64,000 bases of DNA from Haloterrigena gelatinilytica (GTDB lineage Archaea; Halobacteriota; Halobacteria; Halobacteriales; Natrialbaceae), in the NCBI RefSeq assembly GCF_013342145.1, contig NZ_JABUQZ010000001.1, positions 3,038,001 through 3,102,000 on the forward strand. Direction: 5' to 3'. Positions 1-64,000 of the stretch are shown here, piece after piece (within the stretch, counting starts at the first letter, position 1; every line of letters begins with the position of its first letter). A program made the translations under genes and the position numbers. The notes beneath the pieces are model-generated. The model saw nothing but the letters and a program-made list of their open reading frames with translations. It was not told where the DNA came from and did no database searches.

Positions 1-1
1 G

Positions 2-421
2 ATGGGGCTGGTCACGCCGCCGTGGACCGAAGACGAGGGCACCGTCCGCGTCGTCGACGGCGACACCGGCGCGGAGCTCGCGACCGTCGACGTCGCGGTC
101 GCGGACACGCCGAACGAACGCTACACCGGGTTGAGCGACCACGAGTCGCTCGCGGACGGCGAGGGGATGCTGTTCGTCCACGACGACGAGGACGAGCGGA
201 CCTACGTGATGCGGGAGATGGACTTCGACATCGACATCGTCTTCGTCGGCGCCGACGGTGAGATCACGGCGATCGAGCACGCCCGCGCGCCCGAAGCCGG
301 CGAGGACGGCGAGAATCTCGAGTACTCCGGCGAGGCGAAGTGGGTTCTCGAGGTGCCCCGCGGCTACGCCAACGAGACCGGAATGGAGCCCGGCGACGAG
401 ATCGAAATCGAGTACGAGTGA
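2..421 (+). CDS. DUF192 family protein, 5' end probably cut by window edge
   Basis: Small DUF192-fold protein. Visible family features are the stretch around NERYTGLSDHESL, then MLFVH, YVMREMDFDIDIVFV and the closing YSGEAKWVLEVP. Haloarchaeal members usually begin with a signal peptide or lipobox of 25-40 residues. Here the readable frame opens at the window edge with an ATG at base 2 that lies just before the domain, so the true start and export signal are probably outside the window. The biochemical role of DUF192 is not established; members are often extracytoplasmic. It ends 78 bases before the ABC exporter on the same strand and may or may not be co-transcribed. Confidence 0.8.
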   Translation: MGLVTPPWTEDEGTVRVVDGDTGAELATVDVAVADTPNERYTGLSDHESLADGEGMLFVHDDEDERTYVMREMDFDIDIVFVGADGEITAIEHARAPEAGEDGENLEYSGEAKWVLEVPRGYANETGMEPGDEIEIEYE

Positions 422-499
422 GACGACGGTCGATCCCCGCAGACCACCGTTTCGATTCGTAGCAAACCCTTATTGGCGGCCGACCCGGACTCGAAGACA

Positions 500-2512
500 A
501 TGAGCGGGAGTGGCGTCGACTGGGAGGAGGACGACCCGTTCGAGGAACAACGCGAGGAGATCGAGAACCCGATGAAGCGGCTGTTCCTCGAGTACGGGCG
601 CAACTACACGTTTCAGGCGATCGTCGGCGTCTTCGCGAGTATCTTCGCCCGAATCCTGGATCTGTTGCCGCCGATCATGCTGGCGGTCGCGCTCGACGCC
701 GTGTTCCGCGACGAGGCCGCCAGTTACGCCGAGGCGCTCCCCTTCGGCGGCGATCTGGTCGCGCCGTACATTCCCGCGACCCAGGAGGGGCAGTTCTACC
801 TGACCGTCGGCGTCATCGCCGCCGCCTTCTTCTTCGGCGCGGCGTTTCACTGGCTTCGCAACTGGGGCTTCAACGCCTTCGCCCAGAACATCCAGCACGA
901 TATCCGGACCGACACCTACGACAAGATGCAGCGGCTGAACATGGACTTCTTCGCGGACAAGCAGACCGGGGAGATGATGTCCATCCTCTCGAACGACGTC
1001 AACCGCCTCGAGCGCTTTCTCAACGACGGGATGAACTCCCTGTTCCGGCTGACGGTGATGGTCGTCGGCATCGGCGCCATCCTCTTCGCCTACAACTGGC
1101 AACTCGCGCTGGTGGCGCTGCTTCCCGTGCCGCTGATCGCCGGCTTCACCTACCTGTTCGTCAGGATCATCCAGCCCAAGTACGCCGCCGTCCGCTCGAC
1201 CGTCGGCAAGGTCAACTCCCGCCTCGAGAACAACCTCGGCGGGATCCAGGTGATCAAGTCGAGCACCACCGAGGACTACGAGTCCGAGCGCGTCGAGGAC
1301 GTCTCGCAGGATTACTTCGACGCCAACTGGGACGCCATCGAGACCCGGATCAAGTTCTTCCCGGGGCTTCGCGTCCTCGCCGGCATCGGCTTCGTCGTCA
1401 CCTTCCTCGTCGGCGGTCTGTGGGTCTTTCGGGGGGCGCCCGGTCCGTTCACCGGCAGCCTGAGCGAAGGCGAGTTCGTCGTGTTCATCCTCTACACGCA
1501 GCGCTTCATCTGGCCGATGGCCCAGTTCGGGCAGATCATCAACATGTACCAGCGCGCCCGCGCCTCCTCGGCGCGGATGTTCGGGCTGATGGACGAACCG
1601 AGCCGCGTCGCGGAGAACCCGAACGCGACGGACCTCGAGGTAACGGCGGGCCGCGTCTCGTACGACGACGTCACCTTCGGCTACGGCAATAGCGGGGCGC
1701 AAAGCGCTCCGGAAACGTCGACCGAGGAGCGAAGCGACTCGAGAGACGACGAGATCATCGTCGAGAATATCGACTTCACCGTCGCCGGCGGCGAGACGCT
1801 GGCGCTGGTCGGCCCCACGGGCGCGGGCAAGTCGACCGTCCTCAAACTCCTCTTGCGGATGTACGACGTCGACGAGGGGGCGATCACCGTCGACGGCCAA
1901 GACGTCCGAAACGTCACGCTCGAGAGCCTGCGCGAGTCGATCGGCTACGTCAGCCAGGACACGTTCCTCTTCTACGGCACCGTCGAGGAGAACATCAAAT
2001 ACGGCACCTTCGGCGCCGATCGCGAGGACGTGATCGAGGCCGCGAAGATGGCCGAGGCCCACGAGTTCATTGAAAATCTCCCCGACGGCTACGACACCGA
2101 GGTCGGCGAGCGCGGCGTGAAACTCTCGGGCGGCCAGCGCCAGCGCATCTCCATCGCGCGGGCGATCCTCAAGGACCCCGAGATCCTCGTCTTAGACGAG
2201 GCGACCAGCGACGTCGACACCGAGACGGAGATGCTCATCCAGCGCTCGATCGACGAACTCGCGGCGGACCGAACCACGTTCGCCATCGCCCACCGCCTCT
2301 CGACGATCAAGGACGCCGATCAGATCCTCGTCCTCGAGGGCGGCGAGATCGTCGAACGCGGCGGACACGAGGAACTGCTCGAGAACGGCGGACTCTACTC
2401 GCACCTCTGGGGCGTCCAGGCCGGCGAGATCGACGAACTTCCCCAAGAGTTCATCGAGCGCGCCCAGCGCCGGCAGGCCCGAACGGACGTCAGTACCGAC
2501 GACGACGATTGA
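500..2512 (+). CDS. ABC transporter ATP-binding/permease protein (type IV exporter half-transporter)
   Basis: A 670-residue fused membrane-plus-ATPase half-transporter, expected to act as a dimer in the cytoplasmic membrane. The N-terminal two thirds hold about six membrane segments. The ATPase has Walker A GPTGAGKST near residue 437, signature LSGGQRQR near 541, Walker B ILVLDEAT near 563 and the switch-histidine motif IAHRLST. A short acidic insertion of Gly, Ser and Asp residues precedes the ATPase domain, common in haloarchaeal versions. ATG at 500 is preferred over an in-frame TTG 27 bases upstream because the codons between look non-conserved. Family members export lipids or drugs; the substrate cannot be read from sequence. 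Confidence 0.93.
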   Translation: MSGSGVDWEEDDPFEEQREEIENPMKRLFLEYGRNYTFQAIVGVFASIFARILDLLPPIMLAVALDAVFRDEAASYAEALPFGGDLVAPYIPATQEGQFYLTVGVIAAAFFFGAAFHWLRNWGFNAFAQNIQHDIRTDTYDKMQRLNMDFFADKQTGEMMSILSNDVNRLERFLNDGMNSLFRLTVMVVGIGAILFAYNWQLALVALLPVPLIAGFTYLFVRIIQPKYAAVRSTVGKVNSRLENNLGGIQVIKSSTTEDYESERVEDVSQDYFDANWDAIETRIKFFPGLRVLAGIGFVVTFLVGGLWVFRGAPGPFTGSLSEGEFVVFILYTQRFIWPMAQFGQIINMYQRARASSARMFGLMDEPSRVAENPNATDLEVTAGRVSYDDVTFGYGNSGAQSAPETSTEERSDSRDDEIIVENIDFTVAGGETLALVGPTGAGKSTVLKLLLRMYDVDEGAITVDGQDVRNVTLESLRESIGYVSQDTFLFYGTVEENIKYGTFGADREDVIEAAKMAEAHEFIENLPDGYDTEVGERGVKLSGGQRQRISIARAILKDPEILVLDEATSDVDTETEMLIQRSIDELAADRTTFAIAHRLSTIKDADQILVLEGGEIVERGGHEELLENGGLYSHLWGVQAGEIDELPQEFIERAQRRQARTDVSTDDDD

Positions 2513-2757
2513 TCGGCTCGAGGGCGTTTCGCTCTCCGACCAGCGACGTACTGTCGGAAGAGTGGAGCGTCTACATTCTCGCCTCCGATACCGCCGAGAC
2601 GCACGACGCGCCGCTCGAGGCGACCGTTGGGGCGGTCGCTCTCGTCGGGAGCGGCGTGTTCGCTCCCGCGCTGTTCACTCTCCGCTGAAAAGGACTAGCG
2701 ATACCTTTTCCTCCTCCTCGTCTCGATCTCGAGCGACCGGTTCCGCTTCGGACGCGC

Positions 2758-3102
2758 TCAGAACGACTCCTGTCCCTCTTGGTCGCCCTGGTCCGGCGCG
2801 CCCTCGTCCTGTCGCTGTTCGCCCGACGCGGGCGGGGTACGGTCGCTGTAGTTCTTCCGTCCGATCGCCTCGTCGCCGACCATGTTCATGATCGCCGTCT
2901 CGACGTCACCGTAGTCCTGGTACTCCTCCTGGTTGAGCGGCCCGATGAGTTCCTCGAGGGTCGTCGTGTTCCCCTCCATCTCGATCTCCTCGTCGCCGTA
3001 GCGCTCGAACAGTTCGTCCTCGCTCAGCGGGTAGTCCGCGGACTCGAGGTCGTCGCCCAGTTCGCCGAGGTCGACGCCGAGCTGTCGGTCGTCGTTGGTC
3101 AT
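2758..3102 (-). CDS. DUF5789 family small acidic protein
   Basis: Protein of 114 residues, haloarchaea-specific family. Typical features are the start TNDDRQLGVDLGELGDDL, the central TTTLEELIGPL segment and MVGDEAIGRKNYSDR, followed by a glutamine- and aspartate-rich low-complexity tail. No membrane segment or catalytic motif is visible. Function is unknown. The start at 3102 begins the conserved MTNDDRQ; an upstream in-frame ATG three codons earlier would add only MPS. It is convergent with nothing close and divergent from the creatininase gene, the two starts lying about 155 bases apart. Confidence 0.85.
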   Translation of the reverse strand: MTNDDRQLGVDLGELGDDLESADYPLSEDELFERYGDEEIEMEGNTTTLEELIGPLNQEEYQDYGDVETAIMNMVGDEAIGRKNYSDRTPPASGEQRQDEGAPDQGDQEGQESF

Positions 3103-3256
3103 GGACGGCAATTACCCGCACCGCCGGAAACCGGTTGGCCCTGCGTTCGCCACCGGAACCGACGGCGGAGCGACGCGCCGAGGAGGACCGCGCCGACGAT
3201 ACGACGGGAACCGAGGTTCCGAGAGTTTCATGTCCGCCCCGCGGGAGTACTCGCGC

Positions 3257-3997
3257 ATGGACCTACGCGACGCGACGTGGACGGACGTCCGCGACTGCGA
3301 GACGGAGCTGGCGGTCGTCCCCGTCGGCAGCACGGAACAGCACGGCCCCCACGCCCCGCTGGGGACGGACGTCGTCGCCGCGGAGGCGGTCGCCGACGCC
3401 GGCGTCGAGCGCGTCGACCGCGAGGTCGTCCGCGCGCCCGCCATCCCGGTCGGTATCGCCGAAGAACACCGGCAGTTCCCGGGCACGATGTGGGTCTCCG
3501 AGGACACCTTTCGGGACTACGTCCGCGAGGCCGTCGAGAGCCTCGCCCACCACGGCTTCGATCGGGTCGTCATCGTCAACGGCCACGGCGGCAACGTCGA
3601 CGCCCTGCGGGAGGTCGGCGGCCGGATCACCCGCGACGGCGACGCCTACGCCGTTCCCTTCACCTGGTTCGAGGCCGTCGGCGAGCACTCCGCCGAGATG
3701 GGCCACGGCGGCCCGCTCGAGACCGCCCTGTTGCGCCACTGCGAGCCCGACCTCGTCCGGGAGGAACGGATCGAGGAGGCCCGAGACGGACGCGCCGAGA
3801 GCTGGGGCGACTGGCTGAGCTATTCGAATCTGGCCTACGACGCGGCGGAGTTTACCGAAAACGGCGTCGTCGGCGATCCCGAAGACGGGGATCGGCAACG
3901 CGGTGAAGAACTGCTCGAACTGGCGGGAGACGCGTTAGCGCGACTGCTCGAGGCCGTCGCCGAGCGAGACGTCTCGCGACCCGACCGCCGGGAGTAG
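3257..3997 (+). CDS. Creatininase family amidohydrolase
   Basis: Protein of 246 residues in the creatininase / creatinine amidohydrolase fold. Metal-site motifs are visible: GSTEQHGPHAPLGTD near residue 27, IVNGHGGNVDAL near 110, and the later GHGGPLET with its glutamate. Enzymes of this fold hydrolyse cyclic amides or formamides; haloarchaeal members include proteins linked to creatinine and to riboflavin/F420 precursor (ArfB-like) chemistry, and this one cannot be assigned a substrate. ATG at 3257 starts the usual family N-terminus (MDLRDATWTDV); an in-frame ATG at 3230 would add nine residues. The TTTCAT stretch around 3226 could serve as the TATA element for the 3257 start. Confidence 0.88.
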   Translation: MDLRDATWTDVRDCETELAVVPVGSTEQHGPHAPLGTDVVAAEAVADAGVERVDREVVRAPAIPVGIAEEHRQFPGTMWVSEDTFRDYVREAVESLAHHGFDRVVIVNGHGGNVDALREVGGRITRDGDAYAVPFTWFEAVGEHSAEMGHGGPLETALLRHCEPDLVREERIEEARDGRAESWGDWLSYSNLAYDAAEFTENGVVGDPEDGDRQRGEELLELAGDALARLLEAVAERDVSRPDRRE

Positions 3998-4048
3998 CGG
4001 TAGCGGCGGTCGCGGGGCGATGCGAGTCGCTCTCGAGTGGCAGCGTCG

Positions 4049-4579
4049 TTACTCTTCGTCTTCGTCGGACTCGTCTTCGTCAGCGTCGGCGTCAGCTTCC
4101 GCCTCCTCTTCCTCGCCTTCCTCGGCTTCGTCCGCGGCGTCCTCGGCTTCGTCCGCGGTGTCCGCGTCGGCGTCGGCGTCGGTGTCCGGACCGGCGTCCT
4201 CGAGGGTCCCTCGGAGCGCGGGAATCGTCGACGTGAGTTCGCCGACCTGTTCGCCGGCCTCGGTGATATCCGCGATGGCGTCCTCGAGATTGCCGATCTC
4301 CGCCTCGAGGTCGTCGGCGTCCTCGAAGGCGTCGGCGCGCTGGCCCATCGTGAACCACTTCTTCGCGTCCCGGAGGTGCTCCTCGGCGTCGCCGGCGTCC
4401 AGCGCGGAGTTGAGGCCGTTGAGCACGCCGAGGACGTTGTCGGCGTCGGTCTCCCAGACGTCGTCGGCATCGGGCAGCGCGGCCCAGCCGTCCTCGAGCG
4501 AGGATTCGACGTCTGCGCGCATCTCGTTGGCGGCCTCGCCGAACAGTTCCTCGTCGTCGCCGAATGTCGCTTGGCTCAT
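4049..4579 (-). CDS. DUF5790 family acidic protein
   Basis: Protein of 176 residues, haloarchaea-only family recognised by the N-terminus MSQATFGDDEELFGEAANEM and the central LRDAKKWFTMGQRADAFEDAD stretch. The middle is predicted helical with heptad-like leucines. The last 45 residues are almost entirely Asp, Glu and Ala and code for low-complexity repeats. No catalytic residues or membrane segments are seen, and no function is known. An AAAAGG element upstream of the start (about 4604-4612 on the plus strand) is a plausible TATA-like promoter for a leaderless message. Confidence 0.85.
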   Translation of the reverse strand: MSQATFGDDEELFGEAANEMRADVESSLEDGWAALPDADDVWETDADNVLGVLNGLNSALDAGDAEEHLRDAKKWFTMGQRADAFEDADDLEAEIGNLEDAIADITEAGEQVGELTSTIPALRGTLEDAGPDTDADADADTADEAEDAADEAEEGEEEEAEADADADEDESDEDEE

Positions 4580-5047
4580 AGCTCACCCTTCACGGGGACC
4601 GGGGTTAAAAGGTCGCCCGAAAGTGAAAGTGAAAACCGACTCGAGCGAGTCGATATCGGCCGAACGGCGACGAGATTTCGAAAGGGAGGTGACTCGTACC
4701 CTCGGCGGAGCAGGACTGAGAATGCGCGGTCGAACGAATCGTCCCTATCGGCCAGTAGAGACGGAGACGGTTTCGTTCCCTATTCGGCCAACTGACGGAC
4801 GGTGGCGCGTGGGACTGCGGCGAGTCATCGAGGAACCGCAGTCCGAACTCGCGCAGAGGATGAGCGAGTGAGCCTGCGAACGAGGGGTAGCGCGGAACCT
4901 CCGGTTCCGAAAGGAGAAATCGGTCGGGAAGTGAGTGGCGACCCCCTGTCGCCACGAGCGCAGGGTGCACCTCGTCGTTCGCACGGAATCGCGATCGCGT
5001 CCGCTCGCATCGCAACCCCCTTCCCGACCGCACTCGAGCATCCGCGT
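4580..5047. other. Intergenic region of 468 bases with a structured repeat
   Basis: No protein gene is convincing here: frames across it are short, arginine/serine rich and lack haloarchaeal acidic bias. It holds the promoter of the DUF5790 gene at its left end, a diverged copy of the interspersed hairpin element (4850-4965), and the promoter of the pterin aldolase gene at its right end. A second small perfect hairpin (CGGAACC / GGTTCCG, 4893-4909) lies inside the element copy. Confidence 0.6.
4850..4965 (+). repeat. Interspersed hairpin element, copy D (diverged)
   Basis: Matches the other copies in order and spacing: a block like GCGCAGAGGATGAGCGAG, then AATCGG, then a hairpin, then G..GCAG. 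The hairpin at 4935-4955 has an 8-base perfect stem GTGGCGAC / GTCGCCAC, whereas copies A and B have GTGGCAA / TTGCCAC. The stem is kept although its bases differ. This copy carries an extra ~25 bases with its own small hairpin before AATCGG. Confidence 0.5.
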
Positions 5048-5410
5048 ATGACCGACAGCGACCCCACCGACGCCGAGGCCGCCTGCTTCGAGGCCGGCAT
5101 CAAGTTCGGCACGCTCTACCACCAGTTCGCCGGGACGCCCGTCGCGCCGGCCAGCGCACCCAGCCTCGCGACCGCGATGGAGGAGGCCATCGAGAACCAG
5201 CCCCACTGTACCGACGTCACCGTCGACGTTCGCACCGAGGCGCTCGAGGCCGAACTCGCCGACTCGGCGGCCGATTACACCGAACTGACCGGACGCTTCC
5301 TCGAGGTCGAGATCGTCGTCGACTACGAGGGCTGCGAGGTGGTGACCCGAATGGAGATGGACGAGGGCTATCCGCTCATGCGAGTCGAATCGGTTCGCGG
5401 TCGCGACTGA
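5048..5410 (+). CDS. mptD: Archaeal-type dihydroneopterin aldolase (MptD family)
   Basis: Protein of 120 residues matching the archaeal MptD family (formerly DUF372), which cleaves 7,8-dihydroneopterin to 6-hydroxymethyl-7,8-dihydropterin in tetrahydrofolate or methanopterin-type pterin synthesis. The family signature FEAGIKFGTLYHQFAGTPV lies at about residues 14-32, followed by the helix SLATAMEEAIENQP and two strand segments ending in YEGCEVVTRMEMD. Length is normal for the family (about 120-130). The ATG at 5048 gives the standard start. No pterin genes are adjacent, so the assignment rests on the family signature alone. Confidence 0.85.
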   Translation: MTDSDPTDAEAACFEAGIKFGTLYHQFAGTPVAPASAPSLATAMEEAIENQPHCTDVTVDVRTEALEAELADSAADYTELTGRFLEVEIVVDYEGCEVVTRMEMDEGYPLMRVESVRGRD

Positions 5411-5490
5411 TTCCGGGAGCGAGCGGACGGATACGATCGACGTTCAGTCTTCCCGCTCGTCGAACAGCGGGATCGAGAACGATCGTACCG

Positions 5491-5588
5491 AAACGAAGCG
5501 TTCTGCTATCGTGGCAACGGGGAATTGCCACTCCCTCCCCAGCCGATTCGCTCGTTCCCACAGGTCACTCGCTCGTCCCTCGCGCGTA
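5491..5588 (-). repeat. Interspersed hairpin element, copy A
   Basis: Read on the minus strand: GCGAGGGACGAGCGAG, CGAATCGGCTGGGGAGG, hairpin, GATAGCAGAACGCTTCG. The hairpin at 5511-5531 has stem GTGGCAA / TTGCCAC. It aligns along its whole length with copy B (42974-43070) and copy C (49117-49211). It lies in the 360-base gap upstream of azf, which otherwise holds only the azf promoter (TACTTATC near 5740). Confidence 0.75.
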
Positions 5589-5770
5589 GTCGTCGCCGCG
5601 CCGTCGCATTACTCAGGCGCGCCGTCAACACGCGCCCCCGCAACGCGGGTTCTCGATCGAGTGAGAGCCGAGCGGACAGTAGCCGTCGCCGTTCGGACCG
5701 TATGCTACTACCGACCGAACTGCCGAGGAACCGCATGGTACTTATCGACGCTTTCCCTTCCACCGAACGA

Positions 5771-6520
5771 ATGGCACAGTCAGTCCTGCTTACGGGGGCT
5801 GCGGGGCGGGTCGGAGAGGCCATCCTCGGCGGCCTCGCGGACGACTACGAGTGGCGGTTGCTGGATCGGGATCCGCCGACGGAGGACTACCCCGGCGAGT
5901 TCGTCGTCGCGGATATCACCGAGGACGAGACCATCCGCGAGGCGATGGAGGGGATCGACGTCGTGCTCCACCTCGCGGGTGATCCCCGAAAAACGGCGCC
6001 GTGGGACAGCGTCCTGACGAACAACATCGACGGGACCCAGACGGTCTTCGAGGCCGCCGTCGACGCCGGCGTCGAGAAGGTCGCCTTCGCCTCCTCGAAC
6101 CACGCCGTCGGCCACTACGAAACCGACGAGCGCACGCCCGAGATGTACCGGGCCGACGACGACTACCTGCTCGACGGGACCGAACAGCCCCGTCCGGGCA
6201 ACCTCTACGGCGTCTCGAAAGTCGCCGGCGAGGCGCTCGGTCGGTACTACCACGACGAGTACGGGATTTCGGTGGTCAACGTCCGCATCGGGAACCTCAC
6301 GGAGAACCACCCGCCGATCGACTACGAGCGCGGCCAGGCGATGTGGCTCTCTTACCGGGACTGTGCACACCTCTTCGATCGCTGCATTCAGGCCGACTAC
6401 GACTACGAGATCGTCTACGGTATCTCCGACAACGACCGGAAATACTACTCCATCGAGCGCGCGAAGGAAGTCCTCGGCTACGAGCCACAGGACAACTCCG
6501 CCGCTCACAACGACGACTGA
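5771..6520 (+). CDS. azf: NAD-dependent glucose-6-phosphate dehydrogenase (Azf-type, SDR superfamily)
   Basis: Protein of 249 residues of the extended short-chain dehydrogenase family, resembling the Haloferax volcanii archaeal zwischenferment (Azf), which oxidises glucose-6-phosphate with NAD+ at the entry of the oxidative pentose phosphate route. It has the glycine-rich dinucleotide motif TGAAGRVGEAI at residues 8-18, the FASSNHAVGHYE segment carrying the active-site serine, and YGVSK catalytic Tyr/Lys near residue 150. The aspartate after the second strand fits NAD preference. ATG at 5771 follows a TATA-like ACTTATC at about 5740, which predicts an almost leaderless transcript. Other sugar-nucleotide epimerases share the fold, but the overall sequence favours Azf. 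Confidence 0.85.
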   Translation: MAQSVLLTGAAGRVGEAILGGLADDYEWRLLDRDPPTEDYPGEFVVADITEDETIREAMEGIDVVLHLAGDPRKTAPWDSVLTNNIDGTQTVFEAAVDAGVEKVAFASSNHAVGHYETDERTPEMYRADDDYLLDGTEQPRPGNLYGVSKVAGEALGRYYHDEYGISVVNVRIGNLTENHPPIDYERGQAMWLSYRDCAHLFDRCIQADYDYEIVYGISDNDRKYYSIERAKEVLGYEPQDNSAAHNDD

Positions 6521-6645
6521 CGGTCGCTGCGAGTCCCTCGAGCGGCACCCCTCTCGAGTAGCCTCCGCCGGCACGCTCGCGGGGAAAACCGGCAACCGAA
6601 ACCGGCGGGCCCCGACGTTTTGGTGTCGGCCGCGTCAGTACGGCC

Positions 6646-7617
6646 ATGGAGTACACGACGCTCGGTTCGACCGGCATGAAAGTCAGTCGTATCGGTCTCG
6701 GCTGCATGAGTTTCGGCAGCGGCCGGGAGTGGATGCTCGACCGCGAGGAGGGCCTCGAGCTCATCGAGCGCGCGATCGATCTCGGGATTAACTTCTTCGA
6801 CACCGCCAACGTCTACTCCACGGGCGAGTCCGAGGAGATCCTGGGCGACGCCCTCGAGGGGTACGACCGCGACGCGCAGGTCGTCGCGACGAAAGTCTTC
6901 GCCGAGATGGATCCCGATAACCCCAACGCCAGCGGGCTCTCCCGAAAGGCGATCGAACAGGAACTCGAGGCCAGCCTCGATCGACTCGGCCTCGAGACGA
7001 TCGACCTCTACCAGACCCACCGCTGGGATTACGACACGCCGATCGACGAGACGCTGCGGGCGCTCGACGACGCCGTCCGCCGCGGGAAGGTGCGCTACGT
7101 CGGCACCTCCTCGATGTGGGCCCACCAGTTCGCCGAGGCGCTGCAGACGAGCGAGCGACTGGGCCTCGAGCGCTTCGCGACGATGCAGAACCACTACAAC
7201 CTGTTCTACCGCGAGGAGGAACGCGAGATGCTCCCCCTCTGTCAGAAGGAAGGGATCGGCGTGATCCCGTGGTCACCGCTGGCTCGCGGCGTCGGTACCC
7301 GCCCGCACGACCAGATCGAGTCGACGACCCGCGGCCAGACGGACCAGTACTTAGAGCAGATCCCGTATCTGGAGGGCGGCGGCGAGGAGATCAACGAACG
7401 GGTGCAGGAACTGGCCGCCGAGAAGGGCGTCACGATGGCCCAGATCAGCCTCGCGTGGCTGCTCCACAAGGACTGGGTCGACGCCCCCATCGTCGGCACG
7501 ACTAGCGTCGAGCACCTAGAAGAGGCCGTCGAAGCGCTCGAGGTCGATCTCACGGCGTCGGACATCGCCTACCTCGAGGAGCCCTACGAGCCGCTTCCGA
7601 TCGCGGGCCACGAGTGA
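6646..7617 (+). CDS. Aldo/keto reductase
   Basis: Protein of 323 residues, complete TIM-barrel aldo/keto reductase. Visible family features are the N-terminal MEYTTLGSTGMKVSRIGLG, the tetrad region NFFDTANVYSTGESEE with catalytic Asp and Tyr, the ATKVF lysine strand, and the QTHRWD histidine. The C-terminal segment PIVGTTSVEHLEEAVEAL is the NADP-binding part. These enzymes reduce aldehydes or ketones with NADPH; YghZ/IolS-type relatives are the nearest in look. The substrate cannot be inferred. It lies 125 bases after azf on the same strand, with possible but unproven co-transcription. Confidence 0.92.
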   Translation: MEYTTLGSTGMKVSRIGLGCMSFGSGREWMLDREEGLELIERAIDLGINFFDTANVYSTGESEEILGDALEGYDRDAQVVATKVFAEMDPDNPNASGLSRKAIEQELEASLDRLGLETIDLYQTHRWDYDTPIDETLRALDDAVRRGKVRYVGTSSMWAHQFAEALQTSERLGLERFATMQNHYNLFYREEEREMLPLCQKEGIGVIPWSPLARGVGTRPHDQIESTTRGQTDQYLEQIPYLEGGGEEINERVQELAAEKGVTMAQISLAWLLHKDWVDAPIVGTTSVEHLEEAVEALEVDLTASDIAYLEEPYEPLPIAGHE

Positions 7618-7647
7618 CCGACGTGGCGACCGACACCGATAGACCGA

Positions 7648-8262
7648 TCAAAACAGCCCTTCGACGTCGGATTCGCGGGCCTCGCGTCGACCGACGTGAT
7701 CCGCGAGTCGCTGGTGGATGAGTCCGCGGTGCTCGTCCTCGCGGACGAAATCGAACACCAGCGTGATGAAGCGGCTGTCGTCGTCGCCGGCCGCCAGATC
7801 GCGTTCGGCGTACTGCCGGGCCGCGTCGACGGGATCGACGTCGTACCCCAGTTCGTCGGCGAGGACGGGCGCGGCGATCGCCGTCGGTTCGAACGCGAGG
7901 TCGGCCGGCGCGGGCGCCGTTCCCTCGTGGACGAGTCGGACCGGCGGCCGGCGCTCGACGAGTTCGGGATCGGCCGCCAGCGCCTCGAGGAACGAACGCA
8001 CCGGCGGGAGCCGGACGTCGCGGTAGTCGGCCGGTAACTCGGCGAGGTACTCCCGGGCGCTCTCGGCCAGCCCGACGGCCCCCTCCCAGTTGCGCTCGCG
8101 GGCGTGGACGACCGCCGCCGTGAACTGGATCAACCCGTGGAGCAGTCGCTCGTCGTCGGTGCCGGCCTCGAGATTCAGCCAGTGATCCTCCCAGGCGTCG
8201 TGGGCGGCGTGGTAGTATCCCGCGTTGTAGATCGCGGCTCCCGCCCGGAGCTGGTCGCGCAT
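7648..8262 (-). CDS. DUF309 domain-containing protein
   Basis: Protein of 204 residues. The DUF309 helical domain spans about residues 1-95, with the characteristic GYYHAAHDAWEDHWLN helix (family motif H.aHe.lE..W) and LLHGLIQFTAAVVHARERNWEGA. The C-terminal half is specific to haloarchaeal versions and is rich in Asp, Arg and Pro. Function is unknown. The start at 8262 begins the conserved MRDQLRAGAAIYNAG; longer frames upstream are arginine rich and unlikely to be coding. It is convergent with the aldo/keto reductase, 30 bases between stops. Confidence 0.85.
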   Translation of the reverse strand: MRDQLRAGAAIYNAGYYHAAHDAWEDHWLNLEAGTDDERLLHGLIQFTAAVVHARERNWEGAVGLAESAREYLAELPADYRDVRLPPVRSFLEALAADPELVERRPPVRLVHEGTAPAPADLAFEPTAIAAPVLADELGYDVDPVDAARQYAERDLAAGDDDSRFITLVFDFVREDEHRGLIHQRLADHVGRREARESDVEGLF

Positions 8263-8750
8263 ACCCGGCGTAGGGACTCGAGGCCCGAGACACTGTCGCC
8301 GACAAAAACCCGACCGCGGTGGGTGCCGGATACGACCGCCTCCGGCAGGGCGGGCAGACAACTGTGAACAGGGGGACACTGATCGACTCGGTACGGTGAT
8401 CAGGTGACGGGACGAGCAGCGAGCCCCCGACCGGTTATGTGCCGCCACCGGTCATGGCGGTACTTGCAACGAGACCGCGGCGGTACATTATTATGGAGCG
8501 GCTTCACCGTCCGTTGACGTGATACAACGACCATAAGGGACCGTTAACTGACTTCTACGGTCCCATTTCGGGATCTCGGAACCCTCGCTACGTACCCGTT
8601 CGTTCGAGGAATCTCTGATTCCTCGCTACTCCTCACGGTTCGCTTCGCTCACCGTTCGGTGTCCGTGGTTCTCACTCGCTCCGCTCGTTCCGAACCACGC
8701 TACTCACGGGTGCTACGCACCCGTTCGTTCGAGGTATCTCCGATTCCTCG
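8263..8750. other. Gene-free region of 488 bases, rich in hairpins
   Basis: No protein or RNA gene recognised. The right half (8587-8757) is built of a 46-base direct repeat flanking a spacer with two further inverted repeats: ACCG/CGGT at 8651-8660 and GTGGTTC/GAACCAC at 8665-8698. The left half includes AT-richer DNA around 8486-8560 with no clear promoter. Confidence 0.6.
8587..8632. repeat. Direct repeat copy 1 (46 bases)
   Basis: Identical at 43 of 46 positions to the copy at 8712-8757. It contains a perfect hairpin GAGGAATC / GATTCCTC with a three-base loop at 8606-8624. In copy 2 this stem carries one mismatch. Confidence 0.8.
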
Positions 8751-8757
8751 CTACTCC
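8712..8757. repeat. Direct repeat copy 2 (46 bases), overlapping the end of the aminopeptidase gene
   Basis: Second copy, 125 bases from the first. Its last seven bases (8751-8757) are the stop codon and terminal bases of the minus-strand aminopeptidase gene, so the repeat runs from the gene's 3' end into the downstream gap. Confidence 0.8.
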
Positions 8758-9833
8758 CACTGAAACCGTCCGTTCCGCTGGACGACCTCGCCGTCGATCT
8801 CGAGGCGCGAGTCCTCGCTCATATCGGTGATCAGATCGACGTGGACCGCGGAGTCGTTGCCCGACTCGCCCTCGGGGAGATTCGCGTCGTAGGCCCGACC
8901 GAGCGCGAGGTGGATCGTATCGCCCATCTTCTCGTCGAAGAGGATGTTGTCCGTGTAGCGGTCGATACCGCGGTTCATCCCGATTCCGAGTTCGCCCAGT
9001 CGGCGCGCGCCGTCGTCGGTCTCTATGATCTCGCCGATCACGTCCGCGCCCTGTTCGGCGTCGTAGTCGACGACCGCGCCGTCCTCGAACGCGAGGCGGA
9101 CGCCACGAACCGACTCGCCGCGCAGCGTCATCGGGACGTCGAAGGTCACCTCGCCCTCGGTGGCGTAGGGTGCGGTGAACACCTCGCCGCTGGGAAGGTT
9201 ATGCGAATCATATGCGACCGAGGCGGCGCTGTTAACCGCCGTTCGGTCGTCGATCCGCATGGTGAGGTCGGTTCCGCTCGAGACGAGCCGCACCTCGTCG
9301 CCCGCGTCGAGCAGGTCCTTCATCCGGGCCATCTCCTCGGCCAGCGATTCCCAGTCCCGGAGGATCGCGTCGTAGGCGAACTCCTGGTACTCCTCGTAAG
9401 CCATGTTAGCCTGCTGGGCCAGCGACCGCGTCGGATGCACCGTCGACACCCAACGGGTTCCGAGTCGCGTCTCCCGAATGTCTCTTCTGGCGCTGTTGTA
9501 CGCACGGCGGCGCTCGCCCGGCACGTCGGCGGTCGCGCTCGTGTTCCGACCGCCGCCGAGCGAGAGGTAGACGTCGGCGTGTTCGACGAGCGCGAGTTCG
9601 TGGGCGGGGTTCTCGTCGAACTCGCCCTCGTGGGCGCGGAGGTACGCGCGAGTGATCTCGCCGGAGCTGTAGGTCGAAACCAGGTTCGCGCCCCGCTCGC
9701 CCAGTTTCTCGGCGACCGCGACCGCGAGTTCGTGGGCGTCGGGACCGACCGAGAGCACGACGTCGTCGCCGGCCTCGACGCGGGCGCTCCAGTCGACCAG
9801 TACGTCGGCGTGTTCGCGTACGCGTTCGTCCAT
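8751..9833 (-). CDS. Aminopeptidase, M29 family
   Basis: Protein of 360 residues of the M29 (AmpS/AmpT, thermophilic aminopeptidase) family, which uses two metal ions to release N-terminal residues. Visible family features: the N-terminal helix DERVREHADVLVDWSARV, the substrate-side domain with ADVYLSLGGGRNT, and in the C-terminal domain GEVFTAPYATEGEV, EIGIGMN-like LGELGIGMNRGI, DEKMGDTIHLALGRAY and HVDLITDM, which carry the Glu, His and Asp metal ligands. ATG at 9833 is chosen because a TTTAGT box on the minus strand at about 9860 sits 26 bases upstream; an in-frame GTG at 9857 lies inside that box. Cytoplasmic, no signal peptide. Confidence 0.92.
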   Translation of the reverse strand: MDERVREHADVLVDWSARVEAGDDVVLSVGPDAHELAVAVAEKLGERGANLVSTYSSGEITRAYLRAHEGEFDENPAHELALVEHADVYLSLGGGRNTSATADVPGERRRAYNSARRDIRETRLGTRWVSTVHPTRSLAQQANMAYEEYQEFAYDAILRDWESLAEEMARMKDLLDAGDEVRLVSSGTDLTMRIDDRTAVNSAASVAYDSHNLPSGEVFTAPYATEGEVTFDVPMTLRGESVRGVRLAFEDGAVVDYDAEQGADVIGEIIETDDGARRLGELGIGMNRGIDRYTDNILFDEKMGDTIHLALGRAYDANLPEGESGNDSAVHVDLITDMSEDSRLEIDGEVVQRNGRFQWE

Positions 9834-9882
9834 ATCGGCCACTCGAGAGCGGTCCACTAAACGCTCCTCGTTCGCGGCGCGA

Positions 9883-10620
9883 CTACGCGACGGTCGTCTC
9901 GTCCGCGAATCGCTCCTCTCGAGCGCGCACGAACGAGACGACCGCGTAGACGATCGGGGTGTCGAGGACGGCGATGGCGAGTTTCAGCAGGTACTGCCCG
10001 ACCATCAGCGCGAGCAGCGCCTCGACCGGCAGGACGGCGCCGACGCCGAGCACGGCGGGCGCGACGGCGAAGCCGACGGTGACGAAGATGACGGTGTCGA
10101 TGGCCTGGCTGCTCGCCGTCGACGCGATGTTTCGCAGCCAGAGCTTCTCCCGACCGGTGTAGTCGCGGATTCGGTGGAAGACGATCACGTCCCAGTTCTG
10201 GCTGACGACGTACGCCAGCAGGCTCCCGAGGACGATGTTCGTCGAGGCGCCCAGCACGTCCGCGAACGTCCCGGGGTCGATACTCGAGTCGGCCGCAGGG
10301 GCCGCGATCGTCGACCAGACGAGCGCGAGGACGACGAAGTTCATCGCGAAGCCGACGTTGACGATAACCTGCGTCGCCCGCCGGCCGTACAGTTCGGCGT
10401 AACAATCGCTCGCTAAGAACGTCAGCGCGTAGGCGACGGCGGCGCCGGGCAGGGCGAGCTCGGCGCCGGCGACCGGCAGCGACACCGGTAGCGAGAACGC
10501 GAGCACCTTCGACGCCGTCAGCTGTGCCGTCACCAGGGCCGTCACGAACAGACCGATCAGCGCCACTTGCGCCACCGTCGGTCCCGGCGGACCCCGTGAC
10601 TGCGATTGAGAGCGGGCCAT
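9883..10620 (-). CDS. Queuosine/archaeosine precursor transporter (YhhQ, DUF165 family)
   Basis: Integral membrane protein of 245 residues with about six membrane segments. YhhQ-type (VUT) transporters import 7-deazaguanine precursors; in archaea these feed archaeosine in tRNA. Family features are the NIASTASSQAIDTVIFVTVGF segment (read in two pieces), ALTFLASDCYAELYGRR with its conserved Asp/Cys/Tyr, and the closing LDTPIVYAVV. Start at 10620 gives the short cytoplasmic N-terminus. It ends 49 bases before the aminopeptidase start on the same strand, so the two could be co-transcribed although a separate aminopeptidase promoter is visible. Confidence 0.88.
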   Translation of the reverse strand: MARSQSQSRGPPGPTVAQVALIGLFVTALVTAQLTASKVLAFSLPVSLPVAGAELALPGAAVAYALTFLASDCYAELYGRRATQVIVNVGFAMNFVVLALVWSTIAAPAADSSIDPGTFADVLGASTNIVLGSLLAYVVSQNWDVIVFHRIRDYTGREKLWLRNIASTASSQAIDTVIFVTVGFAVAPAVLGVGAVLPVEALLALMVGQYLLKLAIAVLDTPIVYAVVSFVRAREERFADETTVA

Positions 10621-10946
10621 GCACTGCGCGTATCCAGCGGATCTACCTAAACGATTCGAGACCGACTCGGAGCGACCGTCGAGACTCGATCGACGCCGCG
10701 ATGTCGACGGATGCGTTCGAGACGATTCCATGATTCGGTTGATATCACGATCTATCGATAGCGGCCCGGAACACCGTCTTTCGGGACTATTAGCGGGTAA
10801 TGATCAAATTGAAGAGTAATTTTAAACACCAGGATAATCGGCTGAGATTCGCGTTTTCGGCCGATTCGTTTCGGAGATTGTCCCGTTTTCGAGAGGACGA
10901 GTATAACACAACTGTTATACGTGTCGCTCTACTCTCTTTGGTTGCA
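10621..10946. other. Intergenic region between divergent yhhQ-type and cspA-type genes
   Basis: A 326-base gap with no gene. Its right third is AT-richer than the surroundings. It holds a looser inverted repeat (AATCGGC / GCCGATT, about 10837-10866) and the perfect promoter palindrome listed separately. Confidence 0.6.
10901..10920. promoter_or_regulatory. Palindrome on the cspA promoter
   Basis: Perfect inverted repeat GTATAAC, six bases ACAACT, GTTATAC. The right arm sits 27-33 bases before the expected start of transcription at the cspA ATG (10947), where the archaeal TATA box is expected. It can be read both as a TATA element and as an operator. Binding of a protein is inferred. Confidence 0.6.
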
Positions 10947-11141
10947 ATGGCGAAAGGAAACGTTGATTTCTTCAACGACACAGGCGGCTACGGTTTCATC
11001 GATACTGAGGACGCGGACGAGGACGTTTTCTTCCACATGGAAGACGTTGGCGGCCCGGACCTCGAGGAAGGCACAGAGATCGAATTCGACATCGAACAGG
11101 CCCCCAAGGGCCCCCGCGCCACCAACGTCACCCGCCTGTAA
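10947..11141 (+). CDS. cspA: Cold-shock protein, CspA family
   Basis: Single cold-shock domain protein of 64 residues that binds single-stranded RNA or DNA. RNP1-like GGYGFIDTED at about residues 13-22 and RNP2-like EDVFFHMED at 25-33 are both present, followed by GTEIEFDIEQAPKGPRATNV (two strands), the normal end of the domain. Length is typical for haloarchaeal CspA proteins. The message is predicted to be leaderless or nearly so because the TATA-like right arm of the palindrome at 10901-10920 lies about 30 bases before the ATG. Confidence 0.95.
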   Translation: MAKGNVDFFNDTGGYGFIDTEDADEDVFFHMEDVGGPDLEEGTEIEFDIEQAPKGPRATNVTRL

Positions 11142-11514
11142 TACGGCTTCTCGCGTTCGGTAACGGGTTTCACATTCGACTATACATTCTTCGGCAGGCT
11201 TCATGGGATAGCGGTAGCGACGGTCGTTCGTCGACCGGAATTAGCGCTCGTGTCTCGCTCGTGTCTGGATCTAAACAGAGTTTCGCTAACTGGTAGTTCA
11301 CTATCGATCATATTCGGAGCCCTAGTTGACCGGTCGGCTCGATTCGAGAGCGGGCGGCGGGTTTCTGGTGTGTCACTTGTAGCCATCCCTTACTGCCAGC
11401 GACCGATCCAATTCGTCCGCTTATCTGAGTTAGTCCCCCGAAACGACCGAGAAACAGTTGATACGCGAACGATAACAAATAGTCGAACAGTCCGTGTGTC
11501 GGTGTGGTTGCAAA
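11142..11514. other. Intergenic region of 373 bases
   Basis: No gene recognised; base composition is AT-richer than most of the window. Contains the presumed promoter of the PadR-like gene (AACAAATAG, around 11473-11482). No strong repeat seen. Confidence 0.5.
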
Positions 11515-11787
11515 ATGGACGATCTGACCGGATTTCAACGCGATCTTCTGTACGTGATCGCCGGAGCCGACCAGCCGTCTGGCCAAGAAGTCAAAGACGA
11601 AGTCGAGAAGTATTACAACAGTGAAATCAATCACGGTCGGCTGTACCCCAATCTCGACACGCTCGTCAACAAAGAGCTCGTCGAGAAAGGGCAGCTCGAT
11701 CGGCGAACGAACTACTACGCCATCAGCGACGAAGGGCGGTCGGCGATCGAACAGCGCCGCGAGTGGGAACGGCAGTACATCGACTGA
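11515..11787 (+). CDS. PadR family transcriptional regulator
   Basis: DNA-binding protein of 90 residues made of one winged helix-turn-helix. Family features: DLTGFQRDLLYVIAG, then SGQEVKDEVEKYY, the recognition helix and wing INHGRLYPNLDTLVNKELVEKG (read in parts), and RRTNYYAISDEGRSAIEQR. These small PadR proteins dimerise and regulate nearby or unlinked genes. ATG at 11515 is used; an upstream in-frame ATG at 11494 would add a cysteine-rich MCRCGCK with no family match. The promoter is probably the AT-rich stretch 25-40 bases upstream. Confidence 0.9.
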   Translation: MDDLTGFQRDLLYVIAGADQPSGQEVKDEVEKYYNSEINHGRLYPNLDTLVNKELVEKGQLDRRTNYYAISDEGRSAIEQRREWERQYID

Positions 11788-11948
11788 CCGTCTCCTGACT
11801 CCCAGTTCTGAACCGCACGCGCGCGCCGGCGAGGGTTCGACGAGCGCCGCTTGTCGGTCCTCTCAGGGTGCTGTGGCACGCAGGGCGGCCGCCGAGCCTC
11901 GAGTCCCGGCCACTCCCGGCCCGCTCGGGTTCGGCGGTTCGGCCGCGC

Positions 11949-12236
11949 TCACACGTCAGTGACCCGTATCTCGATCTCGTCGCCGGCGTCGTGAAGCGAG
12001 ACGTGCGTGCCGTCGATCACGAACGAAACAGTCGTCGCCGCGTTCTGGTTGAACCGAAACAGTCGCTCGAGCGCGTCCGGGTTGATGATCTCGTACAGCG
12101 TGAAATCCGCCTCCACGAGGTCGATGTCCTGATGGGCCTCGATCGCACCCAGGACGGCCTCGCTCAGCGTCCGGTTCTCGTCCGGACTGAACGTCGTGTC
12201 GCCACTTCCCTGATAGGTTTGATTGTCGGTAGACAT
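11949..12236 (-). CDS. HalOD1 output domain-containing protein
   Basis: Protein of 95 residues consisting of a single HalOD1 domain, a haloarchaeal output domain often found alone or joined to response regulator receivers. Features are LSEAVLGAIEAHQDIDLVEADF, YEIINPDALERLFRF and TVSFVIDGTHVSLHDAGDEIEI (each read in parts). Its biochemical role is unknown. The N-terminal 25 residues are polar and probably disordered. It is convergent with the PadR gene but 160 bases away. Confidence 0.88.
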   Translation of the reverse strand: MSTDNQTYQGSGDTTFSPDENRTLSEAVLGAIEAHQDIDLVEADFTLYEIINPDALERLFRFNQNAATTVSFVIDGTHVSLHDAGDEIEIRVTDV

Positions 12237-12691
12237 GGATAGGATGCAACGCCCGTCGTACGTAAACGTGCCCGCGGCATCTGCCTGCCCCGTTGCGATT
12301 GGTGATATGGATCGGATCCGACAATTCGGACGACTGGCGACTGTGAATGAAGGATCGGGCGTTCAGGTGTATTCACACTGATATCTACACGCGTCTCCCG
12401 AAACACGCTTTCAGACCGTACCTTTTGATAGGGTTAGCTGAGATTCAGTTTTTGCAACTGTTCATTATCGAATATATAAGCGCTAACGAACCCGAATTAC
12501 GCCGCGGCTCGCTTCGCTCGCCGTCGGTTCGTTCGGCCAGTCAGAATCGTTCCGCGCTGCCCGCTGTCGCTCGCAAGCGTCAGAAGTCTAATGAATTCGA
12601 ACCACGCCGACGGCTCGCCTCGCTCGCCGTCGTCTCGTTCGAATCGTCAGCGGTCCACTCCGCGAGGCTCGCGTCTGCTCGCCTTGCTCCA
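12237..12691. other. Gene-free region of 455 bases with palindromic spacers downstream of a tRNA
   Basis: No protein gene is supported. On the minus strand this is the region downstream of the CAT-anticodon tRNA. It holds a partial copy of the tRNA T-arm (12586-12603, matching 15 of 18 bases of 12697-12714) and palindromes of the form CGGCTCGC..GCTCGCCG (12505-12523) and CGACGGC..GCCGTCG (12607-12631). Confidence 0.55.
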
Positions 12692-12766
12692 TGGGCCCTA
12701 ACGGATTCGAACCATTGACCACTCGGTTATGAGCCGAGCGCTCTAACCAGACTGAGCTAAGGGCCC
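12692..12766 (-). tRNA. tRNA with CAT anticodon, probably tRNA-Ile2
   Basis: A 75-base cloverleaf: acceptor stem GGGCCCT / AGGGCCC with discriminator A, D stem GCTC / GAGC, anticodon stem CTCGG / CCGAG with loop CTCATAA, T stem AATGG / CCGTT. No intron. Automatic tools would call it Met. The anticodon stem lacks the three G:C pairs of an initiator, haloarchaeal elongator tRNA-Met genes usually carry an intron, and the GGGCC start with TAGCTCAGTC resembles haloarchaeal tRNA-Ile. An AUA-reading tRNA-Ile2 with modified C34 is therefore favoured. The identity is inference; the cloverleaf is seen directly. Confidence 0.9.
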
Positions 12767-12836
12767 CTTCACTCGAGCAAAAACGTGCGTGCTAATTAAC
12801 GCTTGCTGTCCGTTTCGCCCGCGAGCGGGCCGGCGC

Positions 12837-12965
12837 CTACGCGGTTAGCGCCTCGAGTTCCTCGTCGCTCAGTTCCGCTTCCAGCTCCGCCTCGTCGTGG
12901 GACTCGAGGACGTCCGCTCGCTCCTCCGCGTCGAGTTCGGTGACGGATTCGAAGTGGTGACACAT
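12837..12965 (-). CDS. Small acidic haloarchaeal protein of 42 residues, MCHHF start
   Basis: Short open frame starting MCHHFESVTELDAEERADVL and ending in ELSDEELEALTA. It has strong acidic bias and a predicted pair of helices, and the C-x-H-H start could bind a metal, which is inference. Similar tiny proteins beginning MCHHF are, to my recollection, widespread next to housekeeping genes in haloarchaea. It lies just upstream (on the same strand) of the CAT-anticodon tRNA and downstream of moaB, 61 bases from it. No function is known. Confidence 0.65.
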   Translation of the reverse strand: MCHHFESVTELDAEERADVLESHDEAELEAELSDEELEALTA

Positions 12966-13026
12966 AGCACTCGAGGCTACGCGCGTGGCGCCGATAAGAA
13001 TTGCTTCAGGGAATCCGACCGGTCGC

Positions 13027-13614
13027 TCACTCCCCGTAATCCGCGAGCGTCTGGTCGTTCGTCCCGGTTCGGTGGCGCGTCGCCAGGCCCGCGAGGTGGG
13101 GCGCTTCGGGGACGATCAACTCCTCGCAGGCGGTCTCGCAGGCGCTCGTGCTCCCGGGGAGACAGAACACCGGCGTGTCGACGGCGATCCCCGCCCTCGC
13201 GCGCGAGGCCATCGCGCGGGTGCCGACCTCCTCCCAGGAGAGCATCCGGAACAGTTCCCCGAAGCCGGGCAGATCGCGTTCGAACAGGGAGGCCGTCGCC
13301 TCGGGCGAGACGTCGTCGGCGGTGACGCCCGTCCCGCCGGTCGTGAGCACGACGTCGATATCCGGCCGGGCGACCAGTCCGCGGACGGCGGTTCGAATCG
13401 CGGAGTAGTCGTCCCGGACCAACAGCCGCTCCTGAACCTCGTGGCCCGCGTCCTCGAAACACTCCTGGATCGTGTCCCCGCCCGGGTCGTCGGGGTCGGC
13501 CTCGTCGGCCCGCGCGCGCGAACTCGAGACCGTGACGATTCCGACGTAGAGGGGATCGATGACGTCGTGGCCGTGGTCGTCCATGCTCCGACGGTCGTTT
13601 CGATCGCTTGTCAT
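13027..13614 (-). CDS. moaB: MoaB/MogA family molybdopterin biosynthesis protein
   Basis: Protein of 195 residues of the MoaB/MogA fold, which adenylates molybdopterin before metal insertion. Family motifs are the strand YVGIVTVSSSRA, the glycine-rich TTGGTGVTADDVSPEA near residue 105, the acidic PGFGELFRMLSWEEVGTRAMASRA region (read in parts) and PVFCLPGSTSACETACEEL. The N-terminal 18 residues are an Asp/His-rich extension common in haloarchaea; internal ATG at codon 11 is an alternative start. The cofactor would serve molybdenum or tungsten enzymes such as the aldehyde:ferredoxin oxidoreductase encoded at 50-52 kb. Lies 25 bases after the CobW gene stop on the same strand. Confidence 0.9.
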   Translation of the reverse strand: MTSDRNDRRSMDDHGHDVIDPLYVGIVTVSSSRARADEADPDDPGGDTIQECFEDAGHEVQERLLVRDDYSAIRTAVRGLVARPDIDVVLTTGGTGVTADDVSPEATASLFERDLPGFGELFRMLSWEEVGTRAMASRARAGIAVDTPVFCLPGSTSACETACEELIVPEAPHLAGLATRHRTGTNDQTLADYGE

Positions 13615-13639
13615 ACGCTATCGTCCACGCCAGAGGGCG

Positions 13640-15034
13640 TTAATCCCTCGGCTCGTCGCGGGATATTGCCTCGAGTGCGACGCGGTCGGGTTCGTTACTC
13701 GTCGCCGATACCGTCACGAACTCGTCCATCCCCGTCGGCGCGGGGTTCTCGAACGTCGACCAGTCGGCGTCCATCTCGGCGTCGGTCAGTAGACAGTCGT
13801 CGAGGCGGGCCTGCAGGTCGTCCATCGAGAGGTCGCGGCCGATCAGGGCGAGTCGCGTCTCGCGGTCGCCCCACTCCTCGTCCCACGAGAGGTCGTTCTG
13901 GGCCTTCCGGTACTGGTCCTGCCGCTCTTCGGAGAGGCTGGCGATCCAGCGACCCGTCACTTCGAGGGCCGTCGCCGTCCCGGCGTAGCTCATCGTGATC
14001 GCCTGCCGTTCGCGGCCGGCGATCCAACACAGTCCCTTCGCGCGCACGAGGCCTGCGGGCAGGTCGGCCAGCAGCGCGAGGAAGCGTTCGGGGTGGAACG
14101 GCCGCCGCCGGTGGTACGTGTCGACCTCGATCCCGTAGCGTTCCGGTGGATGTGCGTGGTCGTGGTCGCCGTGAACGCGATCGTGTTCGTGCTCCTCGTC
14201 ACCGTGATCGTGCTCGTGGCCACCGTCCCCACGGTCGTGTTCGTGGTCGTGACCGGCGTCGTCGCGGTCCTCGGCGTCGGCCTCGATCACTCGCTTCCAG
14301 CCCGCCGACTCGGCCGCGGCCTCGAGGTCGAACCGTCCGCTCTCGAGCAGCGCGTCGGGCTCGAGCGCGCCGTATTCGGTAGTGACGATCTCGGCGCGAG
14401 GCTGGAGCGTCTCGAGGATTCCGACGACGCGCTCTCGTTCGGTCTCCGAGACGAGATCGCACTTGTTGACGACCAGCAGGTCGCAGAACTCGACCTGTTC
14501 GAGCAGCAGGTCACCGAGCGGGCGGCTGCCGGTCTCGTCGGGGCCCTGCCGTTGTGGCGGGTCGCGGGATTCGTCCGCCGCGACGGCCGCGTCGTCGGTC
14601 GCCCCGTCGACCGCGTCGGCGGCCGCGAACCGGTCGTGGAACCGCCGGGCGTCGACCACGGTGACGACCGCGTCGAGGTCGTAGGGGCCGCCCGCGGGGC
14701 CGCGGACGAACTGCCGGGCGATCGGCTCCGGTTCGCCGACGCCGGAGGCCTCGACGACGAGGTACTCGAAGTCGTGTTCCTTCCACAGCTGGATGACCGA
14801 CCGGGAGAGTTCGCCGCCGAGGCTACAGCAGATACAGCCGTTCTCGAGGGCGACGACCTCCTCGCCGGTCCGCAAGTCGGTGCGCGCTTCGACGAGATCG
14901 GCGTCGACGTTGACGCTGCCGACGTCGTTGACCAGCACGGCGATCTCGCGGTCGGTCGACTCGAGCAGGGCCGACAGGAGGGTCGTCTTGCCGGCGCCGA
15001 GTTCGCCACAGAGGACGGTGACGGGAACGCTCAT
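13640..15034 (-). CDS. CobW/COG0523 GTP-binding metallochaperone, histidine rich (paralog 1)
   Basis: Protein of 464 residues of the G3E GTPase family that delivers Zn, Co or Ni to client proteins. Walker A GELGAGKTT at residues 10-18, metal-binding CICC at 67-70 in ENGCICCSLGG, and NKCD for guanine recognition are all present. Between the GTPase and the C-terminal CobW_C domain is a loop with about 20 histidines interleaved with Asp and Glu, a likely metal-storage region. A separate insertion of ~35 residues rich in Asp and Gln follows the strand VVTVVDARRFHDRF. The start codon overlaps the stop of the upstream paralog by four bases (ATGA), so translation is probably coupled. Confidence 0.93.
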   Translation of the reverse strand: MSVPVTVLCGELGAGKTTLLSALLESTDREIAVLVNDVGSVNVDADLVEARTDLRTGEEVVALENGCICCSLGGELSRSVIQLWKEHDFEYLVVEASGVGEPEPIARQFVRGPAGGPYDLDAVVTVVDARRFHDRFAAADAVDGATDDAAVAADESRDPPQRQGPDETGSRPLGDLLLEQVEFCDLLVVNKCDLVSETERERVVGILETLQPRAEIVTTEYGALEPDALLESGRFDLEAAAESAGWKRVIEADAEDRDDAGHDHEHDRGDGGHEHDHGDEEHEHDRVHGDHDHAHPPERYGIEVDTYHRRRPFHPERFLALLADLPAGLVRAKGLCWIAGRERQAITMSYAGTATALEVTGRWIASLSEERQDQYRKAQNDLSWDEEWGDRETRLALIGRDLSMDDLQARLDDCLLTDAEMDADWSTFENPAPTGMDEFVTVSATSNEPDRVALEAISRDEPRD

Positions 15035-16236
15035 GTCTCGTCAGCGAGCGCGAGTTCACGTCGGTCTTCCGATCCGAACGGATCGGGGTAGGCGTCCCAG
15101 TCGTCGTCCATCTCGGCGTCGGTCAGCAGGCAGTCCTCGAGGCGCTCGATCAGGGTCTCCTCGTCGAAGTCGCGACCGATGAAGACGAGGCTCGTCCCTC
15201 GGTCGCCCCATTCTTCGTCCCAGTCGTCTTTCAGACCCGGCCGCGCGGCGAAGAACTGCTCGCGCTCGGCCTCGGGAAGGGTCGCTAACCACTGTCCAGT
15301 CGGGCCGGCCCGGACCGACGTGCCGGCCTTGTCGATCCCCATCGCGACGTCCTCGCGACCGGCGCTCCAGAAGAAGCCCTTCGCGCGGACGAGTTCCGCG
15401 GGCAGGTCCGAGAGCAGCGCCGCGATGCGTTCGGGGTGAAACGGCCGATCGCGCTTGTACGCGAACGACGTGACGCCGTGTTCCGCCTGCGGGTCGTGGT
15501 CGTGCTCGTGCCGGAGCTCGCGCTTCCAGCCCGCCGACGCCTGCGCGCGCTCGAAGTCGAACCGGTCGGTGTCGAGGATGTCGGCCGGATCGACGTCGCC
15601 GAACTCGGTCCGAACGATCTCCGCTCGGGGCTGCAGACGCTCGAGGACGGCCTCGATTTCCTCGAGCGCGTCGTCGGGGACGAGGTCGCACTTGTTCAAC
15701 AGGAGGACGTCGCAGAACTCGATCTGCTCGAGGAGGACCTCCTCGGGCACGCGGCCGACGTCGGCCGCGGGTTGCTGGGCCGCGAGTGCGCTGCCGGTGT
15801 CGAACGACTCCCAGATGCTGTAGGCGTCGACGACGGTGACCATCGTATCCAGTTCGTAGGTGTCGGTCGGATCGAAGTCGGCGTCCTCGAACCCCATCGC
15901 GAACGTCTGGGCGACCGGGATCGGCTCCGAGATGCCCGAGGATTCGACCAGCAGGTAGTCGAACTCGAGGCGGTCGGCCAGTCGGCCGACTTCCTCGAGC
16001 ATGTCTCCGCGCAGCCGACAGCAGATACAGCCGTTCGAGAGTTCGATAATCTCCTCGTCGCCGCCCAGATCGGTCTGCCGGGCGACGTGTTCGGCGTCGA
16101 CGTTGACGTCGCCCATGTCGTTGACGACGACGGCCACCTCGAAGCCGTGGTCGGCGGTCAGTACGTGGTTGAGAACGGTCGTTTTGCCGGCGCCGAGCGG
16201 GCCGCTCAGGACGGTCACGGGAATGCGGTCGGTCAT
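15031..16236 (-). CDS. CobW/COG0523 GTP-binding metallochaperone (paralog 2)
   Basis: Protein of 401 residues, first gene of the two-gene metallochaperone operon. Walker A GPLGAGKTT at 12-20, CICC at 70-73, NKCD for guanine recognition, and a CobW_C domain beginning RPFHPERIAALL. Its histidine loop is much shorter than in paralog 1 (RHEHDHDPQAEHG). The two share architecture and probably arose by tandem duplication, with divergence mainly in the metal loop, suggesting different metals or clients. Transcribed away from the NikR-like regulator, with 109 bases of AT-rich promoter DNA between them. Regulation by that regulator is inferred from position. Confidence 0.93.
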   Translation of the reverse strand: MTDRIPVTVLSGPLGAGKTTVLNHVLTADHGFEVAVVVNDMGDVNVDAEHVARQTDLGGDEEIIELSNGCICCRLRGDMLEEVGRLADRLEFDYLLVESSGISEPIPVAQTFAMGFEDADFDPTDTYELDTMVTVVDAYSIWESFDTGSALAAQQPAADVGRVPEEVLLEQIEFCDVLLLNKCDLVPDDALEEIEAVLERLQPRAEIVRTEFGDVDPADILDTDRFDFERAQASAGWKRELRHEHDHDPQAEHGVTSFAYKRDRPFHPERIAALLSDLPAELVRAKGFFWSAGREDVAMGIDKAGTSVRAGPTGQWLATLPEAEREQFFAARPGLKDDWDEEWGDRGTSLVFIGRDFDEETLIERLEDCLLTDAEMDDDWDAYPDPFGSEDRRELALADET

Positions 16237-16263
16237 GAGTCGATTGTGAATATACTCTGGTGG

Positions 16264-16321
16264 GTTAATAATATTAGCTATTACGTAACCGGCCCAGTAA
16301 TCATAACAAATACTATTATGA
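16264..16321. promoter_or_regulatory. Divergent promoter with inverted repeats between cobW pair and nikR-like gene
   Basis: The inverted repeat TCATAA, nine bases, TTATGA (16301-16321) covers the TATA position of the nikR-like gene (ATG 16346). A second repeat TAATA, eight bases, TATTA (16267-16284) covers the expected TATA position of the cobW operon (ATG 16236). The arrangement resembles an autoregulated divergent metal-responsive operator. Bacterial NikR sites are GTATGA-N16-TCATAC, so the match is only in style. Confidence 0.5.
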
Positions 16322-16345
16322 CTCTACCCCGTTTTCATATCGACA

Positions 16346-16840
16346 ATGCCCATCGTCAGCGTCTCGATGCCTGCAGACCTGATCGATCGACTCGACGCCC
16401 ACGCAGCCGGTCACGACTACACAGGCCGCAGCGAGGTCGTCCGCGAGAGCGCGCGGACGCTACTCGGAGAGTTCGAGGACGACCGTCTCGAGGGCCGACC
16501 TCTCGCCGGCGTCGTCAGCGTCTTCTACGAGTTCGGCAGTCAGCGCGTCGAGCGCCGCGTGACTGAACTGCGCCACGAGTACGACGACGTCGTCGCCTCG
16601 AACGACCACGGTCACGTCGGTGATGGCTGTGACTGTCCGTCGTGCGACACGAGCCGCGACTCGGAATCGGAATCGCGGTCGGAACCCGGGTACTGCGTCG
16701 ACCTGTTCGTCCTCGAGGGCGACCTCGAGACGCTGTCGGCGTTCGTCGGCACCCTCCGCGCGATCGAGGCCGTCGATCGCGTCGACTACTCGCTGGCTCC
16801 GCTGGATTCGATCGGCCAGCTTCGGGACGGCTGCAGCTGA
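16346..16840 (+). CDS. nikR: NikR-like CopG/ribbon-helix-helix metal-responsive regulator with Cys-rich insertion
   Basis: Protein of 164 residues. The ribbon-helix-helix DNA-binding domain is residues 1-45 (VSVSMPADLIDRLDAHA, then TGRSEVVRESARTLL). The rest is a NikR-type ACT-like metal domain. Likely metal residues by alignment to NikR are H77, H88, H90 and C117. Between H90 and C117 lies an insertion of about 24 residues with Cys95, Cys97 and Cys100 in C-x-C-x2-C spacing followed by a Ser/Glu/Arg tract, which bacterial NikR lacks. It is divergent from the two CobW metallochaperones, which suggests it controls them in response to Ni, Co or Zn. The metal is not decidable from sequence. Confidence 0.85.
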   Translation: MPIVSVSMPADLIDRLDAHAAGHDYTGRSEVVRESARTLLGEFEDDRLEGRPLAGVVSVFYEFGSQRVERRVTELRHEYDDVVASNDHGHVGDGCDCPSCDTSRDSESESRSEPGYCVDLFVLEGDLETLSAFVGTLRAIEAVDRVDYSLAPLDSIGQLRDGCS

Positions 16841-16849
16841 CCGCTATCG

Positions 16850-17344
16850 TTATCGGGGTCGCCGGAGGTCGGCGAGTCGCTCCTCGAGCAGGTAGTCCTC
16901 CGCCCAGTTGATTCCGGCGCGCCGCCCGTTGTTCGGCTCGCGGAATCGAATCTCCATCTTCCCGTCCGCAGCGTCCGAGACCGGGACCAGGTACCGGTTA
17001 TCGGTGACCGGATCGTAGACCGCGAAGTACTCCGCGCGTCCGCGGTAGTCCTCGCGGCCGTAGTCGTCGCCACGCCGCGTGGCAATCGTCCCGAACGCGA
17101 CCGTCCCCTCGCTCTTTCGATAGGCCGTCTTGCACTGAATGCGGTGAAACTGTCCGCCGACCTCGACGACGAGATCGTACGGCTCGTCTGCGGTCGGGAC
17201 GAGGACGGGGATATCGCGCACCGCGAACGCTGCCCGGACGATCGCTTCGGTCGCGCGACCGCGCTTCTGTGGCTGCTCGAGGTTCTCGTAACACGTGGTT
17301 CGATCCGACACGGACGGTCTGGCCGCTCGATCGGATATAAACAA
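16850..17344 (-). CDS. PD-(D/E)XK nuclease-like protein (group I intron-associated endonuclease family)
   Basis: Protein of 164 residues with a restriction-endonuclease-like core. The segment KRGRATEAIVRAAFA supplies the first helix with its Glu, YDLVVEVGGQFHRIQCKTA carries the Asp and the Q-x-K motif of the active site, and AEYFAVYDPVTDNRYLVPV is the usual continuation. The family (PF11645-like) is named after intron-associated endonucleases, but no intron is present here. Other relatives are archaeal resolvase-like nucleases. The substrate is unknown. The start at 17344 gives a 25-residue lead before the domain; later starts are possible. It is convergent with nikR, 9 bases between stops. 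Confidence 0.78.
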   Translation of the reverse strand: MFISDRAARPSVSDRTTCYENLEQPQKRGRATEAIVRAAFAVRDIPVLVPTADEPYDLVVEVGGQFHRIQCKTAYRKSEGTVAFGTIATRRGDDYGREDYRGRAEYFAVYDPVTDNRYLVPVSDAADGKMEIRFREPNNGRRAGINWAEDYLLEERLADLRRPR

Positions 17345-17454
17345 CAGGCCGCGGAGACGAAACTGCGAGTTACGTGTTCGAATCGGTACGTTCGCGCTTA
17401 CGAAACTCGGAGTCGAGTAGCGCTATCGCTCCTCGAGCGTAGTGTTTGAAAAAG

Positions 17455-17527
17455 CGCCGAAGCCAGGACTCGAACCTGGGACAACCTCGTTAACAGCGAG
17501 GTGCTCTACCATCTGAGCTACTTCGGC
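17455..17527 (-). tRNA. tRNA-Asn (GTT)
   Basis: A 73-base cloverleaf: acceptor GCCGAAG / CTTCGGC with discriminator G, D stem GCTC / GAGC, anticodon stem CTCG(C) / (A)CGAG with loop CTGTTAA giving anticodon GTT, T stem CCAGG / CCTGG around TTCGAGT. No intron and no encoded CCA. Confidence 0.95.
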
Positions 17528-17622
17528 TCATCTTCTGATAGCCGGGTGTATTTGATAGGGCTTTCGTTTTCGCTTCCGGCGGTTCGACACCCTTTCACGC
17601 ACCGCTCGAGTAGCCCCATCCG

Positions 17623-19107
17623 ATGAGCGAGGAGGACGCCGAGAGCGACGAGCACGGGACCAGCGGGACGGTCGACGAGTACGGCTCGAGTACCGACGGG
17701 GAGCGCGACGACCTCGAGGCGGTCGTCGCCGCGGTTCGCGAGCGGATCGAACCCGACGCCGAGGAGCGCGACCGCCTCCGGTCGGTCGCCGACCGGCTCA
17801 TCGAGCGCGCCGAGACCGCCGCGACCGACCGCTGCCCCGACGCCGACGTGATGCAGGTCGGCTCCACCGCCAGGAACACCTGGATCAGCGGCGATCGAGA
17901 TATCGACATCTTCGTGCGCTTCCCACCGGAGCTCGATCGCGAGACCTTAGAGCGCTACGGCCTCGAGGTCGGCCACGAAACGCTCCCCGAGGGCCACGAG
18001 GAGTACGCCGAACACCCCTACGTCAAGGGGACCGTCGAGGGGTTCGACGTCGACGTCGTCCCCTGTTTCCGCCTCGAGTCGGCGACCGAAATTCGATCGG
18101 CCGTCGACCGCACGCCCTTCCACACCAGCTACTTACAGGCCCGACTCGACGACGAACTGACCGCCGACGTCCGGCTCGCCAAGCAGTTCCTCAAAGGCAT
18201 CGGCGCCTACGGGAGCGACCTCCGCACGCGGGGCTTCAGCGGCTACCTCACCGAACTCCTCGTCGTCGAGTACGGCGGGTTTCGCGGCCTGCTCGAGGCC
18301 GCGGCCGAGTGGCAGCCGCCGGTCGAACTCGACCCCGAAGACCACGGCCAGGAGCGCGAGACGGCTTCGCCGTCTCGGAGTGCGGAGGTCGGCGACGCCG
18401 ATCTCCCGTTCGACGATCCGCTGGTCGTCATCGATCCCACTGATCCCGAACGCAACGTCGCCGCCGTCTGTGCCGCCGAGAACGTCGCTCGCCTCCAGCA
18501 TTACGCTCGCAGGTTTCTCGAGGATCCCCGCGCCGAGGTGTTCGAGTCCGACGATCCCGATCCGCTCGACGAGACGGCCCTGCGCGCGCACCTCGAGCGG
18601 CGGGGCACCACGCCGGTCGCGGTCCGGTTCCGAGCGCCCGACCTCGTCGAAGATCAGCTCTACCCGCAGCTTCGGAAATCGCTCGAGGGGATCACGACCG
18701 GCCTCGACGACCGCGGCTTCGACGTCTTCCGGGCGACGACGTTCGCCGACGACGCCGCGGTGATCCTCGCCGAACTCGCGGTCGCGGACCGGCCCGCCGT
18801 CGAGCGCCACGACGGGCCGCCGATCCACGTCCGGAGTCACGCCGACGGGTTCTACGAGGCCTACGCCGACGATCCCGACGCCTACGGCCCCTTCATCGAC
18901 GGCGACCGCTACGTCACCGAACGCCCCCGCGAGTTCACCACGGCTCGCGGATTCCTCGAGAGCGATCGACTCTTCGACGTCGGGCTCGGCGCCCACGTCG
19001 AGACGGCCCTCGAGGACGAGTACGAGGTGTTGGTCGGCGACGAGATCGCGACGCTGTGCGAGGCGTTCGGCCGAGAGTTGGCGCGGTACTTCGAGCCGCA
19101 ACCCTGA
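17623..19107 (+). CDS. cca: CCA-adding enzyme, archaeal class I tRNA nucleotidyltransferase
   Basis: Protein of 494 residues that adds CCA to tRNA 3' ends, needed here because the tRNA genes in this window do not encode CCA. The nucleotidyltransferase motif GSTARNTWISGDRDIDIFV starts at residue 80, with metal-binding Asp93 and Asp95, followed by the third carboxylate in VDVVPCFRLES. The central domain DVRLAKQFLKGIGAYGSDLRTRGFSGYL (read in parts) and the C-terminal tail are normal for the archaeal class. The N-terminal 30 residues form an acidic extension and an insertion of Glu/Ser-rich residues near 245 is haloarchaea-like. It is transcribed away from tRNA-Asn. Confidence 0.95.
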   Translation: MSEEDAESDEHGTSGTVDEYGSSTDGERDDLEAVVAAVRERIEPDAEERDRLRSVADRLIERAETAATDRCPDADVMQVGSTARNTWISGDRDIDIFVRFPPELDRETLERYGLEVGHETLPEGHEEYAEHPYVKGTVEGFDVDVVPCFRLESATEIRSAVDRTPFHTSYLQARLDDELTADVRLAKQFLKGIGAYGSDLRTRGFSGYLTELLVVEYGGFRGLLEAAAEWQPPVELDPEDHGQERETASPSRSAEVGDADLPFDDPLVVIDPTDPERNVAAVCAAENVARLQHYARRFLEDPRAEVFESDDPDPLDETALRAHLERRGTTPVAVRFRAPDLVEDQLYPQLRKSLEGITTGLDDRGFDVFRATTFADDAAVILAELAVADRPAVERHDGPPIHVRSHADGFYEAYADDPDAYGPFIDGDRYVTERPREFTTARGFLESDRLFDVGLGAHVETALEDEYEVLVGDEIATLCEAFGRELARYFEPQP

Positions 19108-19170
19108 CCCTGACTCTGAACCGCGGCCGCGAGAAGAGCGGGTGCGTCTTTTCGAACGGGAGACCGGTAC

Positions 19171-20199
19171 TCAGTCTCCGAGGTCGATATCCAGTCCGTG
19201 CTCCTCGAGAACCTCGTCGAGGGCGGACGCGGCCTGCTCCCCGAACTCCGAGTCGGGTTCGATCGGCTCGCGGCCGTCGAAGGTCTCGTGGACGATGGCG
19301 ACGCTGTCCGCGAGGACGTCCAGTCCGTAGCCGCCCTCGAGGATGAACGCGAAGGCGGCGTCGGTCTCGTCGGCCAGCGACCGGAATCGGTCGGTCATCA
19401 GGGCGTAGGCTTCCGTCGAGAGCCGAACGCGCGAGATCGGATCGTGACGGTGGGCGTCGAAGCCCGCGCTGATCAGGAGCAGGTCGGGATCGTAGTCGGT
19501 CAGCGCGTGGCCGATCGGCCCCTCGACCGCCGCGAGATACTCGCGGTCGTCGGTGCCGGCGGGCATCGGGATGTTCATGGTCGTTCCCTCGCCCGCTCCC
19601 TCGCCGGTCTCGTCGACGGCGCCGGTGCCCGGATACAGACCCTGTTCGTGCAGCGAAACGAAGAAGACGTCGTCGCGGTCGTAGAAGATGTCCTGAGTCC
19701 CGTTGCCGTGGTGGACGTCCCAGTCGACGATCGCGACCCGATCGACGTCGTACTCCTCGGAATCGAGGGCGTGCTGGGCGGCGACCGCGACGTTGTTGAC
19801 GAAGCAAAATCCCATCGCGTCGTCGTAGACGGCGTGGTGGCCCGGCGGCCGGCCGATCGAGAACGGCGTCCGACGACCGGTCGCCCCCTCGAGGGCGGCT
19901 TCGACGGCCCAGCAGGCGAGCCCGGCGCTCTGACAGACCGCGTTCCAGGTCTCCTCGACCGCGCTCGTGTCGGGGTCCCAGTTGCCGCCGCCGTCGGCGC
20001 AGAACTCCCGGACGGACTCGAGGTATTCCCGTTCGTGGACGGCCGCCAGCCGGTCGAGATCGCAGGCGTCCGCCTCGACGTATTCGACGCCGTGTTTCTT
20101 CTTCAGTCGCTCCCGTATCGCGCGGAGCCGGTCCGGCGACTCCGGGTGGCGCGAACCGGGATCGTGTGCGAGACAAGTCTCGCTGTAGCCAAACTGCAT
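19171..20199 (-). CDS. Histone deacetylase superfamily protein
   Basis: Protein of 342 residues of the arginase/deacetylase fold (class II HDAC/acetoin utilisation type). Active-site features are visible: GRPPGHHAVYDDAMGFC with the paired histidines at 121-122, DWDVHHGNGTQD with metal ligands Asp161 and His163, ISAGFDAHRHDP with the third Asp, and LEGGYGLD with the glycine-rich loop before the catalytic Tyr. Known relatives remove acetyl groups from lysines or polyamines. The gene starts one base after the histone-doublet gene ends, so it is the second gene of that operon. This makes histone lysine a conceivable substrate, which is inference. HDAC-like activity in haloarchaea is reported as important for gene expression. 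Confidence 0.93.
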   Translation of the reverse strand: MQFGYSETCLAHDPGSRHPESPDRLRAIRERLKKKHGVEYVEADACDLDRLAAVHEREYLESVREFCADGGGNWDPDTSAVEETWNAVCQSAGLACWAVEAALEGATGRRTPFSIGRPPGHHAVYDDAMGFCFVNNVAVAAQHALDSEEYDVDRVAIVDWDVHHGNGTQDIFYDRDDVFFVSLHEQGLYPGTGAVDETGEGAGEGTTMNIPMPAGTDDREYLAAVEGPIGHALTDYDPDLLLISAGFDAHRHDPISRVRLSTEAYALMTDRFRSLADETDAAFAFILEGGYGLDVLADSVAIVHETFDGREPIEPDSEFGEQAASALDEVLEEHGLDIDLGD

Positions 20200-20200
20200 C

Positions 20201-20632
20201 TCACTCGAACAGCGAGAAGTACGTCTCGATGTCGTCGTTGGTGATCGTCCGGCGGTCGGCGTGGCGCGCGAGGATCGCGGCCGCCCGAGCGACGTTGTCC
20301 GCGTAGTCCTCGAGAATGTCGGCCAGCGCCACCCGAGCGTCCATCGAGACGCGATATCGGTCGTCGATTTCGAGTCTGGCGATGCGGTCGACGGGCGCGA
20401 CCGGAAGCTCGAGGTCATCCTTGTCGACGACCTGCTCGACGCCGAAATCCTGGGCCATCAGCGTCTTGCGCCCGTCGCGGGTCGCTTGCTCGGCGGCGTC
20501 GATCGCGAGCTCGCTTCCGTGTTCTTGAATCCGCGTTGCGAGTTCCTTCGACGCGTCGGCACTCACCCGAAGATCGCCCGCGTTCCGCCGGATGATCGTG
20601 TCCACCGGGGCGAACGGGAGTTCGACGTTCAT
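20201..20632 (-). CDS. hstA: Archaeal histone, tandem histone-fold doublet
   Basis: Protein of 143 residues with two histone folds in one chain, as in the halophilic HstA/HpyA type. Fold one runs about residues 1-66 (LPFAPVDTIIRRNAG, RVSADASKELATRIQEHGS), fold two about 74-143 (LPVAPVDRIARLEI, RVSMDARVALADILEDYAD, RRTITNDDIETYF). Each carries the paired-element loop and the C-terminal KTL.AQDF / RTITNDDI strand. The doublet would form a pseudo-dimer by itself. Unlike methanogen histones the surface is acidic, normal for a salt-in cell. It follows the RpaC-like gene by 66 bases and precedes the deacetylase gene by one base on the same strand. Confidence 0.95.
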   Translation of the reverse strand: MNVELPFAPVDTIIRRNAGDLRVSADASKELATRIQEHGSELAIDAAEQATRDGRKTLMAQDFGVEQVVDKDDLELPVAPVDRIARLEIDDRYRVSMDARVALADILEDYADNVARAAAILARHADRRTITNDDIETYFSLFE

Positions 20633-20698
20633 ACCATGCTAGGCGGAGCAAAGTCCCTTAACGCTTTTCCTAGACGTCGGATGAGGTTGCTCGCGGCG

Positions 20699-22159
20699 TC
20701 AGAACACGTCGTTTGCCTCGAGGCGACCGTCCCGGACGATCCCGCGAGCGGTCACCTCTTCGCCGAGGCCGACGTCGGCGTCGGTCGCGACGCTCATCGT
20801 CGACTCGCCGTCGTCCAGCACGACCGGGTCGCCGGCCTGCACGACGACGCCGGTGAACTCGAGTTCCTCGCCGTCGGTCGGCTCGTCCGATTCGGCGCCG
20901 GCATCGGCGCCGCCGGCGTCGTCGGACTCGTCGCTCGAGGCGGCGCTCGTCTCGGTTTCCGCCCCGGCTGACTCGTCGTCGCCGGCGAACGCCGAGAGGC
21001 CGGCGTTCTCGTTACTCGGGTCGTCCGCGGCGCTCTCGCCGCCGGCGGTACCGGAGTCGGACTCGAGGACCGTGATCGTCGACTGCCAGCCCGCGGAGGC
21101 CTCGAGGTCGTCCTGCCAGCCGTCCTGGATCTCGACGTCGCCGAGGGCGACCTCGTCACCGGGTCCGACGTCGATATCGGCCTTGTCGCCCCACAGCGCG
21201 ACGCGGATGTCGCCGGTCGCGTCCTGGACGCGAATGTTCCGGACCTGCCCCTCGGAGCCGTCGTCGCGGTCGAAGGTCCGCTTCGGATCGGCCGAGCGGA
21301 CGACGCCCGCGATGTCGACCGTCTGCTCGATCTCGAGCTCCTCGATCGGCGTGCTCTCGGGGACGTACTCGACCGCCTCGTCGACTTCCTCGACGGCGCC
21401 GCGGTTGCCGACGTGGAGTTCGAGGTTGCCGTCGCGTTCCTTGACGTAGCCGTCGATCACCTCGACGGTCTCGCCGGGGTCGAACTCGGTGGCGAGGTCG
21501 GCCTGCTCGTCCCACAGCGTGACGCGGATGCGGCCGGTCTCGTCGCCGAGGACGAGATTCGATACCTTCCCCTCGGAGCCGTCGTCGCGGTCGAAGGTTC
21601 GGACGCTGTCGGTGTCTAAGACCAGCCCGACGAGGTTGACGTTCGAGAGGCCGAGCGAAAGCGCCTCGACGGTGTGGGTGTCCGAGACCTGGACGTCGAT
21701 CTCCGTGTCCGGATCCGGTTCGACGTCGTCGACGCTGACCTCGACGCCGGAAAAGCCCTCCTTGGGGCGCCCCTTGATTCGCAGTACCTGGCCCTCCTCG
21801 AGTTCCTCGGTGGCGGCCTCGGCGTGCTCGTCCCAGAAGGCGGCCCGAACGGAGCCGGTCTCGTCGGCGACCTCGACGTTGACGACGCGGCCGTCCTCGT
21901 CCTCGCCGTCGCGTTCGAACGTCCGCACGTCGCCGATCGAGAGCACTTTGGCGACGAACTTCGCCTCCTCCATGCCGGGTTCGATGTCGGCGACGCCGCC
22001 GACCTCGCTCTCGCCGATCTCGTGAGCGACGAGCATCGCCGCCGTCTCCTCGTCCGCGAGTCCGCCCATCTGATCGACTTTCGCCTCGACGGCCTCGCGA
22101 AACTCCTCGAGAGAAACGTCGGCCTCGAGGTCTTCGTACACGCCCTCGATGTCGCTCAT
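20699..22159 (-). CDS. rpaC: Replication protein A-like single-stranded DNA-binding protein (RpaC type)
   Basis: Protein of 486 residues with three clear OB folds at about residues 70-160, 175-265 and 285-370, each containing a segment like VNVEVADETGSVRAAFWDE, LVLGDETGRIRVTLWDE or IRVQDATGDIRVALWGD. A further short OB-like strand set ends the protein (VVVQAGDPVVLDDGES...). The N-terminal 60 residues are helical and acidic. No zinc finger is present, which fits Haloferax RpaC rather than RpaA/B. The linker of about 60 residues before the C-terminus is Ala/Glu/Ser/Asp only. In Haloferax volcanii rpaC also neighbours the histone gene. Start at 22159 is preferred; upstream in-frame ATGs add MRGLPMHEHR. 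Confidence 0.92.
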   Translation of the reverse strand: MSDIEGVYEDLEADVSLEEFREAVEAKVDQMGGLADEETAAMLVAHEIGESEVGGVADIEPGMEEAKFVAKVLSIGDVRTFERDGEDEDGRVVNVEVADETGSVRAAFWDEHAEAATEELEEGQVLRIKGRPKEGFSGVEVSVDDVEPDPDTEIDVQVSDTHTVEALSLGLSNVNLVGLVLDTDSVRTFDRDDGSEGKVSNLVLGDETGRIRVTLWDEQADLATEFDPGETVEVIDGYVKERDGNLELHVGNRGAVEEVDEAVEYVPESTPIEELEIEQTVDIAGVVRSADPKRTFDRDDGSEGQVRNIRVQDATGDIRVALWGDKADIDVGPGDEVALGDVEIQDGWQDDLEASAGWQSTITVLESDSGTAGGESAADDPSNENAGLSAFAGDDESAGAETETSAASSDESDDAGGADAGAESDEPTDGEELEFTGVVVQAGDPVVLDDGESTMSVATDADVGLGEEVTARGIVRDGRLEANDVF

Positions 22160-22493
22160 TCTATGTTCGTGCATGGGTAGGCCGCGCATAAGCGTTGTTC
22201 ATTCGGCGTCCCGGTACGGGTCGACGGCCGACGAGTACGGCGGTACTACCGATTCGAGCGAGCGGTTTCGGTCGTTCCAGCACGGTGGACTCGGACCGCG
22301 TGTCGACGGGACTCGAGCGGCGGGTCATGGCTCCCGTTGGGCGCGTAATCGAATATAAACGTCAGTGTTGGCGACCGAGCGCTGTCCGCCCTCGAGAGAC
22401 GGCCGTTTACAAGCAGGTCGTGCGTGAAATTGTCGTGCGGGAGCCGGTAGCTTTCGAAAGTGCTTTAATGGTAACCCGGTTACGTAGAGATGA
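22160..22493. other. Intergenic region with the tRNA-Arg promoter
   Basis: A 334-base gap without a gene. A TATA-like CTTTAATG at 22464-22471 lies about 26 bases before tRNA-Arg, followed by the palindrome GTAACC-C-GGTTAC (22471-22483). A second AT-rich box (GAATATAAACG) at about 22352-22362 has no obvious gene downstream. Confidence 0.55.
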
Positions 22494-22566
22494 GTCCTGA
22501 TAGGGTAGTGGACTATCCTCTTGGCTTGCGGAGCCAGGGACCGGAGTTCAAATCTCCGTCAGGACG
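22494..22566 (+). tRNA. tRNA-Arg (GCG)
   Basis: A 73-base cloverleaf: acceptor GTCCTGA / TCAGGAC with discriminator G, D arm GGGT / ATCC, anticodon stem TTGGC / GCCAG with loop TTGCGGA giving anticodon GCG, T stem CGGAG / CTCCG around TTCAAAT. No intron, no encoded CCA. It is followed by extra copies of its own 3' end. Confidence 0.93.
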
Positions 22567-22567
22567 C

Positions 22568-22618
22568 TTTTCCAAACACAACGACGACGAGCGGAGCGAG
22601 TCGTCCGTGTTTGGAAAA
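22568..22618. repeat. Long inverted repeat directly after tRNA-Arg
   Basis: TTTTCCAAACAC at 22568-22579 pairs with GTGTTTGGAAAA at 22607-22618 over 12 bases, with an inner GACGA / TCGTC pairing. It could fold as a hairpin in the tRNA trailer and act in termination, or be a mobile-element end. Confidence 0.75.
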
Positions 22619-22684
22619 CGGACCCGGAGATTTGAGCAGGGAAGTCGCAGCGGCCGAACGTAGTGAGGCCGACCGTCTTCCCGT

Positions 22685-22707
22685 GTTCAAATCTCCGTCA
22701 GGACGCT
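22685..22707 (+). repeat. Exact 23-base copy of the tRNA-Arg 3' end
   Basis: Repeats bases 22546-22568 of the tRNA-Arg 3' part and trailer without a mismatch, 139 bases downstream. Such duplications typically mark an attachment site of an element that integrates into tRNA genes. Confidence 0.85.
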
Positions 22708-22791
22708 CACTCCTTACGAGTGTTTCACGTTGTTCAGCACTCGCTGCGTCGTTCGGTCCTGACGTGCCTCACGCTCGTTACACTCGCGTGA

Positions 22792-22811
22792 GACTCCGTC
22801 AAGACGCTTTT
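22792..22811 (+). repeat. Second, imperfect copy of the tRNA-Arg 3' end
   Basis: Matches 22552-22571 at 18 of 20 bases, including the CGCTTTTC trailer. Together with the copy at 22685 it gives a ladder of three tRNA 3' ends within 320 bases. Confidence 0.65.
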
Positions 22812-22857
22812 CTAAGTGCGCACATGGGATCCAAATTCGAGACGAATCGCCGAAGAC

Positions 22858-23664
22858 TCACAGCGAGAGCGGCTCCGATTGTTCGCGGTGGCGCTCGTAC
22901 GTTTCCTCTGCCCACGCTCTGATTTCGGCCGCGTCGGTCTCGACTAGCGCGCGCGGGATCCCGTCATCGTCCTCGACGCCGATCTGGACGACATCGTCGA
23001 AGAGGCCGAGGTAGTAGGTGAGTTCGCGGTCCGCCACGCGCATCGTACACGCCTCGTGAGCCCGAATCTCGGCGACCAGTTCCCGGTACTCGGGTTCGGA
23101 CCGCAGCGTCGACTCGAGGGTCGCGCTGTGGACGACCTCCAGGGGCTGGTCGTGCTCGACGACGCGCTCGCGGGCGACCGTCAGCGCCGGCAGTCCGATC
23201 GCCGGGAGCAGACACCGAAATCGGTCGGCGCGCTCCATCGCCTCGATGTGGCGGTTGACGGGCGCGTACGGGTCTGTCGAGTCCGAGACGACGACCGTCG
23301 CGTCGGCGAGCGCGCACACGTCGAACTCGAGTTCGTCGTCGGGAAACCACCGACAGAACGGGCGGATGCGCTCGACGAACGCCATCGTCTCGGTCGTCGA
23401 CGCGAGTTCCTCGGCCACGACTTCCCCCAGCGGTCGGATCTCGTACTCGCGAATGCGACAGCGGATCAGTTCCCGCTCCTCGAGCGCGTCGAGGTTCCGC
23501 TGAACCGTTACCCGCGAGGCGTCGGCCTCCTCGCGCAGTTCGGCCTTGGTCAGGCGGTCGGTCTCGCGGAGTCGCTGCAGGATGGCGACCCGAACCGGCG
23601 ACTGAGTCAGGAAGTTCACGACGTCGACGGATTCGGCGTCCGTCTCCCCGAGTGTGCTGTTCAT
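22858..23664 (-). CDS. Helix-turn-helix transcriptional regulator with FilR1 (DUF1724) domain
   Basis: Protein of 268 residues. The N-terminal winged helix-turn-helix spans about residues 12-80 (VVNFLTQSPVRVAILQRL, then ASRVTVQRNLDALEERELI). The rest is a FilR1 ligand or regulatory domain, ending in the characteristic LTYYLGLFDDVVQIGVEDDDG and PRALVETDAAEIRAWAEE (read in parts). In methanogens FilR1 regulates filament formation; in haloarchaea these regulators are numerous and mostly unstudied. It runs toward the tRNA-Arg repeat ladder. The last 20 bases of the gene are only 46 bases from the final tRNA 3' copy. Confidence 0.88.
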   Translation of the reverse strand: MNSTLGETDAESVDVVNFLTQSPVRVAILQRLRETDRLTKAELREEADASRVTVQRNLDALEERELIRCRIREYEIRPLGEVVAEELASTTETMAFVERIRPFCRWFPDDELEFDVCALADATVVVSDSTDPYAPVNRHIEAMERADRFRCLLPAIGLPALTVARERVVEHDQPLEVVHSATLESTLRSEPEYRELVAEIRAHEACTMRVADRELTYYLGLFDDVVQIGVEDDDGIPRALVETDAAEIRAWAEETYERHREQSEPLSL

Positions 23665-24004
23665 CCCTCGCTCGTCCCACTCGCGACCGATTGAATCTAG
23701 GTGTCCGGTTCTCGAGGGAACTAATTAGAACGAAGACCGTTCCGCAGTTGCAACCGATAAACGAGGCGTGTGTGGTGCGAAATCGGACACTCTACCGCGT
23801 CTCGCATCGGTCATGGAACCGAGCAGTTCGAACGCCGGACGGTCCAGCCGGTGACGACGGACGAGGGACCGGATCCGCCGGCACGGTCGACTCGGCTCGA
23901 ACCTCGTGGCTGCGACCACCGTTCAAAGGGTGAAATAGTTCAGGGCCCGTCGAACCGACGCCGAATGAGATTATGGCAAATGATAACAAACATCATACTG
24001 GGCC
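23665..24004. other. Intergenic region of 340 bases between divergent genes
   Basis: No gene or repeat recognised. AT-rich DNA at 23969-24000 (ATTATGGCAAATGATAAC) probably holds the promoter of the Tat-exported protein to the right; AACTAATTAG around 23719-23728 may serve the regulator to the left. Confidence 0.5.
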
Positions 24005-24397
24005 ATGGACCGAAGAAAACTCCTGAAAGGCGCGGGCGCCCTCGGAGCGGCGCTCACCGGCCTCGGTGGCGCGTCAACCGCGGCGGGTGGACACAGGTAC
24101 CCGTCGGTACGGATCATCAACACGAACGAACCGCTTCGAGGGGGAGAGTGGTTCCGCCTCACGGCACGGATCACGAATCACGGATCCGCGCGACTGCGCG
24201 GGAACGCACGGCTGATCGTCGGTAACGATCCGGATCAGGTCGATAGTCGGTACGTGTCCCTCGCGTCGAACCAGAGCACCACTGTGACGCTCGGCTACAG
24301 GACCTACCCGGTTCAGACGAGGGACGTGTTCCCGGTCCGGGTCAGGTGCGAGAACGGATCCGATTCTCGGATCGTCAGCGTCGCTCCGGCGCCGTGA
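24005..24397 (+). CDS. Tat-exported small protein with Ig-like (CARDB-type) fold
   Basis: Protein of 130 residues. The twin-arginine signal DRRKLLKGAGALGAALTGLGG occupies residues 2-22 (RR at 3-4) and a signal-peptidase site is likely after AAGG or TAA. The mature part is about 100 residues of beta strands resembling a CARDB/Ig-like domain: VRIINTNEPLRGGEWFRLTARITNHGSARLRG (read in parts) and SRYVSLASNQSTTVTLGYRTY. Such domains are structural or adhesive. It has no catalytic motif. It is the first of three Tat-exported proteins in a row and runs in the same direction as them. Confidence 0.75.
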   Translation: MDRRKLLKGAGALGAALTGLGGASTAAGGHRYPSVRIINTNEPLRGGEWFRLTARITNHGSARLRGNARLIVGNDPDQVDSRYVSLASNQSTTVTLGYRTYPVQTRDVFPVRVRCENGSDSRIVSVAPAP

Positions 24398-24563
24398 CTC
24401 GGCCGCATCGACCCCGACGACCGCCCCGATTCGGTTTCTTTCGCACGGCCGGACCGCGAGGACGGCACCGATCTACCACTTCGGACACCGGAGTGTGCCT
24501 GCACGTCTGGTACGGGGATCCGGTCCCGACGTGCGACCGACCTGCGCGATGGTCGTGGGATTC

Positions 24564-25469
24564 ATGGATCGAAATCACGCGGACGAAACCGATGCGGCGG
24601 AAACGGACGGAACCGAATCGACGACTACGAGCCGGCGTCGACTACTGCAGACGACGGCCGCGACGGCGGTCGGCGGCGCCGGACTCGCCGGCGCGTCGGG
24701 GTCGGCCTCGGCATCGGGCTTTACCGGCTGCGACGACTGGCTGGATGCCCCCGCGGAGTACCCGGAGATCGACCTCACCAGCAGCAATCCGACGGCGACG
24801 AACGTCGACGACTTCGGGGACGACCCGGTCGTCGTCTTCGTCCACGGCTGGCTCGGCCGCGAGACCAGCACCGATCAGGCCTACACCCTCGAGCGAGCCT
24901 TCGAGGAGGCCGAGTACGACGGCCGCGTCGTCGCGGCGTCGTGGGCCTCGGATACCCTCAACTACTGGAAAGCCGAGGGGACGACCGAGACGGCCGGGCG
25001 GCGCCTGGCATCGTGGCTGGCGACCGACCGCATCGACCTCGAGGAGACGACGGTTCGACTGGTCGGGCACTCGCTGGGCGGCCGGCTCTGTCTCGAGGCG
25101 CTGGCGGTACTGGGCGACGACGCGACCGTCGACAGCGTCGCGCTGGTCGGGGCGGCCGCCGACGACGACTCGGTCTGTACGGACGGCGAATTCGCCTACG
25201 GCATCGAAACCGGCGCCGACGCGGTCTTCAACTATCACTCCGAGAACGACGACAGCGTCTGTTACGGCTACGAGATTCAGTCGCTCTCGAGCGGACTGGG
25301 CTGTGGCGGCGCCGACTGCAGCGGCGGCTGGATCACCGACGACAGCGGGACGACGCCGGACGACTACACCGACGTGGACGTGACCGCCACCGTCGCCGAT
25401 CACTGTGCGTATATCAAGCCGGAGGTCGGCTGCGTGCCGCAGATGGTCGAGGACTTCGAGTCTCAGTGA
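24564..25469 (+). CDS. Tat-exported alpha/beta hydrolase (lipase/esterase-like)
   Basis: Protein of 301 residues. A Tat signal with SRRRLLQTTAATAVGGAGL lies near residues 29-48, after an unusually long polar lead of Asp, Glu and Thr residues. The mature part is an alpha/beta hydrolase: VVVFVHGWLGRETSTDQAY is the oxyanion loop, LVGHSLGGRLC is the nucleophile elbow (G-H-S-L-G), and HCAYI near the end supplies the likely catalytic His. Six cysteines in the mature protein suggest disulfides, fitting an exported enzyme. The substrate is unknown; triacylglycerol lipase or esterase is possible. ATG at 24564 is used because upstream in-frame starts add sequence before the signal that lacks coding bias. 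Confidence 0.85.
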   Translation: MDRNHADETDAAETDGTESTTTSRRRLLQTTAATAVGGAGLAGASGSASASGFTGCDDWLDAPAEYPEIDLTSSNPTATNVDDFGDDPVVVFVHGWLGRETSTDQAYTLERAFEEAEYDGRVVAASWASDTLNYWKAEGTTETAGRRLASWLATDRIDLEETTVRLVGHSLGGRLCLEALAVLGDDATVDSVALVGAAADDDSVCTDGEFAYGIETGADAVFNYHSENDDSVCYGYEIQSLSSGLGCGGADCSGGWITDDSGTTPDDYTDVDVTATVADHCAYIKPEVGCVPQMVEDFESQ

Positions 25470-25861
25470 CGTCCACGCGACAGCCGCTGTTTACGCGCCA
25501 TCCGCTGTTTCTCCGATAGACGCGAGTAGTTCGTTCGGGACACTGCGTCCCGAAGGGGGCTCGAAAGAGATCCGGACGAAATCGAGTGTTCCGCTCTCGG
25601 ACGGAGACGCCGAATAGATTCGTTCCCCGGATTGCGAAGAACCCGACTCGCGCGGCCGCGGCGCTATTCTACGACCTCGGCTCGAGGATTGTCCACGTTC
25701 GATCGTCCGTTGCTCGAACCGCGTCCCCGAACGGCCCGGAGAGGCGTATAAAACGGCGAACGAGGTATCGTTTCAATTTTGCAACGATATGGTAGAGAGT
25801 TAATTATTGCTGTGTGGCTGTCAATAACAGAATACGAAATTATCATCTGCCCAATTGCGTC
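25470..25861. other. Intergenic region of 392 bases with a perfect hairpin and a promoter
   Basis: No protein gene. TTCGGGAC / GTCCCGAA with a five-base loop at 25534-25554 is a perfect 8-base hairpin in the trailer of the hydrolase gene. The TATA box and palindrome of the next gene are listed separately. Confidence 0.6.
25747..25789 (+). promoter_or_regulatory. TATA box and start-site palindrome of the curlin-like gene
   Basis: TATAAAA at 25747-25753 is a strong archaeal TATA box, placing transcription start near 25775-25780 and leaving a leader of about 85 bases. The inverted repeat TATCGTT, ten bases, AACGATA (25766-25789) straddles that start, a usual place for a repressor site. Confidence 0.55.
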
Positions 25862-27385
25862 ATGGCTGACAATCACGGAAACCAGGACGGACTGAAGCGA
25901 AGAGGCTATCTCAAAGGAATTGCAGCGACCGGACTCGGTGCCGGCGCCCTCGTAACGGGTACCGGCCGTTCACACGCGGACGCGGACGGCGCCCGCGACA
26001 TCGACGGCGACAGCGTGTATCTGGTCTTCGGAGCCGACTCGTCCGAAGCCGATCTCGACTCGTGGGTCGAAGCGCACGGGGACGAGATCGCCGCGGGGTC
26101 CCAGAGCTCGACCGCGCAGGTCATCCAGTATCAGGACGTCTCCCAGCTCAACGTCTCCCAGCAGGGCAACGCCGTCAGCATCGCGATCGACGGCGGCGAG
26201 GCGACGGCGGCGCAGCAGGCCGACCAGAACAACGCCAACACCCAGGCCGGGAACGCCGAATCGGTCACCGTCGAGGAGGAGACGACCGACTGGACGTTCA
26301 CCGGCGTCGGACAGGCGTACGTCGTCTTCGCCGAGGAGACCGAGTGTCGGGAGTTCACCGGCTTGGTCGTCGGCGAGGACGCCTATCAGAGCGAGCAGTC
26401 GGCCGAGGCGGCGATCGATCAGAGCCAGGAGGTCGACCAGTACAACTACAACAGTCAGAACACCGCGGTCGCGATCGCAGCGAACGGGAGCCGATCGCGG
26501 GCGTACCAGCGCAGTTCGCAGACGAACGAGAACTACCAGCACGCCGACGCCGTCGCGGCGAACATCGGCGACGGCGACCGTCAAGAGGCCGACGCGTCGG
26601 TCGAGCAATCCCAGGCGGTCTCGCAGCTGAACGTCAGCGAACAGGGCGTCGCCATCGCGATCGCCGTCGGTAGCGGGAGCGTCGCGGAGGCGTTCCAGGT
26701 GAGTTCGCAGGGTAACCTGAACGAACAGGTCGCCGACGCCGCCGCGATCGACTTCGATTCGAAATCGCTCGACGAAGTCACCGCCAGCGCCGACATGGTC
26801 GGCTCGGTTTCGGACGAGAAGCTGACCCGCTCGAAAGCCGGAGCGGAGCAGTCGAACGCACAGGCGGCGTCGGCCGACGTCACGCAGGTACAGAGCGTCG
26901 GGCAGGAGAACATCAACCTGCAGAACGCGGCCGTCGCCGTCGGGATCGACGACAGTCAGGCGACGGCCCGACAGGAGAGTTACCAGGGGAACTTCAACGC
27001 GCAGGTCGCGTCGGCGGAGGCGCTGAACGTCGATAAGTCCCACCGCAGCACGAATGCGGTGGTGACCGGGACGGACAGGAGCGGCGACGGGTCGTGGGCG
27101 GTCGCCTACGACACCGGGAACGGCGAGAGTTCCCAGCAAGTCGCCGAGGTCGACATCGACCAGTTACAGCTCGTCGAACAGCTGAACGTCAACGAGCAGT
27201 TCGGCGCGGTCGCGTACGCCACGGACTGCGGCGACGCGGTGGCGGAGCAGCTGAACTACCAGGTGAACGAGAACGTGCAACTGACCGAAGCGCGCGCGAG
27301 TAACGAAGGCACCGGCGACGGCAAGAACGGAAAGAAGAAGAAAAAGAAGAAAAAGAAGAACGGAGGCGAGAAGCAGCGCTGTTAA
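25862..27385 (+). CDS. Tat-exported protein with curlin-like Gln/Asn repeats and polylysine tail
   Basis: Protein of 507 residues. Tat-type signal KRRGYLKGIAATGLGAG lies at 12-28. Five repeat units follow at about residues 85-128, 186-230, 248-292, 341-384 and 430-475. Each reads roughly Q-x-V-x-Q-L-N-V-x-x-Q-x-x-A-V-A-I-A, a short turn, then A-x-Q-x-S-x-Q-x-N-x-N-x-Q. The alternating pattern with periodic Q, N and small hydrophobics is like curlin (CsgA/CsgB) repeats that stack as a beta-solenoid amyloid. The protein ends in nine lysines (491-499) and a terminal cysteine, very odd in an acidic proteome. Function as a surface fibre or matrix protein is inference. No curli secretion genes are nearby. 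Confidence 0.8.
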   Translation: MADNHGNQDGLKRRGYLKGIAATGLGAGALVTGTGRSHADADGARDIDGDSVYLVFGADSSEADLDSWVEAHGDEIAAGSQSSTAQVIQYQDVSQLNVSQQGNAVSIAIDGGEATAAQQADQNNANTQAGNAESVTVEEETTDWTFTGVGQAYVVFAEETECREFTGLVVGEDAYQSEQSAEAAIDQSQEVDQYNYNSQNTAVAIAANGSRSRAYQRSSQTNENYQHADAVAANIGDGDRQEADASVEQSQAVSQLNVSEQGVAIAIAVGSGSVAEAFQVSSQGNLNEQVADAAAIDFDSKSLDEVTASADMVGSVSDEKLTRSKAGAEQSNAQAASADVTQVQSVGQENINLQNAAVAVGIDDSQATARQESYQGNFNAQVASAEALNVDKSHRSTNAVVTGTDRSGDGSWAVAYDTGNGESSQQVAEVDIDQLQLVEQLNVNEQFGAVAYATDCGDAVAEQLNYQVNENVQLTEARASNEGTGDGKNGKKKKKKKKKNGGEKQRC

Positions 27386-27587
27386 CGGAACGAATCCGGC
27401 ACCGATTCGTCGACCGAGCATTTCAGCACCCGACGGCGGCGACCGTGCGAAGACGAAACTCCGTTCTTTCTACGAACCTGCGTCGAAAACCCGTTCTCCG
27501 GTCTATTTGGCTACTCGACGTGCGTGCCGCGTCGGAACGTGACCGAAAACGGCGCTGGTGTCGCGTCGCCACTCAAGGACGTGAAAA

Positions 27588-28125
27588 CGGGTGAGAGGAG
27601 TAAGCCCCCTTCTGTTCGATCCGGCATTCGGCTGAGCGTCCGCGCCGTCCGCGGAAATCGCGGGGCGTTCGGGCTACCACGGCGCGGACTTGCACCGGTG
27701 AGGGTTCGCCGTTCCATCGGTCCTCGGCCGTCTCTGTGCGGTCGGTCACGACGGGCGTGACTTGCGGTTTCGAACCGCGTGCTGTCGACCGCACGGCTCG
27801 GCGGCGAACGCCGCCTCGCGTACCGTGGTCGCTTCGCGACCACGCTTCCCTCAGCGGGTCAACTCCCCTTCCTCTCGGTCGGGTTCGCACGCATCATCGG
27901 TCGGGCCGAGACGTGTCGTTTCTGTTCCAGAGCCAGCGGTCTCCCGCTCCGGACTTGCGTCCGGTCACCTGCCCGAACAGGTGGGGGGACTTTCCTCGCG
28001 AGCGTGGCGCATCTCGAAGAGATGGGCCACGTTAGGTGCGTTGGGCAACCCGGAGGGGTGGCCAACGATAGGTGGCCGCGCCGTTGCCGGCGGGGCCATC
28101 GCGGCGGCCGGACTCTCTCTCCCAC
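27588..28125 (-). ncRNA. rnpB: RNase P RNA (type A archaeal)
   Basis: Catalytic RNA that matures tRNA 5' ends. The two universally conserved strands of helix P4 are present and complementary: GAGGAAAGTCC (minus strand, plus coordinates 27988-27998) with its AAGTCCCCC, and GAAGGGGGCTTA near the 3' end whose GGGGGCTT lies at 27602-27609. Terminal pairing GGGAGAGAG (about 28115-28123) with CTCTCACCC (27589-27597), one mismatch, gives a plausible P1 helix and sets the ends. The segment between P1 and P4 is about 120 bases, longer than in most relatives, with partly repeated stems. A TATA-like CTTATTC on the minus strand at 28147-28153 lies 26 bases upstream of the proposed 5' end. Ends are uncertain by tens of bases. 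Confidence 0.88.
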
Positions 28126-28146
28126 TCGAGGTAGGCCCGTCGGCCG

Positions 28147-28153
28147 AATAAGT
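28147..28153 (-). promoter_or_regulatory. TATA-like box for RNase P RNA
   Basis: Minus-strand CTTATTC about 26 bases before the proposed 5' end of rnpB. It supports the longer version of the RNA. Confidence 0.45.
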
Positions 28154-28228
28154 CCCCCGGTCGACGTACAAAAAGTGCACCGTAACGAATGGAAGCGTTT
28201 TAGGACGACTATTCCCATGTTCATCTGT

Positions 28229-28831
28229 ATGTCCCAGCGACAGGGCGTCGACCTCTCCTACGAAGACGGTGCACGCGCGGTCGAACTCGCGCGCGAAGCC
28301 GTCGAATCTTTCGTACAACACGGGCAACGAGAACAACCGGGCAGCATGCGCGAGGCCTTCTACGAGCGAACCGGCGCGTTCGTTCGTCTCGAGTCGACGC
28401 GCGGCCGGGGGAGCCTGCGCGGCTGCGCCGGCGGCTACCGATCCGGGGAACAGCTCGGCCACGTGATCGTCGATTCGGCGATCGAAGCGGCCAGCGAGGA
28501 TTCCTGTGGCTCCGAAGTGACTCCCTCCGAACTGCCGAATCTCACCGTCTCGGTTTGCGCCGTCAGGAACGTCGTGCTGACGGACGATCCGCTGGCGGAT
28601 CTCGAACTGGGGACCCACGGCGTCGCCATCGACGGCGGCGGCGAGGGCGGCTGGCTCTACCCGACGGTTCCGGTCCAGAACAACTGGAGCGCCCGGGAGT
28701 ACCTCGATCGGACCTGTCGAAAGGCGGGGCTGCCGCCGACGGCCTGGCAGAACGACGACGTCGTCGTCACGCTGTTCGAGGGCCAGGTCTTCCGCGAGCG
28801 GGAGGCCGACGGGAGCATCGAGGAACTGTAG
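28229..28831 (+). CDS. AMMECR1 domain-containing protein (TIGR00296 family)
   Basis: Protein of 200 residues, widespread in archaea and eukaryotes. Features: ELAREAVESFVQHG, GAFVRLESTRGRGSLRGCAGGY (the family core LRGCIG variant, read in parts), DPLADLELGTHGVAIDGGGEGG and LPPTAWQNDDVVVTLFEGQVFRE. The molecular role is unknown; the fold suggests RNA- or small-molecule-binding. ATG at 28229 begins the usual MSQRQGVDLSYEDGARAVEL; an ATG four codons upstream is possible. Longer upstream frames overlap rnpB on the other strand and are rejected. It is divergent from rnpB with about 100 bases between starts. Confidence 0.92.
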   Translation: MSQRQGVDLSYEDGARAVELAREAVESFVQHGQREQPGSMREAFYERTGAFVRLESTRGRGSLRGCAGGYRSGEQLGHVIVDSAIEAASEDSCGSEVTPSELPNLTVSVCAVRNVVLTDDPLADLELGTHGVAIDGGGEGGWLYPTVPVQNNWSAREYLDRTCRKAGLPPTAWQNDDVVVTLFEGQVFREREADGSIEEL

Positions 28832-28957
28832 GCTCGATCACAGGGGAGTCGGACGCGAACGGGGAAGCGATACGCGTCGCCGATCGACGCACGAATTTTC
28901 GGGGATTGCGCACTCGAGTGGAGACGCCGGAGCGCCCGCGGATCACGCGGCGGCCGG

Positions 28958-29230
28958 TCAGCGGTCGAACGTGCGGTAGATGGCGGCCAGGCCGACGGCG
29001 TGAGAGAGGGTGATCGCGAGCAGGCTCTGGGCGTCGGTGAGTCCGAGCAGCGGGTCGACGAGATAGCGGATCGCGTAGGGAACGACGGCGATACAGACGA
29101 CGCCGAACGCGAGCGCGCGCATCGTCCGACTGTCGTTGCGCCGGTAGCCGCGGTACGCGAGGTGGGCGACGAACAGCCCGACGACTGCCGTGAGGGCGGA
29201 CGCGACCGCGGTGATGGATTCGAGTGCCAT
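28958..29230 (-). CDS. Small membrane protein, DUF7521-like (third gene of operon)
   Basis: Protein of 90 residues with three predicted membrane helices: ITAVASALTAVVGLFVAHLAYR (read in parts), MRALAFGVVCIAVVPYAI and AITLSHAVGLAAIYRTF. Between the first two is the YRGYRRND basic loop also seen in the neighbouring protein (EGYRRTK). Its start is two bases before the end of the upstream gene, so it is translationally close to it. It is a member of a haloarchaeal family of short membrane proteins found next to a winged-helix regulator; the role is unknown. Confidence 0.78.
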   Translation of the reverse strand: MALESITAVASALTAVVGLFVAHLAYRGYRRNDSRTMRALAFGVVCIAVVPYAIRYLVDPLLGLTDAQSLLAITLSHAVGLAAIYRTFDR

Positions 29231-29232
29231 TG

Positions 29233-29691
29233 TCAGGTGGTGTAGACGGCGTAGAGGATGGCGAGCAGGCCGCACAGTTCCGACAGCGTCGTCACCAGCA
29301 ACTGCGCCGAGAGCGGAATCGCCGCGACGTTGCCCGCGAGCAGGCGGAGGAACATCGGCCCCGGTGCGAGCAGGAACATGCCGACGGCGAGCCACAGGAT
29401 CGGCCGCGCCTTCGTCCGGCGGTAGCCCTCGACGAACCGGTAGGTGACGAGCACGGCGAGGACGGTCGCCACGAGGAAAGTGACGATGGCGGCGAGCACG
29501 ACGGGCGTCGATCCGCCGACGCTGTCGACCGAGACCTGTCCCGGCTGCGACGTCGACGACGATTCGAGCGCGAGGGAAGTGCCTACCGGCGACGAAGGCC
29601 TCCCGGGTGCGAACCCCTCGGACGCGACAGCCGCGGTCGCTCCGCGGAGCGTCTCGAGCCCGTCGATCGTCCCGCTGGAAGTTCCGATCAT
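29233..29691 (-). CDS. Membrane protein, DUF7521-like with extracellular N-terminal segment
   Basis: Protein of 152 residues. Residues 1-60 are Ser, Thr and Gly rich without hydrophobic helices and are probably outside the cell or disordered. Three membrane helices follow (VVLAAIVTFLVATVLAVLV, PILWLAVGMFLLAPGPMFL, ALLVTTLSELCGLLAILY-like), with the basic loop EGYRRTKAR between the first two, shared with the downstream protein. The start codon overlaps the regulator stop by four bases (ATGA). The pair with the regulator looks like a small sensory or stress operon, which is inference from layout. Confidence 0.75.
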   Translation of the reverse strand: MIGTSSGTIDGLETLRGATAAVASEGFAPGRPSSPVGTSLALESSSTSQPGQVSVDSVGGSTPVVLAAIVTFLVATVLAVLVTYRFVEGYRRTKARPILWLAVGMFLLAPGPMFLRLLAGNVAAIPLSAQLLVTTLSELCGLLAILYAVYTT

Positions 29692-30044
29692 CCCGAAAAC
29701 TCCTCGTAGAGCCGCGTGAAGGTGTCCGCGGCGTCTTCTTCGGTGTACTCGACCGCGACGTCGAACCCGTCCTCGGTGACGTCGATCCCGACGTGCTCGA
29801 GGCTGGCGACGTAGACCTTGTAGTGGTGGCCGTTCGGGTCGAGCCGTTGCTGATCTCGCAGGAGCCCCCGCTCTTGCAGGCGGTCAATGCGTCGGTAGAC
29901 GGTCGAGGGATCGGCGTCGCAGGCGTCGCTCAGGCTGTCGGCCGACTGGGGCTCGCGGTACGTTTCGACGATGATCGTCCGCGCGTACTCGTCCTCGAGG
30001 AGAGTGAGCAACTCCTCGGTGTCGGGATCGACGCCGGTCGTCAT
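29688..30044 (-). CDS. Winged helix-turn-helix regulator
   Basis: Protein of 118 residues with one winged helix domain: ELLTLLEDEYARTIIVETYRE, SADSLSDACDADPSTVYRRIDRLQERGLL (read in parts) and QRLDPNGHHYKVYVASLEHV, followed by a short C-terminal region ending TFTRLYEEFSG. It is the first gene of a three-gene operon with two small membrane proteins. Start at 30044 opens the conserved domain; upstream in-frame sequence is arginine rich and non-coding in look. It probably regulates its own operon. Confidence 0.85.
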   Translation of the reverse strand: MTTGVDPDTEELLTLLEDEYARTIIVETYREPQSADSLSDACDADPSTVYRRIDRLQERGLLRDQQRLDPNGHHYKVYVASLEHVGIDVTEDGFDVAVEYTEEDAADTFTRLYEEFSG

Positions 30045-30354
30045 CGGCGGTCCCTCCCTCGAGTCCCGCGAGCGAGCCGTCGCGACCGCGACTCGCCTCC
30101 GACCGACCGGAGCGGACGGCCGGCCGGCTCGAGCGCGGGCTCGCTGCGGAGTTTCGGTCGCCGAAACGACACGTCTGTCTCGAACCCCGTTCGACAGGGA
30201 AATAATCGTTCGGATCCGCAACGGGTTCGCGCGGCTCTCGAGGCGGGCGAGCGACGCCTGCGGAACGCGGCGGCGGAGCGCGCCGACGGCCCCATTCGCG
30301 TCGTCGTCTCGTCACCCGCCAAGATTTATGTTAAACGGACGAAAAGAACTGGAC

Positions 30355-31137
30355 GTGAGTCATCGATCCGGTCGCTTCCCTCCCGGGACCGCCCGGCGGG
30401 CGGTACGGACGGCGATAACGAGCCCGTTTCGTCCGCAGACTTATCTGAACCTGCTGTATCTGCTGCTGGCGTTCCCGCTCGGACTCCTCTACTTCGTCTT
30501 CCTGGTCACGGGGGTTTCCCTCGGCGTCGGCCTGCTGGTGATCCTCGTCGGCGCGCCGATCCTGCTGGTGGTGTTCCTCGCCAGCCACGTCTTCGCGGCC
30601 TTCGAGCGCGCGAGCGCTCGCTACCTGCTGGCGGTCGAGATCGACTCCCCGGGGTATCCGTTCCTCGACGACGAGGGCGCGACGGACGGCTTTCGCTCGC
30701 TCCTGTTGGGTCGCGAGACGTACAAGGCGATGGGCTTTCTGCTCGCGAAGTTCGCCATCGGAACCGCGGCGTTTTCCATGCTGGTCATGCTGTTTACGAC
30801 CGCGATAACGCTCTTCTTGACGCCGCTGTACTACCAGAATCCGAACGTCCACATCGGCTTCGTCACCAACGGCGATCCAGTTCAGCTCACGCCGTCGCTG
30901 CAACTGCCGTGGCACGACCTCCTGATCGGGGCCGAGTTCGCCGTCACGATCACCGAGTGGGAGGTGACGACCCTCCCCGAAGCGCTCGCGACCTCGGCCG
31001 TCGGACTCGTCGCGTTGCTGCTCTCGCTGGCGATCTGCAACGGCTTCGCCTGGCTCGTCGGCCAGTTCAGCCGCGTCCTGCTCGGCCCGTCCAGCCGCGC
31101 GGCCCTCGAGGACCTGCAGGATGGACTGGCCCGCTGA
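30355..31137 (+). CDS. Sensor domain-containing membrane protein (putative sensor, PF13796-like)
   Basis: Protein of 260 residues with about five membrane segments: YLNLLYLLLAFPLGLLYFV, GVSLGVGLLVILVGAPILLVV, FLLAKFAIGTAAFSMLVMLF and two more near the C-terminus. The pattern YL..F.LGL.YFV.L..G.SLGVGL.....GAPIL is the known putative-sensor membrane domain that in bacteria sits in front of histidine kinases or two-component partners. Here it stands alone. GTG at 30355 is chosen because TTTATGTT at 30325-30332 is a TATA box 27 bases upstream; the in-frame ATG at 30328 lies inside that box and would add nine residues. Confidence 0.82.
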   Translation: MSHRSGRFPPGTARRAVRTAITSPFRPQTYLNLLYLLLAFPLGLLYFVFLVTGVSLGVGLLVILVGAPILLVVFLASHVFAAFERASARYLLAVEIDSPGYPFLDDEGATDGFRSLLLGRETYKAMGFLLAKFAIGTAAFSMLVMLFTTAITLFLTPLYYQNPNVHIGFVTNGDPVQLTPSLQLPWHDLLIGAEFAVTITEWEVTTLPEALATSAVGLVALLLSLAICNGFAWLVGQFSRVLLGPSSRAALEDLQDGLAR

Positions 31138-31238
31138 AGCGGTCCGACCGCTCTTCCCATATAAGCGTTCGGCACGACTGAGGGGCCGACAACTGTGAAT
31201 CGCCTTATAGGATCGGTCCGGTCGACGCTCGAAACGCA

Positions 31239-31406
31239 ATGAGCGATCCGCACTCCCGCGCCGGTCGCGCCGCGACCGGAACGACCGGCAGTCCGGTACC
31301 GACGACGTCTCGAACCGCTCCCGAACGTTCGCTCGCCGAACGCGCGCGTCCCGAGTCCGCAGACGGTCGGCCGCCCGCCCCCGCGCGGTCGGAGGTGGAG
31401 GGGTAA
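31239..31406 (+). CDS. Possible 55-residue leader protein ahead of the ABC operon
   Basis: Open frame starting MSDPHSRAGRAATGTTG and ending GRPPAPARSEVEG, Arg, Pro and Ser rich, with no family match and weak coding bias. In its favour: a TATA-like CTTATAG at 31204-31210 places transcription start near 31234, just before this ATG, and its stop codon is two bases before the ABC ATPase start (31409). It may instead be an untranslated 5' leader. Confidence 0.3.
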   Translation: MSDPHSRAGRAATGTTGSPVPTTSRTAPERSLAERARPESADGRPPAPARSEVEG

Positions 31407-31408
31407 CC

Positions 31409-32449
31409 ATGGCGGCCATCGAGACGAAGAACCTGACGAAGCGCTACGGCGACGACGCGGCCCTCGAGGGACTCGAGTTGACCGTCGGCGAGGGCGAGGT
31501 GTTCGGCTTCCTCGGCCCCAACGGCGCCGGGAAGACGACGACGATCGATCTCCTGCTCGATTTCATCCGACCGACCGACGGCTCGGCGACGGTGCTCGGC
31601 CGCGATACGCAGGACGAAACCGACGCCGTCCGCGATCGGGTCGGCATCCTTCCCGACGGGTTCGACCTCTGGGAACGCTCCTCGGGGTATCGCCACCTCG
31701 AGTTCGCCCTCGCGTCCAAGGGCGGCAGCGAGTCGCCCGAGGCGCTGCTCGACCGCGTCGGCCTCGACCGCGCGGACGCCGAGCGCCCGGTCGGCGACTA
31801 CTCGAAGGGGATGGCCCAGCGGCTGGCGATGGCGATGGCGCTGGTCGGCGATCCCGACCTGCTGATCTTGGACGAACCCTCGAGCGGCCTCGATCCCCAC
31901 GGCATCCGAACGTTCCAGGAGATCATCCGCGAGGAGGCCGCCGACGGGACGACCGTCTTCTTCTCGAGTCACATCCTCGGTCAGGTGTCGGCCGTCTGCG
32001 ACCGGGTCGGCATCTTAGACGACGGCGACCTCGTCACCGTCGACACCATCGCCGGCCTGCGCGAGCGCTCCGGCGTCGGCTCGAGTCTCGTCGTCGACGT
32101 CGCGGAGGAGCCGGTCGTCGACCTCGGCGAGATCGACGGCGTCACCGACGTGACGGTCCGTCAGGACGGACGGCTCCGGATCACCTACGCCGACCCGGCA
32201 GCGAAGGCGCTGGCGATCCACCGCCTCGTCGACTCCGGGGCGACGATCGTCGACTTCGACGTCGAGGAGCCGACGCTCGAGGACCTCTTCACCGCGTTTA
32301 CCGGGACCGACGCGGACTCGGTCCGGGCGGGAGAGTCGTCCGACGAATCGGGACGGGCCCGTCACCGGGCAACCGACGGCGGCGCGCGCGTCGGCTCGAG
32401 CGGGCCGGAGCGTGCTCGCGCCGACGCGGAAACGGAGGTGAGTCGATGA
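31409..32449 (+). CDS. ABC transporter ATP-binding protein
   Basis: Protein of 346 residues, cytoplasmic ATPase of a CcmA/ABC-2 type transporter. Walker A GPNGAGKTTT near residue 39, Q-loop region in RVGILPDGF, signature-like YSKGMAQRL near 132, Walker B LLILDEPSSGLDP near 152, and the SSHIL switch histidine. Residues beyond 215 form an accessory C-terminal domain typical of ABC-2 ATPases, ending in a 40-residue Asp/Ser/Arg-rich tail. It overlaps the permease gene by four bases (ATGA). The substrate is unknown; drug efflux, copper (NosF-like) or lipids are possible. Confidence 0.92.
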   Translation: MAAIETKNLTKRYGDDAALEGLELTVGEGEVFGFLGPNGAGKTTTIDLLLDFIRPTDGSATVLGRDTQDETDAVRDRVGILPDGFDLWERSSGYRHLEFALASKGGSESPEALLDRVGLDRADAERPVGDYSKGMAQRLAMAMALVGDPDLLILDEPSSGLDPHGIRTFQEIIREEAADGTTVFFSSHILGQVSAVCDRVGILDDGDLVTVDTIAGLRERSGVGSSLVVDVAEEPVVDLGEIDGVTDVTVRQDGRLRITYADPAAKALAIHRLVDSGATIVDFDVEEPTLEDLFTAFTGTDADSVRAGESSDESGRARHRATDGGARVGSSGPERARADAETEVSR

Positions 32450-33345
32450 GTTCGACGCTGATCGCTCGCAAGGACTTCGAGGACGCCGTCCGCTCTAAGC
32501 TGGTCTGGGCGGTGATGGGCGTCTTCCTCTTCCTCATGGCGCTGGTCGCGGTCAGCGCGTCGACCCAGGACCTCTCGGAGGTCGAGCCGACCCAGCTGAT
32601 CGTCACCGTCACCAACATCGGCGGGCTGTTGTTCATCCCGATCGTCTCGCTGATCGTCGGCTACATGGCGATCGTCGGCGAACGCCAGTCGGGCAGTCTG
32701 CGGGTGCTGTTCGGCCTCTCGCACAGCCGGTGGGACGTCTTCGTCGGCAAGTTCGTCAGCCGGCTCGGCGTCGTCTTCGTCGCGACGCTCCTGACGGTCG
32801 CGTTAACCGTCGGTATGGCGGTGGCGATGTTCGATTCCGTCCCGCTGGGGACCTACCTCGGCTACTCGGCGCTGACGATCCTGCTCGGACTGGCGTTTGC
32901 CGCCATCGCCGTCGGCGTCTCGGCGGTGTCCACGTCGCGGATGCAGGCGATGGGCGGTGCGATCGGGAGCTACGTCGTGTTCTCCCTGATCTGGCATCCG
33001 CTCGTCGCCGGCGTTCACTACCTCCTCGAGGGGAGCATGCCGGAGCTCGAGGCCCCCGAGTGGTACTTCCTCCTGCTCCGGCTGAACCCCCTCGACGCCT
33101 ACCGGCAGGTCTCGAGCGAACTCGCCGGCGAGTTCATCTGGGGGATCATCGGGATGGAGAGCATCGTCGAAGATATCCCGGACGCGGCGTTCGAGAATCC
33201 GGACACCCTCCTCCTCTCGAACCGCGTGAGCGGCGACCTCCCGTTCTACCTGAGCGACTGGTTCGCCGCCGTCGTCCTGCTGGCCTGGATCGTCGTCCCG
33301 CTGGCGATCGGCTACTGGCGGTTCGACGGCGCCGACCTGAACTGA
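32446..33345 (+). CDS. ABC transporter permease (ABC-2 type, NosY-like)
   Basis: Protein of 299 residues with about six membrane helices: VWAVMGVFLFLMALVAV, LLFIPIVSLIVGYMAIV, LGVVFVATLLTVALTV, ALTILLGLAFAAIAVGV, YVVFSLIWHPLVAGV, AAVVLLAWIVVPLAIG. The N-terminal IARKDFEDAVRSKLVW is the usual ABC-2 permease opening and ERQSGSLRVLFGLSHSRWDV is the conserved cytoplasmic coupling loop. It is co-transcribed with the upstream ATPase (four-base overlap). A long external loop with LLLRLNPLDAYRQVS resembles NosY. Substrate unknown. Confidence 0.9.
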   Translation: MSSTLIARKDFEDAVRSKLVWAVMGVFLFLMALVAVSASTQDLSEVEPTQLIVTVTNIGGLLFIPIVSLIVGYMAIVGERQSGSLRVLFGLSHSRWDVFVGKFVSRLGVVFVATLLTVALTVGMAVAMFDSVPLGTYLGYSALTILLGLAFAAIAVGVSAVSTSRMQAMGGAIGSYVVFSLIWHPLVAGVHYLLEGSMPELEAPEWYFLLLRLNPLDAYRQVSSELAGEFIWGIIGMESIVEDIPDAAFENPDTLLLSNRVSGDLPFYLSDWFAAVVLLAWIVVPLAIGYWRFDGADLN

Positions 33346-33506
33346 GAGCGGATCGGTCCCCCGCCGTCGCGTCGCTTCGGCCCTCCGCGGGAGGCGCGTC
33401 GACCGTCCGCCTCCCCGAATCGTTTCCACCCGGTCGCGGGATCGAGCGTCGACTCACTGCGATCGGGCGCTCGTGTCGCTTGTTAGAACACTCCTACGTG
33501 CAAACA

Positions 33507-33513
33507 TTATATA
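33507..33513 (+). promoter_or_regulatory. TATA box of the M48 protease gene
   Basis: ATTATAT lies about 27 bases before the expected transcription start (about 33538), which is six bases before the GTG at 33544. It argues against the further-upstream GTG at 33520 as the start. Confidence 0.6.
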
Positions 33514-33543
33514 CGAGCGGTGTTCATTTCGAAACGAGAAACA

Positions 33544-34599
33544 GTGAGTGAAGGCCCTCCCCGGTTGTCGCTCGGCCTCCGAATGATCGCGACGACGCTC
33601 GTCCTCCCGGCCCTGACGCTCGGCTTTCTCGCCGCTATCTGGCGGCTCGTCGCGGCCATCGTGTCGCTTTTCGCACTCCCGTCGATCGTCGCGGGCGCGG
33701 TCGCGCTCGGCCTGCTCGCGATCTTCGTCGGCGTCCAACTCGGGCGGGTCAGCACCGTCGCGGCCCACGCCGACGCGAGGCCCGTCCCACCGGACGCGTA
33801 CCCGGCGCTGGGCGGGGCCGTGACCAGAGCCGCGGCGCAACTCGACGTCCCGGTCCCGACGATCGCGGTCTCCGATCGGTCGGCGCCCGAGGCCCTCGTC
33901 GTCGGCTTCCGCCCCGAGAACGTCCACCTCGTCCTCTCGCGAGGGACGATCGACGCGCTCGAGGACGACGAACTCGAGGCGGTCGTCGCCCACGAACTGG
34001 CCCACGTCGCGAACCGCGACGCGATGGTGATGACCGCCGCCGCGACGCCGGTCGTCCTCGCACGAGCGCTCAAATCGAAGGCTTCCCGACTGGCCTTCGC
34101 CCGTCCCGACGAGACCGAGTCGCCGACCGCGTTCCTGCGGCGCTCGCCAGGGAAGTTCGTCGGCTACACGCTCATGGGAATCGCGGCCGTGCCGCAGCGA
34201 CTCCTCTGGTTCCTGTTCGGCGGACTCTCGCTCGTCACGCTCGCGCTCGCGACGCCCGCCGTCGCCGTCCTCTCGCGGGGTCGGGAACTGGCCGCGGACC
34301 GCACCGCCGCGACGGCGACCGGTTCGCCGGCGGCGCTGGCCAGCGCGTTGCGGACCCTCGAGGACGGGATCGCCGAGACGCCCGCCGAAGACCTCCGGGA
34401 GGCCTCGAGCGTCTCGTCGCTGTCGATCCTCCCGCTGGATCGACCGGGAGACGACGCGACGGCGGCGGGAACCGCCGGTTCCACAGTGAGCGGCAAGCGC
34501 GGCGGCCGCCTCGAGCGGTTGCTCTTCGCGACGCATCCCTCGACCGAGCGCCGGCTCGAGATTCTCGCCGACCTCGAGGCGACGGAGGCGGCGACGTAA
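33544..34599 (+). CDS. M48 family zinc metalloprotease (HtpX-like)
   Basis: Protein of 351 residues. The zinc-binding motif VVAHELAHVANRDAM (HExxH) lies near residue 150, with the third ligand Glu probably in RGRELAADRTA near 248. There are two N-terminal membrane helices (LVLPALTLGFLAAIWRLVA, IVAGAVALGLLAIFVG) and two more after the active site (FVGYTLMGIAAVPQRLLWF, LVTLALATPAVAVL), the HtpX membrane arrangement. The C-terminus TERRLEILADLE is the family end. HtpX proteases degrade damaged membrane proteins. GTG at 33544 follows a clear TATA box. A longer Ala/Thr/Gly loop near residue 300 is haloarchaeal. Confidence 0.92.
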   Translation: MSEGPPRLSLGLRMIATTLVLPALTLGFLAAIWRLVAAIVSLFALPSIVAGAVALGLLAIFVGVQLGRVSTVAAHADARPVPPDAYPALGGAVTRAAAQLDVPVPTIAVSDRSAPEALVVGFRPENVHLVLSRGTIDALEDDELEAVVAHELAHVANRDAMVMTAAATPVVLARALKSKASRLAFARPDETESPTAFLRRSPGKFVGYTLMGIAAVPQRLLWFLFGGLSLVTLALATPAVAVLSRGRELAADRTAATATGSPAALASALRTLEDGIAETPAEDLREASSVSSLSILPLDRPGDDATAAGTAGSTVSGKRGGRLERLLFATHPSTERRLEILADLEATEAAT

Positions 34600-34608
34600 C
34601 CGCCGGCC

Positions 34609-35766
34609 CTACTCGCTCGAGTCGAAGCCGACCGCGTCGGCGTCGGCCAGACACCGTTCGCTGGCCGACTCGAGGTCGAACTCGCGGACGATCTCGCCGT
34701 CCCGGACGAGCGGCTCGAGCAGCGCGTCGCCCCCGTCGGGCCCCTCGCGGTCGGCCAGCGCGACGTGGTGGCCGCCGTCGGGCGTTCGGTACACCTCCTT
34801 CACGCCGGAGAGCTTCCCCCGCTTGGAGATAGGGTCGCCTTCAATTTCGACGATGTCGAGACTGAAGTCGACCGAGTCGGCGCCGGTGATGTGGCTACCG
34901 ACGCCGAAGCCGTCGGCGACGTCGCGGAGGGGGTGGATGGTCTCGGGGGTGAGCCCGCCGCTACAGAAGATGTCGACGTCCTCGCGGCCGCGCGCGTCGA
35001 GCTCCCAGCGGACCTCGCGGATGATGTGTCGGAAGTCGCCCCGTCGCGAACTCGTGGTATCGATGCGAACGCCGTCTAAGTCCTCGCCCAGCGTCTCGGC
35101 GGCCAGCAGGCTCTCGCTCTTCTCGTCCCAGAAGGTGTCGACCAGCGCGATCCGCGGCACGTCCTCGCCGACGGCCTCGTCGAAGGCCGTCCAGGCCTCG
35201 TCCTGGTTGCCCTCGCCGAAGCAGAACATCAGCGCGTGGGGCATCGTCCCGCCGGGTTCGCACTCCAAGATGTCGCCCGCGGCGACGTGGGAGAAGCCGT
35301 CCAGCCCCGCGAGCAGGGCCGCGCGTTCGACCGTCGACGTGATCGACGGGTGGACGTGGCGGGCGCCGAAGGAGAGCACCAGCGAGTCGGGCGCCGCCAG
35401 CCGCGCCTCGAGGGCGGCCGTCGCGAAGCCGCTCGGCTGCGAGAGGAATCCCAGGAGGGAGGTCTCGAGTTCGGCGAACTCGAGGTAGGGGCCCTCGACG
35501 CGCAGGACGGGCCCGCCGTCGAACAGCTGGCCGTCGGGCAGGGCGTCGACGTCGACGTTCCGGCCCTCGAACAGCGTGGCGACGTCTTCTACGCCGGTGA
35601 AGACGTCGAAGGAGCCGGTGGGGAACTGGTCGGCGGTCACCTCGGCCACGACGTGCGGGTTCTTCCCCGCGTGCTCGAGCGTGGCGCGGGTGCGCTCGAA
35701 GTAGGCGTCGGTGGCGCGCCCCTCGAGAACGGCCTCTGCCGGGACGGTACCGAACGGATTTGACAT
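34609..35766 (-). CDS. pncB: Nicotinate phosphoribosyltransferase
   Basis: Protein of 385 residues that joins nicotinate and PRPP to give nicotinate mononucleotide in NAD salvage. Family features: the N-terminal TDAYFERTRATLEHAGKNPHV, the LETSLLGFLSQPSGFATAALEARLAA helix (read in parts), FGARHVHPS, the phosphate-binding DIFCSGGLTPETI and GVGSHITGADSVDFSLD. This is the archaeal/short class that is close to nicotinamide phosphoribosyltransferase relatives. The start is the ATG at 35766. It is convergent with the M48 protease, 9 bases between stops. The isochorismatase-fold hydrolase at 39 kb could be a nicotinamidase feeding it. Confidence 0.92.
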   Translation of the reverse strand: MSNPFGTVPAEAVLEGRATDAYFERTRATLEHAGKNPHVVAEVTADQFPTGSFDVFTGVEDVATLFEGRNVDVDALPDGQLFDGGPVLRVEGPYLEFAELETSLLGFLSQPSGFATAALEARLAAPDSLVLSFGARHVHPSITSTVERAALLAGLDGFSHVAAGDILECEPGGTMPHALMFCFGEGNQDEAWTAFDEAVGEDVPRIALVDTFWDEKSESLLAAETLGEDLDGVRIDTTSSRRGDFRHIIREVRWELDARGREDVDIFCSGGLTPETIHPLRDVADGFGVGSHITGADSVDFSLDIVEIEGDPISKRGKLSGVKEVYRTPDGGHHVALADREGPDGGDALLEPLVRDGEIVREFDLESASERCLADADAVGFDSSE

Positions 35767-35796
35767 ATCGGTGAGTTCCCGAGGGAAGTAAAAAAG

Positions 35797-37314
35797 CTAC
35801 TCGTCTGCGGACGCCGTCGCCGTCGGTGCCGGTGTTGGTGTCGGTGCCGTCGCGGTTCCCGCACGCAACGGGGCGGGCGGCGCGGCCGTTGCGGTCGGTT
35901 CGCTCGGCGCGGCTGGTGCAGTCGCCGCGGTCTGTACGTCCGACGGGGGCGACGCAGTCGACGCGTTCACTCTCGGCGCGCGGACGCCCTCGAGGTCGTC
36001 GACCGTCGGCGCGCCGACGATCGTGACGGCGTCGTCCTCGACGGTCACGCGGTAGGCCCCTTCGAAGGAGTCGCCGTCGGGAATTCGGTAGGTATCCGCC
36101 CCGGCGTCGACCGACTCCGCGCCGCGGCTCTCGAGGAGGCTGCGGTACGCAGTGGCGAACTCGTCGGCGTCGGCCTCGCTCTCCCAGGCGAGGCGCCAGA
36201 CGTGGCCGGTCCGCTCCCCGTCGGCGTCGCGGTACGCAGTGACGGTGTCGCCGGCCCAGCCGTCGGTCGCGGGATGGGAGTAGTTGTACGGCGAGCGCTC
36301 GGTCGCCCCCTCCGTGATCGAGCGCTCGATGACCCCGTTGGCCCACAGGGCCCCGAAGAGGGTCGCCTCGCCGACCGTCTCGGTCCGAACCTCGCCGTCG
36401 GCGGTGATCGGCTCCCATTCGTCGCTCGAGCGGTCCGGAACGTCGACGTCGACCGGTCGGTCGTCCGGGTAGCGGTCGGGGTGGATCACCTGGCTGGTGC
36501 TGGCGGGATAGTCGTCGTGGGCCTCGTCGACCGCGGTCCAGCCGCCGCGCTCGGAGAGGGCCTCGACGAACGACGGGCCCTCCGCGTACGGCGCGTAAAT
36601 CGAGAGGAAGAGGCCGACGTTGAACGGCCGATCGGCGCTGACCTCGGACGGTGCCGGCGGCGTGACGGGGAGACACTGCCACTCGTCGCCGCAGCGCTCG
36701 GCGTAGCGGTGGGGCACGTAGTTGGCTTCCCCCTCGATCAGGCCGAGTTCGGCCCGCCGCTCGTCGATCGTCTCGCCGTCGCGCTCGAGGCCGAAGCGCT
36801 GATCCTGGAGGGCGTGAACCAGTTCGTGGACCAGCGTCTCGCGGTCGATGCGGATCTCGTCGGCGTCGTCGGCGATGACGACGATCCGATCGGTGACGTA
36901 GTAGCCTTGGACGCTGCTGCCGTAGAGGTCGTCCATCGCCGCGTTGACGTCCGTCTCGCCGTCGACGACGAACGCCCCGCGCCACAGTTCGTTCGTAAAC
37001 GCCGACGCCGACTCCGATCCGCCCCGCTGGCTTCGGTACTCGGATCGCGAGATCACCTCGAGGTCCACGTCGCGTTCGAACTTCAGCCCGCGAACGACCT
37101 CGATCCGGGCCATCGAGCGGTACTTGACGGCCTCGAGTTGCGACTCGGTGAGCGTCTCCTCACCGTCGAACGCGAAGGTGTCGTCGTGGGCGTAGCCGCC
37201 GACGTGCCCCGGCTCGCGGCTCGTGTCGAACCGGTCGGGCGAACCGGGGACCGTACACCCCGAGAGGAGCAGCAGGCCGGCGAGCGCGAGCACCGCGAGG
37301 CGGCTCCGTTGCAT
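35797..37314 (-). CDS. Hvo_1808 family surface lipoprotein with HExxH motif
   Basis: Protein of 505 residues. Lipobox LLLLSGC with Cys20 after an N-terminal signal, so lipid-anchored outside the cell. The family, first named in Haloferax, shows LVHELVHALQDQ near residue 163, an HExxH zinc motif, and LGLIEGEANYV about 26 residues later, which could supply a third Glu ligand as in gluzincins. WRGAFVVDGETD and ATLFGALWANGV are shared with the next paralog. The C-terminal 60 residues are Ala/Pro/Thr low complexity. Peptidase activity is inference. It lies 39 bases after the paralog on the same strand, so the two are probably one operon. Confidence 0.85.
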   Translation of the reverse strand: MQRSRLAVLALAGLLLLSGCTVPGSPDRFDTSREPGHVGGYAHDDTFAFDGEETLTESQLEAVKYRSMARIEVVRGLKFERDVDLEVISRSEYRSQRGGSESASAFTNELWRGAFVVDGETDVNAAMDDLYGSSVQGYYVTDRIVVIADDADEIRIDRETLVHELVHALQDQRFGLERDGETIDERRAELGLIEGEANYVPHRYAERCGDEWQCLPVTPPAPSEVSADRPFNVGLFLSIYAPYAEGPSFVEALSERGGWTAVDEAHDDYPASTSQVIHPDRYPDDRPVDVDVPDRSSDEWEPITADGEVRTETVGEATLFGALWANGVIERSITEGATERSPYNYSHPATDGWAGDTVTAYRDADGERTGHVWRLAWESEADADEFATAYRSLLESRGAESVDAGADTYRIPDGDSFEGAYRVTVEDDAVTIVGAPTVDDLEGVRAPRVNASTASPPSDVQTAATAPAAPSEPTATAAPPAPLRAGTATAPTPTPAPTATASADE

Positions 37315-37353
37315 CGAGGGCCGGTTTCGAGGGCAGAGACAAAGGTTCGTCGT

Positions 37354-39099
37354 TCAGGTGCGACCGCGGTCGGAACGGCCGTCGTCGGGTCCCTCGAGTC
37401 CGCCGTCGGGTCCGGACGGCGTCGAACGCGGGGACGCGGCGGTAACCGGCGCCGACCGCGGCGACGACTCCGACCCGCCGCCGCGTTCGGCTTCGAGCCG
37501 CCGTGCCCGCGCTCGCGCCGCCAGCAGTGCGATCGCGACGGCGGCGCCCGTTCCGGGGACGGCGAAGCCGGGCAGCGAATCGTCGTCCTCTCCGTTTCCA
37601 CCTGCCCCCCCATCTCCGTCTTCCGCCTCGCCGGAGCCGTCGGCGTCGGTCGACCCGACCGTATCCTCGCCCGCCGGCGCGGCGCCCGCCGAGAGCCCGT
37701 CGAGCGCGGCGACGGACGGCGCGTGGACGATACGCACCGTCTCGCCGTCGCGCTCGAGGAAGTACGCGCCGGGGTACTCCTCGTCGTCGATCGCGTAGGT
37801 GTTCCGCCGATCCTCGACGGCGTCGGCGCCGTTGATCTCGAGCAGTTCGACGTAGGCGCCGGCGAACTCCGCGGCGTCGTCGGCCGACCGCCACTCGGTC
37901 TCCCAGACGTAGCCGGTTTCCTCGCTCGCGTTCCCGCCGGCGTAGGCGACCAGTTCGTCCCCGGCCCAGCCGTCCGTGTACGACTGGTTGTAGTCGAACG
38001 TCGTCGCGTCGTCGCCGAGCACGGCCTCGCGGGAGAGCACCGACGACCGCGTCGGCTCGAAGGCGCCGTCGGCGAACATCGCGACCATCGTCCCCTCGCC
38101 GACCGTCTCCCTCGCGACCTCGCCGCCGACCTCGAGGGGCCGCCACGACTCGTTCGAGCGATCGGCGACCGCGACGTCGACCGGGTCGCGGTCCTCGCGG
38201 TGGATCACCGTCGACGAACTCGCCGGCGGATCGGCGTAGCGATCGTCGACCGCGGACCAGCCGTCGCCGGACTCGCGCAAGTGGTCGACGTAGGCCGGGC
38301 CGTCGCTGTAGGGTTGATACAGCGACAGGTAGATCCCCCAATTGCTCGGGGTTTCGCCGCCGGAGTCGTCGTCGGGGAGACACTCCCAGTCCGTCCCGCA
38401 GCGCCGCTCGTATTCGGTCTCGACGCTGATCGCGTCGCCCTCGATGAGCCCGTTCTCCGCCGCTTCCCGATCGATCGTCGCGCGCTCGTAGTTCGACAGG
38501 TCGAACTGCTGGTCCTGGAGGGCGTGGGTCAGCTCGTGGCCGAGCACGATCTCGTCGAGCTCGAGCCGGTCGGGCGTGTTCGAGACGATGACGATGCGGT
38601 CGGTCGAGGGCTCGTAGTAGCCCTCGACGCTACCGCCGTAGATCGCCCGGAGCTCCGTCGTCGCGTCGGTCTCGGCGTCGACCATAAACAGCGCCTCGTA
38701 GGTGACGTTCCGAGCGCGCTGCTGGCTCTCGTTCGAGTCGACGAAGGCGCCGTCCCGGGACCGGAACTCCTCGCGGGAGATTACCTCCACCGGCACGTCG
38801 TTCTCGAAGGTCAGCCCGCGGATCTTCTCGACGCGGGCCATCGATCGGTAGACGACCGCCTCGAGTTCGTCGTCCTCGACGACGGCGTCGTCCCGCTCGT
38901 CGACCGGGAGCTCGTCGTCGTACCAGTAACCCTCGACGTAGCCGACGGTCCCCGCGGTGGTCGGATCGTCGGCTCGGTCGGCGCCGTCGGGCGACTCGTT
39001 CGCGAACAGCGGCGGGGCGGCGCCGGCCGCGACTGCGACTAGTGCGAGCGCCGCGACCACGGCGAGCGCGGCGGCGACTCGCGTCGGAGGGGTCCTCAT
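37354..39099 (-). CDS. Hvo_1808 family surface protein with HExxH motif and C-terminal anchor
   Basis: Protein of 581 residues, paralog of the downstream lipoprotein. N-terminal signal VAAALAVVAALALVAVAAG and C-terminal LPGFAVPGTGAAVAIALLAAR, which looks like a PGF-type sorting signal (archaeosortase target) with a single helix. Unusually, about 50 Ser/Pro/Arg-rich residues follow the basic stop-transfer RARARR, which true PGF-CTERM tails lack. The core has LGHELTHALQDQQFDL (HExxH) and GLIEGDAISV. Two modes of anchoring (lipid versus membrane helix) for two adjacent paralogs is notable. Family role is unknown; metallopeptidase is inference. Confidence 0.85.
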   Translation of the reverse strand: MRTPPTRVAAALAVVAALALVAVAAGAAPPLFANESPDGADRADDPTTAGTVGYVEGYWYDDELPVDERDDAVVEDDELEAVVYRSMARVEKIRGLTFENDVPVEVISREEFRSRDGAFVDSNESQQRARNVTYEALFMVDAETDATTELRAIYGGSVEGYYEPSTDRIVIVSNTPDRLELDEIVLGHELTHALQDQQFDLSNYERATIDREAAENGLIEGDAISVETEYERRCGTDWECLPDDDSGGETPSNWGIYLSLYQPYSDGPAYVDHLRESGDGWSAVDDRYADPPASSSTVIHREDRDPVDVAVADRSNESWRPLEVGGEVARETVGEGTMVAMFADGAFEPTRSSVLSREAVLGDDATTFDYNQSYTDGWAGDELVAYAGGNASEETGYVWETEWRSADDAAEFAGAYVELLEINGADAVEDRRNTYAIDDEEYPGAYFLERDGETVRIVHAPSVAALDGLSAGAAPAGEDTVGSTDADGSGEAEDGDGGAGGNGEDDDSLPGFAVPGTGAAVAIALLAARARARRLEAERGGGSESSPRSAPVTAASPRSTPSGPDGGLEGPDDGRSDRGRT

Positions 39100-39222
39100 T
39101 GCGAGCGGATGGTCTGCCGTACGGCGGCGAGCGCAAAAAGCCCGCTGATCGGAACGGTTCCGGCACTCGAGAGCCGTCCCCGCCGCCGCGAACTTTTTAC
39201 GAAGGCATCCGTAGGTTTACAT

Positions 39223-39801
39223 ATGCACCTCGAGCCAGACAGCACGGCGGTCGTGGTCGTCGACATGCAAAACGGGTTCTGCCACCCCGACGGCTCGCTG
39301 TACGCGCCCGGCAGCGAGGCGGTGATCGAGCCGATCGCCGACCTCGTCGAGCGGGGCCGGGAGGCCGGCGCGCAGGTGATCTTCACGCGGGACGTCCACC
39401 CGCCCGAGCAGTTCGAGGACGCCCACTACTACGACGAGTTCGACCAGTGGGGCGAACACGTCCTCGAGGGCTCCTGGGAGGCCGAAATCGTCGACGAACT
39501 GCCCGTCGAGGAGGCAGACCACGTCGTCGAGAAACACACCTACGACGCCTTTCACGAGACCGAACTCGAGGGCTGGTTGAACGCCCGCGGGATCGACGAC
39601 CTCGTCATCTGCGGCACGCTCGCGAACGTCTGCGTGCTCCACACCGGCGGTAGCGCCGGCGTGCGCGATTTCCGGCCGATCATGGTCGAAGACTGCATCG
39701 GCGCCATCGAGGACGAACACAAGGAGTACGCCGTCGACCACGCCGGCTGGCTGTTCGGCGAGGTCCGCGAGATGGACGACCTCGAGTTCGCGAGTCACTG
39801 A
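39223..39801 (+). CDS. Isochorismatase-fold cysteine hydrolase, nicotinamidase-like
   Basis: Protein of 192 residues. Catalytic triad: Asp in VVVVDMQNGF, Lys in VVEKHTYDAF and Cys in GTLANVCVLHTGGSA. The metal-binding Asp/His region DVHPPEQFEDAHYYDEFDQWGEH (read in parts) is nicotinamidase-like. Family members deamidate nicotinamide or hydrolyse isochorismate or carbamoylsarcosine. Nicotinamidase is plausible with pncB only 3.5 kb away. The start ATG at 39223 follows TTTACATA, close to a TATA box but too near to be certain; the upstream TTTTTACGAAG at 39192 fits better. Confidence 0.9.
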   Translation: MHLEPDSTAVVVVDMQNGFCHPDGSLYAPGSEAVIEPIADLVERGREAGAQVIFTRDVHPPEQFEDAHYYDEFDQWGEHVLEGSWEAEIVDELPVEEADHVVEKHTYDAFHETELEGWLNARGIDDLVICGTLANVCVLHTGGSAGVRDFRPIMVEDCIGAIEDEHKEYAVDHAGWLFGEVREMDDLEFASH

Positions 39802-39881
39802 ACCGACTTCCCGAGGGACTCGCCGACTCGAGGCAGGAGTCGAAGGAGAGCGTTTTCAACGTCCCGTCCCAACGGCGTAGT

Positions 39882-39956
39882 ATGAGTGACGTTCAACTCG
39901 CTCGGGCCGACCGACTCGAGCGACCGGTCGCGACGCGAGCGGGTGAGGGCGCATGA
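39882..39956 (+). CDS. Possible 24-residue leader peptide overlapping the next gene
   Basis: Short frame MSDVQLARADRLERPVATRAG... whose stop codon overlaps the ATG of the following small membrane protein by four bases (ATGA). It could couple translation of that gene. No family is recognised, so coding is uncertain. Confidence 0.3.
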   Translation: MSDVQLARADRLERPVATRAGEGA

Positions 39957-40114
39957 ACGCCCGCCGGCTCCGAACGATGTACGTGTTCGGGATCCTGCTG
40001 AACGCGGTCGCGCTGATCTACGCGGCCGTGGACGGGGCGATACTGTTCGCGGTGACGTTCGGGATCGTCATGGTCTACCTCGGCGTCCGGTACTGGATGG
40101 TCTCGACCGCCTGA
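39953..40114 (+). CDS. Small two-helix membrane protein of 53 residues
   Basis: Short protein starting MNARRLRTMYVFGILLNAVA. Helix one is YVFGILLNAVALIYAAVDG and helix two is ILFAVTFGIVMVYLGVRYW. The positive N-terminus favours an inside orientation. It is a hydrophobic, well-formed open frame, which is rare by chance in GC-rich DNA. Similar tiny proteins occur in haloarchaea but carry no known function. Coupled by an ATGA overlap to a 24-codon frame upstream. Confidence 0.6.
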   Translation: MNARRLRTMYVFGILLNAVALIYAAVDGAILFAVTFGIVMVYLGVRYWMVSTA

Positions 40115-40203
40115 AAGGGAATTTCGCTCGCAGAGCAACGCCGACTCGAGGGCCACCGAGTGGCGGGATTCGAAAAGGACGGTGGCTCGGTCTGCCGTCT
40201 GAA

Positions 40204-40226
40204 ACTCGAGCGCTCCGCGCTCGAGT
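40204..40226. repeat. Perfect 10-base-stem hairpin
   Basis: ACTCGAGCGC, three bases TCC, GCGCTCGAGT. It lies in the 211-base gap between the small membrane protein and the thioesterase, whose transcripts converge here, so a bidirectional terminator is possible. Confidence 0.6.
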
Positions 40227-40325
40227 GGCCGACGTCTCTGACGGCGGTTCCACTCGCTCGTCGCTTGTGCTCACTCGCCGAGGCGCGCCCCACCGTCCGG
40301 GTGCCGCGGTCGATCGACGTCGGGA

Positions 40326-40811
40326 TCACTCCGGTCGGAAGATGCGGAACGCGCCCTGTCCGGTCGCGACCTCCGTGGTTTCGCCGTCGGGAGTGGTGCT
40401 CTCGACGGTGATCTCGCTGACGCCGACGCTGCCGCCGACCCTGATCACGTCCGCCGTCGCCGACAGGTCGCCCGTCGCCGGCCGGAGGTAGTTGACGTTC
40501 AGGTTGATCGTCGCGATTCGGGCCCCGAACGGCTCGTCCAGTTTCGTTCGGAGCACGAGGCCGCCCGCCGTGTCGATCAGCGTCGCGGCGATGCCGCCGT
40601 GAATGTCGGCTCGCTCGCCGGGTTCGGTATCCGGCCGCGTGTTGCTCAGTTTCTCGTCGTAGGGTAGCGAGAGCGTCATCGTCCCGTCGCCGACGTCGTC
40701 GACGCGCGTCCCGATCCACGAGAGGAACTCCTGGTGTTCGTCGATGAAGTACTGGATCATCTCCTCGAGGTCGTCGAACCGCTCCATCACCGTCCGCATG
40801 TCGTCGGTCAT
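40326..40811 (-). CDS. PaaI family hotdog thioesterase
   Basis: Protein of 161 residues with a hotdog fold. Family features are ADIHGGIAATLIDTAGGLV with the catalytic HGG...D pattern (HGG near residue 90, Asp about 10 later) and NLNVNYLRPATGDLSATADVI. An N-terminal extension of about 40 residues, helical, precedes the fold and is usual in haloarchaeal members. It hydrolyses acyl-CoA; phenylacetyl-CoA-like substrates are known for PaaI, but no such pathway is nearby. Start at 40811 (MTDDMRTVMERF); an ATG two codons upstream is possible. Confidence 0.88.
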   Translation of the reverse strand: MTDDMRTVMERFDDLEEMIQYFIDEHQEFLSWIGTRVDDVGDGTMTLSLPYDEKLSNTRPDTEPGERADIHGGIAATLIDTAGGLVLRTKLDEPFGARIATINLNVNYLRPATGDLSATADVIRVGGSVGVSEITVESTTPDGETTEVATGQGAFRIFRPE

Positions 40812-40951
40812 GTACACTCCTGTCCCTCCGACGGCCTTTACCGCTGTGTTTCTCGCCGTCCCCGTTGTCGAGAGTTCACTCGATTCGCAAGCGCGGCGGC
40901 TACGGTGCGCAGGTCGCTACTCGAGAACGAGCGTAACTGCCGGTGAGACGA

Positions 40952-41395
40952 GTGACCGACGAGAGCCCCGAATACGACGTCGACTTCCGCGACCGGCCGG
41001 AGCAGTACGAGATCGGTCGCGGCGAGCAAGGCGTGTTCAAGGTCGAACCGTACAAGAGCGAACTGCTCCCGCTGTGGTCGTATCGGGACGCGGCTGCCGC
41101 CCGCGAGTCCGCGTCGTCGATTTACGAGCGGTACGAACGGTACCGCGAGAACGACGACTTCCCGGGGATGGATATGGCCCGGAAGTACCTCCAGATGGGC
41201 TACACGCGAGCGATGCGCTACGCGAAGTATCCGGGTGGACGAAAGTACGAGGGGAGCGGCGACGAACGCGAGCCACAGCGCTGGGCCGACCGCGAGAAAC
41301 GCGCCGCCGCGCTCGTCTTCGAGCGGTACTGGGAGCGCGTCCGCGAAGACGACGCGTATCAACGGGCGAAAGACGCCCATCGCGAGCGACGGTGA
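40952..41395 (+). CDS. DUF4385 domain-containing protein
   Basis: Protein of 147 residues. DUF4385 features: YDVDFRDRPEQYEIGRGEQGVFKVEPYKSELLPLW (read in parts), then DFPGMDMARKYLQMGYTRAMRYAKYPGGRKY. The motif around GRGEQGVFKVEPYK is strongly conserved in the family. No function is known. GTG at 40952 or an in-frame GTG nine bases earlier can be the start; the later one gives the family-like beginning TDESPEYDVDF. It is divergent from the thioesterase. Confidence 0.87.
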   Translation: MTDESPEYDVDFRDRPEQYEIGRGEQGVFKVEPYKSELLPLWSYRDAAAARESASSIYERYERYRENDDFPGMDMARKYLQMGYTRAMRYAKYPGGRKYEGSGDEREPQRWADREKRAAALVFERYWERVREDDAYQRAKDAHRERR

Positions 41396-41469
41396 CGGTC
41401 GCCCTGAACGCTCAAAAATGTCTTTGAGTCTACCGAAGGTGTTTATCCCCGGCGAGCGGCTACTCGAGT

Positions 41470-42888
41470 ATGACCGCTGACAGGCGACGCGTGCTGGCCC
41501 TGACCGGCGCCCTCCTCGCCGGCGCCGCGGGCTGTCTCGGCGATTCGACCGACGGGGAGGACCCCGCGAACGGCGACGAAAACGGCGACGAGGACGGCGC
41601 GCTCTTCGCGGACCGCGACGCCCCCGACTTTCCCCGACTGGATCTCACTACCGACCCCGACCTCGAGTCCGATCGCATCGCCGAACAGATCCGCGGGAAC
41701 GTCGCCGTCTCCTTCGACGTCCTCGCACAGCTTCGCGAGGAGACGCCCGACGAGAACCTGTTTTTCTCGCCGTACAGCGTCTCGGTCGCGCTGGCGATGA
41801 CCTACGCGGGCGCCCGCGGCGAGACCGCCGCGGAGATGGCCGACGCCCTGCGATACGACCTCGAGGGCGAGGCGCTCCACGCCGCCTTCGGCGCCCTCGA
41901 GGGCGAGTTCGAGCGGCGAAACGAAGACGGACGGGAGGTCGAGTCGCCGGCGTGGGCCGACGAGGACGGCGAGGGAGACGGGAGCGAGGGCGACGACCTC
42001 GGATTCCAGCTCTCGAGCGCCAACGCCGTCTGGCGCGACGAGGGACACGACTTCGACGACGCCTACGTCCAGTTACTCGAGGCCTACTACGAGGCCGGCG
42101 ACCACCTCGCCGACTTCTCGGGGAGCCCCGAGGCGGCCCGGGAGGAGATCAACGCCTGGGTCGAGGAGCGAACGAACGACCGGATCGAGGATCTACTGCC
42201 GGCCGGGTCGATCGATCGGTCGACCCGACTGGTCCTCACGAACGCCGTCTACTTCCTGGCCGCCTGGGAGCACGACTTCGACCCCGCCGACACGGAACCC
42301 GGGGCGTTCACCAGCCTCGACGGCAGCGAGACCGAGGTCGAGATGATGCACCAGTCGCAGGAACTTCGCTACGCCGAAATCGACGGTCACCAGCTCGTGG
42401 AACTCCCCTACGCCAACGGCGACACGAGCATGATCGTCGTCCTCCCCGCCGAGGGCGAGTTCGAATCCGTCGAGGCGTCGTTCGGCGTCGACGAGTTGGC
42501 GATCATGCTCGAGGAGGCGTCCCGGCCGAAGGTCGACCTCGCGCTTCCGAAGTTCGGCATCGAGTCGAAGTTCAGCCTCGTCGAGACCATGCGGGAACTG
42601 GGGATGGAGCGGGCCTTCGACGGCGGCAGCGCTGACTTCAGCGGAATGGTCGAGAGCGCCGAATCGGATCTGTTCATCGACGACATCATCCACCAGAGCT
42701 TCGTCGAGGTCGACGAAGAGGGGACCGAAGCGGCGGCCGCGACCGCCGTCGTCGTGGAGGACACCGCCGTGGCGGACCGCGTCGAGATGACCGTCGATCG
42801 CCCGTTCCTCTTCTGCGTCCGCGACCGTCCGACCGAGACGCCGCTGTTCGTCGGCCGCGTCGTCGACGGCGAGCAGTTACAGGAATAA
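41470..42888 (+). CDS. Tat-exported lipoprotein serpin
   Basis: Protein of 472 residues. N-terminal DRRRVLALTGALLAGAAGC gives a Tat signal with lipobox cysteine at residue 22. A 35-residue acidic linker precedes a complete serpin fold: FFSPYSVSVALAMTYAGARGET, LVLTNAVYFLAAWEHDFDP (breach/shutter), and near the C-terminus the reactive loop hinge DEEGTEAAAATAVVV followed by PFLFCVRD and FVGRVVDGEQ. The hinge has Gly, Thr and four Ala at P15, P14 and P12-P9, matching inhibitory serpins. Counting along the loop places P1 near Thr in EDTAVAD. A loop of about 30 acidic residues is inserted after helix region near residue 150. A serine protease inhibitor on the cell surface is the expected role. Confidence 0.92.
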   Translation: MTADRRRVLALTGALLAGAAGCLGDSTDGEDPANGDENGDEDGALFADRDAPDFPRLDLTTDPDLESDRIAEQIRGNVAVSFDVLAQLREETPDENLFFSPYSVSVALAMTYAGARGETAAEMADALRYDLEGEALHAAFGALEGEFERRNEDGREVESPAWADEDGEGDGSEGDDLGFQLSSANAVWRDEGHDFDDAYVQLLEAYYEAGDHLADFSGSPEAAREEINAWVEERTNDRIEDLLPAGSIDRSTRLVLTNAVYFLAAWEHDFDPADTEPGAFTSLDGSETEVEMMHQSQELRYAEIDGHQLVELPYANGDTSMIVVLPAEGEFESVEASFGVDELAIMLEEASRPKVDLALPKFGIESKFSLVETMRELGMERAFDGGSADFSGMVESAESDLFIDDIIHQSFVEVDEEGTEAAAATAVVVEDTAVADRVEMTVDRPFLFCVRDRPTETPLFVGRVVDGEQLQE

Positions 42889-42973
42889 TAGCCGCGTTGT
42901 CCTACTTTCCCCATCTTTGCGCAGTGGCGCGCGCCGAACGGCACCGAACGGATAGTGAGGGGCCGTTCAAAAT

Positions 42974-43070
42974 CGTGCGAGGGATGAGCGAGGGAGGAAC
43001 GACCGAGCGAATCGGTTGGGGAGGAAGTGGCAGTTCCGCGTTGCCACGGTAGCAGAACAGTTCGTTTCGC
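42974..43070 (+). repeat. Interspersed hairpin element, copy B
   Basis: GCGAGGGATGAGCGAG, CGAATCGGTTGGGGAGG, hairpin at 43027-43047 with stem GTGGCA / TGCCAC, then GGTAGCAGAACAGTTCG. It aligns over about 95 bases with copy A in opposite orientation. It lies between the convergent ends of the serpin and the M23-like genes. Confidence 0.75.
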
Positions 43071-43133
43071 GTACCACCGCTCAGGCGTCTGCTATTCGCT
43101 CTCTCATCGATTCGAGGACGATCCCGTCACTCT

Positions 43134-44045
43134 CTAGCGCTCGAGCGAGGGGCGAACCCGAACCCGAACCCGCTGTCCGACCTCGAGCGGTCGCTCGGGA
43201 CAGATCAGCTTCGCCCCGAAGGCGGCGTCTCGAGCGCAGAACAGCGAGAGGCCGGTGATCGGTTCGCCGTTGACCGTGACGACCACGTCGTCCCAGGCGA
43301 TCGTCCGTCCCCGGGCGACGCCGAGGCGGTCGCCGTTCAGGCAGACCGGAGTCGCCCCATCCTCGAGCTCCTCGTCTCCGGACGTCTCGGAGCCCGTCCC
43401 CGCTCGCTGGTGCAGTCCGCCGCCGTCGTAGTGGGGCAGCCCGCCGTCGAGCACGCGCCCGTTGTCGGCCCGAACGCCGACGAACGTCTCGCCTGGATCG
43501 GGATGCGTCGGCGCGTCGAGAACGGCGTAGGTCTCGCCGGTCGACGCGACGGTTCCGGTGCCGTCCCACTCGAGCGGACGGAGGTCGATCCCGAGCGCGA
43601 GCGGGAGCGACCCCGACGCCCGGTGGGGGTTCTGGTCGGGCCGGCGCAGGCCGACGTGGAGGTGGTTGTCGACCCAGGGCGCGAAAAAGCCCGCGCGGAC
43701 GAGTTCGCCCAGTGAGTCGCCGCGTTCGACGCGGTCGCCGGCTTCGACGGCGGGTTCGACGTGCAGGATCCGGGCGGTCAGCCCCTCGAGTTCACCTGGG
43801 CCGTCGCAGTCGACCAGGATCAGGTGATCGTGCTCCGGCGCGTAGGGCTTCGGCGGCGCGGTGACGGCGCGGGTCTCGCGGACGACGCCCGAAATCGGGC
43901 TCGGGGCGGCGCTCGTCCGCCCGTCGCGGAGCGCGCCGGGGTAGAGATCGATCGCACATCCCTCGTCGTGGGCGGGATACGGCGAGTTGTACAGCGAGAA
44001 GCGCTGGTACTGCCGCAGTAGTTCCGCGGGGAGCGTCACGGCCAT
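43134..44045 (-). CDS. Uncharacterised protein with M23 (LytM)-like metallopeptidase features
   Basis: Protein of 303 residues. Segments resemble the LytM/M23 fold: PAHDEGCAIDLYPG (His...Asp pair), SPISGVVRETRAVTAPP, DHLILVDCDGPGELEGLTARILHVEPAVEAGDRVERGDSLGELVRAG (read in parts) and VDNHLHVGLR, where HLH corresponds to the HxH zinc ligands. In M23 the first pair is H-x3-D; here the spacing is longer, so zinc binding is uncertain. The last 90 residues form a separate beta domain. No signal peptide is visible, so a cell-wall role is unlikely. Start at 44045 is used; sequence upstream in frame overlaps the lipoate ligase-like gene on the other strand and is not coding. Confidence 0.65.
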   Translation of the reverse strand: MAVTLPAELLRQYQRFSLYNSPYPAHDEGCAIDLYPGALRDGRTSAAPSPISGVVRETRAVTAPPKPYAPEHDHLILVDCDGPGELEGLTARILHVEPAVEAGDRVERGDSLGELVRAGFFAPWVDNHLHVGLRRPDQNPHRASGSLPLALGIDLRPLEWDGTGTVASTGETYAVLDAPTHPDPGETFVGVRADNGRVLDGGLPHYDGGGLHQRAGTGSETSGDEELEDGATPVCLNGDRLGVARGRTIAWDDVVVTVNGEPITGLSLFCARDAAFGAKLICPERPLEVGQRVRVRVRPSLER

Positions 44046-44108
44046 CGTAGTCGCCGTCTGCGCGGCGAGACCGTTTAGGTCCGTCGGGTCCAATCGACGC
44101 GACACACG

Positions 44109-44822
44109 ATGCGAGTGCTCCGCGGCCGCGCGGCGACGATCGAGACCGACCGCGAGGCCAGCCGACGGCTCCTCTCGCTGGCCGCCGCCGGCGAGCCCGC
44201 GGTGCGCGTCTGGGCGCCCCACCGACAGGTCGCCTTCGGCCGTCGGGACCGGCGGCTCGAGGGGTACGACCGCGCTCGCGAGCGGGCTCGAGCGCGCGAG
44301 TTCCCGCCGGTCGAGCGCGACGTCGGCGGTCGAGCGGTCGCCTACGACGGCGAGACGTCGCTCGCCTTCGCCCGCGCGGAACCGGTCGCGGACTTCCGGC
44401 GCGGGACCGACGATCGGTACGAACGCGCGACGGCGGCCGTCGAGGACGCGCTCCGATCGCTCGAGGGCGGCCTCGATCCCGTTCGCGGCGAGCCCGACGA
44501 CTCCTTCTGTCCCGGAACGCACTCGCTGTCGCTCCCTGACGCGAACGACGAGCCGCGAAAGGTCGTCGGCATCGCCCAGCGCGTTCGGCAGGACGCCGCC
44601 GTCGTCGCCGGGATCGTCCTCGTCGCGAATCGAGACCGGCTCGCGGCCGTTCTCGAGGCGATATACGGCGCGCTCGAGGTCCCGTTCGATCCCGATACGG
44701 TCGGCACCGTCGCGTCTGCGGGCGGCCCGTCGGACCCCGCCGTCGTCCGCGCGGCGCTCGAGGACGCGCTGGTCGGCGACGCGGCGACCGTCGCGGTCGA
44801 ACCGGTCGCGGCGAGCGAGTGA
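44109..44822 (+). CDS. Lipoate-protein ligase-like protein (BPL/LPL family)
   Basis: Protein of 237 residues. Features of the biotin/lipoate ligase catalytic fold: EPAVRVWAPHRQVAFGRRD (family R-x-P..G..), RDVGGRAVAYDGETSLAFA (the RRxGGGxVxH-type loop with GG) and KVVGIAQRVRQDAAVVAG, with the lysine that contacts the acyl-adenylate. It lacks the classic C-terminal accessory domain. Lipoyl transfer is the family function; the presence of pyruvate or glycine cleavage substrates in this window is not seen. Divergent from the M23-like gene, 63 bases between starts. Confidence 0.82.
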   Translation: MRVLRGRAATIETDREASRRLLSLAAAGEPAVRVWAPHRQVAFGRRDRRLEGYDRARERARAREFPPVERDVGGRAVAYDGETSLAFARAEPVADFRRGTDDRYERATAAVEDALRSLEGGLDPVRGEPDDSFCPGTHSLSLPDANDEPRKVVGIAQRVRQDAAVVAGIVLVANRDRLAAVLEAIYGALEVPFDPDTVGTVASAGGPSDPAVVRAALEDALVGDAATVAVEPVAASE

Positions 44823-44903
44823 CCAGGAGACAACGTTTTTTCCCTCGCCGTCCACCGACCCGAGTATGGAGGCTCGAGCGCGAGCGCGGACGGAGGGAGA
44901 TCG

Positions 44904-45422
44904 ATGACGACAACCGACGACGCCTCGCGGTGGACGGAACTCCTCGAGGACGCGGCGGCCATCGCCGAGGAGTTCCGAGACAACGGCTGGGACGCCGTCG
45001 TGTTGGAACCCGAGGCCGTCGCCCCGATCGACTGCGAGGAACGGACCGGCTTCGACGTCGGCGTCTCCGACGAGGAGTACGACCTCGTCGAGTCCCTGAT
45101 CGACGGGGGGGACGTGACCGTCACCGCGGCCGACGTCTACTACCGCCCGCCCGAGTCGGACGACGAGGGGCGGATCGCGCTCGTCATCGAGCGCGACGAG
45201 AATACCGAAACCGCCGTTTTCGTCCCGCTGCGATACGATTTCGAGGACGAGACGACCCGATCGGTGTTCGAAACGGCGCTCGCGGCGGAGGAAGTGTTCG
45301 TTCACGTGACGCCGACCGAAGCGGCCGGGGCGACGACCGACGACGAACCCGCGAACTGGGTCAGTTTCTCCCACGACGACCCGTCGCTGTTTCTCGAGGA
45401 AGCCGACGTGCGAAACTGGTAG
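44904..45422 (+). CDS. Uncharacterised haloarchaeal protein
   Basis: Protein of 172 residues, acidic, no signal peptide or membrane helix. The pattern is helix (RWTELLEDAAAIAEEFRDNGW), then strands (AVVLEPEAVAPIDC, ADVYYRPPESDDEGRIALVIE, TAVFVPLRYDF), a helix (TTRSVFETALAAEE) and closing strands (VFVHVTPTE). This looks like a small alpha/beta sandwich. Haloarchaeal proteins of this layout exist as domains of unknown function; I do not recognise a characterised family. It lies 81 bases after the lipoate ligase-like gene and may share its transcript. Confidence 0.72.
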   Translation: MTTTDDASRWTELLEDAAAIAEEFRDNGWDAVVLEPEAVAPIDCEERTGFDVGVSDEEYDLVESLIDGGDVTVTAADVYYRPPESDDEGRIALVIERDENTETAVFVPLRYDFEDETTRSVFETALAAEEVFVHVTPTEAAGATTDDEPANWVSFSHDDPSLFLEEADVRNW

Positions 45423-45473
45423 GGGGGACGGGATCGTCGCGGTCGTCAGGACCGACGGGAGCTCGCCGCCGTT

Positions 45474-46454
45474 TCAGCACCCGCCGTACTCGAACTCGAG
45501 TTCGCCGTTCAGCGCCATCGAGTGATCGTCGTAGTAGGCGTAGAGGTTTTTCGGAGCGGTGTACCGTCCGCCGTAGTGCCCGACGGGGCCGGTCGTGTCG
45601 ATGATGTTGTCGTCGAGGTCCTCCGTGAACGGAATGTCCTTGCGCTCGAAAACGAGGTCGTCGTCGAGCCAGTAGCGAACGACCCCGTCGTGGTTCGCCT
45701 CGCCGTTGGTGATCGTGTTCACGCGCACGTAGTACTCGAATTCGTACCACACGCCGGGTTCGATTTCCGGCGATCCGAGCGCGTACTTCTCGCCGTCGAC
45801 GAGATAATCGTGGTCACCGATACCCTCGTCACCGTCGCCCATGTGGTAGGTGTTCGAGAGGAGGTGGAACGGTCCCTCCGGATCGGTGTCTTTGGTGGAC
45901 ACGTACATGCGATTGCTCCAGCCGTTGGTGCCGTCGGGCCGACCGCCGCCGGCGCTGCCTTCGCCCCTCGCGATCGCGCAGTTCCAGAGGCGACAGTTCG
46001 TCGGCGCGTCGCGCCCGGACATCGCCCAGTTGCTGTTCAGCGCGAAGTTGACGCGTCCGTTGAGTTCGAACAGCCCGTCGTCGAAGTCGTAGTGCGTGCT
46101 CAGACCCCAGTGGGCGTCTTCTCGAATGCGCAACTGCAGGGCGCTCTCCCCGGACGCCGTCGGACTCGAGACGAGCGTGAGATTGTCGGGATCGCCGTTC
46201 GACATCCGGTAGACGTCGTCCCAGCTATCGTAGTCGTCGTAATCGAGGTGAACGATGCTGTCCGGGTGGCTGCAATCCGCCGTTGCCGTATCGGTTCCGA
46301 GCCCGGCGGCACCGAGCAGGCCGCCCGCGCCGACGAGCCCGCCCATCTGAAGCGTCCGACGTCTGGTCACGCCGGCGCCCGTCGTCTTCTCGGCCGGTCC
46401 GTCTCCGTTATCGTCTTCTCCTCGATTCGCTTCGTCAGTAGTATTTGTAGCCAT
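45474..46454 (-). CDS. Tat-exported polysaccharide lyase-like protein
   Basis: Protein of 326 residues. Tat signal TRRRTLQMGGLVGAGGLLGA near residues 30-49 after a long acidic lead. The mature part reads as a jelly-roll (concanavalin A-like): LQLRIREDAHWGLSTHYDFDD, ELNGRVNFALNSNWAMSG, PGVWYEFEYYVRVNTITNG, DGVVRYWLDDDLVFERKD and FHLLSNTYHMGDGDEGIGDHDY (read in parts). The arrangement W.EFEYYVRVNT..NGEANHDGVVRYWLDD..V is typical of polysaccharide lyases such as glucuronan/heparin lyase types. Substrate unknown. An upstream in-frame ATG would add about 49 residues before the signal and is rejected. Confidence 0.72.
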   Translation of the reverse strand: MATNTTDEANRGEDDNGDGPAEKTTGAGVTRRRTLQMGGLVGAGGLLGAAGLGTDTATADCSHPDSIVHLDYDDYDSWDDVYRMSNGDPDNLTLVSSPTASGESALQLRIREDAHWGLSTHYDFDDGLFELNGRVNFALNSNWAMSGRDAPTNCRLWNCAIARGEGSAGGGRPDGTNGWSNRMYVSTKDTDPEGPFHLLSNTYHMGDGDEGIGDHDYLVDGEKYALGSPEIEPGVWYEFEYYVRVNTITNGEANHDGVVRYWLDDDLVFERKDIPFTEDLDDNIIDTTGPVGHYGGRYTAPKNLYAYYDDHSMALNGELEFEYGGC

Positions 46455-46793
46455 CCGGATTGGTGTTGCGGAGTAGTGTCTAATTGTATCGATTTCGCTA
46501 CCCAGAATAAGGTCGGCATCACATAGTAACACTAACAATTGGTGTGCGCAGAACTGTCGTCGTAGTGAGACTACTCGCGATCGATCGATCAACGAGTGCA
46601 CTCGGACGCTACGGCGCGATACGAGCCGGAATCTGTCCGACGCTCGGTCGGAAGACGAATCGATTTCGGGTGTTACGGTCGCCGAGACGCGTCACGAGAA
46701 CCGGCGTCCTGCTGGTGCGCATAAGTCGTTTGCTTGCGAATAACAGCGGACAGGCGCTCCGTTATTACGGAAGGCGGAGCGTGAACGGCGGGG
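46455..46793. other. Intergenic region of 339 bases
   Basis: No gene supported. The right end has an inverted repeat (CGCTCC / GGAGCG, 46757-46783) beyond the stop of the DUF5806 gene. The left end holds the promoter of the lyase-like gene (TAATTGTATCG around 46484). Confidence 0.5.
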
Positions 46794-47444
46794 TCACTCC
46801 TCGTCCTCTCGCTCTCGCAACTCCTCGCTCGCCTCGCGAACCTCGCGCATCACGCTCGAGATGCGCTCCTCGGCCTCGAGTTCCTCCTCGACGGAGAGGT
46901 CGACGCCTTCGACCTCCAGCAGGAACTTGGCGACCTCGGTCGACTCGTACATGACGTCGTCGAGTTCCTCGGCGGTGAAGAAGTCGCACATCGCGCCGTA
47001 GAGGAAGGTCGCGCCCGCCTTGCGAACCTTCTCCTCGAAGGAAGCGCGGGCCTGATTGACCGCCTGCGGGGTGTAGGTGTCGGTCATGAAGGGGACCAGT
47101 TCGGGAAGGTTCTCGCCGATCTTCGTCATCTCGACGCCGGTCTCGGTCCGGAAGTCCGAACAGAGGCGGGCGATGGCCCACTCGCGGGCGGTGACGTAGG
47201 TGCGGTCCCGAAGGAACTCGTTGACCCGGTCGTACTGCGCGCCGTCCATCTTCGTAAAGCGGGCGTACTTCTGTACGTCCTCCGGCACGTCGTTCTCCTG
47301 GGGATCGGGATCCGGAACGTTCGGCATCGGTCCGTCGCCGTCCGCGTCGTCGGCGCTCGCGTCGGATTCGGGGTCGGTGTCCGCTCGGGAGGGCGATTCG
47401 TCGTCGGCCGCGAACCGGGAGGCGTCCAGTCCGTCCTCGTCCAT
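46794..47444 (-). CDS. DUF5806 family protein
   Basis: Protein of 216 residues. The first 45 residues are an Asp/Ser/Pro low-complexity lead; the domain begins MPNVPDPDPQENDVPEDVQKYA and includes MDGAQYDRVNEFLRDRTYVTAREW, AIARLCSDFRTETGVEMTKI and ARASFEEKVRKAGATFLYGA. It is an all-helical haloarchaea-specific family without known function. Start at 47444 is used although internal ATGs are possible. Transcribed away from the thiolase, 270 bases apart. Confidence 0.88.
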   Translation of the reverse strand: MDEDGLDASRFAADDESPSRADTDPESDASADDADGDGPMPNVPDPDPQENDVPEDVQKYARFTKMDGAQYDRVNEFLRDRTYVTAREWAIARLCSDFRTETGVEMTKIGENLPELVPFMTDTYTPQAVNQARASFEEKVRKAGATFLYGAMCDFFTAEELDDVMYESTEVAKFLLEVEGVDLSVEEELEAEERISSVMREVREASEELREREDEE

Positions 47445-47714
47445 GGCCGCGTATTACCAGTAATCCGAGATAAGCGTTCGGAAGGGGACCCTCGCGTCGG
47501 CGGACGATCGCGGTCCGGCCACACTGGCTCCCGTCGACTCGCGCGGCCGGAGGAGTCGGTTCGGCGGCGCCCCGACGAAACGCGAATCGAGACCGATCGG
47601 CTCGCGATCGTTTCGGCGGAAAACCCGGATATGAGCCTCGAGCGGCACGTAAACGGTTCGAACGTGTACGGGAGTTCGACCGGATTTAAGTCCGTCAGGG
47701 TCGTTCGGTAGTAT

Positions 47715-48851
47715 ATGTCACAGACGCCAGTCGTGGTCGAGGCAGTACGGACCCCGCAGGGGAAAGAGGACGGCGTGTTCGCGGACGTCCGCAGCGAGGA
47801 CCTCTCGGTACCGCTGATCGACGAGATTCTGGCTGAGACCGGGCTCTCCGGCGACGAAATCGATGATCTGATGTGGGGCTGTGCGCAGCAGCGCGGCGAG
47901 CAGGACAACAACCTCGCCCGCGTCATCGCCCTGCTGTCGGAACTCGGGGAGAACGTGCCGGCGACGACGATCAACCGCTGGTGTGCCTCCTCGATGCAGT
48001 CGGTCATCTCCGCCTCCGACGCCATCGCGGCCGGCAACCGCGACGCCATCATCGCCGGCGGCGTCGAGAGCATGAGCCGCGTCCCGATGGGCGGCGGCTT
48101 CGAACACATTCACCCGAAACTCGCCGAACTGTACGATCTCGGTGACCTCCAGATGGGGATGACCGCCGAGAAGGTCGCCGAGGAATACGGCATCTCCCGC
48201 GAGGAACAGGACGAGTACGCCGCTCGCAGCCAGCAAAACGCCGTCGAGGCCACCGAGTCGGGCCGCTTCGACGACGAGATCGTCCCGATCGAGACCGAGG
48301 ACGGCACCGTCGAGGAAGACGAGGGTCTGCGTCCCGGCACCACCGCCGAGAAACTCGCCGAACTGCCGACCGTCTTCAAGGACGACGGCACCGTCACGCC
48401 CGGCAACGCCTCCCAGATCTCCGACGGCGCCTCCGCCCTGCTCATCACGAGCGAGGCCTTCGCCGAGGAACACGACCTCGAGATCCTGGCCGAAGTCGGT
48501 CAGAACAACGTCGCCGGCGTCGACCCGACCGTCATGGGGATCGGTCCGGTCCCGGCGACGAAGGGGCTGCTCGAGCGCAACGGCCGCGACATCGACGAGT
48601 ACGACCTCGTCGAACTCAACGAGGCCTTCGCCAGCCAGTCGCTGTACTCCCGCGACGAACTCGGCATCGATCCCGAGATCTTCAACGTTAACGGCGGCGC
48701 CATCGCGCTCGGCCACCCGCTGGGGGCCTCGGGCGCGCGCCTCCCCGTCACGCTGATCAACGAACTCCAGAAGCGCGGCGGCGGCCTCGGACTGGCGACG
48801 CTCTGCGTCGGCTTCGGACAGGGTGCGGCGATCGAGTTCGACGTCAACTGA
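47715..48851 (+). CDS. Acetyl-CoA C-acyltransferase (thiolase)
   Basis: Protein of 378 residues that condenses or cleaves acyl-CoA in fatty-acid or polyhydroxyalkanoate metabolism. The nucleophile Cys90 lies in TINRWCASSMQSV, the histidine in GHPLGASGAR, and the second cysteine in LCVGFGQGAA near the end. The N-terminus PVVVEAVRTPQGKEDG is normal for the thiolase II/FadA type. Length is a little short of the bacterial 390-400 but complete. A duplicated 3' end lies 117 bases downstream. No acyl-CoA dehydrogenase is adjacent, so the pathway is not set by context. Confidence 0.93.
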   Translation: MSQTPVVVEAVRTPQGKEDGVFADVRSEDLSVPLIDEILAETGLSGDEIDDLMWGCAQQRGEQDNNLARVIALLSELGENVPATTINRWCASSMQSVISASDAIAAGNRDAIIAGGVESMSRVPMGGGFEHIHPKLAELYDLGDLQMGMTAEKVAEEYGISREEQDEYAARSQQNAVEATESGRFDDEIVPIETEDGTVEEDEGLRPGTTAEKLAELPTVFKDDGTVTPGNASQISDGASALLITSEAFAEEHDLEILAEVGQNNVAGVDPTVMGIGPVPATKGLLERNGRDIDEYDLVELNEAFASQSLYSRDELGIDPEIFNVNGGAIALGHPLGASGARLPVTLINELQKRGGGLGLATLCVGFGQGAAIEFDVN

Positions 48852-48935
48852 AGCGCAGTTCGGAGGCCAGCGGCCGAGAACCACGGAATCGCGAGCGAGG
48901 AACGGAGTGACGAGCGAGACAAAAGGTGGTCGCGT

Positions 48936-48968
48936 CAGGGTGTGGCGATCGAGTTCGACGGTAACTGA
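48936..48968 (+). repeat. Duplicate of the thiolase gene 3' end
   Basis: Matches 48819-48851 at 30 of 33 bases, including the stop codon, 117 bases away. Read in frame it would give QGVAIEFDGN-stop where the gene has QGAAIEFDVN-stop. The spacer holds CGAGCGAGGAACGGAGTGAC-type palindromic DNA. Confidence 0.85.
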
Positions 48969-49116
48969 GACGATCCACGACGCTGGCTGCATCGACCCGT
49001 CCGAATTCCGGAGTTCTTCGCGAACCCGAACGACCGACGAGTGCCGAGAGACAGCTCCGTGCGGTGGCGCGCGCTGTCGATCGGACCGAGTGAAAACGAG
49101 GACCGATCGACGACGC

Positions 49117-49211
49117 TGCGCGAGGGATGAACGAACGACCGAAGGGAGTGAGTGAATCGGCTGGGGAGGGTGTGGAACTCCCCGTGTCCACGATAGCAGA
49201 ACGCTTGCCTC
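49117..49211 (+). repeat. Interspersed hairpin element, copy C
   Basis: GCGCGAGGGATGAACGAACG, GTGAATCGGCTGGGGAGGG, hairpin at 49172-49191 with stem GTGGA / TCCAC, then CGATAGCAGAACGCTTGCC. Compared with copies A and B the stem has lost one base pair on both sides (GGCA to GGA, TGCC to TCC), so pairing is kept. Confidence 0.75.
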
Positions 49212-49415
49212 CTCATCGATGAATGGAACGCTCGAGTCGTCTCCGGCGATCGCACCGCTCGAATCCGCGCGGCTACCGGAACGCTCGACTCGTCGGTGGC
49301 GAGGAGAACTGTCGAGTCCGATCCGTCCCCTCGAACCGCGTCGACTCGAGTCCGATCGCGAACGAACCCGCCGTACGACCGGGTATTTAGATAGCTCGAG
49401 TCCGACGAGGCTAGT

Positions 49416-49799
49416 ATGAGCGCGCCCTTGCTGGCAATCATCGTGGGGATCCCCCTCGCCTGGCACCTCGGGCTCACGGCGGTGGCCTACTACGACGCGG
49501 GACGGGTCGGCCTCGAGCCGCCGACAAAGTGGGCGGCCATCACGTTTTGCATCCCGCTCTTCGGCTTCTTCATCTACCTCTTCGAGCGCAGCGAGCTCTC
49601 CTACGAGCCGGACGACGACCCCTACCGCGGGAACAACTTCAACATCCACCCCTCGCGGGCCGACGACGCGCCCTTGCCCTCCCGCGGAGACGACCGCCTG
49701 TCGGTCGACGAGGACGATTGGGACGAGACCGGCGGTGAGGACCCGCCTCGAGACCGCGCAGAGCGAGGCGGAGACGACGAGGCGCGCGACGGTCGGTAG
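49416..49799 (+). CDS. Uncharacterised small membrane protein
   Basis: Protein of 127 residues. Two membrane helices, LLAIIVGIPLAWHLGLTAVAYY (read in parts) and WAAITFCIPLFGFFIYLFE, with the short loop DAGRVGLEPPTK between. The C-terminal 65 residues are Asp and Arg rich and probably cytoplasmic. The FERSELSYEPDDDPYRGNNF segment after helix two is family-like and possibly conserved. Function unknown. A clear TATA element at 49383-49393 supports the ATG at 49416. Confidence 0.75.
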   Translation: MSAPLLAIIVGIPLAWHLGLTAVAYYDAGRVGLEPPTKWAAITFCIPLFGFFIYLFERSELSYEPDDDPYRGNNFNIHPSRADDAPLPSRGDDRLSVDEDDWDETGGEDPPRDRAERGGDDEARDGR

Positions 49800-50109
49800 C
49801 GGGTCGCCGCCCTCGAGCGCTTAAAATAACGGGACAGGTTCAGACGAACGGTCATCTCATCGCGAGCGAAGGAATGACTGTCCCGCGGATACACTCGATT
49901 GCCTCTCACTCTGTTCGTGTCCGTGGGATCCTCCTCCCTCTCTACCGGTTTTCGCGCCCGTCGAACGACGATCCGCTCGAGCGATCGCTCTCGAGAACGC
50001 ACACAGTTCGAAACCGCTGGTTCCCCGCAGGCTCGAGACCGCGGTTGTCTCGCACGGAACCGTGTAGACGGCTGACAGTCGAAAAACGGGGCGGAAGCCG
50101 TCCGGCCGT
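49800..50109. other. Intergenic region of 310 bases
   Basis: No gene seen. CGGGACAG (49830-49837) and CTGTCCCG (49878-49885) form a distant 8-base inverted repeat with a 40-base loop, in the trailer of the membrane protein gene. The rest is Ser/Arg-biased non-coding sequence facing the aldehyde oxidoreductase stop. Confidence 0.5.
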
Positions 50110-51801
50110 TCAGTCGTCGGCCGGCGCCGCGCCGAAGTCGGGACCCTCGAAACGTTCGGCGGGGACCGTCCCGTCGGCCTCCCAGCCGCGTTCGTCGTAG
50201 TACTCCTCGAGTCCCCGCTCGAAGTCCGGAATCTCGTAGGGGAGCGTGTCGTCGCTCCGGTCGAAGCCGCGCTGGTTGTTGAAGTGGCGCTCGAGGGAGA
50301 CGACGGTGCCGCCGAGTGCCAGCAGGTCCTCGTAGTCGGCGTCCAGCAGGATCTCGAAGCGTTCCTCGGTGACGAAGTCCCGCGAGAACTTACAGAGGAC
50401 GGCGCTGTCCTTGACGGCGTTGATGTTCTCGAGTTCGACGACCTTCGGCGGCTTGCCCTCCAGACCCGACTTGTCGAAGGCGTCGTCGGCGTCGACGAGC
50501 GGGTACTCGTATGGGTAGAACTCGGCGTACATGTGGTCGGCGCCGCGGTTGGAGGTGGCGAAGGACAGCCCCTGGCCGTTCAGGGTGCGGCCGTCGTGGG
50601 CGGGGAACTCCATCCCCTTGACGGTCCAGTTCTCGACGCCGAGATCCTCGTGGAAGCGGTCGATCCCCTCCGCGAGCCGGTCGCCGACGCCCTCGCGGTA
50701 GGCGATCTGTTCGACGAGGTCGTGGATCAGATCGGCGTTGCCGAACTCGTCCTCGCTCGCGAGGTAGGCCGCGACGGCGTCGCCGGCCGAGATCGTGTCC
50801 AGCCCGAGTTCGTCACAGAGCTTGTTCGATTTCATCACGTCGACGATGTCGTCGACGCCGGAGTTCGGGCCGAAGGCCATCAGCGTCTCGTACTCGGGAC
50901 CCTCCGTCTCGAGGCCCGACTCCTCGTCTCTGGTCGGCAGCTTGCAGGCGAACGCGCAGGCCGAACAGGTCCCCTTCTTGTACTTCTTCTCGGCGACGCG
51001 GTCGCCGTTGACGCCGTCGATCCCCTCGAAGGAGAGCTCCGAGAAGTAGTAGCTGGGCAGCGCCTCGACCATGTTGGCGTACTCCGTGACGGAGGTCGTC
51101 CCCGACTCCTTCATCGGGTGGTCGGCCTGGGCGGCCTCGCCGTGGATCTCCATCTGGGCGGCCGGAATCTCGACCTCGCGGGTTGAGTCGCCGTCGAAGG
51201 TGATCGCCTTCACGTTCTTCGATCCCAGAACGGCGCCCAGTCCGCCGCGACCGAACGCGCGCTCCTCGGAGGTCATCATCGAGGCGAAGCGGACCTCGTT
51301 CTCGCCCGCGGGACCGACGACGACCGTGTGTTCGGACTCAAGGCCGTGTTCGTCCGCGATGTACTCGCAGGTCTCGGGGACCGTCGCTTCCTCCAGTTCG
51401 GGTACGGCCTCGAACTCGACGCCCTCGTCGGTGACGTGGACGATGACGAGCTCGTCGCTCGCGCCGGTGACCTCGACGGCGCTGTAGCCCGTGCCGGTGA
51501 AGTTCCGCGAGAGGAAGCCGCCGGCGTTCGAGGAGAGCAGCCCGCCGGTCAGCGGCGAGACGCCCGTCGCCGACATCCGGCCCGTGAAGCTCATCGTCGA
51601 GTGCTGGAGCGGGCCGGTCGCGAAGAACACGTGGTTGTCGGCCCCCAGCGGGTCGACGTCGAACGGGATTCGATCGTGTGCGAGTTTCGTCCCGAGCGCG
51701 CGGCCGCCCAAGAACGACTCGAGGAGGTCGTCGATCTCCTCGGTTCGCATCGTCCGCTCCCCGACATCGATCGTACACAGCGGTCCCTGGACGTGTTTCA
51801 T
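50110..51801 (-). CDS. aor: Aldehyde:ferredoxin oxidoreductase family tungsten enzyme
   Basis: Protein of 563 residues that oxidises aldehydes to acids with ferredoxin, using a tungsten (or molybdenum) bis-pterin and a [4Fe-4S] cluster. The cluster ligands are the C-x2-C-x3-C in GTCSACAFACKLP near residue 283 and the distant Cys in SAVLCKFSRD near 478. The N-terminal pterin-binding domain shows LLESFLGGRALGTKLAHD and SFTGRMSATGVSPLTGGL. It lacks an adjacent MoaD-like or ferredoxin gene. MoaB at 13 kb could supply its cofactor. The start ATG at 51801 begins the family N-terminus (KHVQGPLCTIDVGE); longer frames upstream add a Cys/His-rich lead without family support. Confidence 0.92.
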   Translation of the reverse strand: MKHVQGPLCTIDVGERTMRTEEIDDLLESFLGGRALGTKLAHDRIPFDVDPLGADNHVFFATGPLQHSTMSFTGRMSATGVSPLTGGLLSSNAGGFLSRNFTGTGYSAVEVTGASDELVIVHVTDEGVEFEAVPELEEATVPETCEYIADEHGLESEHTVVVGPAGENEVRFASMMTSEERAFGRGGLGAVLGSKNVKAITFDGDSTREVEIPAAQMEIHGEAAQADHPMKESGTTSVTEYANMVEALPSYYFSELSFEGIDGVNGDRVAEKKYKKGTCSACAFACKLPTRDEESGLETEGPEYETLMAFGPNSGVDDIVDVMKSNKLCDELGLDTISAGDAVAAYLASEDEFGNADLIHDLVEQIAYREGVGDRLAEGIDRFHEDLGVENWTVKGMEFPAHDGRTLNGQGLSFATSNRGADHMYAEFYPYEYPLVDADDAFDKSGLEGKPPKVVELENINAVKDSAVLCKFSRDFVTEERFEILLDADYEDLLALGGTVVSLERHFNNQRGFDRSDDTLPYEIPDFERGLEEYYDERGWEADGTVPAERFEGPDFGAAPADD

Positions 51802-52060
51802 ATGTGTGTGAGTACCGTCCGCGGGCGCAAAATGGTATCGGTTCCTGTTACACCCGTACATGGATAGTGTATATGTCGAGGACAGAAACCGATACGCGAC
51901 GGCGTCCCGATCTCGGACCGGGCGGCCTCGAGCGGTCGTGATACCCGGAACGCATCGGCGGCCGCGTCGCTTCCACCGGAAGAGACGGCTCCGTTGCGAG
52001 AGACGGTGCCGAGATAACGCGTCCGACGTACTTTAGCCCCGGTAGTGTGAGAGACCGCGT

Positions 52061-52630
52061 ATGTCCGCATCGGAGGGTCAGCCGGACGACCCGACGTTAG
52101 ACGATCTGTACGAACAACTCGAGGCCTTAGAGGAGACGGTCGACACGGCCGACGAGCGGACGGAAGTGCGCCGGACGCGACGGCTCGTCCGCCGCCTCTC
52201 GCACAACGCCGTGGTCGGGAAGGTGATCACGCAGTTCACCCGCAAGGACAAGGCCGAGGCGTTCGTCGGCAGCGTCGTCATCGGGATGCCGATGCTCGTC
52301 GAGGACGGCGTCTTCGAAATCGGCCGGTTCCTCGCGGCCCATCCGGCCGCGTTCCTCGCGAACCTCGCGATGGCGGTCGGCCTGGTCGTCGGCATCCTCT
52401 ACGTGGCCGACTTCCGGGAGGTCCAGATCCACAACCCCTACTTCGGCGTCGTCCCGCGGCGGCCGGTCTGGGTCTGCGGGATCGCCTTCGCCACCGCGGC
52501 CGGCCTGATGACGCTGTGGGGACGGATCGCGTGGGACGAGCCGTGGGTGAACCTCTGTCAGGTGTCGGTCGTCTTCACCGCGATGGCGCTCGGGGGCTCG
52601 CTGGGCGACATCCTGCCCGGCGAGTCGTGA
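52061..52630 (+). CDS. DUF2391 family integral membrane protein
   Basis: Protein of 189 residues. An N-terminal helix (TLDDLYEQLEALEETVDTADER) with coiled-coil character is followed by RRTRRLVRR and four membrane helices: AFVGSVVIGMPMLVEDGVFEIG (read in parts), AAFLANLAMAVGLVVGILYVA, PVWVCGIAFATAAGLMTL and CQVSVVFTAMALGGSLGDIL. The phrase MLVEDGVFEIG is the conserved DUF2391 (TIGR02587) signature. Function unknown; members occur across archaea and bacteria. The promoter is probably TACTTTAG at 52029. Confidence 0.85.
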   Translation: MSASEGQPDDPTLDDLYEQLEALEETVDTADERTEVRRTRRLVRRLSHNAVVGKVITQFTRKDKAEAFVGSVVIGMPMLVEDGVFEIGRFLAAHPAAFLANLAMAVGLVVGILYVADFREVQIHNPYFGVVPRRPVWVCGIAFATAAGLMTLWGRIAWDEPWVNLCQVSVVFTAMALGGSLGDILPGES

Positions 52631-52645
52631 GCGACGCTGGCCGTT

Positions 52646-52915
52646 TCAGTCCGAACGCAGCGGTTTCGGCTCGTCGTCCGGCAGGTGCATCTCGTCGTCG
52701 AGGACGACCTCGAGGCGGTCGTCCTCGAGCAGGCGATCGATCTGGTCGTGGGTGAACCGGCCGTCGCAGTTCGGCCCGACGAAGGTGACGAACCGTTCGG
52801 TGTACTCGACGACGGTCGCCAGCGAGTCGCCGGTGCGGTAGTAGTAGCGGACGGTCGTGCCGGGGTGGAGGGCGGTGGCGGTCGTCCGAAACGACGACCG
52901 GCGGGGAGCGATCAT
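52646..52915 (-). CDS. Uncharacterised haloarchaeal protein of 89 residues
   Basis: Small protein, mostly strands: RSSFRTTATALHPGTTVRYYY, SLATVVEYTERFVTFVGPNC, DGRFTHDQIDRLLEDDRLEVVL, closing with an acidic tail EPKPLRSD. The pattern GTTVRYYYRTGDSLATVVEYT resembles haloarchaeal SH3-like small proteins of unknown function. ATG at 52915 is preferred; an in-frame ATG four codons upstream adds MAAG. Convergent with the DUF2391 gene, 15 bases between stops. Confidence 0.68.
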   Translation of the reverse strand: MIAPRRSSFRTTATALHPGTTVRYYYRTGDSLATVVEYTERFVTFVGPNCDGRFTHDQIDRLLEDDRLEVVLDDEMHLPDDEPKPLRSD

Positions 52916-53073
52916 GCCGGCAGCCACTCGGGCGACCGAATAAAGCGGCGGGGCGAACGAGTGCAGCCATTATCAGTAGCTCGTCGCGCGGTTTTGGGAT
53001 GCAGCGTTAGTCGTGGTACCCACGTTCAGTATAGAGTAAACAGTTAGCAACTCGGAGACTTAGACAGTTCGGT

Positions 53074-53430
53074 CTATTCAAGCCATTCAGCTCCCCAGTC
53101 ATCTAATGCCTCGAACACGGGAGAGAGGTTGGCTCCCTTCTCGGTCAGCGTATAGTAACTGGCGACTGGCGACTCCAACTCCTTGCGGTTCTCGACGAAT
53201 CCCTTCTCTTCCAAGTCGTCGAGGACACGAGACAGTGTGTAGGAACTCGCACCTGTTGACCGTTTGAGTTCGTTGAACCGCATTTCTCCGTCTCGTAAGT
53301 TATGGAGGGTAATAAGTTTCCACTCGGTACCTATCTCTTCGACTGCTCCAACGACGTTGCAGAGGTCCGAATTTTGCTGTTCAGCGTCGGTCTTTTCCTC
53401 CGTCTCATCGCCGGGTGGTTGGGTCGTCAT
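53074..53430 (-). CDS. HxlR family transcriptional regulator
   Basis: Protein of 118 residues, one winged helix of the MarR-like HxlR type: VVGAVEEIGTEWKLITLHNL, MRFNELKRSTGASSYTLSRVLDDLEEKGFV (read in parts), SPVASYYTLTEKGANLSPVFEALDDWG. The N-terminal 25 residues are Glu/Asp-rich. HxlR proteins sense quinones, aldehydes or oxidative signals and regulate adjacent genes. It is divergent from the DoxX gene, 62 bases apart, with AT-rich DNA (TATTAAG at 53458) between. Codon and base composition here is AT-richer than the rest of the window. Confidence 0.9.
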   Translation of the reverse strand: MTTQPPGDETEEKTDAEQQNSDLCNVVGAVEEIGTEWKLITLHNLRDGEMRFNELKRSTGASSYTLSRVLDDLEEKGFVENRKELESPVASYYTLTEKGANLSPVFEALDDWGAEWLE

Positions 53431-53492
53431 TACTTGGTTACACCCTCGTTTCCTGATCTATTAAGCGGTTTGGGGTCCAACCAGGTGATGTA

Positions 53493-53984
53493 ATGGAACT
53501 ACAACACTCGACGGAACGTCCATCCGGGACGGCTGCGCGGTGGAGTCCGGTTTTCATCCGACTAGCCCTTGGGATTACGATGCTTGTCGCAGGCGTCGGC
53601 AAAGTCTTCGCAATCGGACCGAAAGCGATGGGGATCTCGGGCTTCGCAGGCTTTGTGGCGAGTCTCGGCGTTCCGCTTCCCACGATTATGGCATGGGGCG
53701 TCGGCCTCCTCGAACTTGTTGGTGGTATCTTACTACTGGCCGGCTTAGCCGTTCGAATCACGAGCGCGTTGATCGCCATCAACATGTTCGTCGCCACAGT
53801 GCTGTACCACCTTCCCAACGGGTATCCGGCCGGGAGTGATGGTATCGAATTGACGCTCGTGCTATCCTTGATCGCAGTAGCGCTCGTCTTGAGTGGTCCC
53901 GGGGCGCTTTCGATCGAACAGGCGTTGTCCGACCAAGAGGACCGGACCCGTGACTCCTCTCAGTCGAGAGCCACAGACAGATAA
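53493..53984 (+). CDS. DoxX family membrane protein
   Basis: Protein of 163 residues with four membrane helices: PVFIRLALGITMLVAGVGKVF, FVASLGVPLPTIMAWGVGLLELVGGILLLAG (two, read in parts), VRITSALIAINMFVATVLYHL and LTLVLSLIAVALVL. The pattern RLALG...AGVGKVF with GV....GLLE..GG.LLLAGL is the DoxX signature. DoxX-type proteins take part in thiosulfate/quinone and stress responses. It is in the HxlR/DoxX/VOC cassette; third-position GC is lower than in neighbours. Confidence 0.9.
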   Translation: MELQHSTERPSGTAARWSPVFIRLALGITMLVAGVGKVFAIGPKAMGISGFAGFVASLGVPLPTIMAWGVGLLELVGGILLLAGLAVRITSALIAINMFVATVLYHLPNGYPAGSDGIELTLVLSLIAVALVLSGPGALSIEQALSDQEDRTRDSSQSRATDR

Positions 53985-54004
53985 ACAGCGCTCCTGTTTG
54001 CATA

Positions 54005-54853
54005 ATGTCATCAATAACTACAAACGTACTCCCCCAGCAAACACGTATCGGACGGACCGCACTCCGCGTCAACGACCTCGAAGAGATGACTGGGTTCTAC
54101 CGGGATGTCGTTGGGCTCGATGTGCTCCATCGCACCGACACCGGTTCCGTTCTCGGTGTCGAGGACACCTCTCTCCTCATCTTGGAGGGGGAAGAAGATG
54201 GACTCCACCGACACAGGTCAGGTGCTGGGCTCTTTCACAACGCGTTTCGGGTCCCCTCGCGTGAGGCGCTGGGTGACGCGTTAGCTCGCATTCGGGAGCA
54301 CTGGCAGTTCGGCGGCGCGTCCGACCACGGTGTCAGCGAGGCACTGTACCTGACTGATCCGGAGGACAACGGCATCGAGATCTACCGAGATCGTCCTCGT
54401 GAGGACTGGCCTCGCAGCGATGACGGGAGCGTTCGTATGGGTACGTATCCCCTCGATCTTGAAACGGTGGAAGGTGCTGCCGCTGGTGACTCAGGACTCC
54501 CTGCTGGAACGGACATTGGGCACGTTCACCTCGAGGTGTCCTCGTTGGAGGCGTTCCGTGAGTTCTACGTGGACACGGTCGGGTTCGAGGTACAAGTGGA
54601 CGAGCCAGGCGCAGTATTCGTGTCTGCTGGGGGCTACCACCACCACATCGGTGCGAACACGTGGAACCAGCGGGCCGGACCAGTCGAAGGGAGAGGGTTA
54701 TCTTGGTTCGAAGTACTCCTTCCCGATACAGCGGCCCTTGACGCAATCCAGGCCCGAATTGCAGACGGTCAGTATCCGGCAACTGAGACAGAGAAGGGCA
54801 TCGCGGTCACAGGGCCAAACGAGATCGAGGTGCGGTTCCGAATCGAAACGTAG
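54005..54853 (+). CDS. VOC family protein with two glyoxalase domains (CatE-like)
   Basis: Protein of 282 residues with two vicinal-oxygen-chelate modules: TALRVNDLEEMTGFYRDVVGLDVL at about residues 18-41 and IGHVHLEVSSLEAFREFYVDTVGFEVQ at about 171-197. Metal-binding candidates are HNAFRVPS (His), NGIEIYRDRP (Glu) in half one, and VHLEV, HHHIGANTWN and NEIEVRF in half two. It looks like extradiol ring-cleavage dioxygenases (CatE) and ring-fission stress proteins regulated by HxlR/MarR-type quinone sensors. It lies 20 bases after the DoxX gene in the same operon. AT-richer than the rest of the window, suggesting acquisition. Confidence 0.88.
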   Translation: MSSITTNVLPQQTRIGRTALRVNDLEEMTGFYRDVVGLDVLHRTDTGSVLGVEDTSLLILEGEEDGLHRHRSGAGLFHNAFRVPSREALGDALARIREHWQFGGASDHGVSEALYLTDPEDNGIEIYRDRPREDWPRSDDGSVRMGTYPLDLETVEGAAAGDSGLPAGTDIGHVHLEVSSLEAFREFYVDTVGFEVQVDEPGAVFVSAGGYHHHIGANTWNQRAGPVEGRGLSWFEVLLPDTAALDAIQARIADGQYPATETEKGIAVTGPNEIEVRFRIET

Positions 54854-55142
54854 CTTCTCGCTCCGTTCTACGCATTCTTATGAATACCAAAACCACCTGA
54901 GAGAATGATTGGTGGTCAAGACGCAGATATTACTGAATCGAGCGGTTCAACTTCAGCCGTCGTTCTGCAGACCGAAATCAGCGTACCGACGACTGCCATC
55001 GCGCGCTGGCGAGCGACGTGGCGAGTGATACTGGTCCGGTAACGTTCACCGACGCGACGCGTCTCCGTTTCTCGAGTCGTCTGCGATCCGATGGCAACCC
55101 GCGAATGGGACCCGGCGCGACCATCGGAGAGACCAACGCTTA

Positions 55143-55742
55143 ATGCAGCGGCCACAGACCTTCAGACAGATGCTGGGCCAGGACTCGGCCATCGACGTCT
55201 ACAGGCAGGCGCTACCGATTATCCTCGTCAGCCTCGTTGCGGGACTGTTCTCCGGCACGCTGCTGGGTACCGAGGCCATGCGTGAGGGAATCGAGAGCGT
55301 CCCCGGGATCCTGCTGTTGCTGCCGGCCTTTCTCGCGACGCGGGGCGGCGTCTACGGCTCGCTCGGCGCGCGCCTCTCGAGCGGCCTCCACCAGGGGCTG
55401 ATCGATCCCCACTTCGAGTGGAACGACCGCCTGCGAAACGCCATCGTCGCCTCCTTTTGCAACGGGATGATCGTTTCGGTGTTCATCGCGGTATTGAGCT
55501 GGGGCGTGTTGCTCGTGCTGGGCCGAGAGGCGAACTTACTCGAGTTGCTCATCGTCCTGATCGTCGCCGCCCTGCTCTCCGCGTTCGCGATGTTGGGGGT
55601 GTTGCTGACGGTGATCTTCAAGGGGTACCGCCGCGGCCTCGATCCGGACAACGTCATCGGCCCGGTCGTGACGACCGTCGGCGACGTCTTCGGCGTCGTC
55701 TTCCTGTTGATCGGGATCTCCGTCGCGGGGGTGGTGCTGTGA
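55143..55742 (+). CDS. MgtE/SLC41-type divalent cation transporter, first half
   Basis: Protein of 199 residues with about five membrane helices: YRQALPIILVSLVAGLFSG, GIESVPGILLLLPAFLATRGG, IVASFCNGMIVSVFIAVLSWG, LLIVLIVAALLSAFAMLGVLL and DVFGVVFLLIGISVAG. The motif LLLLPAFLATRGGVYGSLGARLSS matches the MgtE/SLC41 pore domain. It covers only one pseudo-symmetric half and lacks the CBS and N domains. The second half is the next gene, joined by a four-base overlap. Magnesium or cobalt are the likely ions by family. Confidence 0.9.
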   Translation: MQRPQTFRQMLGQDSAIDVYRQALPIILVSLVAGLFSGTLLGTEAMREGIESVPGILLLLPAFLATRGGVYGSLGARLSSGLHQGLIDPHFEWNDRLRNAIVASFCNGMIVSVFIAVLSWGVLLVLGREANLLELLIVLIVAALLSAFAMLGVLLTVIFKGYRRGLDPDNVIGPVVTTVGDVFGVVFLLIGISVAGVVL

Positions 55743-56341
55743 GCGCCGGCGGCAACGGGGCCCGCCGCGACGAGTCGGCGGAGGAGATCTCCGAGGAGTG
55801 GACCGTCAGCGGGATCGTCTCGACGCTCGTCCCGCTGCTGATCGCGCTCTCGGTCCTGCAGATGGTCTCGGGGACCGTCCTCGAGTCGTTCGAGGAGCAG
55901 TTGCTGGTGTACCCGTCGTTGCTCGTCCTCGTGCCGGTGATGATCGGCACGGCGGGCAACCTGGGATCGATCATGTGCGCGCGGCTGTCGACCCAACTCC
56001 ACCTCGGGACGCTCGAGTTCTCGCCGACCAACCCCGATATCCGCGCCAACGTCGGGGCCGTGATCGGGCTAGCGGCGACCGTCTTCGTCCTCTTGGGATT
56101 CGCCGCGTGGGGGATCGGACGAGTGCTCGGCGGGAGCCTCGGGCTGGGGACGCTGTTGGTGATCACGATCGTCAGCGGGATGCTGCTGGCGATCTGGGTC
56201 GTCCTCGTCAGTACGGTCGCGGTCTACCTCTCCTATCGACTCGGCTACGACCCCGATGACACGACGATCCCCGTGGTCACGAACGTCTGCGACATCACCG
56301 GCGTGTTGATCCTCTTCGGCGTGGTCACGGTCGTGCTGTGA
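55739..56341 (+). CDS. MgtE/SLC41-type divalent cation transporter, second half
   Basis: Protein of 200 residues starting with GTG inside the stop of the previous gene (GTGA). Five helices: GIVSTLVPLLIALSVLQMVSG, YPSLLVLVPVMIGTAGNLGS, AVIGLAATVFVLLGFAAWGIG, TLLVITIVSGMLLAIWVVLV and DITGVLILFGVVTVV. VPVMIGTAGNLGSIMCARLST is the pore signature corresponding to the first half's ATRGGVYGSLGARLSS. The pair would form one transporter by association. An internal start later in the gene is unlikely because it would remove helix one. Confidence 0.9.
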   Translation: MSAGGNGARRDESAEEISEEWTVSGIVSTLVPLLIALSVLQMVSGTVLESFEEQLLVYPSLLVLVPVMIGTAGNLGSIMCARLSTQLHLGTLEFSPTNPDIRANVGAVIGLAATVFVLLGFAAWGIGRVLGGSLGLGTLLVITIVSGMLLAIWVVLVSTVAVYLSYRLGYDPDDTTIPVVTNVCDITGVLILFGVVTVVL

Positions 56342-56367
56342 TCACGGCTTAGTCCGCAGCCATCGGC

Positions 56368-58332
56368 CTACACGGGCGTTCCGCACTGTTCGATCGCCTC
56401 GCGGACCGCCTCGCTCCGACCGATGAGCGTAATGTGATCGCCCCGCTGAAGTTCGACGTCCGGCGTCGGCACCTCGTCGGTCCCGTTCCGGCTCACCAGC
56501 GCGATGAGGACGCCGTTCGGTAACTCGCCGCCGATGTCGGCGATCCGCTTGCCGACCAGATCCTCGTGGGTCACCTCGATCTCCTGTACGTCGCCGGACC
56601 GGCCGAGTTCGGACATCCAGTCCGACAGCGCCGGCCGTTCGATCTGGTTGTCGATCGCCCACGCGGTCGACTCGGCCGCCGAGATGGTCTCGACGCCGAG
56701 ATCCTCGAACGCCGTCGCGTTCGAGGGTTCGTTCGCCCGGGCGATCACTTTCTGTACGTCGAAACTCGACTTCGCGAGCTGGGCCACGAGGAGGTTCGCG
56801 TCGTCGTCGCCGGTCGCCGCGACGACGGTCTTGGCGTTCTCCGCGCCCGCCTCGCGTAACACGTCGACGTTGGTCCCGTCACCCTTGCGAGCGGTGAATC
56901 CGTCGTTACGGAGCTGCTTGAGGACCGTCTGGTTGTCCTCGATGATGACTACGTTTTCGCCGCGCGCTTCCAGTCGTTCTGCCAGCGAGCGACCGACGCG
57001 GCCGCCGCCGACGATGAGTACACGCATTGGTATCACGTCCAGTTTTTCCGCGATCTGTCTGGCGAACCCGCCCTCGAGGACGACCGTCACGAAGATGACG
57101 AGAAAGACCGTCCCGACGAGCAGATCCGCGCCGGCCGCGTTCGTCGGTGCGTTCCCCGCTCCCCCCGTCTGTAGCCGAATCGCGAACAGCGTCGCGACCG
57201 AGGCGGGAATGATCCCCCGGGGGCCGACGAAACTCATGAACAGTCGCTCTCGGAACGTGAAGCGATCGCCGCGAGTCGAGAGGAGAACGAGCAGCGGCCG
57301 CAGGACGAACATGACGGCCGCGACGACGGCGACGCCGCCGAGTCCGAGCGCGAATAGCTGGTCGAACTCGAGCAAGGCCGCGAGGGTGATAAAGACGAAG
57401 GAGAGCACGAGCAGCGTGATATCGCCCTTGAACGCCGCTATCTCCTCCTCGTAGGGGAGATCGGCGTTCCCGAGGATGAGTCCGGCGGTCGCCGCGGCCG
57501 CGACGCCGGCCTCGGAGAACACGAAATCGGCCGTCCCGAAGGCGACGATCGCGCCGGCCAGCGTGAGCAGCCGCGCGTTTCGTGGCGCGTTGTCCGGCGA
57601 GATGTCGACGTACTGCAAGACCGCCCAGACGATCGCAGCGACGACGACGCCGACGAGCAGCCCCGTTCCGAGCCGCTCGGCGAACAGTTGGAGGTAGACG
57701 TCGGCGTGGATCTCCTGGATGGTCATCGCCTTGAACAGCACGATCGCGAGGATCGCCGCCGTCACGTCGTTGACGATCCCCTCGGTCTCGAGGGTCGCCG
57801 CGACCCGATCGCGGACGGGGACGACCGTCAGGATCGGCGTGACGACCGTCGGTCCGGTCGCGACCAGCAGGGCGCCGATCAGCAGGCTGATATCCCAGTT
57901 TGCGCCGATGAAGAATCGGACCGCGGCGGCGGTCCCGATGAACGCGATCACCGCACCGATCGTCGTCAACCGCAGGACGGCCCGCGGCGCCTCCTTGATC
58001 TTCTCGGCTTTGAGGTGAAACGCCCCTTCGAAGACGATGATCGCGACCGAGAGGCCTACGATTGTCGAGAGCGCCGGGCCGAACGTCTCTCGAGTCACGA
58101 ACGGCTCCATCGTCGCGATCGACGGGGGGACGTTGCTGGGACCGACGATCGCCTCCGTGGCGATCGGGAGCCATTTGCCGATCCCCGACGGTCCCAGAAG
58201 GACGCCCGCCGTGAGCAGAAAGATGATGCTCGGTACCCGAAACCGTGCCGAAAGCAGTTGCGAGAAGACGCCGAGTCCGACGATCGTGGCGACCAGTAAG
58301 AGGAGATCGCCGCCGCCTCCTGCGGCCGTCAT
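56368..58332 (-). CDS. Monovalent cation:proton antiporter with TrkA-N/TrkA-C domains
   Basis: Protein of 654 residues of the CPA superfamily. About twelve membrane helices fill residues 1-410, with the ion-site region ALLVATGPTVVTPILTVVPV and EGIVNDVTAAILAIVLF. A RCK-type regulatory domain begins at VLIVGGGRVGRSLAERL near residue 440 (G-x-G-x2-G nucleotide motif), and a TrkA-C domain closes at LQRGDHITLIGR. Na+ or K+ exchange for protons fits a salt-in organism. The ATG at 58332 is used; upstream in-frame starts precede the first helix with poor coding bias. Convergent with the MgtE-type pair, 26 bases between stops. Confidence 0.92.
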   Translation of the reverse strand: MTAAGGGGDLLLLVATIVGLGVFSQLLSARFRVPSIIFLLTAGVLLGPSGIGKWLPIATEAIVGPSNVPPSIATMEPFVTRETFGPALSTIVGLSVAIIVFEGAFHLKAEKIKEAPRAVLRLTTIGAVIAFIGTAAAVRFFIGANWDISLLIGALLVATGPTVVTPILTVVPVRDRVAATLETEGIVNDVTAAILAIVLFKAMTIQEIHADVYLQLFAERLGTGLLVGVVVAAIVWAVLQYVDISPDNAPRNARLLTLAGAIVAFGTADFVFSEAGVAAAATAGLILGNADLPYEEEIAAFKGDITLLVLSFVFITLAALLEFDQLFALGLGGVAVVAAVMFVLRPLLVLLSTRGDRFTFRERLFMSFVGPRGIIPASVATLFAIRLQTGGAGNAPTNAAGADLLVGTVFLVIFVTVVLEGGFARQIAEKLDVIPMRVLIVGGGRVGRSLAERLEARGENVVIIEDNQTVLKQLRNDGFTARKGDGTNVDVLREAGAENAKTVVAATGDDDANLLVAQLAKSSFDVQKVIARANEPSNATAFEDLGVETISAAESTAWAIDNQIERPALSDWMSELGRSGDVQEIEVTHEDLVGKRIADIGGELPNGVLIALVSRNGTDEVPTPDVELQRGDHITLIGRSEAVREAIEQCGTPV

Positions 58333-58497
58333 AGTCGCGACTGGCGGTCCGCGGACGGTCGACACGGTGACACTGCGATTGCGACCATTCGTATCGAAAG
58401 AATCAGTCCAGCCTGTTAACTCCTGTGAGGGCGCTCTCGCCCTCCGTGCGTGGTACGATACCACCGACCGATGTGAGCCGCGCCCGTCCGGTGGCGG

Positions 58498-60456
58498 TCA
58501 GTTCTCGGCGTAGATCCGATCGACGCGGTCCTCGAACCGCTCGAGGATGACCCGCCGTTTCTTCTTCATCGTCGGCGTCAGCATGTCGTTCTCCTCGGTG
58601 AACTCCTGGGGGACGAGTTCGAACCGCTTGATCGTCTCGTGTTTCTCGAACTGCTGGTTGACGCGGTTGACCTCTTCCTGAACGTGCTCGCGGACGCGCT
58701 CGTCGTCGCACATCGCCTCGGGGTCGTCGGGCAGGTCGATCCCCTCCTCGTCGGCCCACTCGCGGACGTGGTTCGTGTTGGGGACCAGCAGCGCGCCGAT
58801 GAACTTCTCGCCGTCGCCGACGACCATCGCCTGCTCGACGACCTCGCTGGCCGCGAAGGCGTCCTCGATCGGCCCGGGCGCGACGTTCTTCCCCGTCGAG
58901 AGGACGATGATCTGCTTGAGCCGGTCCCGGAACTCGAGGTAGCCGTCGGGCCGGCGGTGGACGATGTCGCCAGTGCGGAACCACCGGGTGCCGTCGTCGC
59001 CCTCCGCGAACGCGCCCTGGGTCGCGCCGGGCTTGTTCCAGTAGCCCTCGGTGACGCTCGGCCCCGCGACGAGGAGTTCGCCGACCTCGCCGGGATCGTC
59101 GTCGAACGCCTCCTGATCGGCGACGGTTTCGTCGACCTTCAGGTCGACGTTGGACAGCGCCGGTCCGATGGTGCCGATCTCCGCGGCGTCCGGCGGGTTC
59201 GTCGAGACGACCGGCGAGGTCTCGGTCAGCCCGTACCCCTCGAAGATGGGCAGTCCCATGGCGTGATAGAGCCGACAGAGCTCCGTCGAGAGGCTGCCGC
59301 CGCCGCTGATCAGCAGATCGATGTTCCCGCCCAGCGCCTCGCGAACCGTCGAGAAGACGAGTTTGTCGGCGATGGCTTGCTTGGCCCGGAGGAGCGGTCC
59401 GGGCGAGTCGGCCTGCTGGTACGCGACGCCGACGTCGGTCGCCCACTCGAAGATCGTCTGTTTCGCGCCGGACTCGCTGGCCTGCTCGCGGATGCCGTCG
59501 TAGATCTTCTCGTAGACCCGGGGGACGCTCGTGGCCGTCGTCGGCCCGACGGTGCTGAAGTCCTCCCGGAGCGTGTCCGGGTTCTCGGCGTAGGCGATAC
59601 AGGAGCCGCTGGCGAACAGCACGAAGTGACCCGCCGTCCGCTCGAAGACGTGGGCCAGCGGCAGGTACGACATCGCCAGCGACTCCTCGTCTAACGTCGG
59701 CACGTCGTCGTCCCGGTCCGGCCTTCGGGCGAACCGCTTGCGGATCGCGTTGACGTTCGACCGGAAGTTCCAGTGGGTGAGCCGGACGCCCTTCGGCCGG
59801 CCGGTCGTCCCGCTGGTGTAGATCAGGCTCGCCAGATCGTCCAGTTCGACCGCGTCGAGTCGCTCCTCGTAGGCCTCGAGGTCGAACGTCTCAGCGCCGC
59901 GGTCGTAGACCTCGTCGAGCGTGTAGACGTCGGCGCGGTCGTCGTAGCCGTCGAGCTCGTCGATCGAGACGACGAACTCGAGGTCGAGTTCGTCCTCGAC
60001 TTCGAGGACTCGCTCGAGGAGCTCCTCGTTCTCGACGACGACGGCGTCGGCGTCGGGGTCGTCGAGCAGGTACGCGACCTGTCTCGGCGAGGAGCTCGTG
60101 TAGACGGTCGTGACGGCGGCGCCCGCGCTGAGGAGGGCGAAGTCACACTGGGCCCACTCCATTCGGGTGTTCGCGAACAGGCCAACGCGGTCGCCGGCGT
60201 CGATACCGAGGTCGTGAAAGCCCGCCGAGAGCTTGCGCACGATATCGCGCATCTCCGCGTAGGAGAGCGGACGGAACTCGCCGGGAGTCGCGGGCCGGAT
60301 CACCGAATCGGTCAGCGATCGATCGTAGACGCCGCCCTTGTACCGCTGGGCCGGTCGGTTCGCGTTTCGCTCGGCCGAGCGTTCGAACATCCGTCCGAGC
60401 GTCGTCTCCCGGATGGTCTCGTCCTCGTACTCTCGTTCCGCGTCCCGCCAGTCCAT
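58498..60456 (-). CDS. AMP-dependent synthetase/ligase, long-chain acyl-CoA synthetase type
   Basis: Protein of 652 residues. Adenylate-forming motifs: SLIYTSGTTGRPKGVRLTHWN near residue 212 (P-loop), YLPLAHVFERT, EGYGLTETSPV near 416, WFRTGDIVHRRPDGYLEFRDRLKQ near 500 and the closing MLTPTMKKKR lysine region. The length and the ERTAGHFVLFASGS segment fit long-chain acyl-CoA synthetases. The substrate is not decidable; fatty acids in a haloarchaeon would come from uptake or membrane-lipid-like metabolism. It is upstream of and on the same strand as the antiporter, 165 bases apart. Confidence 0.92.
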   Translation of the reverse strand: MDWRDAEREYEDETIRETTLGRMFERSAERNANRPAQRYKGGVYDRSLTDSVIRPATPGEFRPLSYAEMRDIVRKLSAGFHDLGIDAGDRVGLFANTRMEWAQCDFALLSAGAAVTTVYTSSSPRQVAYLLDDPDADAVVVENEELLERVLEVEDELDLEFVVSIDELDGYDDRADVYTLDEVYDRGAETFDLEAYEERLDAVELDDLASLIYTSGTTGRPKGVRLTHWNFRSNVNAIRKRFARRPDRDDDVPTLDEESLAMSYLPLAHVFERTAGHFVLFASGSCIAYAENPDTLREDFSTVGPTTATSVPRVYEKIYDGIREQASESGAKQTIFEWATDVGVAYQQADSPGPLLRAKQAIADKLVFSTVREALGGNIDLLISGGGSLSTELCRLYHAMGLPIFEGYGLTETSPVVSTNPPDAAEIGTIGPALSNVDLKVDETVADQEAFDDDPGEVGELLVAGPSVTEGYWNKPGATQGAFAEGDDGTRWFRTGDIVHRRPDGYLEFRDRLKQIIVLSTGKNVAPGPIEDAFAASEVVEQAMVVGDGEKFIGALLVPNTNHVREWADEEGIDLPDDPEAMCDDERVREHVQEEVNRVNQQFEKHETIKRFELVPQEFTEENDMLTPTMKKKRRVILERFEDRVDRIYAEN

Positions 60457-60635
60457 ATACGCGTGACAGTACCTCCCGAGCGATAAAACGTGCTAAAACT
60501 GCGGTCAGTTACCCTGCAGCACAGTTCGATTCCCGAACCGTTCCGAGAGCGGCTGTACGGGCCGATCGATCGCCCGTGACGAAAACTCTCGACGGGTTGG
60601 TCGCTCCTCGACCGTCGACGGACTCGAGTCCGTTC

Positions 60636-60717
60636 ATACGGTCTGCTGTAACGATTTACTGGCGCAACCGCAGAACGGGTCGCGGTTGCGCCGGAAATGA
60701 CTTACAGCAGACCGTAT
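60636..60717. repeat. Palindromic 82-base element, MITE-like or terminator
   Basis: Terminal inverted repeat of 16 bases, ATACGGTCTGCTGTAA at 60636-60651 with its exact complement TTACAGCAGACCGTAT at 60702-60717. Inside it, GGCGCAACCGC (60661-60671) pairs with GCGGTTGCGCC (60682-60692) around a ten-base loop. The right end touches the stop codon of the metallo-beta-lactamase gene (60717-60719). No target-site duplication is visible. It can act as a transcription terminator or be a dead mobile element. Confidence 0.8.
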
Positions 60718-61643
60718 CAGTCGCGCTCGTCGAGGTAACCGAGGACGCCGCGCGCGTTCATCGCGGCCTCGGCGCCGGCCTTGCGCTCCCCCCAGACGTC
60801 GGCCATCTCCTCGGAGTCGGCGAAGTAGTCGATCACGGCCGCGTCGTCCTCGAGTTCCGCGCGCTTCGCCGCGACGGTCGAGACCCACTCCTCGAGGACG
60901 GTCGCGTACGCGTCGAGCGCGTCCGCGGCGTCGTCGCCGACCTCGCGGGGCCCGAAGTGCGTGTAGAGGAGGACGTCCGGGTCGATCGATTTCAGGGTCT
61001 CGACGTCCTCGAGACACTGCTCCAGGTGGAAGTCCGACGGCGGCGAGGTCTCCCGGATCTCCTCGGTCTCGGGAACCCAGATACCCGCGGCGTCGCCCGT
61101 GAAGACGGCGTCGTTCGCGGGGTCCTCGAAGACGACCTGGTGGAAGGCGTGGCCCGGCGCCTCGTGGACCCGCAGCTCGTGGGCCCCGAGGTCGACGGTA
61201 TCCCCGTCCTCGATTTCGACGATTCGGTCCTCGTCGATCGGCGTCGGTTCGACGTAGAACTCCCACTGGTCGCCGACGGCGGCTTTCGTCCCCTCGACCA
61301 GCCGTGTCGGATCGACGAGCAGTCCCGCGCCCGGCGACGGGACGTAGACGTCCGCGTTCGGACACGCCTCGGCGAGGAAGCCCGCGCCGCCGGCGTGGTC
61401 GAGGTGGATGTGCGTGACCGCGACGGCCGCGAGCTCCTCGCGGCCGATCCCGAGCTCCTCGAGGGCTTCGAGGATCAGCTCGTGGTTAGTTCCGAGCCCG
61501 GTCTCGACGACGGCGGGCCGGTCGTCGTCGACGATGTAGACGGCGCCGTACTCCGGGGTATCGTACATTCCCGTGTCGATGTAGTAACAGTCCGTACAGT
61601 CGCCGGCCGTCACCTCGCGTACCGCACCGATCTCCGTGGCCAT
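60717..61643 (-). CDS. Metallo-beta-lactamase fold hydrolase
   Basis: Protein of 308 residues. The zinc motif THIHLDHAGGAGFLAE (H-x-H-x-D-H) lies near residue 77. Later ligands are the His in APGHAFHQVVF near 155, the Asp in AVFTGDAAGIWV near 175 and YTHFGPRE near 225. This is the glyoxalase II/lactonase/quinone-degrading branch rather than RNase Z, which has an extra exosite. C-terminal 70 residues form helices (DALDAYATVLEEWVSTVAAKR). Substrate unknown; hydroxyacylglutathione hydrolase is unlikely in an organism without glutathione. The gene's stop lies inside the palindromic element. Confidence 0.9.
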   Translation of the reverse strand: MATEIGAVREVTAGDCTDCYYIDTGMYDTPEYGAVYIVDDDRPAVVETGLGTNHELILEALEELGIGREELAAVAVTHIHLDHAGGAGFLAEACPNADVYVPSPGAGLLVDPTRLVEGTKAAVGDQWEFYVEPTPIDEDRIVEIEDGDTVDLGAHELRVHEAPGHAFHQVVFEDPANDAVFTGDAAGIWVPETEEIRETSPPSDFHLEQCLEDVETLKSIDPDVLLYTHFGPREVGDDAADALDAYATVLEEWVSTVAAKRAELEDDAAVIDYFADSEEMADVWGERKAGAEAAMNARGVLGYLDERD

Positions 61644-61855
61644 ACTGGTATCCCGTCAGCGTCGGAGATAAAGGCTGGCCCCGCCGGCGATCGACACCGA
61701 TCGGTCGCGTACGGTATCTGAGGGGCGCCGTCGCCGCGGGACGTCGGTCAGCGGTCCGACCGAACTAATCAAAGTCGTTACAGACTTTACACCGGCCTGC
61801 GTTGGCTATCGCAGATGCCGTTACGGCTCGCGGGCGGTTCGGCAGTGGGGGGATC

Positions 61856-63199
61856 ATGAGCGGCGCGCCGAGGCGCCGACGGGCCGAGCGATCGGCGCGG
61901 GTGCTTCCCCGGGCGGTCAGCGGGCTCGGGCTCCTGTCCGCCGGCGGATTCGGCGCGTGGTGTCTCTGGTTTCGGTCGCTGCTCACTCCGACGGCGGTCG
62001 TCGTCGGGCTCGTTACCGTCTTCCTCCCCGCGCTCGCGCTCGTCTGGGCCGGACGCAAGCTCGTCCGGAGCGGTATCAGCCGCGACCGGTACGGGCGAGT
62101 CGTTCGGTGGTCTTTCGGCGGCGCGATCGTCTTTCTGGCGGTCAACGGCTTCGTCATGGCGTTGTTCCCCTGGAACGGTCTCGCCGGTAACCTCGCCTGG
62201 GCGCAGTTCTCGCTGAACGCGGGGGCCGGAGCCGGCTTTCTCGTCGGCTACGTCGAAGCGCGAGCGATCCAGCGGGAGGTCGAGGCGACGGCCGCGGTCG
62301 CCCGCGCCGAGCAACTCGAGGAGGACCGCGAGTTGCTCACGTACCTCAGCGACCTCCTGCGCCACGAGGTGTTGAACAGCACCCAGATCATCGGCGGCCA
62401 CGCGACGTTGCTCCTCGAGGAGGCCGACGATTCGACGCGAGGGTCGCTCGAGGCGATCGACCGCGAAAGCGAGAAGTTGACCGACGTGATCGACGATATC
62501 CGCGCGATGTTGAACGCGACGCAGCCGTCGGCGGGCCGCGCCGTCGTCGCGCTCGACGACGTCCTGTCCGACGAGATAGCGGACGTAGAGCGGCGGTTCG
62601 ACGACGTCGAGGTCGAAGCGTCGGTTCCGGACGGCGTGCGCGTCGAGGGGAACGAGGGGATCGGGTGGATCTTCGCGAACCTCCTCGAGAACGCCGTCGA
62701 ACACAACGACGGCGAGTCGCCCCGCGTCGAGGTGACGGTCGCGACGACGGACGAAACCGTTACCGTCCGGATCGCGGACGACGGGCCCGGCATTCCGACG
62801 CCCGTCCGAGAGGCGCTGTTCGACCGCCGGTCCGACAACCACGGGTTGGGGCTGTACCTCGTCCGGATTCTGGCGACGCGGTACGGCGGGCGCGTCGATC
62901 TCGCGGAGACCGGACCCGACGGGAGCGTCTTCGCCGTGACGCTATCGCGGGCCGGCGGCGAGCGAACCACCGAGCCCCCGGATCGTCGTCGAACCGATTC
63001 GGATCCGGTGGCGGCGGCCGTCGGATCGCAGCGGACGGCCGACGCCGAAACGGCTGTCGTCGCCAGTGGGAGACGAAAACGGGAGTCGACGACGGAGACG
63101 ATCTCCGCCGATCGGGAACCGACCGAGACGAAACCGAACGAACGAGACGGGATCGACCGGACGCGGCCGACTTCGCCGCGGGACGGTCCCGAAATATAG
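61856..63199 (+). CDS. Membrane-bound sensor histidine kinase with long C-terminal tail
   Basis: Protein of 447 residues. Four membrane helices in residues 15-130, then the phosphoacceptor helix DLLRHEVLNSTQIIGGHATL near residue 165 (H in LRHEVLN). The ATPase domain shows ANLLENAVEHNDG (N box), VRIADDGPGIP (G1) and NHGLGLYLVRILATRYGG (G2). After the ATPase end at about residue 365 comes a tail of about 80 residues of Arg, Thr, Glu and Ser with no fold. No receiver gene is adjacent. ATG at 61856 is used; a TTG at 61802 would add 18 residues. Confidence 0.88.
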   Translation: MSGAPRRRRAERSARVLPRAVSGLGLLSAGGFGAWCLWFRSLLTPTAVVVGLVTVFLPALALVWAGRKLVRSGISRDRYGRVVRWSFGGAIVFLAVNGFVMALFPWNGLAGNLAWAQFSLNAGAGAGFLVGYVEARAIQREVEATAAVARAEQLEEDRELLTYLSDLLRHEVLNSTQIIGGHATLLLEEADDSTRGSLEAIDRESEKLTDVIDDIRAMLNATQPSAGRAVVALDDVLSDEIADVERRFDDVEVEASVPDGVRVEGNEGIGWIFANLLENAVEHNDGESPRVEVTVATTDETVTVRIADDGPGIPTPVREALFDRRSDNHGLGLYLVRILATRYGGRVDLAETGPDGSVFAVTLSRAGGERTTEPPDRRRTDSDPVAAAVGSQRTADAETAVVASGRRKRESTTETISADREPTETKPNERDGIDRTRPTSPRDGPEI

Positions 63200-63283
63200 T
63201 TGCCGCTGAACGGCGATACACACCCGATCGCATTCGTCCCTGCGATCGGTGTGTAAATCGTTTCGGCGGCGACTATCAGCCGA

Positions 63284-64000
63284 TCACCGCTCGTCGAGTC
63301 GCTCCTTCCACTCGCCGATCCCCGAGGGATCGAGGTGCACGTGGGCGTCCCCGACGTCCTCGAGGTCGCGCACCCGGTCGACCAGATCCGACTCGACGTC
63401 GTGGGCCTTCCGGAAGGGCATGTCGCCGTCGACCTCGACGTGGACCTCGACCTCGAGGACGGTGCCGTCGTAGAAGACGGTCAGGTCGTGGACGCCCTGA
63501 ACGTCGGGGTGGCTGCGGAGGGTCTCGACGATCTCCGTCCGTTTCTCGGGGCTCGCCGCGGCGCCGATGAGGTAGTCGACGTTCTCGCGGCCGATCTCGA
63601 CGCCCTGGTAGACGACCAGCAGGCTGACGAAGCCGCCGGCGATCGGATCGAGCAGCGGCTGGCCCAGCAGGACGCCGACGACGCCGACGACGGCGGCGAA
63701 GGAGGTGTAGATGTCGTTGAGGCAGTCGACCGCCAGCGCCTTGAGCGCGGTCGAGTTCAGCGCCTCGTTGATCGCCGTCGTGTAGCGGTAGACGAGGTAC
63801 ATGTCGGCGATCGAGAACGCGAGCGCCCCGAGCAGGAGCGGGCTGAACTCGACCTCGACGCCGTGGAGGATTCCCTGCGCGGACTCGTAGAGCAGGTTTA
63901 GCCCGAGGAGGGCGATAACGGCCCCGACGAACAGCGCCGTCAGCGGTTCGATCCGGTCGTGGCCGTGCGGATGGGTGTCGTCGGGCTCGTCGTAGGAACT
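63284..64000 (-). CDS. Cation diffusion facilitator family transporter, N-terminus outside window
   Basis: C-terminal 238 residues of a CDF protein; the frame runs off the right edge, so the first helices are missing. Visible: a His-rich loop DTHPHGHDRIE, membrane helices LTALFVGAVIALLGLNLLY, YLVYRYTTAINEALNS...ALAVDCLNDIYTSFAAVVGVVG with the metal-site pattern D-x3-D, and the cytoplasmic dimerisation domain PEKRTEIVETLRSHPDVQGVHDL with HVEVDGDMPF. CDF proteins export Zn, Fe, Mn or Co in exchange for protons. The metal is not readable from these parts. Convergent with the histidine kinase. Confidence 0.92.
   Translation of the reverse strand, partial: SSYDEPDDTHPHGHDRIEPLTALFVGAVIALLGLNLLYESAQGILHGVEVEFSPLLLGALAFSIADMYLVYRYTTAINEALNSTALKALAVDCLNDIYTSFAAVVGVVGVLLGQPLLDPIAGGFVSLLVVYQGVEIGRENVDYLIGAAASPEKRTEIVETLRSHPDVQGVHDLTVFYDGTVLEVEVHVEVDGDMPFRKAHDVESDLVDRVRDLEDVGDAHVHLDPSGIGEWKERLDER

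Follow-up and report, generated by a model that had tools for sequence, protein, structure and literature searches.

A five-repeat Gln/Asn protein of Haloterrigena gelatinilytica and its haloarchaeal family, resembling bacterial biofilm amyloids in design

The window, a stretch of 64,000 nucleotides from Haloterrigena gelatinilytica, contains a gene with an ATG start which, by the open reading frame list and by direct reading, codes for a secreted protein of 507 amino acids with five repeats (Table 1). The open reading frame had been taken for a gene and it is one: it is under purifying selection (dN/dS 0.21-0.48 against four congeners) and its homologues keep an invariant lattice of Gln and Asn. 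The leader, KRRGYLKGIAATGLGAGALVTGTGRSHA, is of the twin-arginine form, as the earlier note had it. This assignment was made by reading the leader, in which there is a twin-arginine motif, an uncharged stretch and an A-x-A-like site with predicted cleavage approximately near residue 40; the NCBIfam TAT model matches below its cut-off only. The leader has no lipobox Cys, the first Cys of the protein being residue 159. Tat export was rightly said to be unlike that of curli, but it is ordinary here, 39-55% of haloarchaeal secreted proteins using this route (PMC2945643). A basic tail was also described as unusual for a salt-in organism; only the last ~20 residues are basic, and the mature core has the acidic composition usual among haloarchaea (66 Asp and Glu versus 14 Lys and Arg). 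The window also contains a Tat-signal protein of 130 amino acids (24005-24394, + strand) with a CARDB match below threshold and, downstream of it, a Tat-signal alpha/beta hydrolase (24495-25466).

Table 1. Features of the five-repeat gene, with positions in the window
Feature	Position	Strand	Basis or remark
AATAACAGAATA element	25805-25825 (approximate)	+	~40-50 nt ahead of the start; putative shared element (regulatory or leader)
Five-repeat secreted protein, whole gene with stop	25862-27385	+	Open reading frame, full-length homologues, purifying selection
Twin-arginine signal peptide (KRRGYLKG, uncharged stretch, cleavage SHA/DA)	25862-25981	+	Direct reading; leader type kept in most Tat-clade members
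Conserved N-terminal segment (YLVFGAD ... helix), residues 48-78	26003-26095	+	F56 and G57 invariant; model
Repeat 1, residues 79-135	26096-26266	+	Family alignment; genome-search match
Repeat 2, residues 177-233	26390-26560	+	Family alignment; genome-search match
Repeat 3, residues 239-295	26576-26746	+	Family alignment; genome-search match
Repeat 4, residues 332-388	26855-27025	+	Family alignment; genome-search match
Repeat 5, residues 424-480	27131-27301	+	Family alignment; genome-search match
Lys-rich C-terminal tail KNGKKKKKKKKKNGGEKQRC	27323-27382	+	Only (AAR)6 or longer tract in the genome; in-frame differences among congeners, flanks kept

The N-terminal segment, with its two residues invariant in the family alignment, is predicted by AlphaFold2 to form a strand and a helix at low confidence. 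The first Gln of the five repeats stands at residues 89, 187, 249, 342 and 434, and the spacing (98, 62, 93 and 92) is irregular because the linkers differ in length. Five Gln/Asn repeats of about 44 residues had been reported earlier; the number stands but the length does not, 44 being the Q-to-Q core only of a conserved unit of about 57 residues, which consists of two strands of about 25-30. The consensus of the family alignment is QxAxAxVxQxQxVxQxNVNxQxxAVAIAxxGSxAxAxQxxxQxNxNxQxGxAxAxN. The pattern Q...Q.N is found 10 times and Q.N.N.Q 8 times, while the maxima in 5000 shuffles of the protein's own core were 4 and 2, respectively. The Gln/Asn positions are invariant in every repeat of 31 homologues and likewise of 68 non-redundant homologues, and since none of the five repeats of the latter has lost the lattice it is not a product of chance. 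The earlier note would have taken a lack of homologues with conserved repeat phase, or a fold other than a beta-solenoid, as refutation; such homologues exist. Counted from the first Gln, the even positions of the strands have a mean entropy of 0.46 bits, 53% Gln/Asn and 1% charged residues, whereas the odd ones have 2.10 bits and 28% charged residues. One face is therefore a nearly fixed zipper of polar and small residues and the other is variable and partly acidic.

A first AlphaFold2 model was set aside (mean pLDDT 49) and a core model built with 68 homologues was used instead (mean pLDDT 67, pTM 0.64, 133 residues at 90 or above, repeat centres at about 90-97). Each repeat is modelled as a pair of long strands, of about 30 and 25 residues, and a tight turn. 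The repeats are thus predicted to be beta-rich with two paired long strands, arranged either as a wide solenoid or as an antiparallel meander; the beta-solenoid proposed earlier would be the first of these, and the model, in which long paired strands are predicted with high confidence, is compatible with both arrangements. Foldseek gave no significant structural match in the PDB with either model, and nothing significant among viral models. CsgA and two FapC structures were the top three PDB entries returned with both models, none of them significant; the matches to FapC have E 0.3-2.2 and TM below 0.15, and with TM-scores of about 0.05-0.14 the predicted model superposes on no amyloid in the PDB. 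Sequence links to solved structures were chance matches only, e.g., to Met aminopeptidase (through poly-Lys), NrdI and PhoQ. Direct-coupling analysis, at Neff 35, gave nothing but noise for single pairs, and averages over diagonals were taken instead, giving weak support: for neighbouring repeats they are greatest on the in-register diagonal, and an in-register excess is also present between non-adjacent repeats.

Pfam and NCBIfam contain no named family for the protein, and no description of it was found in the open-licence literature. The family is defined by the FGAD N-terminal segment followed by five in-phase Gln/Asn repeats (A1/A2 profile), all of which the window protein has. The genome search found relatives in 84 of 391 Halobacteria genomes, by named records mainly in one family, Natrialbaceae (Haloterrigena, Natrinema, Natronococcus, Natrialba, Natronorubrum, Halovivax, Halostagnicola), and outside it in Halalkalicoccus, Haladaptatus, Halegenticoccus and Halomicrococcus. 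In a phylum-wide sample a single-repeat profile matched within Natrialbaceae, the family of the window, only. The closest named relative is that of Haloterrigena salina (95%). An alignment-based scan of the genomes yielded 57 large-gene loci; a scan of genome contigs with the single protein gave no match, its peptide patterns having probably been too narrow. The large proteins examined repeat by repeat all have five repeats.

Three types of members can be distinguished: Sec-exported without a tail, PGF-CTERM-anchored, and Tat-exported with a Lys-rich tail. Several family members are of the PGF-CTERM type, with long acidic tails ending in an archaeosortase signal (L027, L031, L032, L034, L083, L103, L112, L114 and L122); there are also relatives without any tail. 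The window protein lacks a PGF motif and a transmembrane C-terminus. It belongs to the Tat type, which forms one clade with a support of 89/84 for the 13 Tat rows alone and of 100/99 when a Haladaptatus copy with an unassigned leader joins them. This clade is spread over Haladaptatus, Halalkalicoccus, Natronococcus, Natrinema and Haloterrigena, and most of its members retain the RRGYLKG-type leader.

Near the large Sec-type gene there is a divergent small gene for a secreted single-repeat protein in 32 of 41 loci, these being all loci not classed as Tat, a few of which carry PGF-CTERM tails. The signal peptide there, MKRAL...GFAGTAAA, is shared, and the window's own genome has a Sec-type paralogue with two small genes adjoining. 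No divergent small partner was found within ~7 kb in 11 Tat-type loci, and the window gene has no conserved neighbour outside the genus. In two Natronococcus genomes the Tat type is the only large member, yet 2-3 small genes are kept, in one of them (G034) beside larC; the Tat type may stand in for the Sec type there. The small proteins have about 105-190 amino acids (L035:5416-6143, L037:7180-7962 and L038:6941-12016, all on the - strand); their genes lie close to larC and the large Sec-type gene, arrayed in tandem or divergently, and they are candidates for minor or nucleating subunits. Between larC and the small repeat genes there is also a Ser/Thr-rich secreted protein with repeated FPWGAVIHATDxDTGxTDIEVIVDAD-type segments (L035:4415-5050, - strand). 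At 43 of the 57 large-gene loci (L070-L126), against 1.5% of random stretches, an element ATAAC[AG][AG]A precedes the start by 40-100 nt; this count is inflated by the relatedness of the loci. In the Sec group its form is commonly GATAACAAAGTCTGT, often with ACAGA/TCTGT arms around it.

The earlier note suggested a curlin-like amyloid and a profile search against PF07012. The amyloid-like part of this holds as a design, the protein being secreted, with Gln/Asn repeats in phase and beta-rich by prediction; the curlin part was rejected. Neither the five-repeat protein nor any of its 31 homologues matches PF07012 at the curated cut-off, while PF07012 does pick out a genuine curlin-repeat protein at another place in the genome (E 2.8e-36), which serves as positive control. 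Aligned by hhalign to the curlin repeats of that protein, the repeat profile has a probability of 1%. The spacing is Q-x3-Q-x-N-x3-Q in units of ~57 residues versus the curlin kernel N-x5-Q-x4-N-x5-Q in units of ~22, and by consensus and hhalign there is no QX10Q kernel with ~22-residue strand-arc-strand rungs. CsgG (PF03783) is found in none of 61 genomes, with four bacterial controls positive; its absence is expected, since an archaeon has no outer membrane. With the lack of a significant fold match, all this speaks against a true CsgA/CsgB homologue diverged in sequence, which we consider most improbable, although the Gln/Asn spacing, the secretion, the partner-like small proteins and the genuine PF07012 protein in the same genome would agree with it. 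Kinship to curlin is not detectable with the tools used, and a working like that of functional amyloids survives as an analogy. The likeness to CsgA/CsgB (PMC10192328, PMC3521004) comprises Gln/Asn ladders, secretion, in-phase repeats and a one-faced strand pattern; besides the differences given above, the five-repeat family has a fixed repeat number.

In a survey of curli by Dueholm, curli-like repeats were mentioned for one archaeal protein only (PMC3521004). The control protein mentioned above is encoded at L036:7841-8590 (- strand), approximately C1:1864841-1865590 of the window's own genome (C1:1864927-1865379 in a narrower span). It has 249 codons and about eleven repeats of 19 residues, and was found in Haloterrigena only (4 of the 391 Halobacteria genomes). 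It shares the genome, secretion and Gln/Asn repeats with the five-repeat protein but is unrelated to it by profile and, in this sample, restricted to the genus. It may be the archaeal protein of the 2012 survey.

The design appears closest to FapC/FapB of Pseudomonas (PMC12392863; PDB 9nqd, 9u4u) rather than to CsgA (PMC10192328). Both have a fixed small number of imperfect repeats with linkers of variable length, each repeat being expected to be one cross-beta layer, a highly conserved Asn/Gln network and an extracellular location. Both also have a related second protein, here the small single-repeat partners, which belong to the Sec-type paralogue. The differences are that there are five repeats of ~57 residues here versus three in FapC, and that an outer-membrane export system is inapplicable in an archaeon. 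Imperfect repeats, Asn/Gln network and variable linkers are a design property and not proof of descent; hmmsearch found no match to FapC chains and the structure search no significant one. The sheath protein SH of Methanospirillum (PMC10593813) is likewise archaeal and extracellular with a proposed amyloid-like architecture, but comes from a different organism group; PDB and Pfam searches gave no sequence link to it, and the structural comparison was by Foldseek against the PDB only.

We propose, with a probability of roughly 0.5, that the window protein is exported by Tat and has a structural role at the cell surface or in the biofilm matrix, forming fibres from stacked beta layers; it is probably self-assembling. 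In the fibre-forming model each ~57-residue repeat would be one layer of two long beta strands. The five layers would be stacked in register, held by Gln/Asn/Ala ladders in the interior, and the variable acidic face would point outward. The edges of the stack would be open like those of CsgA or FapC, and end-to-end joining of monomers into fibres would therefore be expected, the small single-repeat proteins coded elsewhere in the genome possibly taking part. The model is supported by the Gln/Asn positions being invariant (31 and 68 homologues), by the alternation of the faces (0.46 versus 2.10 bits, 1% versus 28% charged), by the two long strands per repeat in the core model (pTM 0.64), by the in-register coupling of neighbouring repeats (weak, Neff 35) and by CsgA and FapC heading the Foldseek results (none significant). 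The small genes in 32 of 41 loci, like FapB/CsgB beside FapC/CsgA, their retention in the two Natronococcus genomes with the Tat type alone, and the PGF-CTERM tails of other members also support it. It is weakened by the lack of a significant Foldseek match (TM ~0.05-0.14), and by the lack of a conserved neighbour beyond the genus and of a divergent small partner in the 11 Tat-type loci. A fixed number of five repeats would fit a discrete folded protein equally well. Such a protein, a beta-rich surface adhesin or S-layer-associated protein with its repeats in one closed or capped domain and no fibres, would also agree with Tat export, which usually implies folding before export, with the PGF-CTERM anchoring of relatives, typical of surface proteins, and with NG/DG tight turns, which would suit hairpins. 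Each repeat, however, presents a near-invariant face of Gln/Asn ladders, as is more typical of solenoids and of stacked cross-beta cores, and the small single-repeat partners suggest co-assembly; we regard the non-polymerising adhesin as a serious but rather unlikely alternative.

If the fibre-forming model is extended to the whole family, one may tentatively imagine a haloarchaeal amyloid system separate from curli and Fap, with a five-layer large subunit, small single-repeat subunits, Sec or Tat export without a dedicated channel, and interchangeable C-termini, the window protein being the Tat version, exported folded. The C-termini (none, archaeosortase anchor or Lys-rich tail) would then decide between release of a fibre, its anchoring in the membrane and its retention by charge. 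Biofilms of Haloferax volcanii bind Congo red and thioflavin T, and the only possible gene offered was an acylphosphatase homologue (PMC4180959). For many Natrialbaceae and Haladaptatus strains in culture the five-repeat family provides named, testable candidates for matrix proteins, and its Tat-exported member poses the question whether an amyloid-type subunit can leave the cell folded and still polymerise.

Nine consecutive lysines (residues 491-499) and a terminal Cys507 are present as described before. The Lys9 tract is the only (AAR)6 or longer tract on either strand of the 4.55-Mb genome. In congeners it is replaced in frame by KKKKKEEKK, K6 or KKKKRKK, and the following NGGEKQRC or a similar flank is retained. 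In the Tat clade the tails are Lys-rich with a net charge from about +22 to about -4, and since this charge is not conserved, the Lys9 run itself probably arose by slippage in a tail where lysine is tolerated or preferred. In the fibre-forming model the tail would most likely tune retention by non-covalent contact with acidic glycans, the S-layer or DNA, because its position is taken by a PGF-CTERM anchor or by nothing in other members. Compatible with this model, and about an even bet, is that Lys9 is a neutral microsatellite expansion without a function of its own and that only the Lys-rich character matters, if anything. The in-frame variation of the AAG/AAA tract between stable flanks and the unconserved charge agree with this; the recurrence of Lys-rich tails across the clade (+18 to +22 in Natronococcus jeotgali and Haladaptatus DYF46) and the tract being the sole one of its kind in the genome do not. 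The tail could conversely be a specific anchor in place of PGF-CTERM, electrostatic through the Lys run and disulfide-bonded through the terminal Cys. The same position as the PGF-CTERM tails would fit, as would the Cys kept in five Haloterrigena copies, two Haladaptatus copies and some Sec-type proteins, but it is absent from most of the rest of the Tat clade, the net charge varies and molar salt strongly screens electrostatics, which makes this an improbable explanation. The binding or anchoring signal proposed earlier is thus weak, with the Lys-richness common to the clade in its favour and the range of net charge against it. The homologue of Haladaptatus sp. DYF46 (L082:10390-10593) ends in a His/Lys-rich tail of KKKHRHG repeats, which may bind metal.
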